From Arcobacteraceae bacterium (lineage in GTDB: Bacteria > Campylobacterota > Campylobacteria > Campylobacterales > Arcobacteraceae): a stretch of 64,000 nucleotides of DNA. Below the pieces are notes generated by a model. That model was given only the letters and a program-made list of their open reading frames with translations, searched no databases and had not been told where the DNA came from. Shown piece by piece: positions 1 to 64,000 of this stretch. Numbering within the stretch: the stretch's first letter is position 1; every line of letters begins with the position of its first letter. The position numbers and the translations under genes were made by a program. The stretch covers positions 17,589 to 81,588 of the forward strand of contig JAIOSF010000031.1 of assembly GCA_021107755.1 (NCBI GenBank), in the 5' to 3' direction.

Positions 1-1
1 T

Positions 2-418
2 GATGATATGGTTCCACTTCCAAGGTTTTCTACAGTTGCAGGAGTTCCTTTAACTGACCTTTTGACTTGGGAAGAGATAAATGAAATTATTGAAAAAACA
101 AAAAATGGTGGAGCTGAAATTGTTAGTTTACTAAAAGATGGAAGTGCTTATTATGCACCTGCAAAAGCAACTGCTATTATGGTAGAAGCTGTTTTAAGTA
201 ATACTAAACAAATTTATCCATGTGCTGTTATGCTTGATGGTGAATATGGATATAAAGATGTTGTAAGCGGAGTTCCAGTTATGATTGGTGCTAATGGTGC
301 TGAGAAAGTTATCGAAGCAAACTTAAATGATGACCAAGATAGAAAATTTGCAAAATCTGTAGGAAGTGTAAAACAACTTATAGATGCACTCTATACAAAT
401 AAATTCTACCAAAAATAA
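2..418 (+). CDS. mdh: malate dehydrogenase, C-terminal part (5' end outside the window)
   Basis: Frame is open from the window edge; [21 protein letters not shown] and the C-terminal region are typical of bacterial MDH. Confidence 0.9.
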
Positions 419-427
419 ATAAACTCT

Positions 428-458
428 ATTGATTTAATTTTTTATAAATTAAATCAAT
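428..458. terminator. bidirectional terminator-like hairpin between convergent mdh and ftsK
   Basis: Perfect 13-bp inverted repeat ATTGATTTAATTT/AAATTAAATCAAT with a 5-nt loop; includes the ftsK stop codon. Confidence 0.65.
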
Positions 459-2671
459 ATCTCCCTATTTCCTTTTGCATTTGCTTCTGATAATACACCT
501 GTTTGTTCTAACTGTTCTATAATTGTAGCTGATCTATTATAACCTATTTTTAATCGTCTTTGTAAATAACTAATTGAACTTTTTTTATCTTGAATTACAA
601 CCATTTTTGCCTCTTCATAAAGTTCATCCAAATCACCAACACTTGTAACAGAAGATGAACCAGAACTAAACCCATCTTCAGCTTTCTCTTTTAGAAAACT
701 CACATCATATTGTACTTCTCTTTGAGCTTTTAAGAACTCGACAACTTGCTCTATCTCTTTTTCATCACTCCAAGGAGCATGAATACGAACTAATCCACTC
801 ATACCAGGAGGTGTAAAAAGCATATCCCCTTTTCCAAGTAATGATTCTGCACCCATAGAATCAAGGATAATTTTACTATCAACTTTTTGCCCTACTTTAT
901 AACTAATACGGCTAGGAAGATTTGCCTTAATTAGACCTGTAACAACATCTACAGATGGTCTTTGAGTTGCAACTACTAAGTGAATACCACTTGCTCGTGC
1001 CATTTGAGCAAGTCTTGCAATTGATAATTCAACCTCTTTACCACTTGTCATCATTAAATCTGCTAACTCATCTATAATAATTACAATATAAGGAAATGGT
1101 TCATATCCATTTTTCTTTGCTTTTTCATTATAGTTTTCAATATTTTTTGTACGAGTATCTGCCATCATAGCATATCGTTTTTCCATCTCAGCAACCATAT
1201 TTGCTAAAGCATTTATAGCTTCCATAGGTTTTGTAATAACAGGTGTTAAGAGATGTGGAATATCATTATATATTGAAAATTCTAACATCTTTGGATCAAT
1301 CATAATAAGTTTTAAGTTATCTGGAGAATTTTTATACAATAATGATAGAATCATAGCATTTAAACCAACACTCTTACCACTTCCAGTAGTTCCTGCAATA
1401 AGTAAATGTGGTAATTTTTTTAAATCAGTTATAAAAGGATTTCCAACAATATCTTTCCCTAAAATCATTGTTAAAGGTGATGATGTTTTTTGAAATAGGT
1501 CACTTTCAAGTATCTCTCGTATATATATAGTATCTGTTTCATCATTTGGTACCTCAATACCGACAACATCTTTTCCTGGAATTGGAGCTTGAATTCTTAT
1601 TGTTGTTGCTTTAAGTGCCATCGCTAAATCATCTTGAAGATTGAGTATTTTAGAAACTTTTACATTTGGTGCTGGTTTAAACTCAAAAGTTGTTACAATA
1701 GGTCCAGTATATGTCCGTACAACATCACCTTCAATTTTAAACATACTAAGCTTTTCAAGTAAGTCTTGTATTTTTTTATCTATAACAGCTTCATTTATTT
1801 TTGCTTTTGCCTCTTTTTTAGGCTTATGAAAGATATCTGTTGGGGGTAATTTAAAATCTTTTACTTTAATCCCCTCACCAATTTCAATATCTTCTAATAA
1901 CTTTCTATTTTCTTCCAGCTCTTCAACTAAAATTCTATTTTTAGGTTTCTTTTCTACTTTTTTTGATGATTCATCAAGTATCTCTTCCAATGTTGGTAGT
2001 TTTTCTTCTATCTCTATATTCTGTAAATTATTAGAGATATCTTCTTTGTCAATCTCTTTTTCATAGATATTTAAAGGTTCTATCTCTTTTTGTTGTTCTT
2101 GAAAATATATATCATCTTCTTCTATACTAATTTCAGCTGTATCTCCAACCTCTTTAACAACTACTTTTTGTTCATGCTTCTCATGGGTTCTTTCCAATTT
2201 TTGGGGAAGTTTTTTAATTTTTTTAGTAGGATAAGTAATTTTAAAAAACTCGAAAAAGCTATTTTTAAAATTTACAAACTTTTCATGAACACGATCTGAA
2301 CTTGATTCAAAAAGGACAAATAAAGAGATAAACATTCCAATTAAGAATACTATCCAAAGTCCTGCTAGTCCTATAAAAGGAGATAAATAATCAACAACAT
2401 AGTTACCAATTTTTCCAGACATTGGACCTGTAATAACAAGTGATTGCAATACAATAATTGATATACTTAATATAGTTATTGCAATACCTTTTGATATGGG
2501 ATTTTCTACATAGGAAAAGTTAAATTTATACAGTGGATATAAAAAAAGCGGCAAATATATATATGCTAAATATCCTAGATACTCTTTTGAATAAGTTGAA
2601 ACCAGAAACCCTACTTTTCCTACGCTACTTGTATCAGATACAAAAATAGCATACGAGAAAAAAATAAGCAC
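449..2671 (-). CDS. ftsK: DNA translocase FtsK/SpoIIIE
   Basis: N-terminal TM segments, Walker A LIAGTTGSGKSVGLNAM, C-terminal gamma-like winged helix (SISYLQRRLKIGYNRSATIIEQLEQTGVLS). Confidence 0.96.
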   Translation of the reverse strand: MLIFFSYAIFVSDTSSVGKVGFLVSTYSKEYLGYLAYIYLPLFLYPLYKFNFSYVENPISKGIAITILSISIIVLQSLVITGPMSGKIGNYVVDYLSPFIGLAGLWIVFLIGMFISLFVLFESSSDRVHEKFVNFKNSFFEFFKITYPTKKIKKLPQKLERTHEKHEQKVVVKEVGDTAEISIEEDDIYFQEQQKEIEPLNIYEKEIDKEDISNNLQNIEIEEKLPTLEEILDESSKKVEKKPKNRILVEELEENRKLLEDIEIGEGIKVKDFKLPPTDIFHKPKKEAKAKINEAVIDKKIQDLLEKLSMFKIEGDVVRTYTGPIVTTFEFKPAPNVKVSKILNLQDDLAMALKATTIRIQAPIPGKDVVGIEVPNDETDTIYIREILESDLFQKTSSPLTMILGKDIVGNPFITDLKKLPHLLIAGTTGSGKSVGLNAMILSLLYKNSPDNLKLIMIDPKMLEFSIYNDIPHLLTPVITKPMEAINALANMVAEMEKRYAMMADTRTKNIENYNEKAKKNGYEPFPYIVIIIDELADLMMTSGKEVELSIARLAQMARASGIHLVVATQRPSVDVVTGLIKANLPSRISYKVGQKVDSKIILDSMGAESLLGKGDMLFTPPGMSGLVRIHAPWSDEKEIEQVVEFLKAQREVQYDVSFLKEKAEDGFSSGSSSVTSVGDLDELYEEAKMVVIQDKKSSISYLQRRLKIGYNRSATIIEQLEQTGVLSEANAKGNREILI

Positions 2672-2710
2672 AAATGCTATTATTATAGATATGATTTTAG
2701 AAGCTATAAT

Positions 2711-3664
2711 TTATCCTTTTAATAATTTTTGAATTTTACCTTGTAGTCTCAGCCAAGCACGATGTTCCATTAAAGGAAATCCAGCCCACTGTTTCTTAGG
2801 CTCTTTTATCGATTTTGAAACACCACTTTTTGCTGAAATTGTAGTAAATGGAGCAATCTCTAAATGTCCTGCTACTCCACTTTGAGCACCAACTACTACA
2901 TATTCTTTAAGAATAGAGGAACCTGCAAATCCACACTGTGCTGTTATAATAGACCCTTTCCCTATTTTACAATTATGAGCCACTTGAACTAAATTATCAA
3001 TTCGCACACCATTCTCTATAATTGTTGAGTTAAAAGCTGCTCTATCTATAGTGGTATTTGCACCAATCTCTACATCATCACCAATAGTGACATTTCCATT
3101 TTGGTATATTTTAACATATTTTCCATCACTTGTGTTAGCAAAGCCAAAACCATCACTACCAATAACAGTACCCGCATGTATTATGCAATCTTTTCCAATA
3201 ATACAATCTCGATATATTGTAACATTTGGATAAATAATACAATTATCACCTATTGATACATTATCACCGATAAAAACTCCAGACATTATAGTACAGTGAC
3301 TACCAATACTACTATTTTTTCCAATAAAAGTATTTTCCATTATAGTAGTATTTGGAGCAATAGTTGCTTCTTTTCCACTTATTTCTATAACTTTTGGAGC
3401 AAATAGTTTACTTGCATATGCTAACGAAAGGTAAGGTTGTTCACAAATTAAAGCAATACAACTACTTGGAACTAAGCTTACCATATCTTCTGTAACAAAA
3501 ACTGCACCAGCTTTTGTAGTAGATAAATCATCTTTATACTTTTTATTTTCTAGAAAAGATATTTCTGATTCAGTAGCATCTTTCAAAGTGTTAAGACCAG
3601 TTATTACCTTATCTGTTTCACACTTTATAGAAAGATACTTTGATATCTCTTTTAAACTATTCAC
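2711..3664 (-). CDS. lpxD: UDP-3-O-(3-hydroxymyristoyl)glucosamine N-acyltransferase
   Basis: Left-handed beta-helix hexapeptide repeats; [39 protein letters not shown]. Confidence 0.95.
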
Positions 3665-3670
3665 TTTTTT

Positions 3671-4168
3671 TTATCTTTCCATCGCTACAACACCACTTCT
3701 TACAATTTCAAGTGGTTTGTATTTTGCCATTATATTTACAAAATTTTCTATTCTATGTGGCTCATCTGTTGCAGAAATAACAACTGCATCATGTGTAACA
3801 TTTTGTATTGCACCATTATAAGCTCTAGCAATTACATCAATATCACTTAAGTTTTCCTCAATTGGAACTTTAATAAGTACGGTGTCTTTTTCTATTGCAT
3901 CTTTATGTTCAATAACTTTTAACACAGGTACGAGTTTATTTAATTGTTTTACAATTTGATCAATAACTCTAGCAACACCAACAGTAATAATTGTAATTCT
4001 AGAATACTCACTATTTGGTATTGGAGCAACTGTTAAAGAGTCTATATTGTATCCTCTAGCCGAAAAAAGATCAACTATTCGACTAAGTACTGATTCTCTA
4101 TTTATTACAATTACAGAGAGAACTTCTCTTTTTTCCTCTTTGCTATAAAAATCTTTAAAGTTATTCAT
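3671..4168 (-). CDS. ilvN: acetolactate synthase small subunit
   Basis: ACT domain NRESVLSRIVDLFSARGYNIDSLTVAP; overlaps the large-subunit gene. Confidence 0.95.
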   Translation of the reverse strand: MNNFKDFYSKEEKREVLSVIVINRESVLSRIVDLFSARGYNIDSLTVAPIPNSEYSRITIITVGVARVIDQIVKQLNKLVPVLKVIEHKDAIEKDTVLIKVPIEENLSDIDVIARAYNGAIQNVTHDAVVISATDEPHRIENFVNIMAKYKPLEIVRSGVVAMER

Positions 4169-5895
4169 TATTTTGCTCCTTGGCTTTTTTCTAGCAATAA
4201 CATCTCATCTAATGCATGTCCATTTGGTACCATTGGAAGAACCTCTTCTCTTCTATCAATTATAACTTCAATCATAGCAACCTTATTTGAAGCAACAGCA
4301 TCTTTTAATGCAACATCAAACTCCTCTTTTGTATGAACTTTATATCCTACACCACCCATAGATTGAGCTAACATTGTAAAGTCAGCTTGTATCTCTAAGT
4401 TTGTTTCAGAAAGTCTATCCTCATAAAACCTAGTTTGCCATTGTCTAACCATACCTAAATAATTATTATTCAATATAATATTAATATGTGGTAAATTATA
4501 CTGTGTACAAGTTATTATCTCTTGTATATTCATCATTATACTACCATCACCTGTAAAATTAACAGATATTTTATCTGGATTTGCTCTTTTCGTTCCCATA
4601 GCGTAAGGAAGCCCTACTCCCATAGTACCTAAACCACCACTTGTCATCCATTGTCTCGGATAGTTAAATGGGTAAAATTGTGCTGTCCACATTTGATGTT
4701 GACCAACATCAGTGGAGATAAGCGCATCATCGCCTAAAAGCTCTCCTGTTCTTTGGATTACCCATTGTGGCTTTAACCTATCACTATCTTCATGATACGC
4801 TAAAGGATGTTCTTTTCTGTATCCATGTAGTTTTTCAACCCAAGGAGTATAATCATTAAATTCAAAATCTTTAGTATGTTCTAAAATTTGTTTCATAACT
4901 ATCGCTAAATCACCTACTATTGGATAGTTTGGTTTTACTATTTTAGCTATACTTGCAGGATCTATATCTACATGAACAACATGTGCTTTTTTTGCAAAAG
5001 TATCCAGTCTTCCCGTAACTCTATCATCAAACCTAGCCCCAAAACAGATAATCATATCTGTTTCACTCATAGCCATATTTGCTGCATACTCACCGTGCAT
5101 ACCAAGCATACCAAATAAAAGATCATCATCATGTCTCATAATACCACGAGCCATCAAAGTTTCAACAACAGGTATTTTTGTCTGATGTGCAAATTCTCTT
5201 ATATCTTCATAACAATTAGATAATACAGCTCCTCCTCCTATATAAAGAACAGGTCTTTTCGCCTCACTAATATGTTTTAATGCAGCTTTAATTTGTCTTA
5301 TATTCCCTTTTGTAGTTGGTTTATAAGTTGGTAATTCAAACTCTTGGTCATAATTAAAATCTGCTAAATCAGCACTCACATCTTTTGGTAAATCAATATG
5401 TACAGGTCCTGGTCTTCCAGTTTTTGCAATATGAAATGCTATTTTTAATACTCTTGTTAAGTCGTTAACATCATTCACTAAAAAGTTATGTTTTGTACAT
5501 GGTCTACTAATACCAACAGCATCAATCTCTTGAAATGCATCTGTACCAATAACTGCTGTTGGTACTTGTCCACTAATTACAACCATAGGGATACTATCTG
5601 TATATGCAGTAGCTAGCCCTGTAACAGCATTTGTAAATCCAGGTCCTGATGTAACAATAGCCACACCTACTTTACCACTACTTCTTGCATATGCATCTGC
5701 TGCATGTACTGCTGCTTGCTCGTGTTTTGTAAGTATATGTTGAAAATGGTCTTGTTTATAAATCTCATCATATACATTCATTATAGCACCACCTGGATAT
5801 CCAAATACTACTTCTGTATTTTCCCTTCTTAATGCTTCTATTACGATTTGTGAACCAGTTAATTGTCCACTTGTATTGTTTGATTTGTAACTCAT
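4168..5895 (-). CDS. ilvB: acetolactate synthase large subunit
   Basis: ThDP enzyme: VVFGYPGGAIMNVYDEIY, GDGSIMMNIQEIITC. Confidence 0.96.
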   Translation of the reverse strand: MSYKSNNTSGQLTGSQIVIEALRRENTEVVFGYPGGAIMNVYDEIYKQDHFQHILTKHEQAAVHAADAYARSSGKVGVAIVTSGPGFTNAVTGLATAYTDSIPMVVISGQVPTAVIGTDAFQEIDAVGISRPCTKHNFLVNDVNDLTRVLKIAFHIAKTGRPGPVHIDLPKDVSADLADFNYDQEFELPTYKPTTKGNIRQIKAALKHISEAKRPVLYIGGGAVLSNCYEDIREFAHQTKIPVVETLMARGIMRHDDDLLFGMLGMHGEYAANMAMSETDMIICFGARFDDRVTGRLDTFAKKAHVVHVDIDPASIAKIVKPNYPIVGDLAIVMKQILEHTKDFEFNDYTPWVEKLHGYRKEHPLAYHEDSDRLKPQWVIQRTGELLGDDALISTDVGQHQMWTAQFYPFNYPRQWMTSGGLGTMGVGLPYAMGTKRANPDKISVNFTGDGSIMMNIQEIITCTQYNLPHINIILNNNYLGMVRQWQTRFYEDRLSETNLEIQADFTMLAQSMGGVGYKVHTKEEFDVALKDAVASNKVAMIEVIIDRREEVLPMVPNGHALDEMLLLEKSQGAK

Positions 5896-6077
5896 AGTTT
5901 CTCTTTCTTTTAAAAAATATTTGGATTTTATCTAAATGAATATTAAGAGTTGATGAGAGTTGAAAACTACAAAATTTAAGTTAATTTTAAAAAAAACATA
6001 AATTTAAGTTAATTTTAAGAAAAGAATAATAAAAATTAGTGTATAATTAGTTATAAATTAGAAAGGAGGTACTTATT

Positions 6078-6818
6078 ATGGAACTAAATTCAGTAAATAC
6101 TTTGGGTTTTTCAAATGTTACTCAGTCGAACTTAAATCAAGCAAAAAGTGTGAATCAAATTGAATTAGATTCTAATAGTAAGCCTTTAAAAGTAGATAGA
6201 GTTGAACTTCAAAATCAGAGTCAGGGTTCTTCTTTTGCCAATGGTTTGATAAATAATGTTAAACAGATTTCAAATGCATTAAGTATTCAATCAACTGTAT
6301 CCAAACAATTGGATATAACAAATGAAATTGAACAATCTATAAATTTGGTTGTGTCTAATCCAAGTGGTAGTCAAACACTAAATGATATTCAACCAAAAAT
6401 CAAGAACTTAATGGATAGTTTTAACACCCTTTCTTCTAGCATATCTACAAAGGTAAATGCTATTTCTAGAGATTCTAATGAAGAGGAAAAAAGTAGGGTA
6501 TATTTTGATGGAATATTAGGAGCTAAGCCTTTAAGTAGTGAAGAGATTTTTGCAGAAGTAACTTCTCAAAGGGAGAGGCTACAAAGTATTAATAAAGCTG
6601 CAAATGAAGAGGTATTAAACAATGTTCAAAAGTCAAAAAACTTATTTACTACCCAAAAACAAGAACTTGTAGCGCAACAACCACAAATCAAAAATGTAGA
6701 CTACAAAATAGAGAGTGATAATTTTAGCTCTAAAACTTTACAAAATGTATCTGGTGATGTTGTTGATACCCAAGCAAATGCTCAAGTAGATAAAAATATT
6801 AAACTTCTAGCATCATAA
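6078..6818 (+). CDS. hypothetical protein, helical and Ser/Asn/Gln-rich (possibly flagellum-associated)
   Basis: Strong RBS (AAAGGAGG) about 8 nt upstream; low-complexity helical sequence; no family recognised. Confidence 0.7.
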   Translation: MELNSVNTLGFSNVTQSNLNQAKSVNQIELDSNSKPLKVDRVELQNQSQGSSFANGLINNVKQISNALSIQSTVSKQLDITNEIEQSINLVVSNPSGSQTLNDIQPKIKNLMDSFNTLSSSISTKVNAISRDSNEEEKSRVYFDGILGAKPLSSEEIFAEVTSQRERLQSINKAANEEVLNNVQKSKNLFTTQKQELVAQQPQIKNVDYKIESDNFSSKTLQNVSGDVVDTQANAQVDKNIKLLAS

Positions 6819-6844
6819 GAGATATCACACTTTAACTTTCATAT

Positions 6845-7408
6845 TTAAGGATGTGGTATCTTTATTTTCGAATTTAAAAGATATCCTATAACTATCATTA
6901 GAGCTAAGACAATATTTTCATTCGGTATTAGTTCATAAATCCACCCCAAATACACACACCACAGTAATATGGCTCCAAGTGGCGTAGGAACACCTGTAAA
7001 ATACTTACTTACTTCACCTTCATCTGCATTAATATTAAACTGTATTAATCTTCTCAAACCTGAAATAACATAATATATAAAAGCAAAAGCTACAAATGCA
7101 GTATTTAAAAACTCTATCTCTTTACCATCAATTACCCCAAAGAATATAAACATAACAGGTACTATAACAAAAGATAAAAAGTCCCCAAAAGAATCTAATT
7201 GAATACCAAATTGTGTAGAAAGATTATATTTTCTTGCAATTTTACCATCTAATATATCAAAAGCCCCTGCAAGCCAAGCAAATAATGCTGCTGCAAAAAA
7301 ATCACTGTGTGTTAAAAAATATATTGCTAATATACCTGAAGCTATATTGAAAAATGTAACAATATTAGCCAGATTAAAATGGTTGTCTTTATTAAATAAA
7401 AATGTCAT
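6845..7408 (-). CDS. pssA: CDP-diacylglycerol--serine O-phosphatidyltransferase
   Basis: CDP-alcohol phosphatidyltransferase motif FDILDGKIARKYNLSTQFGIQLDSFGDFLSF. Confidence 0.93.
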   Translation of the reverse strand: MTFLFNKDNHFNLANIVTFFNIASGILAIYFLTHSDFFAAALFAWLAGAFDILDGKIARKYNLSTQFGIQLDSFGDFLSFVIVPVMFIFFGVIDGKEIEFLNTAFVAFAFIYYVISGLRRLIQFNINADEGEVSKYFTGVPTPLGAILLWCVYLGWIYELIPNENIVLALMIVIGYLLNSKIKIPHP

Positions 7409-8466
7409 AATGTGTATTGATCCCTTCCATACTCTTTTGATTGATAAAGTTTCTTATCAGCAAGTTTATATATATCTGTTCTTGACATATGATATATTTT
7501 CTTGTCAATTAAAACAACTCCCATAGATAAAGTTAAAAAATTTGTTTTACTAGCACTATGTTTTATTTTTTGTGCTGCTATTGCATTTTGTAAAATTTTC
7601 AACCTTTTCTCTAAAGTTACCCTATTAATATTAAAAATTAAAATACCAAACTCTTCTCCACCTAGTCTAAAAACATAATCATACTCATCTTTAAATAAAG
7701 TATCTAAAACATTTGCCACAGTTTTTAATGCAATATCTCCAGCATCATGTCCATAAGTATCATTATATTGTTTAAAAAAGTCTATATCTATCATTACAAA
7801 GGCACTTTCCCAGTTGTTTTCATAACTAACTACTGTTGTTTCATCTAATATACTATCAAAGTATTTTCTATTATAAAGTCCAGTAAGTCCATCTGTTATA
7901 GAATCTGACTTATATTTATTAACTAAATATTCTAATTTATTATGATTTTTTATTGTACTTATTATTGTAATAACAACAAATATACCAATAAAAATAATAA
8001 TAAAAATCTGATTATAAAATAGATAGTTTTTTACACTATCATATTTTTCTAAGAAATCTTTTCTTTGTACAGAAGCAGAAGAAACCTCATATTGAATAAG
8101 TAAATCTATCTGTTTTGTCATATAATCATAAAACTGTATGTTTCTCTTTTTAAAGGAGTTGGTAACTTGCTTGTTAATTTTATTAACAACTTCTCTCTCT
8201 TGTATTGTTTTATACTGTGAATTATAGTAATTCCAATTTTCTAGTATTATATTTTTGCTTTTTAATAATTCTGTGGGTTTGTTTATAAGATTTTTATATT
8301 CACTTTTAATAATATGTAGTTTATGTACAGGGATAAAATTCCCAAAATAGATATTATCAATTTGATTTTTTAATTTTTCAATTTCAGATGAAAACATAAA
8401 GCTAATATATACAAGTCCCAATAAAACTATAATAGGTAAAGCTAATAATTTATAATTTAATTTCAT
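7405..8466 (-). CDS. membrane-anchored diguanylate cyclase (GGDEF)
   Basis: Two TM segments around a periplasmic region; GGDEF domain with RLGGEEFGILIF. Confidence 0.93.
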   Translation of the reverse strand: MKLNYKLLALPIIVLLGLVYISFMFSSEIEKLKNQIDNIYFGNFIPVHKLHIIKSEYKNLINKPTELLKSKNIILENWNYYNSQYKTIQEREVVNKINKQVTNSFKKRNIQFYDYMTKQIDLLIQYEVSSASVQRKDFLEKYDSVKNYLFYNQIFIIIFIGIFVVITIISTIKNHNKLEYLVNKYKSDSITDGLTGLYNRKYFDSILDETTVVSYENNWESAFVMIDIDFFKQYNDTYGHDAGDIALKTVANVLDTLFKDEYDYVFRLGGEEFGILIFNINRVTLEKRLKILQNAIAAQKIKHSASKTNFLTLSMGVVLIDKKIYHMSRTDIYKLADKKLYQSKEYGRDQYTL

Positions 8467-8469
8467 TAA

Positions 8470-9564
8470 TTATCTTCGTTTTCCACTTGCAAAGTCTATA
8501 ATATATTGAGCAATATCATCAAGATGACATACCTCTTTAACTGCACCTGCTTTTATAGCTTGTTGGGGCATACCAAAAACTACACAACTCTCTTCATTTT
8601 GAGCAATAGTATAGGCACCATTATCATGTAAATTTTTCATAGCAATTGTACCATCATCTCCCATACCTGTCATCATAACCGCCATAGCACCACCACCTGC
8701 ACTATTATTTAAACTTCTAAACATCACATCAACACTTGGTTTATGTCGACTTACTCTTGTAACATCTAATAAACTTCCTATATAATTTGAACCTTTTTTG
8801 TTAATTACTAAATGCATATTACCAGGAGCAAGATATGCGTGACCTTTTTGAAGAATCACTTCCCCTTGAACTTCAGATACAATTACATCAGAGTGATCAT
8901 TTAATCTTTGTGCAAACGAATTTGAAAACCCGTATGGTATATGTTGAGTAATAACAATAGGAGGAAGGTTAGATGGGAGATTTTTAAACACCTTTAGTAA
9001 TGACTCAACTCCCCCTGTTGAGGAGCCTATACCAATAATTTTTGCTCCTGGCATTAATGCTGGGTTATTTTTAATTACTTTGTCTGGATGTACTTTTTCT
9101 TCAACCAAACTATCTGTGATATTTGCTTTTTTTACTTGTTGCTCTATTGGTTTAATGGGTCTTGGTTTTTTTAGAGTATATTTCTTAAGTAAAAATGTAA
9201 GATTAAGTAATGTCTCTTTAATTCTCTCATTAAAAGAACTCATAGATTCCCCAAGTGCCGGTTTAGAAACAAATCCCACTGCACCATCATCAAAAATATC
9301 ATTTCCTCTAACACTTTCACCTGAAATAACAACTGCTGGCATAGGGTGTAATCTCATTAAATTTCTTAAAAAAGTTACACCATCCATTTTTGGCATATTA
9401 ATATCTATAGTAACCAAATCCGGTTCTAATTGCTTAATTTTATCTCTTGCTTCAAAAGCATCAGCTGCTGTATCAACAACGGCAAAATCTTCAATAGAGT
9501 TAATAAAGTCACTAATAACCTTTCTCATAGAGATAGAATCATCAATCACAAGTACAGTATACAT
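8470..9564 (-). CDS. cheB: chemotaxis protein-glutamate methylesterase CheB
   Basis: Receiver domain plus methylesterase domain (IGIGSSTGGVESLLKVF, MMTGMGDDGTIAMK). Confidence 0.96.
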   Translation of the reverse strand: MYTVLVIDDSISMRKVISDFINSIEDFAVVDTAADAFEARDKIKQLEPDLVTIDINMPKMDGVTFLRNLMRLHPMPAVVISGESVRGNDIFDDGAVGFVSKPALGESMSSFNERIKETLLNLTFLLKKYTLKKPRPIKPIEQQVKKANITDSLVEEKVHPDKVIKNNPALMPGAKIIGIGSSTGGVESLLKVFKNLPSNLPPIVITQHIPYGFSNSFAQRLNDHSDVIVSEVQGEVILQKGHAYLAPGNMHLVINKKGSNYIGSLLDVTRVSRHKPSVDVMFRSLNNSAGGGAMAVMMTGMGDDGTIAMKNLHDNGAYTIAQNEESCVVFGMPQQAIKAGAVKEVCHLDDIAQYIIDFASGKRR

Positions 9565-9584
9565 AATATTTTACCTCCATCTCA

Positions 9585-10262
9585 TTAGAAGAATTCCATT
9601 TCCATTGTATCATTAGACTTTGCATCTTCACTAAAAATTCCTGTTCCACTAATATATTCAGCAGTTGCAGGTTGTCTAACAGAAATTTCTTTTTGAAGTT
9701 TTCTCTCTTCAGCGATAACCTCATTTGATGTATTTTTATTATCAACATTTTTAATAAAGGTTTCAAACCTATCACCCATAAGAATTACCCTTCCTGCATT
9801 TCCTCTGGTATGATCAGATATAATTCTAAATCCTTCAGACTGACAAAAAGTATGTGCAAATTCAACATTTCTATGCCCTATACTTTTCCCTAAAGATGGC
9901 ATATTCATAATATCAGCACCACCAGATATCTTTGCAGCCATATTTGCCTTACTACACCCTAATTTATACATCTCATTAAGCATAGCCTCAACAGAATAAA
10001 GTCCATATTTCATATCTTCATTAGAGTTTTCTGTCGCAGGAAGTAAAAAATGGTTCATACCTTTAATTTGCTTTACTTTATCATAAAACATAATAGCAAC
10101 ACAAGAACCAAGTAAAGTTTTGAAAGCAACATTTTCACTATCTGCAACAACTGCAAATTCACCACCAATAATTGTATGTGTAGGCATCCCTTTTACTACT
10201 TGTGATATTCTACTATTTGAAATCTTTTCTATTGATCCATCTTTATGACCAAGAGTAATCAT
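9585..10262 (-). CDS. cheD: chemoreceptor glutamine deamidase CheD
   Basis: LLGSCVAIMFYD and GMNHFLLP motifs of CheD. Confidence 0.95.
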   Translation of the reverse strand: MITLGHKDGSIEKISNSRISQVVKGMPTHTIIGGEFAVVADSENVAFKTLLGSCVAIMFYDKVKQIKGMNHFLLPATENSNEDMKYGLYSVEAMLNEMYKLGCSKANMAAKISGGADIMNMPSLGKSIGHRNVEFAHTFCQSEGFRIISDHTRGNAGRVILMGDRFETFIKNVDNKNTSNEVIAEERKLQKEISVRQPATAEYISGTGIFSEDAKSNDTMEMEFF

Positions 10263-11089
10263 CCTATATCCTTAACTTTAACAAAAATATTTTGTCCAAC
10301 TCTTTTTGTATAATTAATTAAATCATGAGGATTTTCAGAATGTCCTATATAAAGAGTCCCCCCTATTTTAAGTGTTCTGAAAAGTTTTTGTAATATTTTA
10401 TTTTGGTCCTCAATTGAAAAATAAATTAATACATTTCGACAAAAAACCACATCAAACTGATGTGTTTCAAAAGGATAAACAGTATCATTTAAATTCATCT
10501 GCCCAAAAGTAATCATATTTTTTAAATCATCATTTACTTTAATAAGTATCTCATCACCTGCCAAATTCTTTTGAATTCGTCTCTTAAAATATTTTTGAGG
10601 TTTTATCCAATCAGGGAACTCTTTTGAACTTTTTTGAAACCTATATATTCCATTTGCAGCTGTTTGTAAAACATCTGTATCTATATCTGTAGCTACAATT
10701 GAAGCTTTCATAGTACTACTAAACTCTCTCACTGTCATAGCCATTGAATATGGCTCTTCACCTGTTGAAGCAGCGGAACAATACATTTTAATCTCTTTAT
10801 TTAACTTCTCGAACTCTGGTAAAACTCGTGTTTTTAAATCTTCAAAATGAAAATCTTCTCTAAAAAAATGAGTTTTATTTGTTGTAAATGTATTAATAAA
10901 TTCTTTTGTAAATTCACCATCTTCAATTCTTTGAAGAAGTTCACCTATATCACCAGTATATTTAGTATTTCTTTTAAGCTTGTCCAATCTATTAGCAATC
11001 ATAACCTCTTTATTCTCAGTTAGGGTAATCCCTGTAAGAGAATAAAGTATAGATTTTACTTTATCATACAATTGTTGTGTATTTGACAT
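10259..11089 (-). CDS. cheR: chemotaxis protein methyltransferase CheR
   Basis: NKTHFFREDFHFEDL, AASTGEEPYSMAM, FDVVFCRNVLIYF. Confidence 0.96.
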   Translation of the reverse strand: MSNTQQLYDKVKSILYSLTGITLTENKEVMIANRLDKLKRNTKYTGDIGELLQRIEDGEFTKEFINTFTTNKTHFFREDFHFEDLKTRVLPEFEKLNKEIKMYCSAASTGEEPYSMAMTVREFSSTMKASIVATDIDTDVLQTAANGIYRFQKSSKEFPDWIKPQKYFKRRIQKNLAGDEILIKVNDDLKNMITFGQMNLNDTVYPFETHQFDVVFCRNVLIYFSIEDQNKILQKLFRTLKIGGTLYIGHSENPHDLINYTKRVGQNIFVKVKDIG

Positions 11090-11095
11090 TAGATT

Positions 11096-13093
11096 CTATG
11101 ATGCAACTAGATTTTTTTTACGAGGTTCCCTATGATCTGCGTGTGATAATTCTGATTTTTTTTGTGCTTCAATTATACCCATAACATCAAGAATTAAACC
11201 AATGCTTCCATCTCCTCTAACAGTAGCAGCTCCGATACCTTCAACACTTCTAAAGTTTTTATCAAGTGGTTTTACAACAACTTGATGTTGATGTAAAAAT
11301 TCATCAATAAACATAGCTATTTTAGTTGTACCTGATTTTACAACAATTAACATACCCTCTTCAAGTTTCGTATGTTGCGGTTCAATGTCAAATAATTGAT
11401 GTAATCTTACAACTGGTATAAACTCTTCTCTTAACATTAATAAATCTTGTGTACCATCACCAATTCTCTTAATCATCTCAGATGTTGGCTGTAATGACTC
11501 TACAATTGCACTTAGTGGTAAAATGTATTTTACATTACCAACAGCAATGTCAAGTCCATCAAGAATAGCAAGTGTTAATGGTAACATAATAGTAATTGTT
11601 GTACCAGTACCTATCTCTGTATCAAGATTAATAACACCACCTAATTTAGTAATATTTGTTTTAACAACATCCATACCAACACCACGACCTGAAATGTCTG
11701 TTACTGCTTCAGCCGTACTCACCCCTGCTCCAAATATAAGCATCGCTTTTTCATTATCAGTCATTGAAGCTAATTGTTGCTCATCAATAAGACCATTTTC
11801 AAGTGATTTTTGAGCAACTTTATCTGCTGGTATCCCTTTTCCATCATCTTTTATAGTAATAATCATTTGACCATTTGCTTGTTCAGCAGAGATAAGAATA
11901 GTACCTGTTTCAGTTTTTCCAGCGGCAACTCTATCCTCTGGCATCTCAATACCATGATCAAGCGAGTTTCTAATAATATGCATTAAAGGATCTGTAAGAC
12001 CTTCAATCATTGCCTTATCAATCTCAACACTATCACCTTCATGTTTAAACTCAATTTTCTTTTTAAGTTTTTTAGATATATCTCTAACTACTTTAGGAAA
12101 TTTTGAATAGATAGATTCCATTGGTACCATACGGATACTCATAATTGAATCTTGCATATCTCGAATATGTCTTTCCAGTAATTCAAGTCTTTCTAGCACG
12201 GAGTTTCTTACTTTACTCTCTCTAATTGTAGTACTATATTGAGTTAACATAGCATTTGTAATAACTAAATCCCCAACATTATTCATCAGTAAATCAATTT
12301 TATCTAGATTAACTCTAATTGTACTTGCTGCTGCTTTTTTAGAAGGTTCATCTTTCTCTACTGCTTTTGCTTTCACAGGAGCTACTTTAGGTGTTTCTTG
12401 CACAGCTGTAGCTATCTCTTTTGGTGCTGCCACCTCTTCTAATTTTGCAACTGTTTCAATTTTAGATTCTGGTGTTATTTTTTCAGCTTCATCAAAAAAA
12501 CCAAAGTTTTCTTCACTGCTTATACTCTCGACATCTTCTGTAACTGATGCCTCTTCACCGAAGAATCCCCAAGATTCATTTGAAGAAGAACTTTTAACTA
12601 CTTCTTGTTCAACTTGAGGTGTAGTTGATGTTGTAGCATCTTCTTTAGTTGACACTGTAGCCTGAGGTGCTTCAGAAGGTGCACCTCCTCCATTCATATA
12701 CGCACGAATAGTTCCTAAAAGTTCTGTAGTCATTTCAGTAAATTTATCTCTATCCATCTCCCCATCACATTCCATTTGAAGAATCTCTTTCATAACATCA
12801 AGACCATCAATCAATGTACCAGCCATTTCAGGTATAAATTCAATCTGATGATTTCTAAGTTTATCCATCATGTTTTCAACATCATGTGTAAACTCAGCAA
12901 AGAAAGCTAGCTCAACAGAAGCACCACTTCCTTTTAGAGTATGTACATCCCTAAATAATTGTCCCATCTCTTCATCTGTTAAACTACCATTATTTTCCGC
13001 TTCTAATAAAACGTTGTCTGCTGACTCAAAAAGCTCTTCCGCTTCCTCAACAAACATATCTCTATACATTGATATATCAAATCCAGACATCAT
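11096..13093 (-). CDS. cheA: chemotaxis histidine kinase CheA
   Basis: Hpt domain (HTLKGSGASVEL), H-ATPase (HIIRNSLDHGIEMPEDR), CheW-like C-terminus. Confidence 0.96.
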   Translation of the reverse strand: MMSGFDISMYRDMFVEEAEELFESADNVLLEAENNGSLTDEEMGQLFRDVHTLKGSGASVELAFFAEFTHDVENMMDKLRNHQIEFIPEMAGTLIDGLDVMKEILQMECDGEMDRDKFTEMTTELLGTIRAYMNGGGAPSEAPQATVSTKEDATTSTTPQVEQEVVKSSSSNESWGFFGEEASVTEDVESISSEENFGFFDEAEKITPESKIETVAKLEEVAAPKEIATAVQETPKVAPVKAKAVEKDEPSKKAAASTIRVNLDKIDLLMNNVGDLVITNAMLTQYSTTIRESKVRNSVLERLELLERHIRDMQDSIMSIRMVPMESIYSKFPKVVRDISKKLKKKIEFKHEGDSVEIDKAMIEGLTDPLMHIIRNSLDHGIEMPEDRVAAGKTETGTILISAEQANGQMIITIKDDGKGIPADKVAQKSLENGLIDEQQLASMTDNEKAMLIFGAGVSTAEAVTDISGRGVGMDVVKTNITKLGGVINLDTEIGTGTTITIMLPLTLAILDGLDIAVGNVKYILPLSAIVESLQPTSEMIKRIGDGTQDLLMLREEFIPVVRLHQLFDIEPQHTKLEEGMLIVVKSGTTKIAMFIDEFLHQHQVVVKPLDKNFRSVEGIGAATVRGDGSIGLILDVMGIIEAQKKSELSHADHREPRKKNLVAS

Positions 13094-13110
13094 TACACCT
13101 TTTTAATTTA

Positions 13111-13479
13111 TTATTTTTTAGTTAAAACTATATTAACAGCTTTTAACAATTGATCAGGAACAAATGGCTTTACAATCCAACCTGTAGCACCAGCAGCTTT
13201 ACCTTTAGTTTTCATCTCATCACTTCTTTCAGTTGTAAGAACTAAAATTGGTGTTTTAGAATACTGACTTAATTTTCGAAGTTCTCCTACAAATGTTAAT
13301 CCATCCATATTTGGCATGTTTATATCAGTAATAATCAAATCATACTGAGTACTATTTGCCTTCTCTAAACCATCAACACCATCCACAGCTTCAACAACAT
13401 CATTGTATCCGCCCTCGTTTAGTGCATATGATAGCATATCTCTTAACATAGTAGAATCATCTACAATCAATAATTTCAT
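13111..13479 (-). CDS. cheY: chemotaxis response regulator CheY-like
   Basis: Stand-alone receiver: LIVDDSTMLRDML, DLIITDINMPNMDG, GWIVKPF. Confidence 0.94.
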   Translation of the reverse strand: MKLLIVDDSTMLRDMLSYALNEGGYNDVVEAVDGVDGLEKANSTQYDLIITDINMPNMDGLTFVGELRKLSQYSKTPILVLTTERSDEMKTKGKAAGATGWIVKPFVPDQLLKAVNIVLTKK

Positions 13480-13562
13480 TTTATTCCCTTCAAATGAATT
13501 TAAAATAATCTCTATAATAACAACTATAACTAAACTTAGTTTAAACTAATCTAAAAAATCCC

Positions 13563-15743
13563 TTAAAAATTGGTTGCGATAAGCTCTATTCTATCTTTAG
13601 AAACTTTCAAAACCTTTACACTTATAGTGTCATTTTCATTTAATACATCTTTAACATTATTCACACGCTTTTTTGATATTTTTGATATATGTAAAAGCCC
13701 TTCTCCACCCTTAGGAAGTTCAACAAAAGCTCCAAAATCAGCAATTCTTACAACTTTTCCATCTAATACATCATCAACTTTATAGATATTTTCGAAGTTT
13801 ATAACTTCTTTTTTTTGAAAAGACTTTGCATTTGAAGATATATTTTTAACTTGTTCTACAGCCCCTAATATATTATCTTTATTGTCACCTGTAATTTTAA
13901 CTGCACCACTAGCTTTATCTAAGTCTATTGATACTCCCCATTTTTCAATAATTTCTCTAATAACTGAACCTGCTTTCCCGATAACAGCTAAAACTTTTGT
14001 TGGATCAATATTAAATTGTTCAATTAATGGTAATGCATCACTTGGAACGATATCTTGTACAGCATCTTCCATTAAAGTTAAGATATGTACTCTACCCTCT
14101 TTTGCTTGTTCTAATGCTTCTTTTAAAACTTCTAATGAGATACCACCAAGTTTAATATCCATCTGTAGTGCTGTAATACCATTTGTTGTCCCTGTAACTT
14201 TAAAATCCATATCACCATCATGATCTTCAAGTCCCATAATATCAGTTAGAATTGCATATTTATCATCTTTAAACACACCGCCCATAGCAACACCTGCTAC
14301 TAGTGAAGATATAGGAATACCAGCTGCTTTAAGAGCAATTGAACCACCACAAACAGTTGCCATTGACGAACTTCCATTTGATTCAAAAATTTCTGAAACT
14401 AATCTAATAGTATCTGTATAGTCTTTATCTATTGAGGATTCTAATGCTCTTTTTGCAAGATTTCCATGTCCTAATTCTCTTCTACTAACACCAAATATAG
14501 GTTTTGCTTCACCAACACTAAATCCAGGAAAATTGTAATGCACCATAAAATTTTCATTTTTTGTATCTTTACTTGTAAGTATTTCATACATTTGAGCATC
14601 TTTATTATTTCCTAAAGTTGCAACAACTAAAGCTTGTGTTTCACCTCTGGTAAATAAACAACTGCTGTGAGTTGATGGTAAAATATTTGTTTCTATCGTA
14701 ATATTTCGAACATCTCTTAAACCTCGGCCATCAGCTCTAAGGTTTTCTTCTATAATCATATCTCTTACAATATCTTTTTTTACTATTTCAACAGCTTCTC
14801 TAACATCTTTTAGCTCTATTGAATACTCAACACAATAATTATCAGTAGATATTTTTTTAGATATATCATCTAATCCACTAAATCTCTCTTTTTTTGCCAT
14901 AACTTTTATAGCATCTTTTATACTTTCAATGTAATTGTCTCGTACATGACTCAATAATAAATCTGTAATATTCATCTGTAATAATTCAACAGACTGTGAC
15001 TCTTTTTTTGCAAAGTCAAAACTCTTTTCATATGTTTTGTTAGTATTTATAATAATATCTGAAGATATTCTGATAGCTTTAACAAGTTCATCCTCACTAA
15101 TATCATTTATATTATGAATCTTTGTAAAACTTTCTATGTCAACCTCTACCATCTCTTGAGATGAGATAGCCTTCATCTCTATCATTAATAATTCATTTGA
15201 AGTTCCAGCAACATATAAGTCTAATGTAGATTCTTCCATTTGAGTTAAAGATGGATTGACAATAAACTCTCCATCAATTTTTCCTATTCTTGTTGCACAT
15301 ACAGATCTTTCAACTGGTATATCAGATGTAAATAAAGCAGCAGAAGCAGCATTCAATGCCATTACTTGTAAATCAGCATCTGTATCTACACTTAAAACCA
15401 TTACTGTAATAGTAGTAGGATACACATATCCTTTTGGAAAAAGTGGACGAAGACTTCTATCTATAATACGAGAAGTTAAAGTTTCAAAATCATTTGGTTT
15501 TCCTTCTCTTTTGATAAATCCACCAGCAAACTTTGCTGCTGCATAAGTTTTTTCTATATACTGAACAGTCAATGGTGTAAAATCTTCACTTACAGGATTA
15601 TCAAACTCTGATACTACTGTTGCCATTAAAACAGTATTTCCAACTTTATATAAAACAGAACCATTACTTTGTTTTGCTACTTTATCAAACTCAAAAACCT
15701 CTTTTATATTATTTATCTCTAATTCACATACGGTTGACATCAT
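13563..15743 (-). CDS. pnp: polyribonucleotide nucleotidyltransferase
   Basis: Two RNase PH domains, KH and S1 domains (DGKVVRIADFGAFVELPKGGEGLLHIS). Confidence 0.97.
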   Translation of the reverse strand: MMSTVCELEINNIKEVFEFDKVAKQSNGSVLYKVGNTVLMATVVSEFDNPVSEDFTPLTVQYIEKTYAAAKFAGGFIKREGKPNDFETLTSRIIDRSLRPLFPKGYVYPTTITVMVLSVDTDADLQVMALNAASAALFTSDIPVERSVCATRIGKIDGEFIVNPSLTQMEESTLDLYVAGTSNELLMIEMKAISSQEMVEVDIESFTKIHNINDISEDELVKAIRISSDIIINTNKTYEKSFDFAKKESQSVELLQMNITDLLLSHVRDNYIESIKDAIKVMAKKERFSGLDDISKKISTDNYCVEYSIELKDVREAVEIVKKDIVRDMIIEENLRADGRGLRDVRNITIETNILPSTHSSCLFTRGETQALVVATLGNNKDAQMYEILTSKDTKNENFMVHYNFPGFSVGEAKPIFGVSRRELGHGNLAKRALESSIDKDYTDTIRLVSEIFESNGSSSMATVCGGSIALKAAGIPISSLVAGVAMGGVFKDDKYAILTDIMGLEDHDGDMDFKVTGTTNGITALQMDIKLGGISLEVLKEALEQAKEGRVHILTLMEDAVQDIVPSDALPLIEQFNIDPTKVLAVIGKAGSVIREIIEKWGVSIDLDKASGAVKITGDNKDNILGAVEQVKNISSNAKSFQKKEVINFENIYKVDDVLDGKVVRIADFGAFVELPKGGEGLLHISKISKKRVNNVKDVLNENDTISVKVLKVSKDRIELIATNF

Positions 15744-16404
15744 TTTCCTTTTTATAATTATCTTTTAATTTTTCTATATCTTCTAATTCTATTTGTTCTA
15801 ATTTTTCATAATAAAAATCAATTGAAACAAAATGTGCAGGTGCCTGAACGAAATACAAATCATCCGCAATTGTTTCTATATCATTAATTGTAACTTCAGG
15901 TAAAACTGGAACTGCAACACAAATTGATTTTGCTTGCTTGCTAATAACAGACTTAATACAAGCCATCATTGTAAGCCCTGTATTTAAACCCTCGTCAACT
16001 AATAAAACATTACTGTTAGCTAAGTCTATTATATCTAAACCATCTCTATACTTAGCTTTATAATCTTGTATATCAGTTAAGTACATATCTTTAGACTCAT
16101 CATAAATATTTTCTAAATCCAATGAAAATGATTTCAATAATTCTTCATGAACAACAATATCTTGTGTTTCCGTTATAATTGCTATTTCACACTCATTATT
16201 ATTTTTTGTAAATATTTTTTTTGTAAATAGATAATCGAATTTTGCATTCAATTTTTTCGCTAAATCTAATGCGATTGGTACTCCACCAGCAGAGATAGCT
16301 AGTATAATCCATTGTTCTTTTTTCATATCCTCTGTAGGTAAAACACTATAAAGCATTTTTGTTGCTTCTATTCTATCAGAAAAAATAATATTGTCTATTT
16401 TCAA
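15724..16404 (-). CDS. phosphoribosyltransferase domain protein
   Basis: PRTase-type segment VLLVDEGLNTGLTMMA and AISAGGVPIALDLAKKL. Confidence 0.8.
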   Translation of the reverse strand: MKIDNIIFSDRIEATKMLYSVLPTEDMKKEQWIILAISAGGVPIALDLAKKLNAKFDYLFTKKIFTKNNNECEIAIITETQDIVVHEELLKSFSLDLENIYDESKDMYLTDIQDYKAKYRDGLDIIDLANSNVLLVDEGLNTGLTMMACIKSVISKQAKSICVAVPVLPEVTINDIETIADDLYFVQAPAHFVSIDFYYEKLEQIELEDIEKLKDNYKKENDVNRM

Positions 16405-16409
16405 AATAA

Positions 16410-18518
16410 TTACCTTTGCTTCAATTTGTAGTTTTGTCTTAAATCAAATAGTTGCTTAAGATTAAACTCCACATAAACTACATCCTGTCTTGTAACACTT
16501 CCATCTGTTGTATTTGTAGCAACTAACGAATTGACATATTTTAAATTTAAAGCCCAACATTTTTTATCTATACCAAAAATATATTGTTTTTTTCTACTAA
16601 TATCTTGAATCATATCGTACTCTTCCATATAAGAGATATTATAATATTTATAAAAATTAAAGCCCAACGAGTAAGTAATATATTCATCTTTTAAAAATGT
16701 CGTTTCATCTTTTTTATAACTATGATAAAGTTTCAAAAAACTATTTTCATAATTTAAATTTAAATTAGATACTGATGAAATGATATCTTTTAAATCATAA
16801 TTATAAAATAATCTATTAGCAATAGAACCGTATTGGAAATAGATTCGTAAATCGTTCTCTAAATTCCCTTTTTCATATTTTTTTGTTAAGTCATTATAAG
16901 AATATACTTGATTCACTTTATGTGTAACAATTGGATGTATTGTTTCTTTATCATAAAAAGATTGTGAAAGTCCAAAAGATATAGTCTCTTTGGTTCCTGA
17001 AACTGGGAATATTGATAAAAGATCATTTTGAGCATTACCTACTAAATCTGGATCATAAATAGTTCCCTCTTTTTTAAAAACATTGGGTTTAGTATAAGTT
17101 CCTGAAAAATTGAGTGCATGTATAAAACTATCATAAGGTTTAACTAAATCTGTATAAACTGAAACAATATGATTTGTTGCAGCATAATTAACACTATCAT
17201 ATATATCATTATCATTTGTATAATCAATATTTGTATAATTTACTTGCTCACTTAATGATATATTTAAATAATCATCGAAAAGTGTAAAGTTATAACTTAT
17301 TGGAATATATACCTCCGTTGTATTAGCACCTATCCCAATTTTTCTAGTATCCCTAGTGACTTTTGTATCTAATGAATAAGACAATTTATCAAATAATAAA
17401 TTATCCGAATATTTATGTAAATTAACGGCTGGAAGAGTTTGCATTACAGCATCATTGTTATCTAAAGACAAATCATCATAATACTTCATCTCCAAATCAC
17501 CATAATATTGATTTGTATTATAGTAATATTTTATTTTAGATTCTAAAAACTTATCAGTATAGTCACTCTTATCATTATCATATATTGTATCTAAATAATC
17601 AACATCATTCATACTTACTAAATCAACGAGTAAGCCATCTGTAGAAGTTTTATTATCAGAAAATAGATTTGTTCGTCTATAGTTTAAACTTGAACCAAAA
17701 TGTTTATTGTTAACAAGGTTATTTTCATTTTGATAATCATCATTTTCTTCAAATATTCCTGTTTCAAGTTGTAAATATGAATAAGCTGAATCTTTATAAC
17801 GGTAATTAAAAGAAATACCTTGTCCTCTATCTGTTCTTATTTGTGGTACAACTTCTATATCATAATTAGGTTGTGGAGCATAGTATATAGGTTGTGCATA
17901 TATAAATCCCTCATCCTTTGAAATCCCAATAGTAGGTGATAGTAAACCTGTTCGTCTTGTTTTATCTGTTGAGAAGCCAAAGTATGGCGTATATATTACT
18001 GGAGTTTTATTTATATATAAGGTTGTATTATAAGTATTAATCCATTTCTCTTCAGTATCATAATCACCCTTTGAAAAACTAACACTCCATGCTGGATCAA
18101 CACAATCACAACTTGATAATGTTGAATTATTTAGATTATAAGTTGATTTTGTCGAATTTGTATCAGATGAGTTAAACCATAATTGACTTTGATTATCTAG
18201 CATTAACATCGGTTTTATATTCTTTAATTCTTTATTAATATCTATAAAAAGATATTCAGAAAAACTCACATGTTGATTATTTTTTATTAAGTTTACATCC
18301 TCAAACAATTCAATAGTTGCAGCTGTTTTATCATAAATCAACTTTTTAGAGGTTATATAATAACTTTGTGAAAACACAACAACATCCCCAGTTGCAGTAA
18401 TAATATTATCTTTTGTATTAAGGTTTTTAGCAATTATTTGAAGGTTTTCATCTGTAAATTCTGCTGCATTTACAGATATGTATAAAAGAAGAATATAATA
18501 TATAAAAAATTTACGCAT
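16410..18518 (-). CDS. lptD: LPS-assembly protein LptD
   Basis: Signal peptide, OstA-like N-domain, Cys pair SSCDCVDPAWSV, GLLSPTIGISKDEGFIYAQPIYYAPQPNYD. Confidence 0.92.
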   Translation of the reverse strand: MRKFFIYYILLLYISVNAAEFTDENLQIIAKNLNTKDNIITATGDVVVFSQSYYITSKKLIYDKTAATIELFEDVNLIKNNQHVSFSEYLFIDINKELKNIKPMLMLDNQSQLWFNSSDTNSTKSTYNLNNSTLSSCDCVDPAWSVSFSKGDYDTEEKWINTYNTTLYINKTPVIYTPYFGFSTDKTRRTGLLSPTIGISKDEGFIYAQPIYYAPQPNYDIEVVPQIRTDRGQGISFNYRYKDSAYSYLQLETGIFEENDDYQNENNLVNNKHFGSSLNYRRTNLFSDNKTSTDGLLVDLVSMNDVDYLDTIYDNDKSDYTDKFLESKIKYYYNTNQYYGDLEMKYYDDLSLDNNDAVMQTLPAVNLHKYSDNLLFDKLSYSLDTKVTRDTRKIGIGANTTEVYIPISYNFTLFDDYLNISLSEQVNYTNIDYTNDNDIYDSVNYAATNHIVSVYTDLVKPYDSFIHALNFSGTYTKPNVFKKEGTIYDPDLVGNAQNDLLSIFPVSGTKETISFGLSQSFYDKETIHPIVTHKVNQVYSYNDLTKKYEKGNLENDLRIYFQYGSIANRLFYNYDLKDIISSVSNLNLNYENSFLKLYHSYKKDETTFLKDEYITYSLGFNFYKYYNISYMEEYDMIQDISRKKQYIFGIDKKCWALNLKYVNSLVATNTTDGSVTRQDVVYVEFNLKQLFDLRQNYKLKQR

Positions 18519-18954
18519 CTACAACCAATGTTTTCCCAAATTTATCATGAAGTGTTTGTCTTGAGTCTGTATAGTAGGCCATAATAAAACCAATATAAAA
18601 AATCATCTCACTAATAATCCGTCCACCTGACCTAAATGCACTATTTACCAATGACACTTTACCAAAATGATCAAAATCTATCACTTTTATTTTTGCAATA
18701 AGCTTTCCAATTGTAGCACCATAATACCAAATAAAAAATGTCTGATATATAAACTTAATAATAACTATTTGAAAAAATGCAGCATTCATAATAGTCATTA
18801 CTGCTATAAAGTCTCCATTTGTAGCCTTAACACTGTCCCATAAGAGTAATAATACTAACAAAGTGATTGATAAATCATCAATTACAAAAGCTTTAATTCT
18901 AGACCCCATGGAGGCTAGTTGTAGATTATCTATATCTATATTATTTTCTGACAT
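18511..18954 (-). CDS. RDD family membrane protein
   Basis: Multi-TM RDD domain; DSRQTLHDKFGKTLVV. Confidence 0.85.
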   Translation of the reverse strand: MSENNIDIDNLQLASMGSRIKAFVIDDLSITLLVLLLLWDSVKATNGDFIAVMTIMNAAFFQIVIIKFIYQTFFIWYYGATIGKLIAKIKVIDFDHFGKVSLVNSAFRSGGRIISEMIFYIGFIMAYYTDSRQTLHDKFGKTLVVDA

Positions 18955-18963
18955 AAACTCTTC

Positions 18964-20235
18964 TTACTTTAAAGCTTGATATGCTATATCTGTTCGACAT
19001 TTTTTACCAGCAAAATGAACTTGACCACAAAGTGCATAGGCTCTATCTCTCGCTGTTTGAATATCATCACCAAATCCAACACATAAAAGTACTCTCCCGC
19101 CTGTTGCTAAGAGTGTATCACCATCTTTTGTTACTCCAGCATAAGAGATATGAGAATTTTCTTTTAATACTTCATCATGTATATCATCTACAATTATTTC
19201 CGCAGGTGCACTACTCCCATAAGGATAGTTTCCACTAGCCATAACTACTGCCACACCAAATTGTTTTTTAATTTTAATATCTAAAGTATCTAATTGTTTT
19301 GTAGCACCTTTATAAAAAAGCTCACTCACTGGTGTTTCAAGTAATGGCATAAGTATTTCACACTCAGGATCTCCAAACCTTACATTGTATTCTAAGATAA
19401 TTGGCTCATTATCTACAACCATAACACCTATAAAAAGTACACCTTCAAAAGGAGCACCCTCTTTTTTCATACCTTCAAGTGTTGGTTTAATAACCCTATC
19501 TTCAACTTTTTTATAAATATCATCATTTACGAGTGGTGTTGGAGCATATGCACCCATACCACCAGTATTTGGTCCAGTATCACCATCACCTACTCTTTTA
19601 TGATCTTGAGCTGCTGGTAATACAACATAATTATCTCCATCACAAACAGCAAAAATAGAAAGTTCATATCCATCAAGATATTCTTCAACAACAACTTTTG
19701 CTCCAGCATCTCCAAAGCTTTCACCACTTAGCATTCCTGAAACTGCTTCTTTGGCTTCCTCTTTAGATAATGCAATTATTACACCTTTACCCGCACAAAG
19801 ACCATCTGCTTTTACAACAATAGGAGTTTTACTCATACTATCAATAAAATTATATGCTTCCTCTTTTGAAGCTGTTTCAATAAATGCAGCAGTTGGTATA
19901 TTGTACTTTTTAAGTATATTCTTCATATACACTTTACTACCTTCAAGTTGTGCTGCCTTTGCACTTGGTCCAAAGATAGTAAGCCCCTCTTGCTTAAATA
20001 TATCTACAACACCATCTACCAAAGGTTGTTCAGGTCCTACTATTGTAAGCCCTATATTGTTATTCTTTGCCCAAGAAGCTAGTTCTTTATAATCTTTTAT
20101 ATTAATATTACTACCAATTTTATCTGTAGCACCGTTTCCTGGACAAAAAGTAATATTGTGTTCTTCATATTCTTTTGAAATAGCAAGCCCAATAGAGTAT
20201 TCTCTACCACCACTTCCAAGTATTAAAATGTTCAT
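18964..20235 (-). CDS. purD: phosphoribosylamine--glycine ligase
   Basis: [18 protein letters not shown]-grasp [24 protein letters not shown]. Confidence 0.97.
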
Positions 20236-20518
20236 ATTTGCAGTTCCTTAATATAGCTATTAACTTATGTTATTAAGTTATAGTATATCAAAACTCAACT
20301 TAATAAAAATCAAAATACTTATTAATTTTTAATAAATTATAACAGTATAAATGTAATTATAAATTATCTAAGTTTGAATAAACTTCAATATACAAAGGTA
20401 TTCTTATACTCTGCTAATAAATTCTTTACCAAGTTGTATAATTGAAAATAAATTCTATTTACTGAAATTTAAGTGAAAAGTTAACTTTTTTACAAAATTA
20501 AGTAAAAAAATAAATCAA

Positions 20519-20660
20519 GATAGCCGTTAACCTTAAGGTGGCCCTAAAAGCCAAAATACTACAGTTAAGAATGCAATTTCAGGAGCAACAATCCCATCTT
20601 TAACCAAAAGTGGGAAGTGCTACACACCATCGCTAAGTTACATTAACCGTAAAAAAACAG
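20519..20660. ncRNA. candidate structured intergenic RNA (strand and family unknown)
   Basis: GC-enriched island in a very AT-rich gap. Long-range pairing of CCGTTAACCTTAAGGTGG (from 20524) with CCATCGCTAAGTTACATTAACCG (ending 20649), plus internal hairpin TCCCATCTTTAACCAAAAGTGGGA (20592-20615). Neither strand has a convincing start-to-stop ORF. Confidence 0.45.
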
Positions 20661-20722
20661 TATCGGACCCAAAATATAAAGGAAAATCCCGAACTATCTA
20701 GATACAAAATTGTAACATATTT

Positions 20723-21880
20723 TTAATTAAAATCATTTTGTGTTAACAGATTTTGAATATCATCAATTGTTAATTGATATAATTTCTTAAAAATAAATTT
20801 CATATACTTTGTTTCAGAAGCAGTAAAACCTTTTGGATCTTTATTTGATACTACTAATTCCTCTCCATTTACTTCTAGTTTTTTAAGTTTTTCATTAATT
20901 ATTTTTAAATAATATATTAAGCTATATCCATCTTTTGTCTGTTCAATTGTAACTATGATTTGATCATCTTGAATCTTATCTAATGCAATATCTTCTGATA
21001 TAGTAGTAATATTTAAATATTTCAACAACCTTACAAAAGTATCACTACTCATATGCCCTATATAAAACTTGCTGTATATTTCAAAATATTTTGAAATCTT
21101 TTTAGATTCTAAAAATTTAAAGTCTAAAATATTTTTATGCTCTTTTCTCAAACTTTTAAGTACCCAAAGTAAATTATCAAAATACTTAAATGGTGCTACT
21201 TTGACCTCATGTGAATGTATCAGTTTTTTAGCTTTTACCTCTTTAAATTTTCTATCTTTAAAGTTTCTATTATGAATAAGATCTTCAATTAGTTTATCAT
21301 CATTTAAAGCTTTTGTAACCCACACTCTACAATAAGAGGGGAAAACATTTACCCCCATTGCACCTTCACTTAAGATAATTAACGCTTTTACTTTAAGTTT
21401 AGGGAACAAAAACTCTAAAAGTGCTTTTTTCTTTTTTAGTCTTTTTCGTAAACTTGTGGTTGTTTTTACAATCGTGCTTTCAACAAAGCATACACTATCT
21501 TTAGTGAAAAAAAGTGCATCAAATTCTGTTACATCTTTATACCCTGCTTTATAAACAATTTGAGAGTTTTTATCTATCATCAAACCATTTTTCATATTTT
21601 CATAATTATCCTGATGAGGGCCTTTTAAAACAAACTTTTCTATATCATCGTTTTTTATTGCATATTGTAACAAAAGCTCATAAATAACATTTTCAAAAAC
21701 TTCCCCTATAAAACTACTATATGTACTTATATAGTGTGGATCTTCTTTATCTGGGTTTAATTTTTGAAGTTTTTGTAGGTATCTATTATGGTAAGTGTAA
21801 AAGTACAAGTTATCTAAACAAGAAGATGTATCTAAATACTTAATCTCTTTTGGCATTTTTAAAAAATTATTATTAGTCAT
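20723..21880 (-). CDS. uncharacterised protein with possible PD-(D/E)xK nuclease-like motif
   Basis: TEFDALFFTKDSVCFVESTIVKTTT resembles D-x(n)-ExT/K; overall family not recognised. Confidence 0.6.
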   Translation of the reverse strand: MTNNNFLKMPKEIKYLDTSSCLDNLYFYTYHNRYLQKLQKLNPDKEDPHYISTYSSFIGEVFENVIYELLLQYAIKNDDIEKFVLKGPHQDNYENMKNGLMIDKNSQIVYKAGYKDVTEFDALFFTKDSVCFVESTIVKTTTSLRKRLKKKKALLEFLFPKLKVKALIILSEGAMGVNVFPSYCRVWVTKALNDDKLIEDLIHNRNFKDRKFKEVKAKKLIHSHEVKVAPFKYFDNLLWVLKSLRKEHKNILDFKFLESKKISKYFEIYSKFYIGHMSSDTFVRLLKYLNITTISEDIALDKIQDDQIIVTIEQTKDGYSLIYYLKIINEKLKKLEVNGEELVVSNKDPKGFTASETKYMKFIFKKLYQLTIDDIQNLLTQNDFN

Positions 21881-21994
21881 AATTAATGATATCTAATTTT
21901 TGCTTAAACTACTGAATGTAATCATTTTGTAAGTAAAATAGGATATAATTAATTTTATAGATATAAAATCGATAGATTAAAGGACATTTTAGGC

Positions 21995-22921
21995 ATGAGT
22001 ACAACTAGAAATATTATATATGAAGAATTTAAAGATGACGAAGAGATTGATACTCACAAAGCTGACAAGCATAAACCTGATAACTTTGAAAGAAAAAGAA
22101 AAAAACTCAAAGAGAAGGGGAACAAGGTTCAAATTTGGGTAAAAAAAGAAACTTTAGAGTATGAAAAAGAGCTTACACAACTACAAATAGAACTACTTAA
22201 ATTTCAAAATCATGTAAAAGATAAAGGACTAAAAGTTCTTATGATATTTGAAGGACGAGATGCTGCTGGGAAAGGTGGAACAATTAAAAGAATCACTGAA
22301 CATTTAAACCCAAGGGGAGCAAGAGTTGTAGCGTTAGAAAAACCAAGTGACCAAGAAACAACACAATGGTACTTTCAAAGATATTCAAAACATCTGCCAA
22401 GTGCTGGGGAGATAGTACTCTTTGATAGAAGTTGGTACAATAGAGGTGGAGTTGAGCCTGTTATGGGCTTTTGTACACCAGAAGAGCATCATGAGTTTCT
22501 AAGAGAGGTACCTCAGTTTGAAGACATGCTTGTAAAGTCAGGAATTATTATACTTAAATTCTATTTCTCTGTTTCAAAAGAGGAACAAGGGAGACGATTT
22601 GCTAAAAGAGAGACTGATCCTCTCAAACAATATAAACTAAGCCCAGTTGATAAAGAATCACAACAACTATGGGACAAATACACAATAGCAAAATTTTCTA
22701 TGCTAATGGCTTCAAATACTGAAACTTGTCCTTGGACAATCATAAGAAGTGACGACAAAAAGAAAGCAAGATTAAATTGTATAAGACACATATTAAATAG
22801 AGTTGATTATCCTGAACAATTAAAAAGAAAAAAGACAATAGAAGATTCAACTGTGGTAGTAAGTGGTTCACAAGAAATTGAACTAATGGAAGCACAAAAT
22901 ACATTTGCAAAGGTTTTATAA
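21995..22921 (+). CDS. ppk2: polyphosphate kinase 2 family protein (copy 1)
   Basis: Walker A FEGRDAAGKGGTIKRITEHLNPRGARVVAL; FDRSWYNRGGVEPVMGFC. Confidence 0.93.
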   Translation: MSTTRNIIYEEFKDDEEIDTHKADKHKPDNFERKRKKLKEKGNKVQIWVKKETLEYEKELTQLQIELLKFQNHVKDKGLKVLMIFEGRDAAGKGGTIKRITEHLNPRGARVVALEKPSDQETTQWYFQRYSKHLPSAGEIVLFDRSWYNRGGVEPVMGFCTPEEHHEFLREVPQFEDMLVKSGIIILKFYFSVSKEEQGRRFAKRETDPLKQYKLSPVDKESQQLWDKYTIAKFSMLMASNTETCPWTIIRSDDKKKARLNCIRHILNRVDYPEQLKRKKTIEDSTVVVSGSQEIELMEAQNTFAKVL

Positions 22922-22924
22922 GAG

Positions 22925-24094
22925 ATGAATTTACACGATTTTGAAAGAACAGAGTACACAGGATTATATAAATCAAAAGTATCACACCCTACTTTTGGTC
23001 AAAAATACATTGCACGGTTTCAATTAAATAAAAAAAGATACATGAAAGTACTTGGATACGATAAAGCAGATAACCTTACAGACTTAAAAGCTTATGGATT
23101 ATTAGAAGATTATAAGAACAGTCTAAAACCTAATAAAAGTTCTAAATCAGCGAGTAAAGTATCACAAAAAGTTAGAAAAACTGCAACAACTGCAACTTCA
23201 AATGTAACTACTACTATCTACAGTGAAAATGAAAATACAAAAATCAAAAGTTTAATAGAAGAAAATACCTTACTTAAAAATATTTTAGGAGATTATAAGT
23301 CTGTTGACTTAGTAACTCTGCAAGAAGGGATCCAAAAAGTTTATGATAATGCACAGATGCAACAATACCAAATAGAACTTATAAAAATGCAAAAATACCT
23401 AGAAAAATCAGGTAAAAAAATGATAATACTTTTTGAGGGAAGAGATGCGAGTGGTAAAGGGGGAGCAATTCGTAGAATGACAAGATTTATGAACTCTAGA
23501 CATTATAGAGTTGTAGCTCTTGGTAAACCAACAGAAACACAAAAAGGGCAATGGTTTTTCCAAAAATATATTGAACATTTCCCAACAGGTGGAGAGGTAG
23601 TATTATTTGATAGAAGTTGGTATAACCGTGCTATGGTAGAGCCTGTATTTGGTTTTTGTACAGATCATCAATATGAGATATTTATGGAAGATGTTGTGAA
23701 CTTTGAACATGACCTGGTAAGACAAGATATTATCCTAGTAAAACTCTACTTTAGTGTATCAAAAGCGGAACAATTAGCAAGATTTGAAAGTAGAAGAATC
23801 AATCCATTAAAACAGTGGAAACTCAGTGAAGTAGACCTACAAGCTCAAGACTTATGGGATGAATTTAGTGAGAAAAAATATGAGATGTTAAAAAGAACAC
23901 ACTCAAGAAGTGCTCCATGGAATATTGTCCGAAGTGATGATAAACACAACGCAAGAATGGAAGCGATTAAAATAGTTTTAAATAGTGTAGATTATGATGA
24001 TAGAAACTATTCTCTTAATTTTGAACCAAATGATGAGATAAATATCTCTGTACAAAAAGAGCTTTCTAGAATGAGAAAGAAAAGAGATTACTAA
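22925..24094 (+). CDS. ppk2: polyphosphate kinase 2 family protein (copy 2) with N-terminal AP2/integrase-arm-like extension
   Basis: FEGRDASGKGGAIRRMTRFMNSRHYRVVAL; FDRSWYNRAMVEPVFGFC; extra N-terminal region of about 150 aa. Confidence 0.92.
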   Translation: MNLHDFERTEYTGLYKSKVSHPTFGQKYIARFQLNKKRYMKVLGYDKADNLTDLKAYGLLEDYKNSLKPNKSSKSASKVSQKVRKTATTATSNVTTTIYSENENTKIKSLIEENTLLKNILGDYKSVDLVTLQEGIQKVYDNAQMQQYQIELIKMQKYLEKSGKKMIILFEGRDASGKGGAIRRMTRFMNSRHYRVVALGKPTETQKGQWFFQKYIEHFPTGGEVVLFDRSWYNRAMVEPVFGFCTDHQYEIFMEDVVNFEHDLVRQDIILVKLYFSVSKAEQLARFESRRINPLKQWKLSEVDLQAQDLWDEFSEKKYEMLKRTHSRSAPWNIVRSDDKHNARMEAIKIVLNSVDYDDRNYSLNFEPNDEINISVQKELSRMRKKRDY

Positions 24095-24112
24095 CAGCTA
24101 ATCTCTTTTTTT
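24080..24112 (+). terminator. Rho-independent terminator after ppk2 pair
   Basis: AAAAGAGATTA...TAATCTCTTTTTTT hairpin with T tract. Confidence 0.7.
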
Positions 24113-24220
24113 AAAGCTCTTTCCTTTTTCATCTAAATTTAGATAAAACTAACTACAAAGTGACTTTTAGATATAATTCCACTTCAAACAATAGAGCACC
24201 CAAAGGGAATAAAAAATTAT

Positions 24221-26173
24221 ATGGCATTAATCGACTTACAAAAAATAAATAAACAATATGATATAAAAGTTATACTCAAAGATATAAACTTTACACTACA
24301 AGAGAAACAAAGAATTGCTGTCATTGGTCAAAATGGTCAAGGTAAATCGACTTTTATGAAAATAATCACTAAAGATATTGAACCTGATAGTGGTGAAATA
24401 GCTATAGATAAATCTTTAAAAATTGAGATGTTAGACCAACAACCAAAATTTAAAGCAGGTGTAACTGTACGAGATGCTATAGAGGAACAACTAGTTGATT
24501 TAAAAAAAGCACAAAGAGAATATGATAAAGTCTCGGAGCTCCTTGCAACTGATTATGAAAATGAAGAGCTATTAGAAAGACAAGCACAACTAACAACCTA
24601 CTTAGATCATCATAATGCCTGGGATTTAGACAATAAAATTCAAAGAGTATTATTAGAGTTTGATTTAAAAAGTTATGAATTTAAAGATGTGTCACTTCTA
24701 AGTGGTGGGGAGCAGCGTCGCGTTGGACTTGCAGGTCTTATTCTAAAGAAGCCCGATGTTTTACTTTTAGATGAGCCTACAAATCATCTTGATGTATATA
24801 TGGTAGAATTTTTAGAAACAATTCTTTTAAAAGAGAACTTCACCCTACTATTTATCTCTCATGATAGATATTTTTTAGATAATGTAGCAACAAATATTAT
24901 CGAAATTGAAGATGGAACGCTCACTAAATATAAAGGTGGATACAAAGACTATCTGGTTCAAAAAGAACAAAATCTAATTAACTTACAAAAAGAACATGAC
25001 AATTTAGTAAGTAAACTTCGAGCTGAAGCACATTGGATGCAACATGGTGTAACAGCTAGAAGAAAAAGAAATGTTTTAAGAAAAGATAATTACTTTGAAC
25101 TCAAAGAGAAAGTGAAATCAAATCCAGCAAAAATAAATAAAATGCAACTAGATATCCAAAGAGAACAAAAATCTTTTAATAATGGTGACACTCAAAATAA
25201 AAAGAAAATGCTCTTTGAACTAGACAATGTATATTTAACTTTAGGAAATAAACCACTCATAAAAGACTTTACAGCACGAATTTTACAAAAAGATACTATA
25301 GCAATAGTTGGTCCAAATGGAAGTGGAAAATCAAGTATTTTAAAAGTCTTTTTAGAGAGAATCAAAATAGATAAAGGCTCCTTTAAAAAAGGTGATTTTA
25401 AAGTTGGATATTTTGATCAGCATAGAGAGATGATAGATGAAAGTAAAACTATTATGCACCTATTTTGTCCAAATGGTGGAGATAGAGTTGAGCTTAATGA
25501 TGGAAGAAATATGCATGTATTTGGATATCTTAAAAACTTTTTATTTCCCAAAGAATATCTTGATAAAACTGTAGGAGTTTTAAGTGGTGGAGAGAAAAAT
25601 AGACTAGCCCTCGCCCTACTCTTTACTAGAAAATTTGATGTATTGATTATGGATGAGCCTACAAATGATTTAGATATCCCAACTATTAATATACTAGAGC
25701 AATACTTAGCAAATTTCCAAGGTGCATTAATCTTTGTAAGTCATGATCGATATTTTGTTGATAAAATTGCAAAAAAACTTTATATATTTAAAGGAGATGG
25801 TCTACTAGAGGAAAGCTATCAAAAATATAGTGAATATCTAGAAGATGAAAAAGATGAAAAATATGTTGAAGAGATGGAGCGACACAATACACAAGTAGTT
25901 TCAAAGGGAATTGAGAAAAAAGAGCAAGAGTTACCAAAAGAGAAAACTAAGCTTACCTATAATGATAAAAGAGATTATGAAATCCTCCCAAAAGAGATAG
26001 AAAAGCTAGAACAAAAGATTGAAGAACTAAATACTTGTATGATGAATCCTGACTGTTATGAACAAAAAGGATTAGTAGCTTTAAGCCAAGAGCTTGATGA
26101 TACAAACAAAACTTATGAGCAAAAAGTAGAACGATACTTGGAACTTGAAGATTTAGTTGAGAGTTTTAATTAA
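24221..26173 (+). CDS. ABC-F family ATP-binding protein (Uup/EttA-like)
   Basis: Two ABC domains (LSGGEQRRVGLAGLILKKPDVLLLDEPTNHLD; LSGGEKNRLALALLFTRKFDVLIMDEPTNDLD) plus linker and C-terminal coiled coil. Confidence 0.94.
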   Translation: MALIDLQKINKQYDIKVILKDINFTLQEKQRIAVIGQNGQGKSTFMKIITKDIEPDSGEIAIDKSLKIEMLDQQPKFKAGVTVRDAIEEQLVDLKKAQREYDKVSELLATDYENEELLERQAQLTTYLDHHNAWDLDNKIQRVLLEFDLKSYEFKDVSLLSGGEQRRVGLAGLILKKPDVLLLDEPTNHLDVYMVEFLETILLKENFTLLFISHDRYFLDNVATNIIEIEDGTLTKYKGGYKDYLVQKEQNLINLQKEHDNLVSKLRAEAHWMQHGVTARRKRNVLRKDNYFELKEKVKSNPAKINKMQLDIQREQKSFNNGDTQNKKKMLFELDNVYLTLGNKPLIKDFTARILQKDTIAIVGPNGSGKSSILKVFLERIKIDKGSFKKGDFKVGYFDQHREMIDESKTIMHLFCPNGGDRVELNDGRNMHVFGYLKNFLFPKEYLDKTVGVLSGGEKNRLALALLFTRKFDVLIMDEPTNDLDIPTINILEQYLANFQGALIFVSHDRYFVDKIAKKLYIFKGDGLLEESYQKYSEYLEDEKDEKYVEEMERHNTQVVSKGIEKKEQELPKEKTKLTYNDKRDYEILPKEIEKLEQKIEELNTCMMNPDCYEQKGLVALSQELDDTNKTYEQKVERYLELEDLVESFN

Positions 26174-26219
26174 AGCTTTTTTAGGTAAAATTCATTTTTA
26201 ATAACCAAAGGATTTTTAA

Positions 26220-27506
26220 TTGGTAAATAATAAATTTAACTATACCGATATTAGTGATGATTGTATCAAGTGTGGTAAATGTAAAACTGTATGTACCATA
26301 TTTAATGTCAATCAAGATGAAACAACCTCTCCTAGAGGTTTTATAGACCTTCTTGGAGCTTATAAAAGAGATGAACTAGAGCTAGATAAAACTGCAAAAG
26401 ATATCTTTGAAAGTTGTTTTTTATGTACAAACTGTGTAGAGGTTTGTCCAAATGATTTACCAACTGATATGATAATAGAACAAGTACGAAGTGATATTGC
26501 AAAAAAATATGGAATTACTTGGTACAAAAGAGCCTTTTTCTTCCTTTTAAGACATCGAAAAATTATGGATTTTATGGCGAAAATGGGATGGGTATTTCAA
26601 ACTTGTGGTCTAAAAATAAATGCCCAAAATCAAAGTAGTAAACTTAGAATAAATCTCCCTATAGAGATGATAAAAGATAGAACATTACCTTTTGCAGACA
26701 GAACATCATTTTTAAATTCAAATCCAGAAAATATCATCAATCATAAAGAGAATAAAGAATTCAAAAAAGTAGCTGTATTTATTGGATGTATGGGAAACTA
26801 TGCATATACAAATATTGGGAAAAGCTTACTTAAAATTTTAGAAAAGCTAGAAATTGATGCATTTATACCAAAAAAACAACTTTGTTGTGGAGCACCTGCA
26901 TATTTTACAGGCGATTTTGATACAGTAGATTATCTTATCAAAAAAAATATAGAGTATTTTGAAACTTTTATTGATGATGTAGATGCTATTATTATTCCAG
27001 AAGCTACATGTAGTGCTATGATAAATACAGATTGGGCACATTTTTTACATGATCAACCTGATTGGAAAAAAAGAGCAATAAAATTAGCTCCAAAAGTTAT
27101 TATGGCAACGAAGTGGCTTGAAAATAATACAAAGCTTGTAGAACTTCTTAAAAACAATGGAAAAGCTATGTCTGAGATAGTAACTTATCACGATCCCTGT
27201 CATGCAAAAAAGATGCAAGGTGTATTTAAAGAACCTAGAAACTTAATAGAACAAAACTATAAAATCGATGAGATGAGTGATCCAAATGAGTGTTGTGGTT
27301 TTGGAGGGGTTACTATGCAAAGTGAAAAATACCATATTGCAAAAGCAGTTGGGGTAAAAAAAGCTGCAATGATAAACAAAACCAAAGCCTCTGTAGTGAG
27401 TGCAGAGTGTAGTGCTTGTCGTATGCAAATAACAGACTCTCTTGGGCGAACAGATACAGATGTTATCTTCAAAAATCCAATAGAGCTCATAGCGGACGCC
27501 TTGTAA
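26220..27506 (+). CDS. (Fe-S)-binding / CCG-domain oxidoreductase subunit (GlcF/HdrD-like)
   Basis: CIKCGKCKTVCTIF, CFLCTNCVEVCP, two CCG motifs (CCGAPAYFTG, CCGFGGVT). Confidence 0.88.
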   Translation: MVNNKFNYTDISDDCIKCGKCKTVCTIFNVNQDETTSPRGFIDLLGAYKRDELELDKTAKDIFESCFLCTNCVEVCPNDLPTDMIIEQVRSDIAKKYGITWYKRAFFFLLRHRKIMDFMAKMGWVFQTCGLKINAQNQSSKLRINLPIEMIKDRTLPFADRTSFLNSNPENIINHKENKEFKKVAVFIGCMGNYAYTNIGKSLLKILEKLEIDAFIPKKQLCCGAPAYFTGDFDTVDYLIKKNIEYFETFIDDVDAIIIPEATCSAMINTDWAHFLHDQPDWKKRAIKLAPKVIMATKWLENNTKLVELLKNNGKAMSEIVTYHDPCHAKKMQGVFKEPRNLIEQNYKIDEMSDPNECCGFGGVTMQSEKYHIAKAVGVKKAAMINKTKASVVSAECSACRMQITDSLGRTDTDVIFKNPIELIADAL

Positions 27507-27508
27507 GA

Positions 27509-28336
27509 ATGGAGTATTGGAACCATATATACAGTAACTTTAACCCTGTAGCCTTTAGTTTATTTGAAATAAATGTACACTGGTATGGAATTATGTATGC
27601 ATTAGCTTTATTAACAGCTATCTATACAGCTCATTGGATAATCAAAAATGACAATTTAGATATATCAAAAGATACACTAGATAGTTATATTTGGTGGGTA
27701 GAACTTGGTGTAATATTAGGTGCTAGAATTGGATATATTGTATTTTATGATCCTAATACAACTTATTATTTAACTCACCCTTGGCAAATATTTAATCCTT
27801 TTGGAGAAGATGGTAGCTTTATAGGGATATCTGGTATGAGCTATCATGGTGCTGTTATTGGTTTTATACTAGCTTCTTATCTATTTTGTAAAAAATATAA
27901 AATATCATTTTTATTTATAACGGATATAGCTGTTATAGCTATATCTTTTGGTTATATATTTGGAAGGATTGGTAACTTTTTAAATAAAGAACTTGTAGGA
28001 AGAGTTACGGAAGTTCCTTGGGGAATATATGTAGATGGTATTTTAAGACATCCATCTGCACTTTATGAAGCTTTTCTAGAAGGTTTAGTGATATTTGTAG
28101 TTCTCTTTGTCTTAAGAACAAAAAAACAGTTTGATGGACAAATTGCTGTACTTTATCTTATACTTTACTCTGTCATGAGAATAATAGCTGAGCTTTTTAG
28201 ACAACCAGATGTACAACTTGGATTTCTTTTAGGGACAGATTGGCTTACTATGGGGATATTAATATCTTCTAGTTTTTCTATTCTTTGTATAATTTTTTAC
28301 TATTTTTTATTAAAAAATGAAAAAAAGACTACTTAA
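27509..28336 (+). CDS. lgt: prolipoprotein diacylglyceryl transferase
   Basis: MSYHGAVIGF, GYIFGRIGNFLNKELVGRVTEVPWG, HPSALYEAFLEG; the ATG at 27509 just after the previous stop is the likely start. Confidence 0.95.
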   Translation: MEYWNHIYSNFNPVAFSLFEINVHWYGIMYALALLTAIYTAHWIIKNDNLDISKDTLDSYIWWVELGVILGARIGYIVFYDPNTTYYLTHPWQIFNPFGEDGSFIGISGMSYHGAVIGFILASYLFCKKYKISFLFITDIAVIAISFGYIFGRIGNFLNKELVGRVTEVPWGIYVDGILRHPSALYEAFLEGLVIFVVLFVLRTKKQFDGQIAVLYLILYSVMRIIAELFRQPDVQLGFLLGTDWLTMGILISSSFSILCIIFYYFLLKNEKKTT

Positions 28337-28598
28337 GAGTAGGGTCATCTACATAACCCATTCTTAAAGCTTCATCTTCAATTTTATTTTTTAAAAGATC
28401 AAGTCTCCAGTTATGTCTTGAAGCAAACTCTTCAATCTCTTTCTCTCTCTCTTCTTTACTGCAAAATACATAAATTCTTTTTAAAAATAATTTAGGTATC
28501 TGTATAGCTATAAGTTGAAAATAGTTTTCCTTACAACTTCGTGAGCAAAATGCTTTACTCATAGCTATCTTTTTTTTGCAAAAAGGGCAATGTGACAT
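28329..28598 (-). CDS. small zinc-ribbon-like protein
   Basis: Cys pairs CPFCKKK and FCSRSCKENYF near the N-terminus. Confidence 0.65.
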   Translation of the reverse strand: MSHCPFCKKKIAMSKAFCSRSCKENYFQLIAIQIPKLFLKRIYVFCSKEEREKEIEEFASRHNWRLDLLKNKIEDEALRMGYVDDPTLK

Positions 28599-28612
28599 AT
28601 CTCTTATTCCTT

Positions 28613-28807
28613 CTATTTTTTCACTGGTACTAATTTGTAATACTCTGCATTTGTTACATCTTGCATATACTTTGGATCTGTTTCATGTAACGCAATAATT
28701 TGTATCTCTTGTTCATAAAGTAACCAACCTCTAGTTTCGTGGTCTTCTAATACACCTAAAGAAAACATTTCTACTAATTCATCCTTAGATACTATTTGTT
28801 CTTCCAT
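28613..28807 (-). CDS. hypothetical protein
   Basis: 64-aa ORF in line with neighbouring genes. Confidence 0.5.
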   Translation of the reverse strand: MEEQIVSKDELVEMFSLGVLEDHETRGWLLYEQEIQIIALHETDPKYMQDVTNAEYYKLVPVKK

Positions 28808-28829
28808 TATATTTTTTCCAATTACTTTT

Positions 28830-29498
28830 TTATTTTGGTGTATCTATTTGATACCCATTTGATGAGATATTTTTAATAATATCATAATATGTTTTATTCC
28901 TAATTTTATTAATAATATTTCGCATTGTAAAGATACTCATTTTTTTATCTTTCCAAACTTTCTCTTTTATTTCATCATAAGTTGTTATTCGAGCATGATT
29001 TTGTAGTAACAATTTCAATACCTGAAATTCAAATTTTGTAAAAGATAGTTCACCTAATTTATCATAAAATCTTTCTCTGTAAGAATCATAATAAACATCT
29101 TGACCTAAAGTTATTTTATCTACTCTTTTTGTTTGATTTAAAGCCATAATAACAGAAAGTTTCAAATCAGCAAAACCACAACTAAGAGATAGTATTGAAT
29201 AAGCACCTGCATTAATACATTTTATAATGTTAGTTTCTGATTGTTCATCTAAAATTACTATTTTAGGTAACGATGGCTTAGATATTTTAGTTTCATTCAT
29301 AATCTCTAATGAGGCTTCAAAATTAAAATCCACCAATAAAACATCATAAGAAATATCTGAAATATCATCATTAACACTCTCTACAAATATTATGTTTTTA
29401 ACTTCATTTAAATTCGAATTTATATCTGATTTCAACTTGGCATTATTAGTAATACATAAAATATTCATATTACTTAATTTACGCAATTTTTTTATCAT
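28830..29498 (-). CDS. atypical response regulator with OmpR-type winged-helix C-terminus
   Basis: C-terminal wHTH LSFTKFEFQVLKLLLQNHARITTYDEIKEKVW; N-terminal receiver-like region lacks standard acidic pair and KP motif. Confidence 0.78.
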   Translation of the reverse strand: MIKKLRKLSNMNILCITNNAKLKSDINSNLNEVKNIIFVESVNDDISDISYDVLLVDFNFEASLEIMNETKISKPSLPKIVILDEQSETNIIKCINAGAYSILSLSCGFADLKLSVIMALNQTKRVDKITLGQDVYYDSYRERFYDKLGELSFTKFEFQVLKLLLQNHARITTYDEIKEKVWKDKKMSIFTMRNIINKIRNKTYYDIIKNISSNGYQIDTPK

Positions 29499-29575
29499 TG
29501 TATCCTCACTAAAGTTATTTTTTCGTTATTATATCAAAAAAAATTATTTTTGTCAAAGGGGGATAAAATAAACCG

Positions 29576-32305
29576 TTATTTTAGCTCTGACCAATTATCT
29601 CCTATAGAAACACTGACTCGTAAAGGTACTTCTAACTCATAAATATTTTCCATTATATAAGTTATTTTATCATTGATAATATCTAGTTTATCCTCTTTTA
29701 CTTCAAATATTAATTCATCATGAATTTGTAATAACATTCTTAAATCTTCGCTGTTTTTATATTTCATATCAATTTTTATCATCGCTAGTTTAATTAAATC
29801 AGCAGCACTTCCTTGAAATACAGTATTTACAGACTCCCTTTGATAAGTAGCTTGCATCATTCCATTAGCATTTTCAAAATCAAATCTTCTTTTTCTCCCA
29901 AGAAGTGTTTTTACAAAACCATTCTGCATAGCATCATCTTGTATTGTCTGTAAAAACTTTTTTACGGTTCCAAAACTCTCAAAATAACTATCAATATATG
30001 TTTTAGCTTCCTTAGAAGGAATCCCAAGCTGTTCTCCAAGTTTTCTACTACCCATTCCATATAAAAGACCAAAGTTAATTGATTTTGCAATATTTCTTTT
30101 CTCTTTTGCTTCCTCACTACCAAATATTTTCACAGCAGTTTGTAAATGGATATCTAGATTATTGTTAAATGCTTCTAGTAACGCTGGGTCTTTTGAGTAG
30201 TGTGCTAATAGTCTTAATTCAATTTGTGAATAATCAATACCAACTAGTTTATAACCCTCTCTTGCAATAAAACCTTTTCTTATGGCTCTTCCAGCTTCTG
30301 TTCTTACAGGTATATTTTGAAGATTTGGATTTTTACTACTTAATCTTCCTGTTGCTGTTCCAGTTTGTAAAAATGATGTATAGATAATATTGTCCTCATT
30401 TTTAAGTCCTAACTCTAAAAGTGGCTCAATATAAGTTGAATGAAGTTTAAAAGCCTCTCTATATTCTAACAATTTGGGTATCACTTTATGGTCATCTTTT
30501 AATTTTGCTAAAACTGCTTCATTTGTACTATATCCAGTTGCAGTCTTTTTAGGAGGAGTAAGTTTTAGTATTTCAAATAAAACTATACTTAGCTGTTTTG
30601 GAGAATTGATATTAAAAGTTTCACCACTTAAGCTATATATCTCTTGTGTTAAATTATTTAAATGCTCTTTACTTTTTGTTTGCAAAGCTTTAAAAAACTC
30701 TACATCAACTTTTATACCTATATTTTCCATATTATTTAAAACATTAATAAATGGAAACTCTATAGTTTTACCTATTTTATATAAATACTCTTCATCATTT
30801 TGTTTAAAAAGTTCTAGTAGTTTATGATAAAGTTTTAAAGTTATAAATGCATCTTCAGCTGCATAATTACAAGCTTCATTTAAATTTACATTTGAAAAAT
30901 TTTCACCTTTTTTTACCACATCTTTATAGGCAATAGCTTTATAACCATTTAAAAGTCTAGCGGCTAACTTATCCATCCCTACAGGTTTATCACTATCAAG
31001 TAACCAAGCCATTATCATAGTGTCTGCTTCAAGTTTTAATTCAATATCAAAATTATGTTTTACAACTTGTTTATCGTATTTGTAATTTTGTAATATTAAT
31101 TTATACCCATTTAACATCTCTATAGCTTTTTTTGCATCATCTTTTGAAACTTGCTCTTCAACTCCCAAATAAAAATGTCCAATTGGTACATAATAAGCTT
31201 TAGTACTTTCAAAACAAAAAGAGAAACCTACAATATTTGCTTCATTAGTATCTAAGGCTGTTGTTTCAGTATCAAATGCCACTAAAGAGTTAGCAGGTAT
31301 ATTTTTAATAATATCAAACATTTTAGTATAATCATTTAATAAAATATACTCACAATCTAAAACTTTCTCTTTTGGTTGTTCTATTTTACTTGTATCATAT
31401 CCTTTAGGGACAGTTGTTTTGTAGTTTAATCCATCTTTATGCACTTTATCTATAATCCTATGCATATCGTATTCTATAAGCGTATCTGCTATTTTTAAAA
31501 TCGGATTCTCTTTTGGTAGCTCAATTTTTTCTAAATCTCCAAAACTATTTAAACAATGTGCATCATGATGTAAAGTAACAAGCTGTTTACTAATATAAGC
31601 CATCTCTTTACTCTCTAGCAATAGTTTTTGCCATCTAGGTTTTTCTATATTTTCAATATTTTTATAGATATTATCCAAGTCATTGAATTGTTGTATTAAA
31701 GCTTCCGCTGTTTTAGCCCCTACACCTTTTACTCCTGGTACATTATCTGCACTATCTCCAAGTAAGGATTGGTAATCTATAAATTGATTGGGATATACTC
31801 CATATTTTTTAAAACAATCATCACTGCTTATTATTTTCTTTTTTATAGGATCAAACATAAATATACCCTCACCAATAAGTTGATACAAGTCTTTATCATG
31901 ACTTACAATGCGTACATTTAGCCCTAAGTCTCTTCCATCAGTTGCAAGTGAAGCTATAATATCATCTGCCTCATACCCTACTTTAGATGCAGTTATAAAG
32001 CCCATTTTTTCTATAAAATCAATAGCAACTGGAAGCTGTGCTTTGAGATCATCTGGTGCATCAGGACGATGAGATTTATATTCACTGTAGATATCTTTTC
32101 TAAAAGTATCCCCTTTACTATCTAGTGCAAATATTAAATAATCTGTTTGAAAATCTTTCCCTATACCTGCAATTAAATTCATAAATCCAGTAAGCATACC
32201 TGTTGGAAAACCAGTTTTAGATTTTAAAGGTGGTAGTGCAAAATAGCTTCTAAAAAGAAACCCAAATGTATCGATAATTGTTAATGTTTTTTTATTTGTA
32301 TCCAT
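29576..32305 (-). CDS. polA: DNA polymerase I
   Basis: 5' nuclease, 3'-5' exonuclease (FDTETTALDTNEANIVGFSF) and polymerase (GIDYSQIELRLLAHYS, IHDELIFEV) domains. Confidence 0.97.
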   Translation of the reverse strand: MDTNKKTLTIIDTFGFLFRSYFALPPLKSKTGFPTGMLTGFMNLIAGIGKDFQTDYLIFALDSKGDTFRKDIYSEYKSHRPDAPDDLKAQLPVAIDFIEKMGFITASKVGYEADDIIASLATDGRDLGLNVRIVSHDKDLYQLIGEGIFMFDPIKKKIISSDDCFKKYGVYPNQFIDYQSLLGDSADNVPGVKGVGAKTAEALIQQFNDLDNIYKNIENIEKPRWQKLLLESKEMAYISKQLVTLHHDAHCLNSFGDLEKIELPKENPILKIADTLIEYDMHRIIDKVHKDGLNYKTTVPKGYDTSKIEQPKEKVLDCEYILLNDYTKMFDIIKNIPANSLVAFDTETTALDTNEANIVGFSFCFESTKAYYVPIGHFYLGVEEQVSKDDAKKAIEMLNGYKLILQNYKYDKQVVKHNFDIELKLEADTMIMAWLLDSDKPVGMDKLAARLLNGYKAIAYKDVVKKGENFSNVNLNEACNYAAEDAFITLKLYHKLLELFKQNDEEYLYKIGKTIEFPFINVLNNMENIGIKVDVEFFKALQTKSKEHLNNLTQEIYSLSGETFNINSPKQLSIVLFEILKLTPPKKTATGYSTNEAVLAKLKDDHKVIPKLLEYREAFKLHSTYIEPLLELGLKNEDNIIYTSFLQTGTATGRLSSKNPNLQNIPVRTEAGRAIRKGFIAREGYKLVGIDYSQIELRLLAHYSKDPALLEAFNNNLDIHLQTAVKIFGSEEAKEKRNIAKSINFGLLYGMGSRKLGEQLGIPSKEAKTYIDSYFESFGTVKKFLQTIQDDAMQNGFVKTLLGRKRRFDFENANGMMQATYQRESVNTVFQGSAADLIKLAMIKIDMKYKNSEDLRMLLQIHDELIFEVKEDKLDIINDKITYIMENIYELEVPLRVSVSIGDNWSELK

Positions 32306-32314
32306 ATTCTCTCT

Positions 32315-33739
32315 TTATTTATTTAAAATATCTTTCACTCTATTATTGTAGAGTTCTTGATTATTTTGTATTTCTAATTTGTTTTGAGTTAATTTTTTCT
32401 CTAACTCTTTTGTATAGTTATTCTCTATATTTTTTAGTTGGGATAATTGTTGTGCAATATATGTCAAATCTTTGGATTTTGGAACAATATAGGGTGTTAC
32501 TATTATAACTAAATTTATTTTATCGTCATAATCATAATTACTTTTAAATAGATTTCCTAAAAGTGGTATATCTCCCAAAAGGGGCACTTTATATTCACTT
32601 GTCTCAAGCTTGTTTTTTATTAATCCACCTATTATTACATTTTCTCCGTTACTTACAATAGCTGTTGTTAACACCTCTTTTTTATTGGTATCAGGAACAG
32701 AGTTTGTAGTTGTTGAGAGTTTTACATCTTCAATAATTGTTTTAATATCTAAAGTCACTTTATCATTTGAAGATAACCTTGGTTTAATAGTAAGTCTTAA
32801 GCCAATATCTTCCCTTTCATAGTTTGTTGTAGTTGTTGTTCCAACTGTTGTACCTGTAGGGATAGATCGAGTTTCTCCCACATATATTGAACTCTCTTTA
32901 TTGTTGATACATAAAATAGATGGTTCACTTACAACCTCCAAAGCTTTGTTCTCTTTGAGTAAATTTATAGTTGCCCCTAAAGCTATCGAACTTTTTAAAA
33001 TTGCAGGACTATACCCATAACTACTTAACTCAGCTAAGCTCAAAGGGGTAACACCACCTAGTGAGTTTAAAGAGGATGCAAAGGTATTCAAAGATGAACC
33101 AGTGGAATAAAACCCATTTAATCCATATTCTAGTCCAATATTTTGTGTTTTTGTTTCACTTATCTCGATAATTTTTGCTTCAACATAAACTTGTTGCTGA
33201 GGAGTATCAAGTTGTTTAATTATTTGTGTTATTGTATCAATATCTTCCTCTAAACCATAAATTACAACTCTATTATTTTGCTCATCCAACGACAAATAAG
33301 GTTTATCTTTAGTTTTTTGATTTGTAATAATATCTTTTACAATTTGAACAATCAATTTTGAATCTACATTTTTAATAGGCAACACTTCTACTCTTGGAGT
33401 ATTTAGAGACAATTTCTTATCATATTTTAATAAATTCCCATCTTTTACAACCAAAAAAATATCATCTCTAATTAAAAGAGAAAAGCCTTTTGATTGTAAA
33501 TCATATCTCAAAATATCTAAAATATTTTTTTTATTAATAGGTTTATTTGAAATATATTGAACCTTACCCTCAACTTTTGATGTAATAAGAATATCTTTTT
33601 GAACAATTTTCGATGTTATTTTAATAAGATTTTCCGTATCAAGATTTTTAAAATTTATTTTAACCTCTTGATTTGCAAATAAATTTAATTGAAAAAGTAT
33701 TGCAACTACTAATAAGATAAGAGAGTGAAAATTCCTCAT
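32315..33739 (-). CDS. secretin (type II/IV pilus, MshL/PilQ/GspD-like)
   Basis: Signal peptide, STN/N1 domain, secretin signature GGLIKNKLETSEYKVPLLGDIPLLGNLFKS. Confidence 0.9.
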   Translation of the reverse strand: MRNFHSLILLVVAILFQLNLFANQEVKINFKNLDTENLIKITSKIVQKDILITSKVEGKVQYISNKPINKKNILDILRYDLQSKGFSLLIRDDIFLVVKDGNLLKYDKKLSLNTPRVEVLPIKNVDSKLIVQIVKDIITNQKTKDKPYLSLDEQNNRVVIYGLEEDIDTITQIIKQLDTPQQQVYVEAKIIEISETKTQNIGLEYGLNGFYSTGSSLNTFASSLNSLGGVTPLSLAELSSYGYSPAILKSSIALGATINLLKENKALEVVSEPSILCINNKESSIYVGETRSIPTGTTVGTTTTTNYEREDIGLRLTIKPRLSSNDKVTLDIKTIIEDVKLSTTTNSVPDTNKKEVLTTAIVSNGENVIIGGLIKNKLETSEYKVPLLGDIPLLGNLFKSNYDYDDKINLVIIVTPYIVPKSKDLTYIAQQLSQLKNIENNYTKELEKKLTQNKLEIQNNQELYNNRVKDILNK

Positions 33740-34176
33740 CTTATTTGTTTCTTTTTAGATTTTGAAAGTATAAAAATAAAAGAGGGAGTTGACTCTTTAA
33801 ACTCTTTGTTATAGACAATAATATCAGCACTTTGTGTTGCAAACTCTTCATCAAAGTTATTTTGTGTAATATTTGCAGATGTTGAGTATAAAGTATGAAA
33901 CTTTTTTAAAAAAGAGTGATGTTGTAACTCTTGATTTACTACTCGAAAAGCTTCTTTTTTGGGATAGATAAAAGTAGTTTTCTTAGAGTTTCTTACCATT
34001 TTTCTAAATTTTTTAGGAACTCTAATGTTTTTTTGTAAAGTTTTAAAACTATCAACTACTTGAAGAGTTTTTTTGTTTATATCTCTTTTTTTAATCATTG
34101 AGAGTTTTTTATCATCCGAGGATAAAAAACCCACAGTGGTATCAGTTTGAGTCAAATATACTAAACTGCTATCCAC
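33736..34176 (-). CDS. Sua5/YciO/YrdC-like domain protein (short)
   Basis: LVYLTQTDTTVGFLSSDDKKLSMIKKRD matches the N-terminal Sua5/YrdC pattern. Confidence 0.68.
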   Translation of the reverse strand: MDSSLVYLTQTDTTVGFLSSDDKKLSMIKKRDINKKTLQVVDSFKTLQKNIRVPKKFRKMVRNSKKTTFIYPKKEAFRVVNQELQHHSFLKKFHTLYSTSANITQNNFDEEFATQSADIIVYNKEFKESTPSFIFILSKSKKKQIR

Positions 34177-34191
34177 TTTTAAGCCCCCTAT

Positions 34192-37100
34192 TTACAATTG
34201 AAGAAAATCTTGTATTGACTTTGGAGCAAAACCTGCAACATCTCTTTGTGACTCTATTGCTTCAACACTAGCTAGTGCCCCAGCAACTGTCGTAAAGTAC
34301 GGAACATTCATTCTAAGTACTGTTCTTCTAATTTGCTCCCCATCATCTTTACTAGATTCTTTTCCATCACTTGTGTTTATAGCCATTACGATCTCTTGAT
34401 TCATTAAAGAATCTGTAATATTAGGTCTCCCTTCACTCACTTTTAGAACTTTCTCACATGGCAAACCAGCTTCGTTTATAATATCGTAAGTTCCACCAGT
34501 AGCTACAATTTCAAACCCTAAATTTACAAGACCTAATGCTATTTGTGGAGCGAACTCTTTATCTAAATCTGCTAGAGAGATAAATACTTTTCCACCATTT
34601 TGTGGTAAGAAATTCTTTGCTGCATTTTGTGCTTTTGCAAATGCTTTTCCAAAATCACTACTTATACCCATAACTTCACCTGTACTTTTCATCTCAGGTC
34701 CAAGTATTAAATCAGCACCACTTAATTTATTAAATGGGAAAACAGCCTCTTTTACTGCAACATGATTTTTTAACATTGGTTTTAAAAGATTTGGTGATTC
34801 TTCATTTGTAACATTTACTATTTTTTCATCTTTATCATATACTTTTAATGCTTCTCTTAAAGGTTGACCAAACATAACTCTTGTAGCAACTTTAGCCAAA
34901 GGAATTCCTGTAGCTTTCGATACAAAAGGAACTGTTCTAGATGCTCTTGGATTTACCTCGATAAGATAGATATTACCATGATGTATAGCGTATTGAGTAT
35001 TCATTAAACCTTGAACGCCAAGCTCTAGTGCCATAGTCTTTGTTTTTTCCTCAACCTCTTTTAAAATAGCATCACTTAAACTAATAGGTGGTAAACTACA
35101 AGCACTATCTCCTGAATGAATTCCTGCTTCTTCAATATGTTGCATAACTCCACCAATGTATACATCAACACCATCACAAATACAGTCTACATCAAGCTCA
35201 ATTGCTCTATCTAAAAACTTATCAATAAGTACAGGTGCATCATTTGACACACTTACAGCTTCATCCATATACATTTTAAGTTCAGTGTCATTGTATACTA
35301 TTTTCATTCCTCGACCACCTAGTACAAATGATGGTCTTACAAGTACTGGATATGAAACTCTATTTGCAATTTCTAAAGCCTGTTCAAGTGTCACAGCTGT
35401 TCCATTATCTGGTTGTAAAAGTCCCGCTTTTTCAACAAATGTAGAAAACTTTTCTCTATCTTCTGCTAAATCAATCACTTCAGCAGTTGTTCCTATAATT
35501 TTTCCACCAGAGTTATGTATCTCATTTGCTAATTTTAAAGGAGTTTGTCCCCCAAAATGAACTATAATACCATCTGGATTTTCTGTTTCTATTACACTTC
35601 GTACATGTTCAAAATCAATCGGTTCAAAATATAAGATATCAGATGTATCATAATCTGTTGATACAGTTTCAGGATTACAGTTATACATAATTGTTTCAAC
35701 ACCCATCTCATTTAAAGCAAATGAAGCATGACAACAACAATAATCAAACTCAATCCCCTGACCTATTCTATTAGGTCCACCACCAATAATCATAACTTTT
35801 TTCTTATCAGATTTCTCTTTTGCTTTTTGTGGCAATGAAGAGATATTTGTTGTAGAATAAAGATATGGTGTCAATGCTTTGAACTCAGCTGCACAAGTAT
35901 CAACTTCATTGTATTCAAAGTTTATACTAAGTGCTTTTCTTGCATCATATACTTCAGTTTCTTTACAACCAATAAGTAAAGAGATCATTTTATCACTAAA
36001 TCCAAAAGTTTTCGCTCTTCTTAAAAGTTCTTCATTTTGTAGAACTGCTGATGCTTCACTTTTAATTTTTACTTCCATATCGTGAATTTCTCTAAACTGA
36101 TTTAAAAACCATGGATCAATTTTTGATAACTCAAAGATATCTTTATCACTTAAACCTTCTCGCATACCTTGCATTAAGTAGATATATCTATCACAATTTG
36201 GTCTTCGAATCTCTTTTTTGATTAATTCAATATCACCTTTGATTGGATCAAATCCACAAAGTCCAGTTTCAAGTGAACATAATGCTTTTTGGAAAGACTC
36301 TTTAAATGTTCTCCCCATAGACATAACTTCACCAACACTCTTCATACCTGTAGTAAGTGTAGAGTTTGCTTTTGGAAATTTTTCAAATGTAAATCTTGGA
36401 ATTTTTGTTACAACATAATCAATCACTGGTTCAAATGATGCTGTAGTTCCTGTGATATCATTTTCAATCTCATCAAGTGTAAAACCAACTGCAAGTAGAG
36501 TTGCAACTTTTGCTATAGGATATCCTGTAGCTTTTGAAGCAAGTGCAGAACTTCTTGAAACTCTTGGATTCATCTCAATAACTATCATTCTTCCAGTTTT
36601 TGGGTCTATTGAGAACTGAACATTACTTCCACCTGTATCAACTCCAATCTCTCTTAGAATTGCAAAAGAAGCATTTCTCATATTTTGGTATTCTTTATCT
36701 GTAAGAGTAAGAGCAGGAGCAACTGTAATACTATCACCTGTATGAACACCCATTGGATCTACATTTTCAATAGAACATACGATGATACAGTTATCTTTTT
36801 TATCTCTGATAACTTCCATCTCGTACTCTTTCCATCCAAGCATAGACTCCATAATCTCAATCTCATTGATTGGACTTGCATCAATACCCTCTTTTGCAAG
36901 TTTTTCAAACTCTTCCATATTGTAAGCAACACCACTTCCACCACCTGCAAGTGTAAAGGAAGCTCTTGAAATCACCGGAAAACCTATCTCTTTAGCTTTT
37001 TCAATAGCTTCTTCAACTGTATATGCATTTGCACTTTTTGGTAAATCCATTCCAATTTTAATCATTGCATCATTAAACAGGTGTCTATCTTCCCCTTTTT

Positions 37101-37464
37101 TAATAGCATCTGGATGAGCTCCTAAAAACTCGATACCTTCAAGCATACCTTTATCATACATAGATGTAGCAACATTCAGTGCTGTTTGACCACCCATTGT
37201 TGGTAAAATAGCATCTACTTTTTCTATTTCAATAATTTGAGCAATTGTATCTTCTGTGATTGGTTCGATATATGTTTTATCTGCAAACTCTGGGTCTGTC
37301 ATAATAGTAGCTGGATTTGAGTTGATTAATACAACTCTATATCCTAATTCTTTTAATGTTTTCGTAGCTTGTGTTCCTGAATAATCAAACTCACACGCTT
37401 GACCGATAATAATAGGACCTGATCCTATAAGTAAAATAGACTTAATATCTTCTCTTTTTGGCAT
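34192..37464 (-). CDS. carB: carbamoyl-phosphate synthase large subunit
   Basis: [25 protein letters not shown]; two ATP-grasp halves and a C-terminal MGS domain. Confidence 0.98.
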
Positions 37465-37639
37465 TAACTTTCCTTGAATTTACTCTTTAAAATTTAAAGA
37501 TTATACCCTTTTTTTACTTAAAAAATAATGAATAGATTATATCCCACTTTCCGCTAAAAAGATTCTAAATATTAGACTAAATAATAGTTTTTTAAAGCTT
37601 AGTTAATGTAAAATAATTTTTTATCAAAAGGAATATTTA

Positions 37640-38983
37640 ATGGCATATTATAAATCATATGGTGCAGCTGGTGAAGTGACTGGTTCTTGTCACTTTTTAC
37701 ATATTGGAAAAATTAGAATACTTATTGATTGTGGTATGTTTCAAGGGGCTGAGAGTGAAATGAATTTTGAGCCATTTGGTTTTGAACCAAGTGATATTGA
37801 TTATCTTATTGTTACACATGCACACCTAGATCATATAGGAAGAATTCCACTATTAGTGAAAAAAGGATTTGATCAAAAAATAATCTCTACACGAGCAACA
37901 TATAGTATCGCTCAACTAATGCTTAGAAATTCTGCTGGTATTTTAGAAACAAAACCAAAACCACTTTATACCCTTAATGATGTTGACCCAGCTCTTGATT
38001 TATTTGGAACTTTTTTAGAATGTGGACAAACAATGACACTTGATGAAAATATTAAAATCTCTTTTAAAAATGCTGGCCATATTTTAGGTTCGGTAAGTGT
38101 TAAGTTAGAATTTTTTGATGAAGGGATTGAAAAAAGCATTGTTTTTTCTGGAGATATAGGGCAAAGTGAAAGAATTATAACCTCTCCTATTGAATTTTGG
38201 GATAAAGCAAACTATGTATTTGTTGAATCAACCTATGGATTATCAATACATGAAAAACTAGAAATTTCAATCGATAGTTTTAAAGAACAGATACTACAAA
38301 CTATTGGTCACGGTGGAACGGTAGTTATCCCATCATTTGCACTAGAAAGAACTCAAGAGATATTATTTTTACTCAAACAGATGAGTGAAGAAAATCTTTT
38401 AACTAATATCCCTGTATATCTTGACTCTCCACTTGCAATCAATGTTACCAATACATTTATGGACTACCCTGAACTTTTTAGTGATGATGTTAAAAAAATT
38501 ATACAGAATGGGGAAAATCCTTTTGATTTTAAAGAGCTTATTAAAACTTATAGCAAAGCTGAATCTATGCAAATAAACACAAAGCATGGTCCAAAAATTA
38601 TCATTGCAGGAAGTGGGATGTGTGAAGGTGGACGGGTAAACTACCATCTTGTACGATACTTAGAAGATAAAGCAAATCTAGCTTTATTTGTTGGATATCA
38701 AGTGGAAAGTACACTTGGAAGAAAAATATCAACAGGAAATAGAGATGTATCAATCTTAGGTACACCTGTTAATATCAATGCAAAAGTTGGTTATGTGTCT
38801 GGTTTCTCAGCTCATGCAGACCAAAAAGAGCTTTTAGAATGGATTGATGTGATAGAAGATATCTATTGTGTGTATCTTATTCATGGAGATGTCCCACAAT
38901 TAGAAACTCTAAAAGGGAAAATTAAAAAAGAGCTACAAGAGAAAGTTCATATTGTAAAAATTGGTGAACAGATTCACCTATAA
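37640..38983 (+). CDS. metallo-beta-lactamase / beta-CASP RNA-processing exonuclease family
   Basis: THAHLDHIGRIP, SGDIGQSER, IIAGSGMCEGGRVNYHL, GFSAHADQKEL. Confidence 0.94.
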   Translation: MAYYKSYGAAGEVTGSCHFLHIGKIRILIDCGMFQGAESEMNFEPFGFEPSDIDYLIVTHAHLDHIGRIPLLVKKGFDQKIISTRATYSIAQLMLRNSAGILETKPKPLYTLNDVDPALDLFGTFLECGQTMTLDENIKISFKNAGHILGSVSVKLEFFDEGIEKSIVFSGDIGQSERIITSPIEFWDKANYVFVESTYGLSIHEKLEISIDSFKEQILQTIGHGGTVVIPSFALERTQEILFLLKQMSEENLLTNIPVYLDSPLAINVTNTFMDYPELFSDDVKKIIQNGENPFDFKELIKTYSKAESMQINTKHGPKIIIAGSGMCEGGRVNYHLVRYLEDKANLALFVGYQVESTLGRKISTGNRDVSILGTPVNINAKVGYVSGFSAHADQKELLEWIDVIEDIYCVYLIHGDVPQLETLKGKIKKELQEKVHIVKIGEQIHL

Positions 38984-38986
38984 CTT

Positions 38987-39008
38987 AAAGAGTAGAAAAC
39001 TACTCTTT
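38987..39008. terminator. bidirectional terminator hairpin
   Basis: AAAGAGTAG-aaaa-CTACTCTTT between convergent genes. Confidence 0.65.
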
Positions 39009-39686
39009 TGGTAAACCAAATTTCTGTACTGTATATTCACCCTCTTCATCAAAAAAACAATAATATAAAAAATCTTTTTTAATAGCTAATCCAGCTAAAT
39101 ATCGTAAAGCAATATTTGCTTGTAAAGAGGCTATATGCATCACAATTGGAGCTGCTATTCCTGCTGGCTTGTGGTCTGAGACTTTAAATACACTATTAAA
39201 AGAGGATTTATCAAAAAAACACACCTGCCCTTGAAAAGCTTCTACACTTCCATATAACCAAGGGATATTTTTATCTTTTGAAAATTTATCGATTTTACTT
39301 CTAACAGGTAAATTATCTGTAGCATCAATAACTAAATCATAATCTTCATTTGTAATACTAAAAGTATCGAAATCGTAATCAAAACTATTTACCTCTACAT
39401 ATGGGGACCTTTTTCTAATAAGTTTTGCTAAAGCATCACTTTTACTTTTCCCTTCATCATCAGTTTTAAAAGCTATCTGTCTGTGAATATTATGAACACT
39501 CACTTCATCAAAATCAACCAAATCAATCTGCCCTATTCCTGAACTACCAAGTGCAATTCCTAAACTAGATCCTAATCCACCACAACCAATAATGGCTATT
39601 TTTTTATTCATTAAACTTTTTTGAGTATCCTCTCCCCAAAGCTGTATCTGTCTGTTAAAGTATTCATTAAAGTTTTCCATATCCAA
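39000..39686 (-). CDS. ThiF/HesA/MoeB family adenylyltransferase
   Basis: IAIIGCGGLGSSLGIALGSSGIGQIDLVDFDEVSVHNIHRQ. Confidence 0.92.
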   Translation of the reverse strand: MDMENFNEYFNRQIQLWGEDTQKSLMNKKIAIIGCGGLGSSLGIALGSSGIGQIDLVDFDEVSVHNIHRQIAFKTDDEGKSKSDALAKLIRKRSPYVEVNSFDYDFDTFSITNEDYDLVIDATDNLPVRSKIDKFSKDKNIPWLYGSVEAFQGQVCFFDKSSFNSVFKVSDHKPAGIAAPIVMHIASLQANIALRYLAGLAIKKDFLYYCFFDEEGEYTVQKFGLPKE

Positions 39687-39757
39687 CCTACTTATTTATT
39701 TTTTTATATTCTAGCAACTTTTAACTTTTTTTGACTTAATTATGATAAAATAATATT

Positions 39758-42283
39758 ATGACAGATTTAAATATTAAAATAGAAGAACTTATAGAAAACA
39801 AAGCAGAAGATTTTCAAATAGCAAAAATAATTAAGTGTGAAATAAAAGAATATCTAAGCTCTCTTGATGATATATATGAACAATCAAGTGGAAAAGATTT
39901 TTTTGTAAAACATACAAAAATGATAGATGGATTTATAAAAGTAATATATAAATATCTTTTACGAAAACATTTTGGAATATATCTTCCTATGTCAAACCAT
40001 ATACCTATGAGTATAATAGCTTTAGGAAGCTTTGGAAGAGAACAATTATGTGTTTATAGTGATATTGATATTATGATTTTATATAATGATATCAAAGGAT
40101 ACAATATAAAACCAATTATGGAAGAGTTTATGACATTATCATGGGATAGTGGACTTAAACTTGGTAGTCGCGTACATGAGATAAGTGAGATTGAAGAGGC
40201 TGTAAAAACAGATGTTACTATTAAAACATCTATTCTGGAATCACGACTGATATATGGTTCAAAACATCTATGGTATAAGTTTCAAAGTAAATTAAATAAT
40301 ATTAGAAATTTTGAACAAAAAGAGTTTGTATTAGAGAAATTGCAAGAACATAAAGAGAGACTAGAAAAATATCCACTAGTGATGCAACCAAACATAAAAG
40401 ATGGCTATGGAGGGATGAGAGAATCTAATATGCTGTTTTGGATGGCAAATATCACTTATGGAGTTTCGAGTACAAAGGATTTAACCGGTATTTTATTTAG
40501 TGAAGATGAATATAAAAAATATAGAATCGCTTTAGAATATATTTTTCGAACAAGAAATGCCCTACATCTTTGTGCAAAAAAGAAACTAGATACCATAACT
40601 TTTGATATTTTACCAGATATCAGTACAAAACTTGGTTTTGTAAATAGTGAAAGACTTACAAAAGATAGACAATGTATGTCTAAAATTTTTGAGTCTTTAC
40701 ACACTATTCATCATTTCACATCAGTGATGATTAAAAAGATTGCTAGACAACATCTTTATAATAGTAACAATCTTCCAAATATCTATCAACATAGAATTAA
40801 AAAAGATAGATACTTATGTAATAATACACTTTATGCAACTTATAATACAAAAGCAAAAATACTCAATCAGTTTTTAAAAGAGCTTATCTCTTTACCAAAC
40901 TATATTGAAAGATTTGATGTATCATACATTCACTTTGCATCAAAAACCCTCCATCAAAATAAAACTAATATAACAACTAAAAAACTTGTCCATACCCTAC
41001 TTCAAAGAGAAAACCTCTATCCAATTATTGACCTACTCTATAAAGCAGGCTTATTGGTAGTTATTATCCCTACTTTTAAAAAAATTATAAATCAACCACA
41101 ATTTGATGGTTATCATAAACATCCTGTTGATATCCATAGTATCCATACCCTTTATCATATACAAAATATCAAAGACCCTTTTGTTTTAAAAATGTATGAA
41201 AAACAAAACTATACGCAAAAGTACCTTCTAAAACTAGCAGCTCTTTTTCATGATTGTGGAAAAGGGAGAGGGAAAGACCATCATATAGTGGGCCAAAATT
41301 TATTTAGAAAGTTTGCAAAATCTTTAAATATTGATGATGAGAATATCACTATCGTATCTACACTTATTCGATATCATAATATGATGACTAAAGTAGCCAC
41401 AACAGAAGATATATACTCACAAAATACTATTTTAGCATTTACTGGAATTATTCAAACAAAAGAGGTATTAGAACTGTTATTTATTATGACCTATGCAGAT
41501 ATTAACTCTGTAGATTCTAAACTTTATAAAAGCTCTACAGCATCGCTCTTAAAAGAACTATACTTACAAACAATTCCAGCTTATGATAATAAAGAGTTAC
41601 TCAAAGTAAGTAGTAGAAGAGCAGCAAAAGAAAATACAATCAAAAAAAGTAAAGTTTTTGAAGCGCTTCCAAATAGTATGAAAAAGAAAGTTTTAAATAT
41701 AGAATCAAACCAACTCTTCTTGAAGTATAAAGCAGAAGATATTATTAAGATTGCTACAAGAGCAAAAGATATAGACAGCTTTGATTTTAAACTATTTACA
41801 AAAGAAAACTTAAAAATACGAATTACAAGGGTAGTTCCATTAAATCTTGGGTATTTACTAGGTAAACTACAATTTTTAAATATTAACTCAATGGGTATTT
41901 ATAAACTATATGATGAGAAAAAGTTTTTTGAAATAGTATTTGACGAGCACTTAGATGAAATTGATATACCTTTTATTGAAGATATTATTAAAAATTCATT
42001 TGATATGTCAAAAACTATCCATCTCAAAAAACCAACTATAGCAAAAGATGAAATATTTATCAATTGTGATCATACAGATGAATTAGCACAGTTTACAATA
42101 CATACAAAAGATCAAAAAGGTTTATTTAGCTATATAGCTCGTGCCTTTGATGAGTTAGGGATAGAGATACATAGCGCAAAGATTCAATCAAATAAGGGAA
42201 AAGTAAATGATATGTTGCTAATCTCAAAAAATGGTAATTTTTGTGATAATAAAGAGAAAATTGTAGAGATACTAACCCAATAA
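39758..42283 (+). CDS. glnD: [protein-PII] uridylyltransferase GlnD-like
   Basis: Nucleotidyltransferase GSFGREQLCVYSDIDIMILY, HD domain AALFHDCGKGRGKDHHIVG, C-terminal ACT region. Confidence 0.9.
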   Translation: MTDLNIKIEELIENKAEDFQIAKIIKCEIKEYLSSLDDIYEQSSGKDFFVKHTKMIDGFIKVIYKYLLRKHFGIYLPMSNHIPMSIIALGSFGREQLCVYSDIDIMILYNDIKGYNIKPIMEEFMTLSWDSGLKLGSRVHEISEIEEAVKTDVTIKTSILESRLIYGSKHLWYKFQSKLNNIRNFEQKEFVLEKLQEHKERLEKYPLVMQPNIKDGYGGMRESNMLFWMANITYGVSSTKDLTGILFSEDEYKKYRIALEYIFRTRNALHLCAKKKLDTITFDILPDISTKLGFVNSERLTKDRQCMSKIFESLHTIHHFTSVMIKKIARQHLYNSNNLPNIYQHRIKKDRYLCNNTLYATYNTKAKILNQFLKELISLPNYIERFDVSYIHFASKTLHQNKTNITTKKLVHTLLQRENLYPIIDLLYKAGLLVVIIPTFKKIINQPQFDGYHKHPVDIHSIHTLYHIQNIKDPFVLKMYEKQNYTQKYLLKLAALFHDCGKGRGKDHHIVGQNLFRKFAKSLNIDDENITIVSTLIRYHNMMTKVATTEDIYSQNTILAFTGIIQTKEVLELLFIMTYADINSVDSKLYKSSTASLLKELYLQTIPAYDNKELLKVSSRRAAKENTIKKSKVFEALPNSMKKKVLNIESNQLFLKYKAEDIIKIATRAKDIDSFDFKLFTKENLKIRITRVVPLNLGYLLGKLQFLNINSMGIYKLYDEKKFFEIVFDEHLDEIDIPFIEDIIKNSFDMSKTIHLKKPTIAKDEIFINCDHTDELAQFTIHTKDQKGLFSYIARAFDELGIEIHSAKIQSNKGKVNDMLLISKNGNFCDNKEKIVEILTQ

Positions 42284-42299
42284 AAAACTAGGAATAGAT

Positions 42300-43499
42300 A
42301 TGGAAATACATAATTTTTTTATAACACTTTTTCTTATACTTATAGTAGCCAGATTTTTAGGGGAGTTATTTGCAAAATATGGTATTCCATCTGTTTTAGG
42401 TGAACTTTTTGCTGGTATTTTATTGGGTGCATCTGTATTTGACCTTATTCAACCTAATAACATTTTAAAAATATTAGCCGAAATCGGTATTATTCTTCTT
42501 CTTTTTGAAGTTGGTTTAGAAACTGATTTTAAAAGATTAAAAAATGCAGGGGTAAAATCTTTTGTAGTTGCTATTTTAGGGGTTGTTTTACCTTTTATTG
42601 CTGGACTTGGATTGGCTTATTATCTATTTGAGTTAGATTTTACAATATCACTTTTTATTGCAGGAACACTTACTGCTACTAGTATTGGTATCACATTAAG
42701 AGTTTTAAAAGATATCCAAATGGAAAATACTAATATTGCACAAATTGTTATTGGTGCTGCTGTTATTGATGATATTATTGGTATTATTTTACTTGTTTTT
42801 ATTTATGATTATTCAATTTCACATGAAGCTAGTTTTGACCATACTCTCTCTGTTACTGCTATGATTGTTATATTTTTGGTTCTTGCACCTATTTTAGCAA
42901 AAGCATTATCGTTTATTATTCATAAATACCACAAAAAACATCTAGTTCCTGGATATTTTCCAACAATTATAATATCCCTTATTTTACTTTTCTCATATCT
43001 TTCACATTTAGTTGGTGCTCCTGCAATATTAGGTTCTTTTGCGGCTGGTGTTGCACTCTCAAGAAGGTTTTTTCTCCCGTTTGGTGCTATGCTTGGAACA
43101 AATGAAGCTTTGTTACAAGAGGTAAAAAGGGATATGACACCTATTATTCAGATGTTCACCCCTATATTTTTTGTTATGGTTGGACTTTCTGTAGATTTAT
43201 CTGTTATTGATTTTACCTCGGCAACTTTTTGGATTATGAGCCTCTCTTTTATTCTTTTGGCATTTATTAGTAAATTTATAGCTGCATTTTTTATCTATCA
43301 AAAATGTCTTATGAACAATGCAATTATTGGTATGTCAATGATACCTCGTGGTGAAGTTGGATTAATTTTTGCAGAGATGGGACGAGTTAATGGTGCTTTA
43401 CCAAATGATATTTATGCTATGCTTATATTTGTAATAGTTATTACAACTGTTGTTCCACCGTTTTTATTAAAAAAATATTTTAAAGGTGAGTGTGTATAA
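42300..43499 (+). CDS. cation:proton antiporter (CPA2/Kef-like)
   Basis: Multi-TM protein; GIPSVLGELFAGILLGASVFDLI, GMSMIPRGEVGLIFAEMG. Confidence 0.92.
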   Translation: MEIHNFFITLFLILIVARFLGELFAKYGIPSVLGELFAGILLGASVFDLIQPNNILKILAEIGIILLLFEVGLETDFKRLKNAGVKSFVVAILGVVLPFIAGLGLAYYLFELDFTISLFIAGTLTATSIGITLRVLKDIQMENTNIAQIVIGAAVIDDIIGIILLVFIYDYSISHEASFDHTLSVTAMIVIFLVLAPILAKALSFIIHKYHKKHLVPGYFPTIIISLILLFSYLSHLVGAPAILGSFAAGVALSRRFFLPFGAMLGTNEALLQEVKRDMTPIIQMFTPIFFVMVGLSVDLSVIDFTSATFWIMSLSFILLAFISKFIAAFFIYQKCLMNNAIIGMSMIPRGEVGLIFAEMGRVNGALPNDIYAMLIFVIVITTVVPPFLLKKYFKGECV

Positions 43500-43928
43500 A
43501 TGGAAAAATGTAAATATATCCCTAAATTAGAAAATATTATTGAGAGAATTTTTCACTCTTTAGATACTATTCATCCCACTAATATTGAAGTAAAATATAT
43601 TGGTGAGGAACATTTTGATACGGATGAGTTAGACCAATATTGTTTTCAGTTTGAAAAAATGAACTCGCAAGATTTACGATTTGAACTACTTATACCAACA
43701 GATAATCCCATACCTCATAATATTGATTTAATAACTTTTGCAAATCAAGTTATATACAAATATAATATTGAAAATATTGCAAACTATATCTCTGTTTTTG
43801 ATGAAAATACCACTGAACATACTTGTCACTTTGAAAAGAAACATATCTTTAGAGTAATGTGTACTTCAGATGACAATGACTCAAATATAGTGTATGTAAA
43901 TATTGACCCTGAAAACTTTTTTGAATAA
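43500..43928 (+). CDS. hypothetical protein
   Basis: 142-aa ORF starting one base after the antiporter stop (operon-like). Confidence 0.6.
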   Translation: MEKCKYIPKLENIIERIFHSLDTIHPTNIEVKYIGEEHFDTDELDQYCFQFEKMNSQDLRFELLIPTDNPIPHNIDLITFANQVIYKYNIENIANYISVFDENTTEHTCHFEKKHIFRVMCTSDDNDSNIVYVNIDPENFFE

Positions 43929-43988
43929 ATTTAATTTATCTCTTCCAAGGTTGGATGATATTATTGTTCTGTAGCTTGTGGTTTCATC

Positions 43989-44004
43989 TTTTACCTTTCA
44001 TTGT
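43989..44004. repeat. 16-bp direct repeat copy 1 (TTTTACCTTTCATTGT)
   Basis: Identical to 45105-45120. Confidence 0.9.
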
Positions 44005-44427
44005 TTTTTTGGTCTAAAACCTATTAGATTATTGTTTGTCTTTTGTGTATCTTGTAAGATTTGATGTAAGAGTTCAAAAGCTTCATCTATTCAATGCTCG
44101 CATGATAGTAAGAGTTACTTCTGTGGCAACTTGACTTTTTAAAACAGTTGCTAACATATATACGCCTTGTTCTGTAAAAACTTTAGGTAAATATTTTCTA
44201 GCATTTATACTTTCTTTAAAGGTCGCATTTTGCGACCTTAAGATTTCTACCTCTTCTTTAGTCATTTCAAAAAATAAATCGCAAGGGAATCTCTCAGGAT
44301 TTCTTCATACTGCTTCATTTATCCTTTTTGTTTCTACATTATAAAAATTCGCTAAGTCACTATCTAGCATAACACTTAGTTTCCGAACTTTATATATCTT
44401 TGTTTCTATGGTATTTACAAGTTCCAT
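43998..44427 (-). pseudogene. ORF6N-domain protein, inactivated by nonsense codon and frameshift
   Basis: MELVNTIETKIYKVRKLSVMLDSDLANFYNVETKRINEAV*RNPERFPCDLFFEMTKEEVEIL...VFTEQGVYMLATVLKSQVATEVTLTIMRALN, then in another frame IDEAFELLHQILQDTQKTNNNLIGFRPKKQ*; TGA at 44305-44307. Confidence 0.85.
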
Positions 44428-44517
44428 ATCTGATACTTCTTGTTTATCTCAAAGTATCTTAGCATCTTTTTTGATTTGAGGTTGAAAATATGACAATATG
44501 CAATAAGGAAGAAAAAT

Positions 44518-44814
44518 TTAATTTACCTTATCTAACCAATAGAGAGGTTTTCTACTATTGTGCATCACAGCGACGATAAAAATATTTTTAGAAGTTGTTT
44601 TGTAGACTATTGAGAAAGGAAATCTATTTAAAATATATCTTTTAAAACCATACTGAAATGTTGCCCAAGTATCAGGAAAGTTAGAAATTGCAGTATAACC
44701 ATCTTCTAACTCATTTAAAAATTGATTTCCAAGTCCTTTAAGTTGCTCTTCGTACCAAAGAAAAGAACCTTTAATTTCAATGGCTACATCAGGATGAAAA
44801 GATAATTGTCTCAT
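44518..44814 (-). CDS. type II toxin, ParE/RelE family
   Basis: FHPDVAIEIKGSFLWYEEQLKGLGNQFLNELEDGY...GFKRYILNRFPFSIVYKTTSKNIFIVAVMHNSRKPLYW. Confidence 0.9.
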   Translation of the reverse strand: MRQLSFHPDVAIEIKGSFLWYEEQLKGLGNQFLNELEDGYTAISNFPDTWATFQYGFKRYILNRFPFSIVYKTTSKNIFIVAVMHNSRKPLYWLDKVN

Positions 44815-44815
44815 A

Positions 44816-45037
44816 CTAAGATAGTACTTGTTGTTTGATATGTTCCCAACTTACTGTTTGAACTTTACCAGATTCAATCTCTCCATATCTTTGTTTTGCG
44901 AGATTTGCCCATTGTTGGTCTGAATCATTATCGTGAATTTCATCCATAGATGCTATCAAAAATTTCATCAAGTTGTTTTTTTCACTTGTCGATAATGTTT
45001 GTACATCTTCTAAAACTTTGTTCATAATCTTAGTCAC
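44816..45037 (-). CDS. antitoxin (addiction module component, CHP02574-like)
   Basis: Immediately upstream of the toxin; VQTLSTSEKNNLMKFLIASMDE...WANLAKQRYGEIESGKVQTVSWEHIKQQV. Confidence 0.85.
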   Translation of the reverse strand: MTKIMNKVLEDVQTLSTSEKNNLMKFLIASMDEIHDNDSDQQWANLAKQRYGEIESGKVQTVSWEHIKQQVLS

Positions 45038-45104
45038 AACAAATCCTTAAAGTCAAAATATTTTATATTATGACATAGTTCTGCCTATAAAAAAATAAAC
45101 GAAT

Positions 45105-45120
45105 TTTTACCTTTCATTGT
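45105..45120. repeat. 16-bp direct repeat copy 2 (TTTTACCTTTCATTGT)
   Basis: Identical to 43989-44004; together they flank the ORF6N/TA segment. Confidence 0.9.
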
Positions 45121-45201
45121 GGGGTATTTTTCTTTCCTAACTTACAGTATTCATTTTAGCTCGTGAAATGATGGAACGAGTAATGAATTTTGATATTTTA
45201 T

Positions 45202-46044
45202 TTATAAATATTGCCATAATATTACATCAAATGCTTCTTTTTTATATATTTTAATTTCTTCTTCCCAATTATCTAATAATTGTTCATCAATATCTTTAAA
45301 GAAACAATATTTTTCTAACAACAACTTTTTATTACTATGTTTAGCATGCGTATAATAAAATATTAATACAAGTTCCTCGTCCGATATTTGAGAATGAAGA
45401 GTTTCCAAATAAAAACTCTTATCTTTTTCATCTAAAAATTCCGACCTATCAATTAAATTTAAAATAGAATAAACATTTTCAATAAACTTTAAATTTTTTC
45501 TTCCTAGTTTTGATTTAATATTATTCTTTACATTTTCAGGGTTAATATTTCTATCTTTATCAGCTAGATTTTTATTTTCTTCTTTTGATAAATTTTCGTC
45601 AGAAGTATAAAAGTCTGTAGAACCACCTAATTTAAAGTTATTTAAAAAATTAGATATAGCTTCCCCTCCATACATCGAATGCTTTTCTTTATCTTCTGCT
45701 ATATGAATTTCTCTAAAATTTGCTATTGAATCATTATGAATTTTAATCAGATTAAAAAATGTAGTTTCAAAATTTTGTTTATGTACTTCTTTTTTTGAAT
45801 CTCTCATATCTTGTTGCTGTAAATAAATTGTAATGACAAGGGCGATAAATGCAAGTCCTGAAAATAAAGAGTTTAAAACTCCAAAACTATCTCCAAATTG
45901 TCCAGCTTTTTCAATACTGTATTGTGAAATCGGAAATGTCATATAAATTATCAAAGCAATATATAAAATTATACAACCTAAGATTAATCCAAACCACCAC
46001 TTATGGCTTTTAAAAACTTCTAACACCTTAAAGACCCTCCACAA
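45202..46044 (-). CDS. putative phage abortive infection protein (AbiC-like membrane protein)
   Basis: Two N-terminal TM segments, FETTFFNLIKIHNDSIANFREI and FYYTHAKHSNKKLLLEKYCFF, as in putative phage abortive infection proteins. Confidence 0.75.
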   Translation of the reverse strand: MWRVFKVLEVFKSHKWWFGLILGCIILYIALIIYMTFPISQYSIEKAGQFGDSFGVLNSLFSGLAFIALVITIYLQQQDMRDSKKEVHKQNFETTFFNLIKIHNDSIANFREIHIAEDKEKHSMYGGEAISNFLNNFKLGGSTDFYTSDENLSKEENKNLADKDRNINPENVKNNIKSKLGRKNLKFIENVYSILNLIDRSEFLDEKDKSFYLETLHSQISDEELVLIFYYTHAKHSNKKLLLEKYCFFKDIDEQLLDNWEEEIKIYKKEAFDVILWQYL

Positions 46045-46054
46045 TTTTAATTTA

Positions 46055-46813
46055 TTATTTTTTAACTTGATGACCCATACTAAAATCTATCAAATCTTCA
46101 CTATAAACTATCTCATCTGGCAATAAATTCAAACACTCTTGTAATACCATCGTTGTACAATAAGCATCACTATAAGCCCTATGATGATTTTCATCTTCAA
46201 TACTTAAGTGCTCTTTTAAATATTTTAAACCATATCGTTCTGTTTGTATTAATTTTTCTGAAAGATCAATAGTACAAAGCTTTCGATTATAGAGTTCTCC
46301 TAAGTCATATCTTTTCATGCTATCACTTATAAATTTATAATCAAAGGTAATTGCATGAGCTACAAAAACATCATCTTCTAAAAATATCTTAAACTCTTCA
46401 AGTACTGTCTTTATACTTGGTGCATCATGGGTCATTTCAGGAGTAATTCCCGTTAATTCCTGTACCTTTCTTGGTATTTCTCGTGTGTTTACTAGTGATT
46501 CATATTTTTCTATTATCTGATTATTTTTATATTTTATAGCACCTATTTCAATTATTTGACCATTTTTTGCATTTCCAGCTGTTGTTTCTATATCAACTAT
46601 ACAAAATGTTTGATCTTCAATTTTAGTAGTTACAGTTTTTAAACTTACCTGTTCATTTGAAAAACTTAAAGGTAATCCATTAAGTAATAGTAGCTCTTTT
46701 TCTAAATCAACACTTTGAAATACAGTGTCATTTTTTTTTAAAATACTATTAAATTCTTCAATACTAAGAGGAGATTTTTTAAGTTTTTTTATAAGTTTAG
46801 GAAGATAATTCAT
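46055..46813 (-). CDS. 3'-5' exonuclease, DnaQ-like
   Basis: FCIVDIETTAGNAKNGQIIEIGAIKY, HAITFDYKFI, HHRAYSDAYCT. Confidence 0.92.
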   Translation of the reverse strand: MNYLPKLIKKLKKSPLSIEEFNSILKKNDTVFQSVDLEKELLLLNGLPLSFSNEQVSLKTVTTKIEDQTFCIVDIETTAGNAKNGQIIEIGAIKYKNNQIIEKYESLVNTREIPRKVQELTGITPEMTHDAPSIKTVLEEFKIFLEDDVFVAHAITFDYKFISDSMKRYDLGELYNRKLCTIDLSEKLIQTERYGLKYLKEHLSIEDENHHRAYSDAYCTTMVLQECLNLLPDEIVYSEDLIDFSMGHQVKK

Positions 46814-47396
46814 TGGCTTTATTTATGAAGTTTATGATTTTTTGTTTATCTTTTTTTCCTTTAGATAATTCAACACCACTACTGACATCAACTCCATAAA
46901 AATTATAACCTTCTAATTCTTCTAAATTATCACTATTAAGTCCACCTGCAATTATAAGTTTAGAGCAATCAACTTCATCAAACCAATCTAAAGCGATTCG
47001 CTTCCCCTCACCCCCATAACTTTCCACAAAGGCATCTACTAAATAGTATTTATTTGGATTGAGGTTTAAAATATCTTGTTTTTCTTTGGCTCTTATAACC
47101 TCAATATATTTAGATTGAAGATGTTTAATAAATCTTTCATCAATATCAAAGTGTGCTTGAACAATATCAAGTTGTGTTTGTCTTACTATAAAATCTATCT
47201 TTGCGGGTATCTCATTGACAAAGAGTCCCACACTTTGAACAAAAGGTGGTAACTTTTTTATAATCTCTTTTGCAATTTGCGGGTCTATATATCTTGGCGA
47301 TTTTTCATAAAAAACAAATCCAAGAGCATCTGCACCAGCCTCAACGGCATTGAGTGCATCTTCTAGATTTGTAATACCACAAATTTTAATTCTCAT
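46797..47396 (-). CDS. trpF: phosphoribosylanthranilate isomerase
   Basis: MRIKICGITNLEDALNAVEAGADALGFVFYEKSPRYI; GVDVSSGVELSKGKKD. Confidence 0.96.
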   Translation of the reverse strand: MRIKICGITNLEDALNAVEAGADALGFVFYEKSPRYIDPQIAKEIIKKLPPFVQSVGLFVNEIPAKIDFIVRQTQLDIVQAHFDIDERFIKHLQSKYIEVIRAKEKQDILNLNPNKYYLVDAFVESYGGEGKRIALDWFDEVDCSKLIIAGGLNSDNLEELEGYNFYGVDVSSGVELSKGKKDKQKIINFINKANELSS

Positions 47397-47403
47397 AAAA
47401 ACT

Positions 47404-48045
47404 CTATATTTGTAGACTTTTTATAGCGGTACTATAATCTGATGCACCATATACATAACTTCCAGCAACTACAATATCAACTCCAGCATTTTTTAACTCT
47501 TGGATATTTTTGTCATTTACTCCACCATCAACTTCTATTAAACAATTTGGATTTCTTTTATTTATAAGCTCTTTTAGTTTTTTAGCTTTTTCTACCACTG
47601 ATGGAATAAATTTTTGTCCACCGAATCCTGGGTTTACTGACATTAAAAGTACCATATCTAAATCTTCTAAAAGATACTCAATAGATTCAGGAGGTGTATG
47701 AGGATTTAAAGTAATCGCTGGTTTTATCCCCAAACCTCTAATCTTTTGAATAAGTCTATGAGGGTGTTTCTCCTCTTCAATATGAAAAGAGATATATTCA
47801 GGCTTCAATGGTGCAAATAAGTCTACAAAAAAACTATTATTTTCAACCATAAGATGAATATCAAGTGGCTTTGTTGCTACTTTTGCAACTGCACTTACAA
47901 CAACAGGCCCAATAGTAAGGTTTGGTACAAAATGCCCATCCATAACATCCACATGAACCAAATCACAACCACCTTCACAAATAGCTTTTATCTCATCATT
48001 TAATTTTCCAAAATCTGCACTTAATATACTTGGTGCTACTAACAT
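47404..48045 (-). CDS. rpe: ribulose-phosphate 3-epimerase
   Basis: LVAPSILSADFGKL, VDVMDGHFVPNLTIGP, MSVNPGFGGQKFIP. Confidence 0.97.
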   Translation of the reverse strand: MLVAPSILSADFGKLNDEIKAICEGGCDLVHVDVMDGHFVPNLTIGPVVVSAVAKVATKPLDIHLMVENNSFFVDLFAPLKPEYISFHIEEEKHPHRLIQKIRGLGIKPAITLNPHTPPESIEYLLEDLDMVLLMSVNPGFGGQKFIPSVVEKAKKLKELINKRNPNCLIEVDGGVNDKNIQELKNAGVDIVVAGSYVYGASDYSTAIKSLQI

Positions 48046-48106
48046 ATATCTATCCCTTTTATACTTTTTTATATTGTTGTGATTATATCAAAATCTATCT
48101 TATTGT

Positions 48107-48646
48107 CTATTTTTCACCTAATTTTCTATAAAAATAAAACACTGTTAGAAGAATAGCTGCAACCAAAATCAATCCATAAGTTTTAAACTCTTCAATGTAA
48201 GTATAAACAAGTTCCCCCAACATATAAGCAGAAAGTCCAATAATCAAAGCCCAAACTATAGAAGCTAATAAATTAAAAACGATAAATTTTCTATAATCAT
48301 ATTTTGTCAAACCCATAGCAAGAGGTATAAGTGTTTTTATCCCATAAATATATTTTTGTAAAAATATAACCCAAGTACCATATTTTCTCATCAAAAGATG
48401 AGACATTGCTATCTTTCTTTTATGTTTTTCCATCATTTTTCTTGCTTGATGTTTGTTTTTTCGAGCAACTGTAAATAAAAACTGATCTCCAATAAAATTT
48501 GCACTTCCTGCAACCAGCATTGTAATAACAATATTTAACTCTCCACTATAAGATAAAATACCTGCAACAACAAGTGCTACAAATCCTCCACCAAATGAAT
48601 ATAAAAAAAGTATAATATAGCCCCAATCTCGTATAAGTTCTTCCAT
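48107..48646 (-). CDS. DedA family membrane protein
   Basis: SGELNIVITMLVAGSANFIGDQFLFTVARKN; multi-TM. Confidence 0.88.
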   Translation of the reverse strand: MEELIRDWGYIILFLYSFGGGFVALVVAGILSYSGELNIVITMLVAGSANFIGDQFLFTVARKNKHQARKMMEKHKRKIAMSHLLMRKYGTWVIFLQKYIYGIKTLIPLAMGLTKYDYRKFIVFNLLASIVWALIIGLSAYMLGELVYTYIEEFKTYGLILVAAILLTVFYFYRKLGEK

Positions 48647-48757
48647 AATTATAATACATCCTAAATGTTTTGAGGGATTTTAACCAAATAAGTTTTAATT
48701 TGTTATTTAATTCTCTATTAGCTATAATCACTAAAAATATAATCGAGGAATAAAATT

Positions 48758-49945
48758 ATGATTTTTACAAAAGAAGAATTTAAAGCAAAAGTTGAAGAGA
48801 TCCAATCACAATCTTGGTATAAAAATCCTATCGGATTTGGAATTGCAAGAGTTGATAGAGGACAATTAAATAATGATAAAATATTACAAGCAACATATCC
48901 CGTAGTAAACTGGAATGAAAATTTTGGCTCAGCTGCTATATTTATGGATGCTTTTAAAACAGCAGGTATTGATATAGATACAACAAAGAGTGAAGCTGTA
49001 CTAGATATTACAGATGATTTTGTTGTAAATTGTATCGAATCTTTTAGACCATACTTACCAGAAGCTAAAGGTGAAGATCATAAAAATGTACAACTTATAT
49101 CTACACTTTCTGCACTTCCAAGAGAATTAGGATTAACTCCTGAAGATTTTAAAGTGGTATTTATATTTGAAGATGCAAATCCTGCAAGTGTAGAATCAGC
49201 ATACTTAAAACTATATGCTTTATCAACTGGAAAAGCAGAACTTAGAAAGATTAACTTAAATGGTGCATTTGGATTATTACACAATGTAGCTTGGTCAGAT
49301 GGAAAACCTATCGAACTTGATTGGTTACGAGCAAATGAATTAACACTTAAATTAACAGGAAAATACCCTGCAATTGATATGGTTGATAAATTCCCAAGAT
49401 TTTTAAGTCATATAATCCCTGCTGATAACACAAGAATCCTTGATACATCAAAAGTAAGATTTGGTGCACAACTAGCTGCTGGAACTACAGTTATGCCAGG
49501 TGCAAGTTATATCAACTTCAATGCTGGAACACTAGGACCTGTGATGGTTGAGGGGAGAATCTCTTCAAGTGCAATCGTTGGAAGCGGTAGTGATGTTGGT
49601 GGAGGTGCTTCAATTCTTGGAGTTCTTTCAGGAACAGATGGAAACCCTATCTCAATTGGAGAAAACACACTTCTAGGTGCAAACTCAACTACAGGGATTC
49701 CTGTAGGTGATGGTTGTATTGTTGATGGAGGATTATCTGTATTTGCAGGGACAAAAGTAGCAATCAGTGATGATCAAATTGCAAAAATCCAAAAGGCAAA
49801 TCCAAGTGCTAAATTAACAAACCTTATGAAAGCTGCTGATTTAGCTGGATTAAATGGTCTTCACTTTAGACAAAACTCTCAAACAGGTCAATATATTGTT
49901 ATGAGAAGTACAAGAGAAGTTAAACTTAATGACGAGTTACATTAA
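48758..49945 (+). CDS. dapD: 2,3,4,5-tetrahydropyridine-2,6-dicarboxylate N-succinyltransferase
   Basis: VMPGASYINFNAGTLGPVMVEGRISSSAIVGSGSDVGGGASILGVLSGTDGNPISIGENTLLGANSTTGIP. Confidence 0.93.
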   Translation: MIFTKEEFKAKVEEIQSQSWYKNPIGFGIARVDRGQLNNDKILQATYPVVNWNENFGSAAIFMDAFKTAGIDIDTTKSEAVLDITDDFVVNCIESFRPYLPEAKGEDHKNVQLISTLSALPRELGLTPEDFKVVFIFEDANPASVESAYLKLYALSTGKAELRKINLNGAFGLLHNVAWSDGKPIELDWLRANELTLKLTGKYPAIDMVDKFPRFLSHIIPADNTRILDTSKVRFGAQLAAGTTVMPGASYINFNAGTLGPVMVEGRISSSAIVGSGSDVGGGASILGVLSGTDGNPISIGENTLLGANSTTGIPVGDGCIVDGGLSVFAGTKVAISDDQIAKIQKANPSAKLTNLMKAADLAGLNGLHFRQNSQTGQYIVMRSTREVKLNDELH

Positions 49946-50663
49946 AACTCTTCTTTTATATCAACCACAAAATGGGTATTGCTATAACAGCGATACCCAT
50001 TTTTTATATAATTTTATACAAATTAATCTAGCACACTATAAAAATATTCAAGGGGAACTTCTAGATATCGGAAGTGGAAGTGGAATATTAGGACTTCTTG
50101 TGGCTAGAAACTATCCTAAACTACAGTTAAACCAATGTGAAATACAAAGCAGTTTTCAGTTTTTATCACAAAAAAATAGCGAAATAAATAGTATTCAAAA
50201 TATCCTGTATAAAGAGAGTTTTATAGAGTGTGACTTTAATAAAGAGTTTGATTATATTGTGTCAAACCCACCATTTTATCACAGTGATGTGATAAAAAGT
50301 GAAAATGAAAATTTAAAAATTGCAAGATATTGTGATAGTTTACCACTAGAGACGCTTCTGTCAAAAGGAACAAAACTACTCAAACCACAAGGGAAGTTTT
50401 TCTTTTGTTATGATGCAAAACAATTGGATAACATTATCCTTATAGCAAAAGAAAATAAACTCAATATTGAATCAATTCAATTTTTACATCCAAATTCAAA
50501 AAAAGAAGCAAGCTTGGTTATGATAATGGGAAGAAAAAACTCAAAATCAAAACTCAAAATACTTCCTCCTCTTATTATGTTTGAAAATAACGGAGAGTTT
50601 AAATCTGAAATAAATCAAATATATCAAAAATGTAATACCCATAGTATCAAATGTGAGATATAA
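49929..50663 (+). CDS. tRNA1(Val) adenine methyltransferase-like (SAM methyltransferase)
   Basis: LLDIGSGSGILGLLVARNYP and FDYIVSNPPFYHSDVIKS. Confidence 0.85.
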   Translation: MTSYIKTLLLYQPQNGYCYNSDTHFLYNFIQINLAHYKNIQGELLDIGSGSGILGLLVARNYPKLQLNQCEIQSSFQFLSQKNSEINSIQNILYKESFIECDFNKEFDYIVSNPPFYHSDVIKSENENLKIARYCDSLPLETLLSKGTKLLKPQGKFFFCYDAKQLDNIILIAKENKLNIESIQFLHPNSKKEASLVMIMGRKNSKSKLKILPPLIMFENNGEFKSEINQIYQKCNTHSIKCEI

Positions 50664-50711
50664 GCAATATTTTTGTATAATAAAATTTAAAATTAACAAA
50701 AAAGAATAGAA

Positions 50712-51086
50712 GTGATAGAGCATACAGAGTATCCATATAAGTTTGATGAAAATAGATGTAATAGTTGTGAAGGTAACTGTTGTATTGGTGAATCAGGTTA
50801 TATATGGATTACAAAAAACGAGTGTGAAAAGCTAGCACACCATCTCAATATAACACTTGATGAGCTTGGTGTAAACTATCTTTTAAAAGTTGGATATAAG
50901 TACTCTATAAAAGAGAAACATCTTTCACAGAATAATTATGCTTGTATATTTTTTGATTTAGAAAAAAAACAGTGTAGTGTCTATGAAGCAAGACCTAATC
51001 AATGCAAAACTTTCCCTTTTTGGGAATATTTTAAAAGTAATATAAGTGAGGTAAAAGAAGAATGTCCAGCTATAGTAGATCGTTAA
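50712..51086 (+). CDS. YkgJ family cysteine cluster protein
   Basis: CNSCEGNCCIGESGYIWIT, C...YEARPNQCKTFPFW; GTG start. Confidence 0.85.
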   Translation: MIEHTEYPYKFDENRCNSCEGNCCIGESGYIWITKNECEKLAHHLNITLDELGVNYLLKVGYKYSIKEKHLSQNNYACIFFDLEKKQCSVYEARPNQCKTFPFWEYFKSNISEVKEECPAIVDR

Positions 51087-52348
51087 TATTACTTTTTATA
51101 TTACTCTTTAGTTCTTTTGGTTGTGCAAATCAAAATGAGATAACAAAAAGTAATCCACAAGAAGATTTATATATTATGTTAGCTCTTGATAGTGAAAAAA
51201 ACTCAGACTATCAAAATAGTTTTAAATTTTATAAAAAACTCTATTCTCTTACTCAAAAAGAGAGTTATCTCAAAAAATCAATTGAATATAGTTTTAAAAA
51301 TAAACAATTTGAAGATATGAATAAGTTATCAAAAATAGCACTAGAAGAGTTTCCAAAAAATAAAGAGTATTATTGGCATCAAATAGTTATCTCTTTACAC
51401 TCAATGGGAAAAACACAAGAGGCTATTAGTGAAGCCAAAGAGTTACTAAAAGAGTTTCAAACTTCTCAAAGCTATGAACTTTTAGGAAATATCTATTATG
51501 TAATAAAAGATTATAAAAACTCTTTAAAATACTATGAAAGTGCCTATACTCTCAATCAAAATCAAAAGACTCTCATACAGCTAACCAATATACTCTATAG
51601 TTACCTAAATAAAAAAGATGTAGCTTTAGCATATCTTGAAACATATTTACAAACAAAAGGGTGTAATGCCCAAATCTGTAATAAACTTATGCTTATCTAT
51701 CAGGAGCAAGGTAATATTGATGGTATGATATCTATTTTAAATAGAATGTATACAAAATACAAAGATAATCCAGAACTTAGTAAAACAACCCTTTTTATCC
51801 AAAATCTCATCATATCACTTTTAGAAAAAAAAGATATAAAAAAAGCTATCAAATTTCTAGAAGATACAGGTATTGATCAAGCTAAACTTATAAACCTTTA
51901 CTATAGGGATAAACAATTAGCAAAAGCATTAAAACTTACAAAAAAACTTTATAAAAAAACTAGAAAACCTGAACTTTTAGGCAAAATAGCAATGTATAGG
52001 TTTGAACTAGCAACTGATAAAAAGAAGGTTATGCCAAATGTGATAGCAAACTTTGAATTAGCACTTAGTAGTGGAATTAATAATGCTAGTTACCAAAACT
52101 ATTATGGTTATTTACTTATTGATTTTGATATTGATATAGAAAAAGGGCTTACATTAGTAAAAGAGGCTCTAAAAACTGCTCCAAATAATATAGCTTATCT
52201 TGACTCGTTAGCTTGGGGATATTATAAATTACAAAGATGTGAAGAAGCATATAAAGTTATGTCAAAAGTGGTAGTAGCAGCTGGGGTAAGTGATAAAGAG
52301 ATAAAAAAACATTGGGAAAAAATCAAAAAATGTGTAAAGGGAAAATAA
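51062..52348 (+). CDS. TPR-repeat lipoprotein-like
   Basis: Signal/lipobox-like N-terminus ([11 protein letters not shown]) and multiple TPR units. Confidence 0.82.
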
Positions 52349-52352
52349 AAAT

Positions 52353-53156
52353 ATGATTTTAGATGATATCATCAAAAAAACAAAAGAAGATTTAAAAATA
52401 AGACAAGAAAAATATAGTATGGATTGGTTAGGGAGAAGCTTAGCTTACAATCCATATTCTCCAAGAGATGTAAAACCATATTTAACTGCAACAAAAGAGG
52501 AACCTATTCGAATCATTGCAGAGGTAAAGAAAGCGAGTCCTAGTAAAGGTGTTATAAGAGAAGATTTTGATCCATTAGCAATCGCTCAAGAGTATAGTAA
52601 AAACGGTGCAAATGCAATCTCTGTATTGACTGAACCTCACTTTTTCCAAGGTGACTTAGAGTATCTCACAGGGATACGAAGATATGTGGATACTCCACTT
52701 CTACGAAAAGATTTTATCGTTGATAAATATCAAATTGTTGAAGCGTTAGCGTATGGTGCTGATTTTATACTTCTAATAGCAAAAGCATTAACAAAAAAAG
52801 AGCTGCAAGAGCTTTATGATTATGCATTGCATCTTGGACTTGAAGTTCTTGTAGAGATACACGATAAAGAGGATTTAAAGAAGGCTATGGCGTGTGGGGC
52901 ACATATCATTGGGATAAACCATAGAAACCTTGAAACTTTTGAGATGGATATGAATCTATGTCATGAACTAATACCTATGATACCAAATGGAAAAATCATA
53001 GTTGCAGAAAGTGGTGTAAGTGATCAAGCTATTATCAAAGAGTTAAGTGAAGCTGGTGCCGATGCATTTTTAATAGGTGAACACTTTATGAGGCAAGATG
53101 ATATAGGTGCAGAAGTAAAAAAGCTCAAAAACAGCCCAACTGACCTTTTTAAATAA
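52353..53156 (+). CDS. trpC: indole-3-glycerol phosphate synthase
   Basis: [45 protein letters not shown]. Confidence 0.97.
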
Positions 53157-53163
53157 GTAGTAG

Positions 53164-54132
53164 ATGGAAGAGTTTAAAACACAAATTAAAGAGAGGTTCG
53201 CTTCAGAGATAGATGAACTTGATTTTTCTTTAGATATTGATAGTTTGGAGATGCGATATAACACAATCGTAGAAGAGATTTTTGAAAAGATAAAAATAAA
53301 AAAAGAAAACTACTCTGTCCCTATTTCACAAACTTCTAATAACAATATTTGTAGTAGTGAATTTGATCTTTGTTCAGGGAAATCTAACGAAACACTTATC
53401 AATGATAACACTAAACCAATTAGAGAAAAGGCTCAAGTAAATGAGTCAAGAAGTATACCAAATAATTTTTCTTTAAATTATGAGATGAAGCAGTTTGCTA
53501 AGTCAAAATTTATACAAAATGTTGAAGAAACTTTTGAGAACTTCAAACTATACTATCAAAGCAAAGGTACTGTAAATAGTGACTGGGAAGCAGTTTGGAA
53601 GCGATGGGTACTTAACCAAAACAAATATAAGAACCATCTTATTAAAACTACTATCGATGAGAACCTAGAATTAAAAAATAATTTTTTAAAAACAGCACAA
53701 AGCTATCTTGCTAAAAAAGATATGGAGATAGAATTTATAAAATTTAAAAACCACTATATCTCTAATGGTGACCTCAAAACATCATGGGAAAAAGTATGGG
53801 AAAACTGGTGTATCAACCACAAACAATTTAAACCAAGAGAACAATCACAAAAGTCAAAAGAGAAGCAAGACTACAAATGGGACTTTAGAAAAGCAAAAGA
53901 TGTAAGTGACAGAATCAAAGATTGGCTTGAGTTTGAAAAAGGGATAAATTGGCTTGATGATTTTTACTGGAAAGGTAAAACAATACCAGGTATTGGTTGG
54001 CAAAAAGTGATGCATCCAGATTTTAACAAAGAGGAGATACTTCTTTTTAAAATAGATAGTGTTGATGGAAATTATATGTTACAATATCAAAGTGAAGAGA
54101 TAATAGATGCAGAGGTATTAGAAAATGACTAG
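53164..54132 (+). CDS. hypothetical protein with two DnaT-like DNA-binding repeats
   Basis: FENFKLYYQSKGTVNSDWEAVWKRWVLNQNKYKN and FIKFKNHYISNGDLKTSWEKVWENWCINHKQFK. Confidence 0.7.
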   Translation: MEEFKTQIKERFASEIDELDFSLDIDSLEMRYNTIVEEIFEKIKIKKENYSVPISQTSNNNICSSEFDLCSGKSNETLINDNTKPIREKAQVNESRSIPNNFSLNYEMKQFAKSKFIQNVEETFENFKLYYQSKGTVNSDWEAVWKRWVLNQNKYKNHLIKTTIDENLELKNNFLKTAQSYLAKKDMEIEFIKFKNHYISNGDLKTSWEKVWENWCINHKQFKPREQSQKSKEKQDYKWDFRKAKDVSDRIKDWLEFEKGINWLDDFYWKGKTIPGIGWQKVMHPDFNKEEILLFKIDSVDGNYMLQYQSEEIIDAEVLEND

Positions 54133-54697
54133 AAAACAACAAGAGTTTTATAGAATACTTATAAACCAAATGATGGACTTCAATGAAGACTTCCACAAAG
54201 AGTTCACAATAGCTAGAATAGAACAAATATCAGATGATAATCTCAAGTATCTTTTAGAAGATATCAATACAGACAAAGACAATATAGTAAAGAAAAAAGG
54301 GTATATAACCTACGCTAAGTTCATCTACTACGCAGATAAGATGATAGATAAAAAAATAGAACTCACCATGAAGCCTCAAACTTCAAAAGTAGATGAACTT
54401 TACAATAAAAGAGAATTGCTTTTAAATACTATCCATAATCAAACAAAATCTCTACAAGAGAGAAACGATCTTATAGAAAATCTTAAAAACAAAGTTGTGA
54501 TGTTTAAAAAAGAAGATGGGAAAAATATCTTAGATGAGATTGATTATTTTATCATTGAACAATTTGGATTTTATAACTTTTTTGACGAAAATAAAAATTA
54601 TATGATAAAAGAGGAGATAGAAAGATATCTTAAATCATATATGACAAATCAAATGTTACTAAAACAAAGCGATACAAAAAAACTTATCAATAATTAA
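54125..54697 (+). CDS. hypothetical protein, translationally coupled to the previous gene
   Basis: 8-bp overlap with the preceding CDS; Lys/Glu-rich helical protein. Confidence 0.65.
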   Translation: MTRKQQEFYRILINQMMDFNEDFHKEFTIARIEQISDDNLKYLLEDINTDKDNIVKKKGYITYAKFIYYADKMIDKKIELTMKPQTSKVDELYNKRELLLNTIHNQTKSLQERNDLIENLKNKVVMFKKEDGKNILDEIDYFIIEQFGFYNFFDENKNYMIKEEIERYLKSYMTNQMLLKQSDTKKLINN

Positions 54698-54729
54698 AGA
54701 TATCCCTGCTATAATTCCAACTCAAAAGT

Positions 54730-54814
54730 GCCGCTGTGGTGGAATGGTAGACACGCTAGATTCAAAATCTGGTAAGCTATGCTTGTACCGGTTCAAGTCC
54801 GGTCAGCGGTACCA
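54730..54814 (+). tRNA. tRNA-Leu (anticodon CAA), CCA encoded
   Basis: Acceptor GCCGCTG/CAGCGGT, anticodon arm CTAGA-TTCAAAA-TCTGG, long variable arm, TPsiC arm ACCGGTTCAAGTCCGGT, ACCA end. Confidence 0.97.
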
Positions 54815-54816
54815 CT
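54803..54816 (+). repeat. attL-like direct repeat (TCAGCGGTACCACT) at tRNA-Leu 3' end
   Basis: 14-bp identity with 62955-62968. Confidence 0.85.
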
Positions 54817-54985
54817 GACCTACATTTAATACAAATACATAAAACTCTATAAATATCCATAAATACTAGCCCTACTCTTAATATTGTTCTATAAAAATAT
54901 ATAAAGTTTAATTTAGATACCATTCATGTAATACCTTTTTTGTTACTTTTTATATAAATTTGGTGTTACCTTTTTTGGAGCGTGC

Positions 54986-56134
54986 ATGAAAGATAAGCTA
55001 ATATCAACAAAATACGAGGGTGTTTATTACAAAGAGTTAAATAAACTATTCAACGGTAAGCCCGACCTATCCTACTATATTATGTATAGAAGTTGTGGAA
55101 AACAGATAAAAAAATCTGTTGGTAAAAAATCTATGAAGATGACAGGAGCTAAAGCTTATCAAAAAAGGCAAGATATCATCTACGAGATAAAACATGGTAT
55201 AAATGACCATAGTTCAAAAGATAAAACATTTATAGAGCTTTTAGATAAGTGGTATGAAGATAAAAAAAACAATTTAAAATCTATACATGAAGATTATAAC
55301 AGACTAAAAAAACACGCAACAATAATACTTCATAAACACATAAGTAATATAAACTCAGCAGATATAAAAACAATATATGATCATATGATAGATAATGGAC
55401 TAAGTGAACAAACATTTAAAAGAGTTTTTTCTATGTATAAAAGAGTTATGAGTCATAGCCTAGCACATGAATACATTAGGCAAGTTCCAAATGTAGTATT
55501 TAAAAAATCTATCAAAGATAATAAAGTAACAGAGATATACACAGATAATATGATAAAAAACTATATAGAAGTAATACAAAACTATCCTGATACAACCATA
55601 GCTAAAATAATCATGCTTATACTCAATACAGGGATGAGACGAAGTGAGCCACCAAAATTAAAATGGTCCAACTATAGCTATGAGAATAGTACTGTCATTA
55701 TAGAAGATGCAAAAAGTGGTCAAAATGAAACTTATTATCTATCAAATAAAGCAAAGGAGATTATAGAATCACAAAGAGGATTTACACGATCGTATATATT
55801 TGAAGATTATCATAGAAATCCTATCAAAGTAGGAAAAATATCTTATCATGCTTCAAGAATGAAGCTTATGGCTGGATTACCTGAGCATTTTAGACCATTA
55901 CACAGTCTAAGACATAGATTTGGTACAGAACTAGCAAAAAGCGGTCTAAATGCCTTTAAAATACAAAAAATGATGACACATAAAGATATTAAAACTACTC
56001 AAAGATATATAGACTTAGCAGATAAAGATATATTAGAAGATTTAAACAATGTGGAGCAGAACTCAAATATTGGGAATATTGATACAAATATTCAATCTAA
56101 AATGATTAAAATAGAAATTAATAACAGTAAATAA
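54986..56134 (+). CDS. int: tyrosine-type integrase with AP2-like arm domain
   Basis: N-terminal TKYEGVYYKELN..., catalytic R (NTGMRRSEPPKLKW), HSLRHRFGTEL, MTHKDIKTTQRYI. Confidence 0.95.
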   Translation: MKDKLISTKYEGVYYKELNKLFNGKPDLSYYIMYRSCGKQIKKSVGKKSMKMTGAKAYQKRQDIIYEIKHGINDHSSKDKTFIELLDKWYEDKKNNLKSIHEDYNRLKKHATIILHKHISNINSADIKTIYDHMIDNGLSEQTFKRVFSMYKRVMSHSLAHEYIRQVPNVVFKKSIKDNKVTEIYTDNMIKNYIEVIQNYPDTTIAKIIMLILNTGMRRSEPPKLKWSNYSYENSTVIIEDAKSGQNETYYLSNKAKEIIESQRGFTRSYIFEDYHRNPIKVGKISYHASRMKLMAGLPEHFRPLHSLRHRFGTELAKSGLNAFKIQKMMTHKDIKTTQRYIDLADKDILEDLNNVEQNSNIGNIDTNIQSKMIKIEINNSK

Positions 56135-56143
56135 TATCTAAAA

Positions 56144-57469
56144 TTAACCTTTCTCTTTTATTAAGACACCCGTTTTAATAAAGTTATTCATTTCTTTATA
56201 TATTTCTAGATTATCATAAACATATCTACTTTTAAATATTTTTTCAAATGTACCATAACAATACTTATATTGCATTTCTAGTTTTATTTTATTTTCATTA
56301 GTAATTTTTAAACGACTTTCCAGTTTTGGATTATTACCTTCGTAGTTTTTTATGTTACAAATTCTATTTATATGGTAATTAAAGTATAATTCTTCTGAGT
56401 AACCCTTATTATACAACGCAAATGCTTCAGAATAAAAAACATTATCTATTCCAATAATTTGATTAAATGGAAAGCTTACTTGAGAGATAGAGTTAAAGTA
56501 GTCATATTGGAATGTACCATTTGGGATTTTACTTAAATTATATTCAATATGTGGGATATCAACAACAAAATGATTTAATACAAAATTAATTGTAAATATA
56601 GATAAAGAATATAAAAAATTTGAATCTTTATTTTTCTCAATCCATTCTAAACAATTATCTAAAGCTTGTATATAAATTCTTGCATTTAATTCATTAGAAT
56701 ATAGTATAGCCTCTAGAATTTCATCTTTATACTCTTCTAAAACACTATATTTATTATTACTTTTTAATATTGAGTCAAATAGGTCTTCCTGGGATGGTTG
56801 AAAATAAAAAAATTTACTAATTGTCTTTTCTTTTACTGATTTAAAAACTTTTGCTTCTTCATTTTCAAATACATCATCATTTAATATAATGACAACAATA
56901 CATTTAAGTTCATAAGCTATTTGGTATATAAAACCAAATAAATCATTTAAATCAATATCCTTAGATTTTCTTTCAAAATCATCAATACATATTAATCCAC
57001 CATCTGTTAAATTATTAGTACCTTGAAAATTAATTTTTGATTCTTTTGATAAATCAATTATATCCCCTATTTCTTTAACTCTTGAATCAGCAAATAAAGA
57101 CAATGTATTTTTTAATGTATCAGTGCCAAATACAGAAACTATCGGAGAATATACATCAATGCCAAGCATCTGTACAACATTAGTTAAAGTTCCTGACTCT
57201 TTACTTAAATTTTTAAATGACTGAAATAGTATCTCTTGCTTTATTGTTTCAATATTAGTTTTTCCGTATAAACTTATATACACATATGATTTTGCTCTAC
57301 TATTTAAATCTTCTCGTAGAGGTGTCTCTATTTCATTTTGCCAAAAGTGTGTTTTCCCTGAACCCCACGCTCCTGATAACATAACTATTTTTCCATTGTT
57401 GTTAGGATCTGTTAAAAATGCTTTATCGGAATCTATTAAATACTGCCTGAGAGTGGCTAAGTTTGACAT
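56144..57469 (-). CDS. KAP-family-like P-loop NTPase (candidate defence cargo)
   Basis: Walker A MLSGAWGSGKTHFW, Walker B GGLICIDDFERKS, followed by a long divergent helical C-terminus; transcribed opposite to the rest of the element. Confidence 0.8.
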   Translation of the reverse strand: MSNLATLRQYLIDSDKAFLTDPNNNGKIVMLSGAWGSGKTHFWQNEIETPLREDLNSRAKSYVYISLYGKTNIETIKQEILFQSFKNLSKESGTLTNVVQMLGIDVYSPIVSVFGTDTLKNTLSLFADSRVKEIGDIIDLSKESKINFQGTNNLTDGGLICIDDFERKSKDIDLNDLFGFIYQIAYELKCIVVIILNDDVFENEEAKVFKSVKEKTISKFFYFQPSQEDLFDSILKSNNKYSVLEEYKDEILEAILYSNELNARIYIQALDNCLEWIEKNKDSNFLYSLSIFTINFVLNHFVVDIPHIEYNLSKIPNGTFQYDYFNSISQVSFPFNQIIGIDNVFYSEAFALYNKGYSEELYFNYHINRICNIKNYEGNNPKLESRLKITNENKIKLEMQYKYCYGTFEKIFKSRYVYDNLEIYKEMNNFIKTGVLIKEKG

Positions 57470-57540
57470 GACAATATCCCTTATATGATTAATTTTTAAT
57501 ATTATACTATTTTTAAATTTCTAATAGATTATATTATGCT

Positions 57541-57620
57541 GTCCGCTGTGCAGTTTCGCTGTTGCTGTTCGCTGTGTAGTTTGCTGTTTATAGTGCTTTT
57601 TTGCTGTTGCGGTTACAATA
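57541..57620. repeat. GCTGT-rich imperfect tandem repeats
   Basis: CGCTGTGCAGTTTCGCTGTTGCTGTT followed 26 bp later by CGCTGTGTAGTTTGCTGTTTATAG, then TTTGCTGTTGCGGTT. Confidence 0.7.
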
Positions 57621-57858
57621 AAGCCCATAAATAGGCACTTTGTACAACTGCGGTATATTAGTGCTACTATTATATTACTGCAACTGTATTCAATAGTATT
57701 TTAAATTTATTATATTTAAAAGTTTAATATACCAACTGTATGCATAAACGAATATTTTATACAAATCTACCAAATAAGTACCCTACTCTATAAAATAAAG
57801 TTTAGAATCAAAAATAATCAAATACTAATCAACCAAAAAGCTTCATTTTTATATCTTA

Positions 57859-58148
57859 ATTAAGACAAAACATTCCAAATTAAGACAGATTAAGACACTT
57901 TGTCTTAATTTGAAAATACCCAAAGGGGAGCATATATAAAAATATAGATAGATAGGTGTCTTAATGTCTTAAATATATAAATAATATTCTTTTTTTACTT
58001 TATATACTAGCCTTATGACTATTCCTAAATTAAGACAAGATTAAGACAGATTAAGACAAATGTCTTAATTAAGAGCATTTTTTAAACATTTTTCTTCTAT
58101 ATAGCTTAAGTTTATAGTTTTAAAAAGTGAGATTAAGACATTAAGACA
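57859..58148. repeat. iteron-like cluster: about 12 copies of ATTAAGACA in both orientations
   Basis: + copies at 57859, 57879, 57889, 58029, 58040, 58050, 58132, 58140; - copies (TGTCTTAAT) at 57901, 57957, 57965 (last base differs), 58061. Confidence 0.93.
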
Positions 58149-58296
58149 CATAGCTCCATACAGACAAATAAGAAAGTGGTATATACATAAACAATAAACA
58201 TACAAATATAATATATTTATTAGTTATGACTTAAATGACAATCTAATATGTAATTTGATATGATTCAGTTTAAATAGTTACAAATAAGGTGTTTAA

Positions 58297-59037
58297 ATGA
58301 TAAAATACATATATGATGAAGATGGTAATAAAACTGATGTACAAATACCTCTAATGTTATGGGAAAAACTTAAAATTGATTCTATTAATAGTCATTTCGA
58401 TGAAGAATTTACTGAAATTAATCAAGAAGATGATTTTTACCATACTGATTATTTACTTCCTCACTATATTGATATATTAGCTATATTACTTCATGATAAT
58501 GGTAAAAATACAAAAGATGCATATGAAAATTATTTTAATTACTATGATACATTATCTGCATACGATATAGAACTATTATATATATTTAGAGGTGGTGTAT
58601 TTTTTAACCCTACTAATTCTTTTGAAGAACACTCAAAAATTTTATACAATACTTTTACATTAACGACACAAAGAAATCAAAAAATAACGGAAAAAGAATT
58701 TAATGATATTGTTACTGAAAGTCATCGAAGAAATGAGATATCATTTTTACAATACTTTAAAATAAACTTCAAAATAAATAGAAAAGTTAATGTTACTAGA
58801 TTAAATAGAAAAACAGAAAGAGATAGACTATTTATATTTGATATGTTACATTCAACTTATATTCTAGAAAGTATTGCTATTGCAAAAAATTTAGATAAAA
58901 CAAAAAAAAGTATTACGCTACTTAAAAAAGAACTTTTAAATGCTCTAGCTGATTTTTTTTATAATGGTAATAAAGCTCAAATATATAGAGCTCAAAAAGA
59001 AGTAATAAAAAGAATTGATATAATTAATACTCATTAA
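58297..59037 (+). CDS. hypothetical element protein
   Basis: 246-aa ORF directly downstream of the iteron cluster; N-terminus YIYDEDGNKTDVQIPLMLWEKL is antitoxin-like. Confidence 0.75.
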   Translation: MIKYIYDEDGNKTDVQIPLMLWEKLKIDSINSHFDEEFTEINQEDDFYHTDYLLPHYIDILAILLHDNGKNTKDAYENYFNYYDTLSAYDIELLYIFRGGVFFNPTNSFEEHSKILYNTFTLTTQRNQKITEKEFNDIVTESHRRNEISFLQYFKINFKINRKVNVTRLNRKTERDRLFIFDMLHSTYILESIAIAKNLDKTKKSITLLKKELLNALADFFYNGNKAQIYRAQKEVIKRIDIINTH

Positions 59038-59166
59038 TCTAAATACAATTAAACCATCAAACGGAACAAATAGTACAATTTAATATATTATTATGTATCT
59101 ATTTAAGCTTAATAAAAGTTAATTTAGTACATAATTCCTTAATAAAATACATTTAAGGATATTAAA

Positions 59167-59370
59167 ATGAAACAAATTGAAGACTTCATTACAATTGAAG
59201 AGACAAGTCAACTAACAGGTTTAACTCCAAAATCACTATCAAACTATCGTTCTAGAAAAGTAAAGTTTCCATTTTACAAAATGGGTGGGCAAATTTGGTA
59301 CAAAAAATCTGAAATACTAGAAATCATAAATAATAGTAGAGTATCTGTATCTACAGAGGTGCAATCATGA
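59167..59370 (+). CDS. AlpA/excisionase-like helix-turn-helix protein
   Basis: FITIEETSQLTGLTPKSLSNYRSRKVKFPFYKMGGQIWYKKSEILEII. Confidence 0.85.
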   Translation: MKQIEDFITIEETSQLTGLTPKSLSNYRSRKVKFPFYKMGGQIWYKKSEILEIINNSRVSVSTEVQS

Positions 59371-59576
59371 TACAAGAATATGAAATAAAAGACTACATCA
59401 CACAAGAGTTGTCTAAAGGACAAACTGTCGAGGTACTAACTGACCATGTCGTAGAACATACCGATATGTTAACTTTCATAGTAACAAAACACAATGGAGA
59501 TAGAATGAACATATCAAGAACTAGAAAAATTGCCTATGTAAAAAACTATATTGAGAATGTACAACAATATGGATAA
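59367..59576 (+). CDS. hypothetical small protein
   Basis: 69-aa ORF overlapping the HTH gene by 4 bp (ATGA coupling). Confidence 0.65.
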   Translation: MIQEYEIKDYITQELSKGQTVEVLTDHVVEHTDMLTFIVTKHNGDRMNISRTRKIAYVKNYIENVQQYG

Positions 59577-59817
59577 TCTATTAAGAGATTTAAAATACTT
59601 CTTACTACACCATTATGAGCAAGGAAAAAGTAAAAAGGTACTTTTAGGGCTACTTAATGAATTAGAAGATGAAAAAAAAGCCATTCTACAAATTCATTTT
59701 AAAAGAATTATAGAAGAAACAAATCAAATCTTAGTAAAACAATTACTTATGAAGTATATCAATGAGATAACCATACAAATTGATAATAAGCGGAAAAAAT
59801 TGAATAGGATAATATAG
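59551..59817 (+). CDS. hypothetical small protein (start may be the ATG at 59569)
   Basis: Overlapping ORF in the same operon; Lys/Leu-rich helical. Confidence 0.55.
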   Translation: MRMYNNMDNLLRDLKYFLLHHYEQGKSKKVLLGLLNELEDEKKAILQIHFKRIIEETNQILVKQLLMKYINEITIQIDNKRKKLNRII

Positions 59818-59845
59818 CTATAAATTTCTCTGTATATAGCTAATA

Positions 59846-59900
59846 CAATCTCATAATTATGGGATTGTGGGGTAATTAATTCTTAAGGGTAATTCTTAAG
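59846..59900. promoter_or_regulatory. hairpin plus direct repeats upstream of replication gene
   Basis: CAATCTCAT-AATT-ATGGGATTG (59846-59867), then GGTAATTAATTCTTAAG / GGTAATTCTTAAG (59871-59900). Confidence 0.5.
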
Positions 59901-60001
59901 TGAGAGGATAAGGGAGAGGAATTGAAACAAAATAAAATTAAAATTGAAGTGTCTAAAAAACACTAATCAATATAAAAAAACTTTAAACAATAGGAATAAC
60001 A

Positions 60002-61750
60002 GTGCAAAATTATAGCATACAAATAGAACAATCAGTATTAGCAACTTTAATTGATAATTATGATAAGTTTGAAAAATATCATACTCAATTAAAACCTGAA
60101 ACATTTTTCTATGAAGCTAACCAAAGTATCTATAGTGCTATGCAAATTCTCTATAAAGATGATAAGCCTATAGATGCAGACTTTATAAGGCAAGAGCTAG
60201 ATAAACAAGGAACTTCTATAGATGATTTTTTAATAGCAGTTATTACAAGTACTCCTACAGCAGTTATTGAGAAATATATTAAACAATTACAAGAAGCACA
60301 TAAAGAAAGAGAAGCTTTATCCGTAACTACTCAATTAAGAGAGGGGAAAATATCTGTAGAGCAACTACAAACAAAACTTTCCAAGATACAAAACTTGTAC
60401 GATCGTGTTGAAAACAATGAACTATCAAATAAAACTATTAACTTAGATAAACTATCTCCATTTTTAAAAGATGTGATCACTGACTTGCATAGTATAAATG
60501 AACATCCTATAAATATGATACTTTCTACTGTCTTAACCTCAATGGGTGGACTTATCGGTGCTAGAGCTAAAGTAACAAATGGAATGTTTGAGGTTTATCC
60601 TGTAATATGGAGTATCATCGTTGCTCCATCCTCATTAGCAACAAAATCTACACTTACAAGATATACCAAAAAATGTATCTTTGGGGAGCTTCAAGATAAC
60701 CTATTTGTAGAATACAGAGGAAAACTTGAAAAATATCAAGAAGAAAAAAAAGCCTATAACAACTTATCAAAAGAAGATAAAAGAAACGAGATAGAGCCTG
60801 AAAAGCCTGAACCACAACTTCTTATATTTCAAAATGATGGTACACCTGAAGCAAAACTCAAATCTTTAGAAGATAATCCCAATGGTGGAGTTGTGTATTA
60901 TGATGAGATGAAAGCAGAACTAGAAAAAACCAACAACGATAAAAGCTATAAAGCATTAAAAACATCTACCTTTGATGGAGATAGATTTCATAAAAGACTT
61001 GTAAATGGTGGTAGTATCATACTTGAGCATCCTATATTATGTGAAAATGGACTTATAACAGAACAATGGCTGTTAGATGTTATTCACAAAGATGATATCG
61101 TGAGTGGATTTATGGCAAGGTTTCTATTTAGCTACAATAAAAAAGAAGATTTTAAACCACTACAAATAAAACCACTTAGTATAAAAGTAGAAAAATATGC
61201 AAAAGTTGGAGAGTTTATAATAGAAATGTTAGAACTTGAATGTAAAGAACCAAATTTATTTAATCTTACTCTTGAAGCTAGAAATTATTACACTAATTGG
61301 TTCAATGACTTGTCAGACACTATCTTTTATACAGAAACAGATGAAGAGATTACATCTAGCTATAGACTTACTACCTATGTTCTAAAATTTGCACTTATTA
61401 GCTATATTTTTGATATGGCATATCAAGAAAATAATATCATCAAAAGTGGTTCAATAGCAATACCACTAAAATACATAAAAGAAGCTATATATCTTTTTGA
61501 GATATTTCGAGATGAAAATGACAAAGTACTTGCATTGTTTCAAAAGAATAATAAACTACATAAAACACTTGATGATATCTCAATGAAACTACAAAATAAG
61601 ATTAGAGCTACTAAAGATAAAAGAATATCAAAAACAAATGCAACTAATAGTATTAGAGGACTAAATGCTAAAAAACTAGATGAATTTATTGAGAAAAACT
61701 TATTTAGAATCGAGCAAATAGATAGAGTGAATTATATCTTTGAATGTTGA
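60002..61750 (+). CDS. replication protein: DnaB N-terminal domain fused to DUF3987-like region
   Basis: SIQIEQSVLATLIDNYDKFEKYHTQLKPETFFYEANQSIYSAMQIL is DnaB_N-like; VIWSIIVAPSSLATKSTLTRYTKK and GGVVYYDEMKAELEKTNNDKSYKALKTSTFDGDRF are DUF3987-like. Confidence 0.82.
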   Translation: MQNYSIQIEQSVLATLIDNYDKFEKYHTQLKPETFFYEANQSIYSAMQILYKDDKPIDADFIRQELDKQGTSIDDFLIAVITSTPTAVIEKYIKQLQEAHKEREALSVTTQLREGKISVEQLQTKLSKIQNLYDRVENNELSNKTINLDKLSPFLKDVITDLHSINEHPINMILSTVLTSMGGLIGARAKVTNGMFEVYPVIWSIIVAPSSLATKSTLTRYTKKCIFGELQDNLFVEYRGKLEKYQEEKKAYNNLSKEDKRNEIEPEKPEPQLLIFQNDGTPEAKLKSLEDNPNGGVVYYDEMKAELEKTNNDKSYKALKTSTFDGDRFHKRLVNGGSIILEHPILCENGLITEQWLLDVIHKDDIVSGFMARFLFSYNKKEDFKPLQIKPLSIKVEKYAKVGEFIIEMLELECKEPNLFNLTLEARNYYTNWFNDLSDTIFYTETDEEITSSYRLTTYVLKFALISYIFDMAYQENNIIKSGSIAIPLKYIKEAIYLFEIFRDENDKVLALFQKNNKLHKTLDDISMKLQNKIRATKDKRISKTNATNSIRGLNAKKLDEFIEKNLFRIEQIDRVNYIFEC

Positions 61751-61761
61751 AAGGAGATACC

Positions 61762-62673
61762 ATGACACCACAAGTAAAAAAACTACTAGTACAATATGAA
61801 CGATATAGCTATTTTTTAGAGAAATACAATACATACTTAGTATTAAAAGGTTATTGTAAAAATACTACCAGTGCTTATAAGCAAGAAGCTAAAAAGTTTT
61901 TTATATTTATGGATAAAGATCTTATTGATAGAGATATGATTATGAAGTTTGTTATGCAGCAACCTACTAAAGAAGCATCAACTAAAAATAGAATTATCTC
62001 TTGTACCAATAATATCATAGAGTTTGCAGAAAGTATCAATAAATTTGATGATACAAACAATGGCTTTAAACTATGTTCGGTAAGACAACATAGAAAACTA
62101 CCAAAAATACTATCCTATGAAGATATATCTGTCGTATTAGATACTCTAAAGAATAATAGAAAAGATTGGATGAGCTATAGGGATTATGCACTATTTATAT
62201 TTTTATACGCAACAGGTGTGAGAGTAAGTGAATGTATAGAACTAACAACAGCTGATTTAATAGAAGATAAGCTCATAAAAGTAAATAATGGTAAAGGGAG
62301 TAAGGATAGAATAGTTCCTATAGCTATGAAAGCAGTAGAAGCACTAAAAGAATATATAGAACTTTGTCCCTTTGATACATCAAAAAACTTGTGGGTTAAC
62401 TACAGGGGTAAAAAGATAAGTAGAATTTCTATATTTAAAATCACTAAACAATGTGCAAATATAAGCCCTCATAAACTAAGACATAGCTATGCAACACATA
62501 TGTATAACAATGGAATGGATTTAATGGTTCTTAGTCAATTATTAGGTCATGAGAATATAGAAACAACAGAGATATATCTTCATGTAGATAATAAGCAATT
62601 AAAAGAATGTATAGCTAAACACCACCCTATTAATAATTTAACTCAAGAGCAAATACAATCTATATTATGTTAA
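61762..62673 (+). CDS. second tyrosine recombinase (XerC/D-like)
   Basis: ATG at 61762 follows AAAGGAG; YATGVRVSECIELT, SPHKLRHSYATHMY, LLGHENIETTEIYLHV. Confidence 0.93.
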   Translation: MTPQVKKLLVQYERYSYFLEKYNTYLVLKGYCKNTTSAYKQEAKKFFIFMDKDLIDRDMIMKFVMQQPTKEASTKNRIISCTNNIIEFAESINKFDDTNNGFKLCSVRQHRKLPKILSYEDISVVLDTLKNNRKDWMSYRDYALFIFLYATGVRVSECIELTTADLIEDKLIKVNNGKGSKDRIVPIAMKAVEALKEYIELCPFDTSKNLWVNYRGKKISRISIFKITKQCANISPHKLRHSYATHMYNNGMDLMVLSQLLGHENIETTEIYLHVDNKQLKECIAKHHPINNLTQEQIQSILC

Positions 62674-62954
62674 CCATTAAACTATTCAAAGAAAAAAGAA
62701 CTGCCGTTGTGTCACAATAAAAAATTAACTAGTGCGTCACAATAAAAAAAGAGCAAGACTCACGCCCTACTCTTCCAATACTTCCAACCACGAAAGCCCT
62801 ATATATAAGTACTAAAATTATATATATTGTTAACTTAATAATTGGTTAACATAATATAGAATCATCAATATAAATGATACCTATTTGTTACCTTTTCAAA
62901 TTATATATAAAATAAATCCTTTTATTAAAGGTATAATGTGGATATTAGAACCGC

Positions 62955-62968
62955 TCAGCGGTACCACT
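62955..62968 (+). repeat. attR-like direct repeat (TCAGCGGTACCACT)
   Basis: Identical to the tRNA-Leu 3' end copy at 54803-54816. Confidence 0.85.
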
Positions 62969-63145
62969 TTTTTCATTTATATTTTAATAAATTATTCAAT
63001 TTTTTTCAAATCATATTTCTATATTTTTATACTTATGCTCTTTTTAAACAAACAACATTTTTTATATATGTTTATTTGTCTTTTTTAAGAGTGTTTTATA
63101 TAAAATGTATATTCAATAAATAGTTAACCCTATTAGGAGACTTAT

Positions 63146-63844
63146 ATGGATTTAGTAAGCATTCTTGAAATTATATTTAGTTTTTCAGCGGGAGCACTAG
63201 TTGTTTATTTAACTGCATATGCTAAGGCTAAGGGCAATAATAAAGCATTAAAAGAAGATATATCAAAATTAGAAGATGAAAAGCAAAATATAGTCGCAAA
63301 GTATCGTGCAGAGACTGAGGAACTAAAAAAACAACATTCTTTAGATATAGAAAAAAGAAAATATAAATATGAAGATAAAAGAGCTCAATTTACAAAGTTT
63401 TTTTTAATGTTTGATCAGTTTCAAAATAAGGGAAGAACTATTATTACTGAAGACTTCACACCTTTATTAAGTGAACTTTTATCTTCTATTGTAACAGGCA
63501 CTGAAGAGAATAAAAAAGAAGCATTTTATCAATTTACAAATGACATCCAACATATAATAAATAAAATGTATGAAGAACATATCAAAATGACAAATGAAAC
63601 AAATAGTATTAGATTGGTTGCAACTCCAGAAATGGATATACTTTTAGATGGATTTGAAAATGCTCTAAACAATGCAAAAGACAATACTTCAGAAATGATA
63701 AAATTTATGACTACCCCAGAGTTCTTGGCAAATCAAGCACTTCTAGCTCCATACCTAGAGACGAATGAAAAATATGGTGATTTAATATCAGAATATCGTT
63801 TGAAATTGAAAAATAAAATGAAGTATGAGTTAGATGAGATATAA
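63146..63844 (+). CDS. membrane-anchored coiled-coil protein, hypothetical
   Basis: N-terminal TM (ILEIIFSFSAGALVVYLTAY) followed by a KLEDEKQNIVAKYRAETEELKKQ coiled coil; RBS AGGAG upstream. Confidence 0.75.
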   Translation: MDLVSILEIIFSFSAGALVVYLTAYAKAKGNNKALKEDISKLEDEKQNIVAKYRAETEELKKQHSLDIEKRKYKYEDKRAQFTKFFLMFDQFQNKGRTIITEDFTPLLSELLSSIVTGTEENKKEAFYQFTNDIQHIINKMYEEHIKMTNETNSIRLVATPEMDILLDGFENALNNAKDNTSEMIKFMTTPEFLANQALLAPYLETNEKYGDLISEYRLKLKNKMKYELDEI

Positions 63845-64000
63845 CTAGAAATTTTCCCTCGTTCCACCTCTCCTGAGACTGTGAAATAACTACATTTTAC
63901 TAGTCTTTTCAAGTCTCTTGAAATTCAAATAATTCAAATATTTTTTACTACAATTTTACCAAATTTGAACTACTATTCTAGTATAATATTATCTTGTAAA

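Follow-up and report, generated by a model that had tools for sequence, protein, structure and literature searches.

A probable PICMI-like minimal phage satellite with an Xer-type second recombinase in a tRNA-Leu gene of an Arcobacteraceae bacterium

What kind of mobile DNA occupies the tRNA-Leu(CAA) gene of this Arcobacteraceae bacterium? The window (the whole 64-kb stretch that was analyzed) contains at this position an element of 8,152 bp, for which the original prediction left open the choice between an integrative mobilizable element (IME) and a phage satellite. We consider it rather probable that this ~8.15-kb mobile element is a helper-dependent minimal satellite, similar to the phage-inducible chromosomal minimalist islands (PICMI) of Vibrionaceae (PMC10803314), with a putative multimer-resolution enzyme of its own. 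Its features are the following.

54730-54814, plus strand: tRNA-Leu (CAA), the integration target, called by ARAGORN
54799-54816, plus strand: attL, the 3' end of the tRNA gene, 18 bp with one mismatch to attR
54941-54973, plus strand: left arm-type sites, TGTTACTTTT (54941) and TGTTACCTTT (54964)
54986-56134, plus strand: Int, a 382-aa tyrosine integrase (PF00589, 1.9e-25)
56144-57469, minus strand: KAP-family P-loop NTPase, candidate defence cargo (PF07693)
57859-58148, no strand assigned: repeat cluster (TTAAGACA), candidate replication origin
58297-59037, plus strand: ORF246, conserved unknown protein in the position of PICMI iolg/icg
59167-59370, plus strand: AlpA-like HTH protein (HTH_17; PF12728, 5.5e-7; phrog_66, 5.8e-5)
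59367-59576, plus strand: ORF69, small protein with a counterpart in the G065 and G086 elements (31%)
59551-59817, plus strand: ORF88, small protein
60002-61750, plus strand: Rep, 582 aa, DnaB N-terminal domain and DUF3987 (PF00772, PF13148)
61744-62673, plus strand: Xer2, XerD-like tyrosine recombinase, 309 aa (PF00589)
62648-62676, plus strand: dif-like site 1, overlapping the xer2 stop codon and sharing TATATTATGTTAACCA with the host dif
62843-62871, minus strand: dif-like site 2, an inverted copy of site 1
62886-62895, plus strand: right arm-type site TGTTACCTTT
62951-62968, plus strand: attR

The boundaries are set by a 14-bp repeat, TCAGCGGTACCACT (54803-54816 and 62955-62968), which lengthens to 18 bp with one mismatch. 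Both the repeat at tRNA-Leu and the integrase next to it had been predicted, and the 14-mer indeed occurs exactly twice in the whole 2,621,996-bp genome. The att repeats, Int adjoining attL, and arm-type sites at both ends together characterize a site-specific element of the tyrosine-integrase type; the ORFs at 53164-54697, upstream of the tRNA gene, lie outside it. The matching arm-type sites at both ends speak against an origin of the repeats and the integrase in separate, unrelated events. Integration of the element into the tRNA gene is strongly supported, and the element is probably able to excise from and insert into this gene. For the tRNA-Leu locus of the window itself no empty site was found, the homologs of ORF190 in G073 and G074 having no adjoining tRNA gene; an empty tRNA-Thr attB is provided by G055, a congener of the host of one related element.

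The same core recurs in five relatives, 7.5–9.4 kb long and located in tRNA-Leu, -Thr, and -Ser genes of Arcobacteraceae and Sulfurimonas, so that six elements are now known. A related element is carried by Sulfurimonas indica NW8N. The common core, conserved in its order, consists of Int, ORF246, the AlpA-like HTH protein, one or more small ORFs, and the DnaB_N/DUF3987 Rep, complemented by a second tyrosine recombinase. Int of the window is 37-59% identical to the Ints of the five relatives. All six elements have TGTTACCTTT-like arm-type sites at both ends, at about equal distances from att. In three relatives int and the ORF246 counterpart overlap, and in two they directly adjoin; in the window, the two genes are 2.16 kb apart, with the cargo and the repeat cluster between them, and the relatives are arranged otherwise. 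That the six elements constitute one family in marine Campylobacterota is strongly supported, and none of the papers searched mentioned both phage satellites and Campylobacterota. The prediction of an undescribed family is supported, with six members and one empty target, while of the two lifestyles that had been left open the architecture favors one, as discussed below. Several candidate members were rejected: the weak ORF246 matches in G404 and L081 (6.5e-4) are ordinary chromosomal genes, and L042, where a DUF3987 gene (Rep identity 31%) follows an HTH gene with tRNA-Ser further along, yielded no closer match to the family.

The closest parallel is PICMI, whose models comprise the families int (PF00589), alpA (PF12728/PF05930), and prim (PF13148/PF19263) (PMC10803314). 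All three are co-located in the window (PF00589, PF12728, and PF13148) and in its relatives. The predicted DnaB_N/DUF3987 replication protein and second recombinase were recognized by Pfam, as was the HTH gene, although the match behind the name AlpA is to the generic HTH_17 family. The gene order is shared as well: int, a further gene (overlapping or adjoining int in the five relatives, separated from it in the window), alpA, a small gene, and the DUF3987 prim. In PICMI the second of these genes, iolg or icg, overlaps int or is contiguous with it in 21 + 4 of 35 subfamilies (PMC10803314). Small size, defence cargo (candidate here), and a lack of packaging or capsid genes are further common traits. 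This likeness is one of gene families and their order; the DnaB N-terminal domain of Rep in the window is a possible difference from PICMI prim. For ORF246, the AlphaFold model (pLDDT 73.6) had no match in the PDB (best E 0.3), and the predicted fold of Rep is poor (pLDDT 58.6). PICMI integrate at fis and are complete only in Vibrio/Vibrionaceae (PMC10803314), whereas the elements described here occupy tRNA-Leu, -Thr, and -Ser genes of Campylobacterota. Because the elements match PICMI in gene content and order yet differ from them in host range and in not using fis, we call them PICMI-like rather than PICMI. The second, Xer-type recombinase in all six elements and the repeat cluster at the candidate origin also set them apart.

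P4-like satellites and PICIs carry an integrase, an AlpA-like regulator, and a replication protein. The element of the window has the same three components; unlike those satellites, it yielded no match to families for packaging or capsid redirection (terS, psu, sid, ppi) when scanned with Pfam, PHROGs, and NCBIfam. As predicted, terminase, capsid, and relaxase families, as well as T4SS families, had no match in the eight element proteins scanned (Pfam, PHROGs, PADLOC, NCBIfam). The lack of packaging genes in the scanned proteins could fit an IME that is moved by a conjugative helper via an unrecognized oriT, with Rep serving for copy-number control after excision and the Xer protein for resolution of plasmid-like dimers. 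Integration in a tRNA gene, an own replication module, the repeat cluster, and an Xer resolvase, also typical of plasmid-like elements, agree with such an origin. We nevertheless regard it as unlikely, given that no relaxase/MOB protein was found in the eight element ORFs with matches considered up to E 0.1, that PLSDB plasmids contain no full-length relative of Rep, and that the gene order fits PICMI, a proven satellite. On this sequence evidence, the architecture favors the PICMI-like satellite over the IME, and a satellite lifestyle is likely, although no helper phage was found.

The cargo varies among the six elements and consists mostly of defence or toxin–antitoxin candidates; each element encodes at least one protein matching a defence or methyltransferase model of PADLOC-DB. 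In the window it is the divergent KAP-like gene, rightly named in the original prediction (PF07693, 26.6 bits against a 20-bit cut-off), which also matches PADLOC PDC-S49 (1.1e-24) and phrog_4740. The iteron cluster proposed nearby is also confirmed: 11 of the 12 copies of ATTAAGACA in the window fall at 57859-58148, and the densest 400 bp holds 10 copies compared with at most three in shuffles. Short-repeat clusters are present in all six elements, in two of them (G065 and G344) no denser than in shuffles by exact 9-mers, and the octamer TTAAGACA of the window forms clusters in two relatives as well, G065 and G086. Another scenario is an integrated plasmid of cryptic nature, or a defence island, that has no dedicated helper and is spread mainly by generalized transduction or natural transformation; genomic islands carried by jumbo phages are known (PMC12595487). 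It agrees with the patchy distribution (3 of 104 family genomes) and with IMG/VR scans in which Rep, Int, and ORF246 all failed to show a close relative; the element DNA likewise had no match in phages. Intact frames, conserved end sites, and a replication module retained across two bacterial families point instead to selection on excision and replication, and we consider this scenario even less likely than the IME.

The new feature of the satellite-like family is its second recombinase, which is of the Xer type in all six elements, XerD-like in four and XerH in two (match to 5jjv, 7.9e-63). Xer2 of the window retains the catalytic R/K/H/R/H/Y residues in the alignment, scores 210 bits against TIGR02225, below that model's own cut-off, and shares 43% identity with a XerD-like protein of the host. 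This recombinase is discordant with the element backbone. A Sulfurovum Xer2-like protein (H37) is surrounded by unrelated genes and was not accepted as a family member. Position-weight scans for dif and difH were run on all elements and compared with shuffles. The dif scan gave 17.05 for the window (maximum of 20 shuffles, 16.72) and pointed to a pair of sites at 62648-62871 that the original prediction does not mention; the sole further score exceeding its shuffles was that of G086, 15.02 against 14.95. Here the XerD arm of the host dif has been copied twice, in inverted orientation, at and just downstream of the xer2 3' end. The two sites share an 18-bp exact inverted repeat, TCTATATTATGTTAACCA, and only one arm matches the host dif. 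None of the five relatives showed such a pair. The difH scan of all elements found nothing above shuffles, and for the elements with XerH an Xer site could not be identified. Two 11-6-11 palindromes conserved in G065 and G086, one of them CATCTTACTAA-6-TTAGTAAGATG, sit between small ORFs and are not claimed as a XerH site.

Chromosome dimers of Campylobacterota are resolved by XerH/difH or XerCD/dif (PMC2731167), and the element enzymes are likewise XerH or XerD-like, with XerD-arm copies of the host dif in the window. Unlike in those systems, the recombinase is element-borne, lies beside its own Int, and comes with half-sites in inverted orientation instead of a single full dif. IMEX of the CTXphi type (PMC5357621) likewise carry dif-like sequences as an inverted pair close to the element end. 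The module might accordingly provide a second integration route, with the half-sites folding as CTXphi attP1/attP2 and Xer enzymes inserting the element at the host dif. The two sites are about 165 bp apart (90 nt in CTXphi), and the single-stranded DNA folds with an 18-bp stem (z -3.0 to -3.5). We find this route very improbable: the sites match the XerD side and not the XerC side as in CTXphi, the element sits in a tRNA gene, and no such sites were seen in the relatives. In contrast to IMEX, which host XerCD integrate at the host dif, the element lies beside its own Int, and the host dif (C30:4477) carries no such element within the 3 kb read.

The PICMI-like satellite might function as follows. 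Int would insert the element into the 3' end of the tRNA gene. Upon helper phage infection, the AlpA-like protein, perhaps with ORF246, would act as an excision factor with Int at the arm-type TGTTACCTTT sites, and Rep would copy the excised circle from the repeat cluster, its DnaB_N domain possibly recruiting host DnaG or helicase parts. Helper particles would carry the element as a concatemer, while cargo such as the KAP NTPase would protect the host from other phages. Finally, Xer2 and the dif-like sites would cut multimers down to monomers, so that the Xer-type enzyme may turn multi-copy DNA into single copies. As a tentative extension to the whole family, dedicated Xer resolution could follow the host dif system in its type (XerH or XerD-like) and yield a single integrated copy from a packaged concatemer, with the resolution site of the window taken from the host dif.

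If true, this reading would widen the range of PICMI-like minimal satellites, both to Campylobacterota as hosts and to tRNA genes as integration sites. Further members could be searched for by means of the arm-type sites and the recurrent slot for cargo. How PICMI are integrated or kept in single copy was left open (PMC10803314); the element-borne Xer enzyme with dif-like sites provides a testable answer to the single-copy question, and, if it holds, the Xer module would solve how a satellite packaged as a concatemer ends up as a single integrated copy.

The integrative element in the tRNA-Leu(CAA) gene is 8,152 bp long and has a G+C content of 26.6%, versus 29.7% in the window up to the tRNA. 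The genes named in the original prediction were recovered as the same set by ORF calling and family scans. The att repeat proposed there is exact over 14 bp, and in the 2.62-Mb genome this 14-mer occurs at only two places, the two ends of the element. The window ends where its contig ends (position 81588 of C9).

Features of the element (window coordinates)
54730-54814, tRNA-Leu(CAA), integration target
54986-56134, tyrosine integrase Int
58297-59037, conserved ORF246
60002-61750, DnaB_N/DUF3987 protein Rep
61744-62673, second tyrosine recombinase Xer2
62659-62676, copy 1 of TCTATATTATGTTAACCA, overlapping the xer2 stop codon
62843-62860, copy 2 of TCTATATTATGTTAACCA, inverted relative to copy 1
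62951-62968, right-hand repeat of the tRNA 3' end (attR), identical over 14 bp or, with a single mismatch, over 18 bp

Two genes lie between trpC and the tRNA (53164-54697), the first of them matching phrog_1408 (replication initiation protein, 5e-7). The pair has a counterpart in two congeners, preceded by trpC in one.

Related elements were sought with Rep in 104 genomes of the family and, separately, in an order-wide sample of 399 genomes, each with one genome per species and the order and class samples being partial. The family contains two full-length relatives (58% and 54% identity); the order-wide search added two strong matches, at 53% and 51%, from another bacterial family, along with a distant one (31%). 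A scan of genome contigs placed elements in the Arcobacter NORP36 (G086) and NORP14 (L046) MAGs, a Halarcobacter MAG (G065), and Sulfurimonas indica NW8N; another Sulfurimonas genome, G344, completes the six. Profile matches to ORF246 were found in 3 of the 104 family genomes and, the window's own apart, in two genomes of the class sample. A third class-sample match was weak and was rejected.

All six elements, 7.5 to 9.4 kb in size, have the order tRNA, Int, ORF246 homolog, AlpA-like HTH, small ORF(s), Rep, and they occupy tRNA-Leu, -Thr, or -Ser. In the window, the adjacency of Int and ORF246 is interrupted by a KAP gene and a repeat cluster (56144-58297); the relatives carry both cargo and repeats on the attR side. 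The original prediction called for an empty site in relatives. One is found for tRNA-Thr, where the Halarcobacter MAG has 7.5 kb inserted and the sequence of its congener G055 runs through attB into an intact tRNA-Thr (874 bp at 81%), as expected of an empty site, but a search of relatives for an empty version of the window's own tRNA-Leu site found none.

Sites resembling TGTTACCTTT (at most one mismatch) are present at both ends of 6/6 elements. At its left end each has two or three of them some 105-160 bp past the tRNA, and near attR it has one or two; four elements have one or two interior copies as well. Because the totals of 4 or 5 per element fall inside the shuffle range (an expectation of 1 to 2 and maxima of 4 to 6), the argument is from recurring position and not from number. 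These look like candidate arm sites of the integrase or an excision factor.

Rep combines a DnaB N-terminal domain with DUF3987 in every element; its predicted fold was too poor in quality for use, and ORF246 had no match in the PDB. The window contains 12 copies of ATTAAGACA, 11 of them within one 290-bp cluster. The shorter TTAAGACA is clustered in G065 and G086 too, and TTATAC-type repeats are clustered in S. indica, G344, and NORP14. The best 400-bp 9-mer count exceeded the maximum of 20 shuffles in the window (10 v 3), G086 (6 v 3), S. indica (5 v 3), and NORP14 (5 v 3), but not in G065 (4 v 4) or G344 (3 v 3), for which 8-mer counts were above shuffles (6 v 4 and 5 v 3). The cluster is a candidate replication origin, the window being the best-supported case. 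Two conserved 11-6-11 hairpins, one 5' of an 80-aa ORF and one 5' of Rep, occur in both XerH-bearing elements (L034 14673-15006; L035 8221-8563). In the three elements that occupy tRNA-Ser, similar hairpins without a T-run, for example GAGGTGTCGGA-6-TCCGACAACAC, follow shortly after rep (L040 ~10570, L041 ~10469, L046 ~6567).

The cargo proteins with PDC or HEC names count as candidate rather than proven defence systems, and one protein of the NORP14 element had no match.

Cargo of the six elements
Window: KAP NTPase (PADLOC PDC-S49)
G065: D12 methyltransferase
G086: NYN nuclease (HEC-09)
S. indica and G344: HEPN-MNT (PDC-S09)
G344 and NORP14: YafQ-type toxin
NORP14: DUF3800 (PDC-M04A)

The second recombinase lies 3' of Rep in the window, G065, and G086, and after AlpA in the other three. 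The copies of G065 and G086 are XerH-like: both belong to Pfam PF18644, and the G065 protein aligns with H. pylori XerH (5jjv) along 349 residues (7.9e-63). The window copy is XerD-like. Those of S. indica, G344, and NORP14 are called XerD-like from their 36-37% identity to it (23-26% for G065 and G086), and not from scans of their own sequences. The window thus groups with these three in its second recombinase, but with G065 and G086 in Int (57-59% versus 37-40%) and Rep (53-57% versus 45-48%). This discordant grouping suggests that the second-recombinase module was replaced in the window lineage.

XerH/difH has been reported for Arcobacter butzleri and XerCD/dif for Sulfurimonas denitrificans (PMC2731167). 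The window's own genome, also of the Arcobacteraceae, has an intergenic classical dif-like sequence (C30:4477, L089) and encodes a XerD-like protein that shares 43% identity with Xer2. That the Xer type of an element follows the dif system of its host is to be read as a lead rather than a finding.

TATATTATGTTAACCA is common to both TCTATATTATGTTAACCA copies and the host dif. Outside the pair, exact matches to the 15-mer TATATTATGTTAACC are limited in the genome to that dif, and one additional place matches with one mismatch. Each copy is identical to the host dif at 20/28 positions; because the XerC arm agrees at just 4/11, the copies read as half-sites plus centre. An exact inverted pair of at least 18 bp within 250 bp arose in 1 of 200 shuffles, and the predicted single-strand fold of the region outscores every shuffle (z -3.0 and -3.5). 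The pair was first flagged when two motifs were scanned over the six elements: in one of these twelve scans the best score lay barely above 20 shuffles. Exact recurrence and the genome-wide count are the stronger evidence. Between the sites, 62708-62748 holds two near-identical copies, TGTGTCACAATAAAAA and TGCGTCACAATAAAAA.

Most simply, the Xer protein would act as a resolvase on the products of replication or on concatemers. A second route of integration via the dif-like sites, as in CTXphi, is possible, but the sites mirror the CTXphi arrangement, the XerD side being the one that matches. Any mechanism, resolution included, is a proposal going beyond the sequence.

According to the PICMI report (PMC10803314), excision of PICMI115 of Vibrio is carried out by Int, AlpA, and the product of a gene that overlaps int. 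Its prim protein, modelled as DUF3987 or DUF5906, helps to replicate it, and a virulent phage packages it in concatemeric form. The report counts 135 PICMI-like elements among complete genomes, and Vibrionaceae account for 67. A search of the window's host genome for one phage portal family, PF04860, found no member. The window family has the same gene families in the same order as PICMI but differs in integration site and host. By analogy, satellite life would be the best inference for this family.
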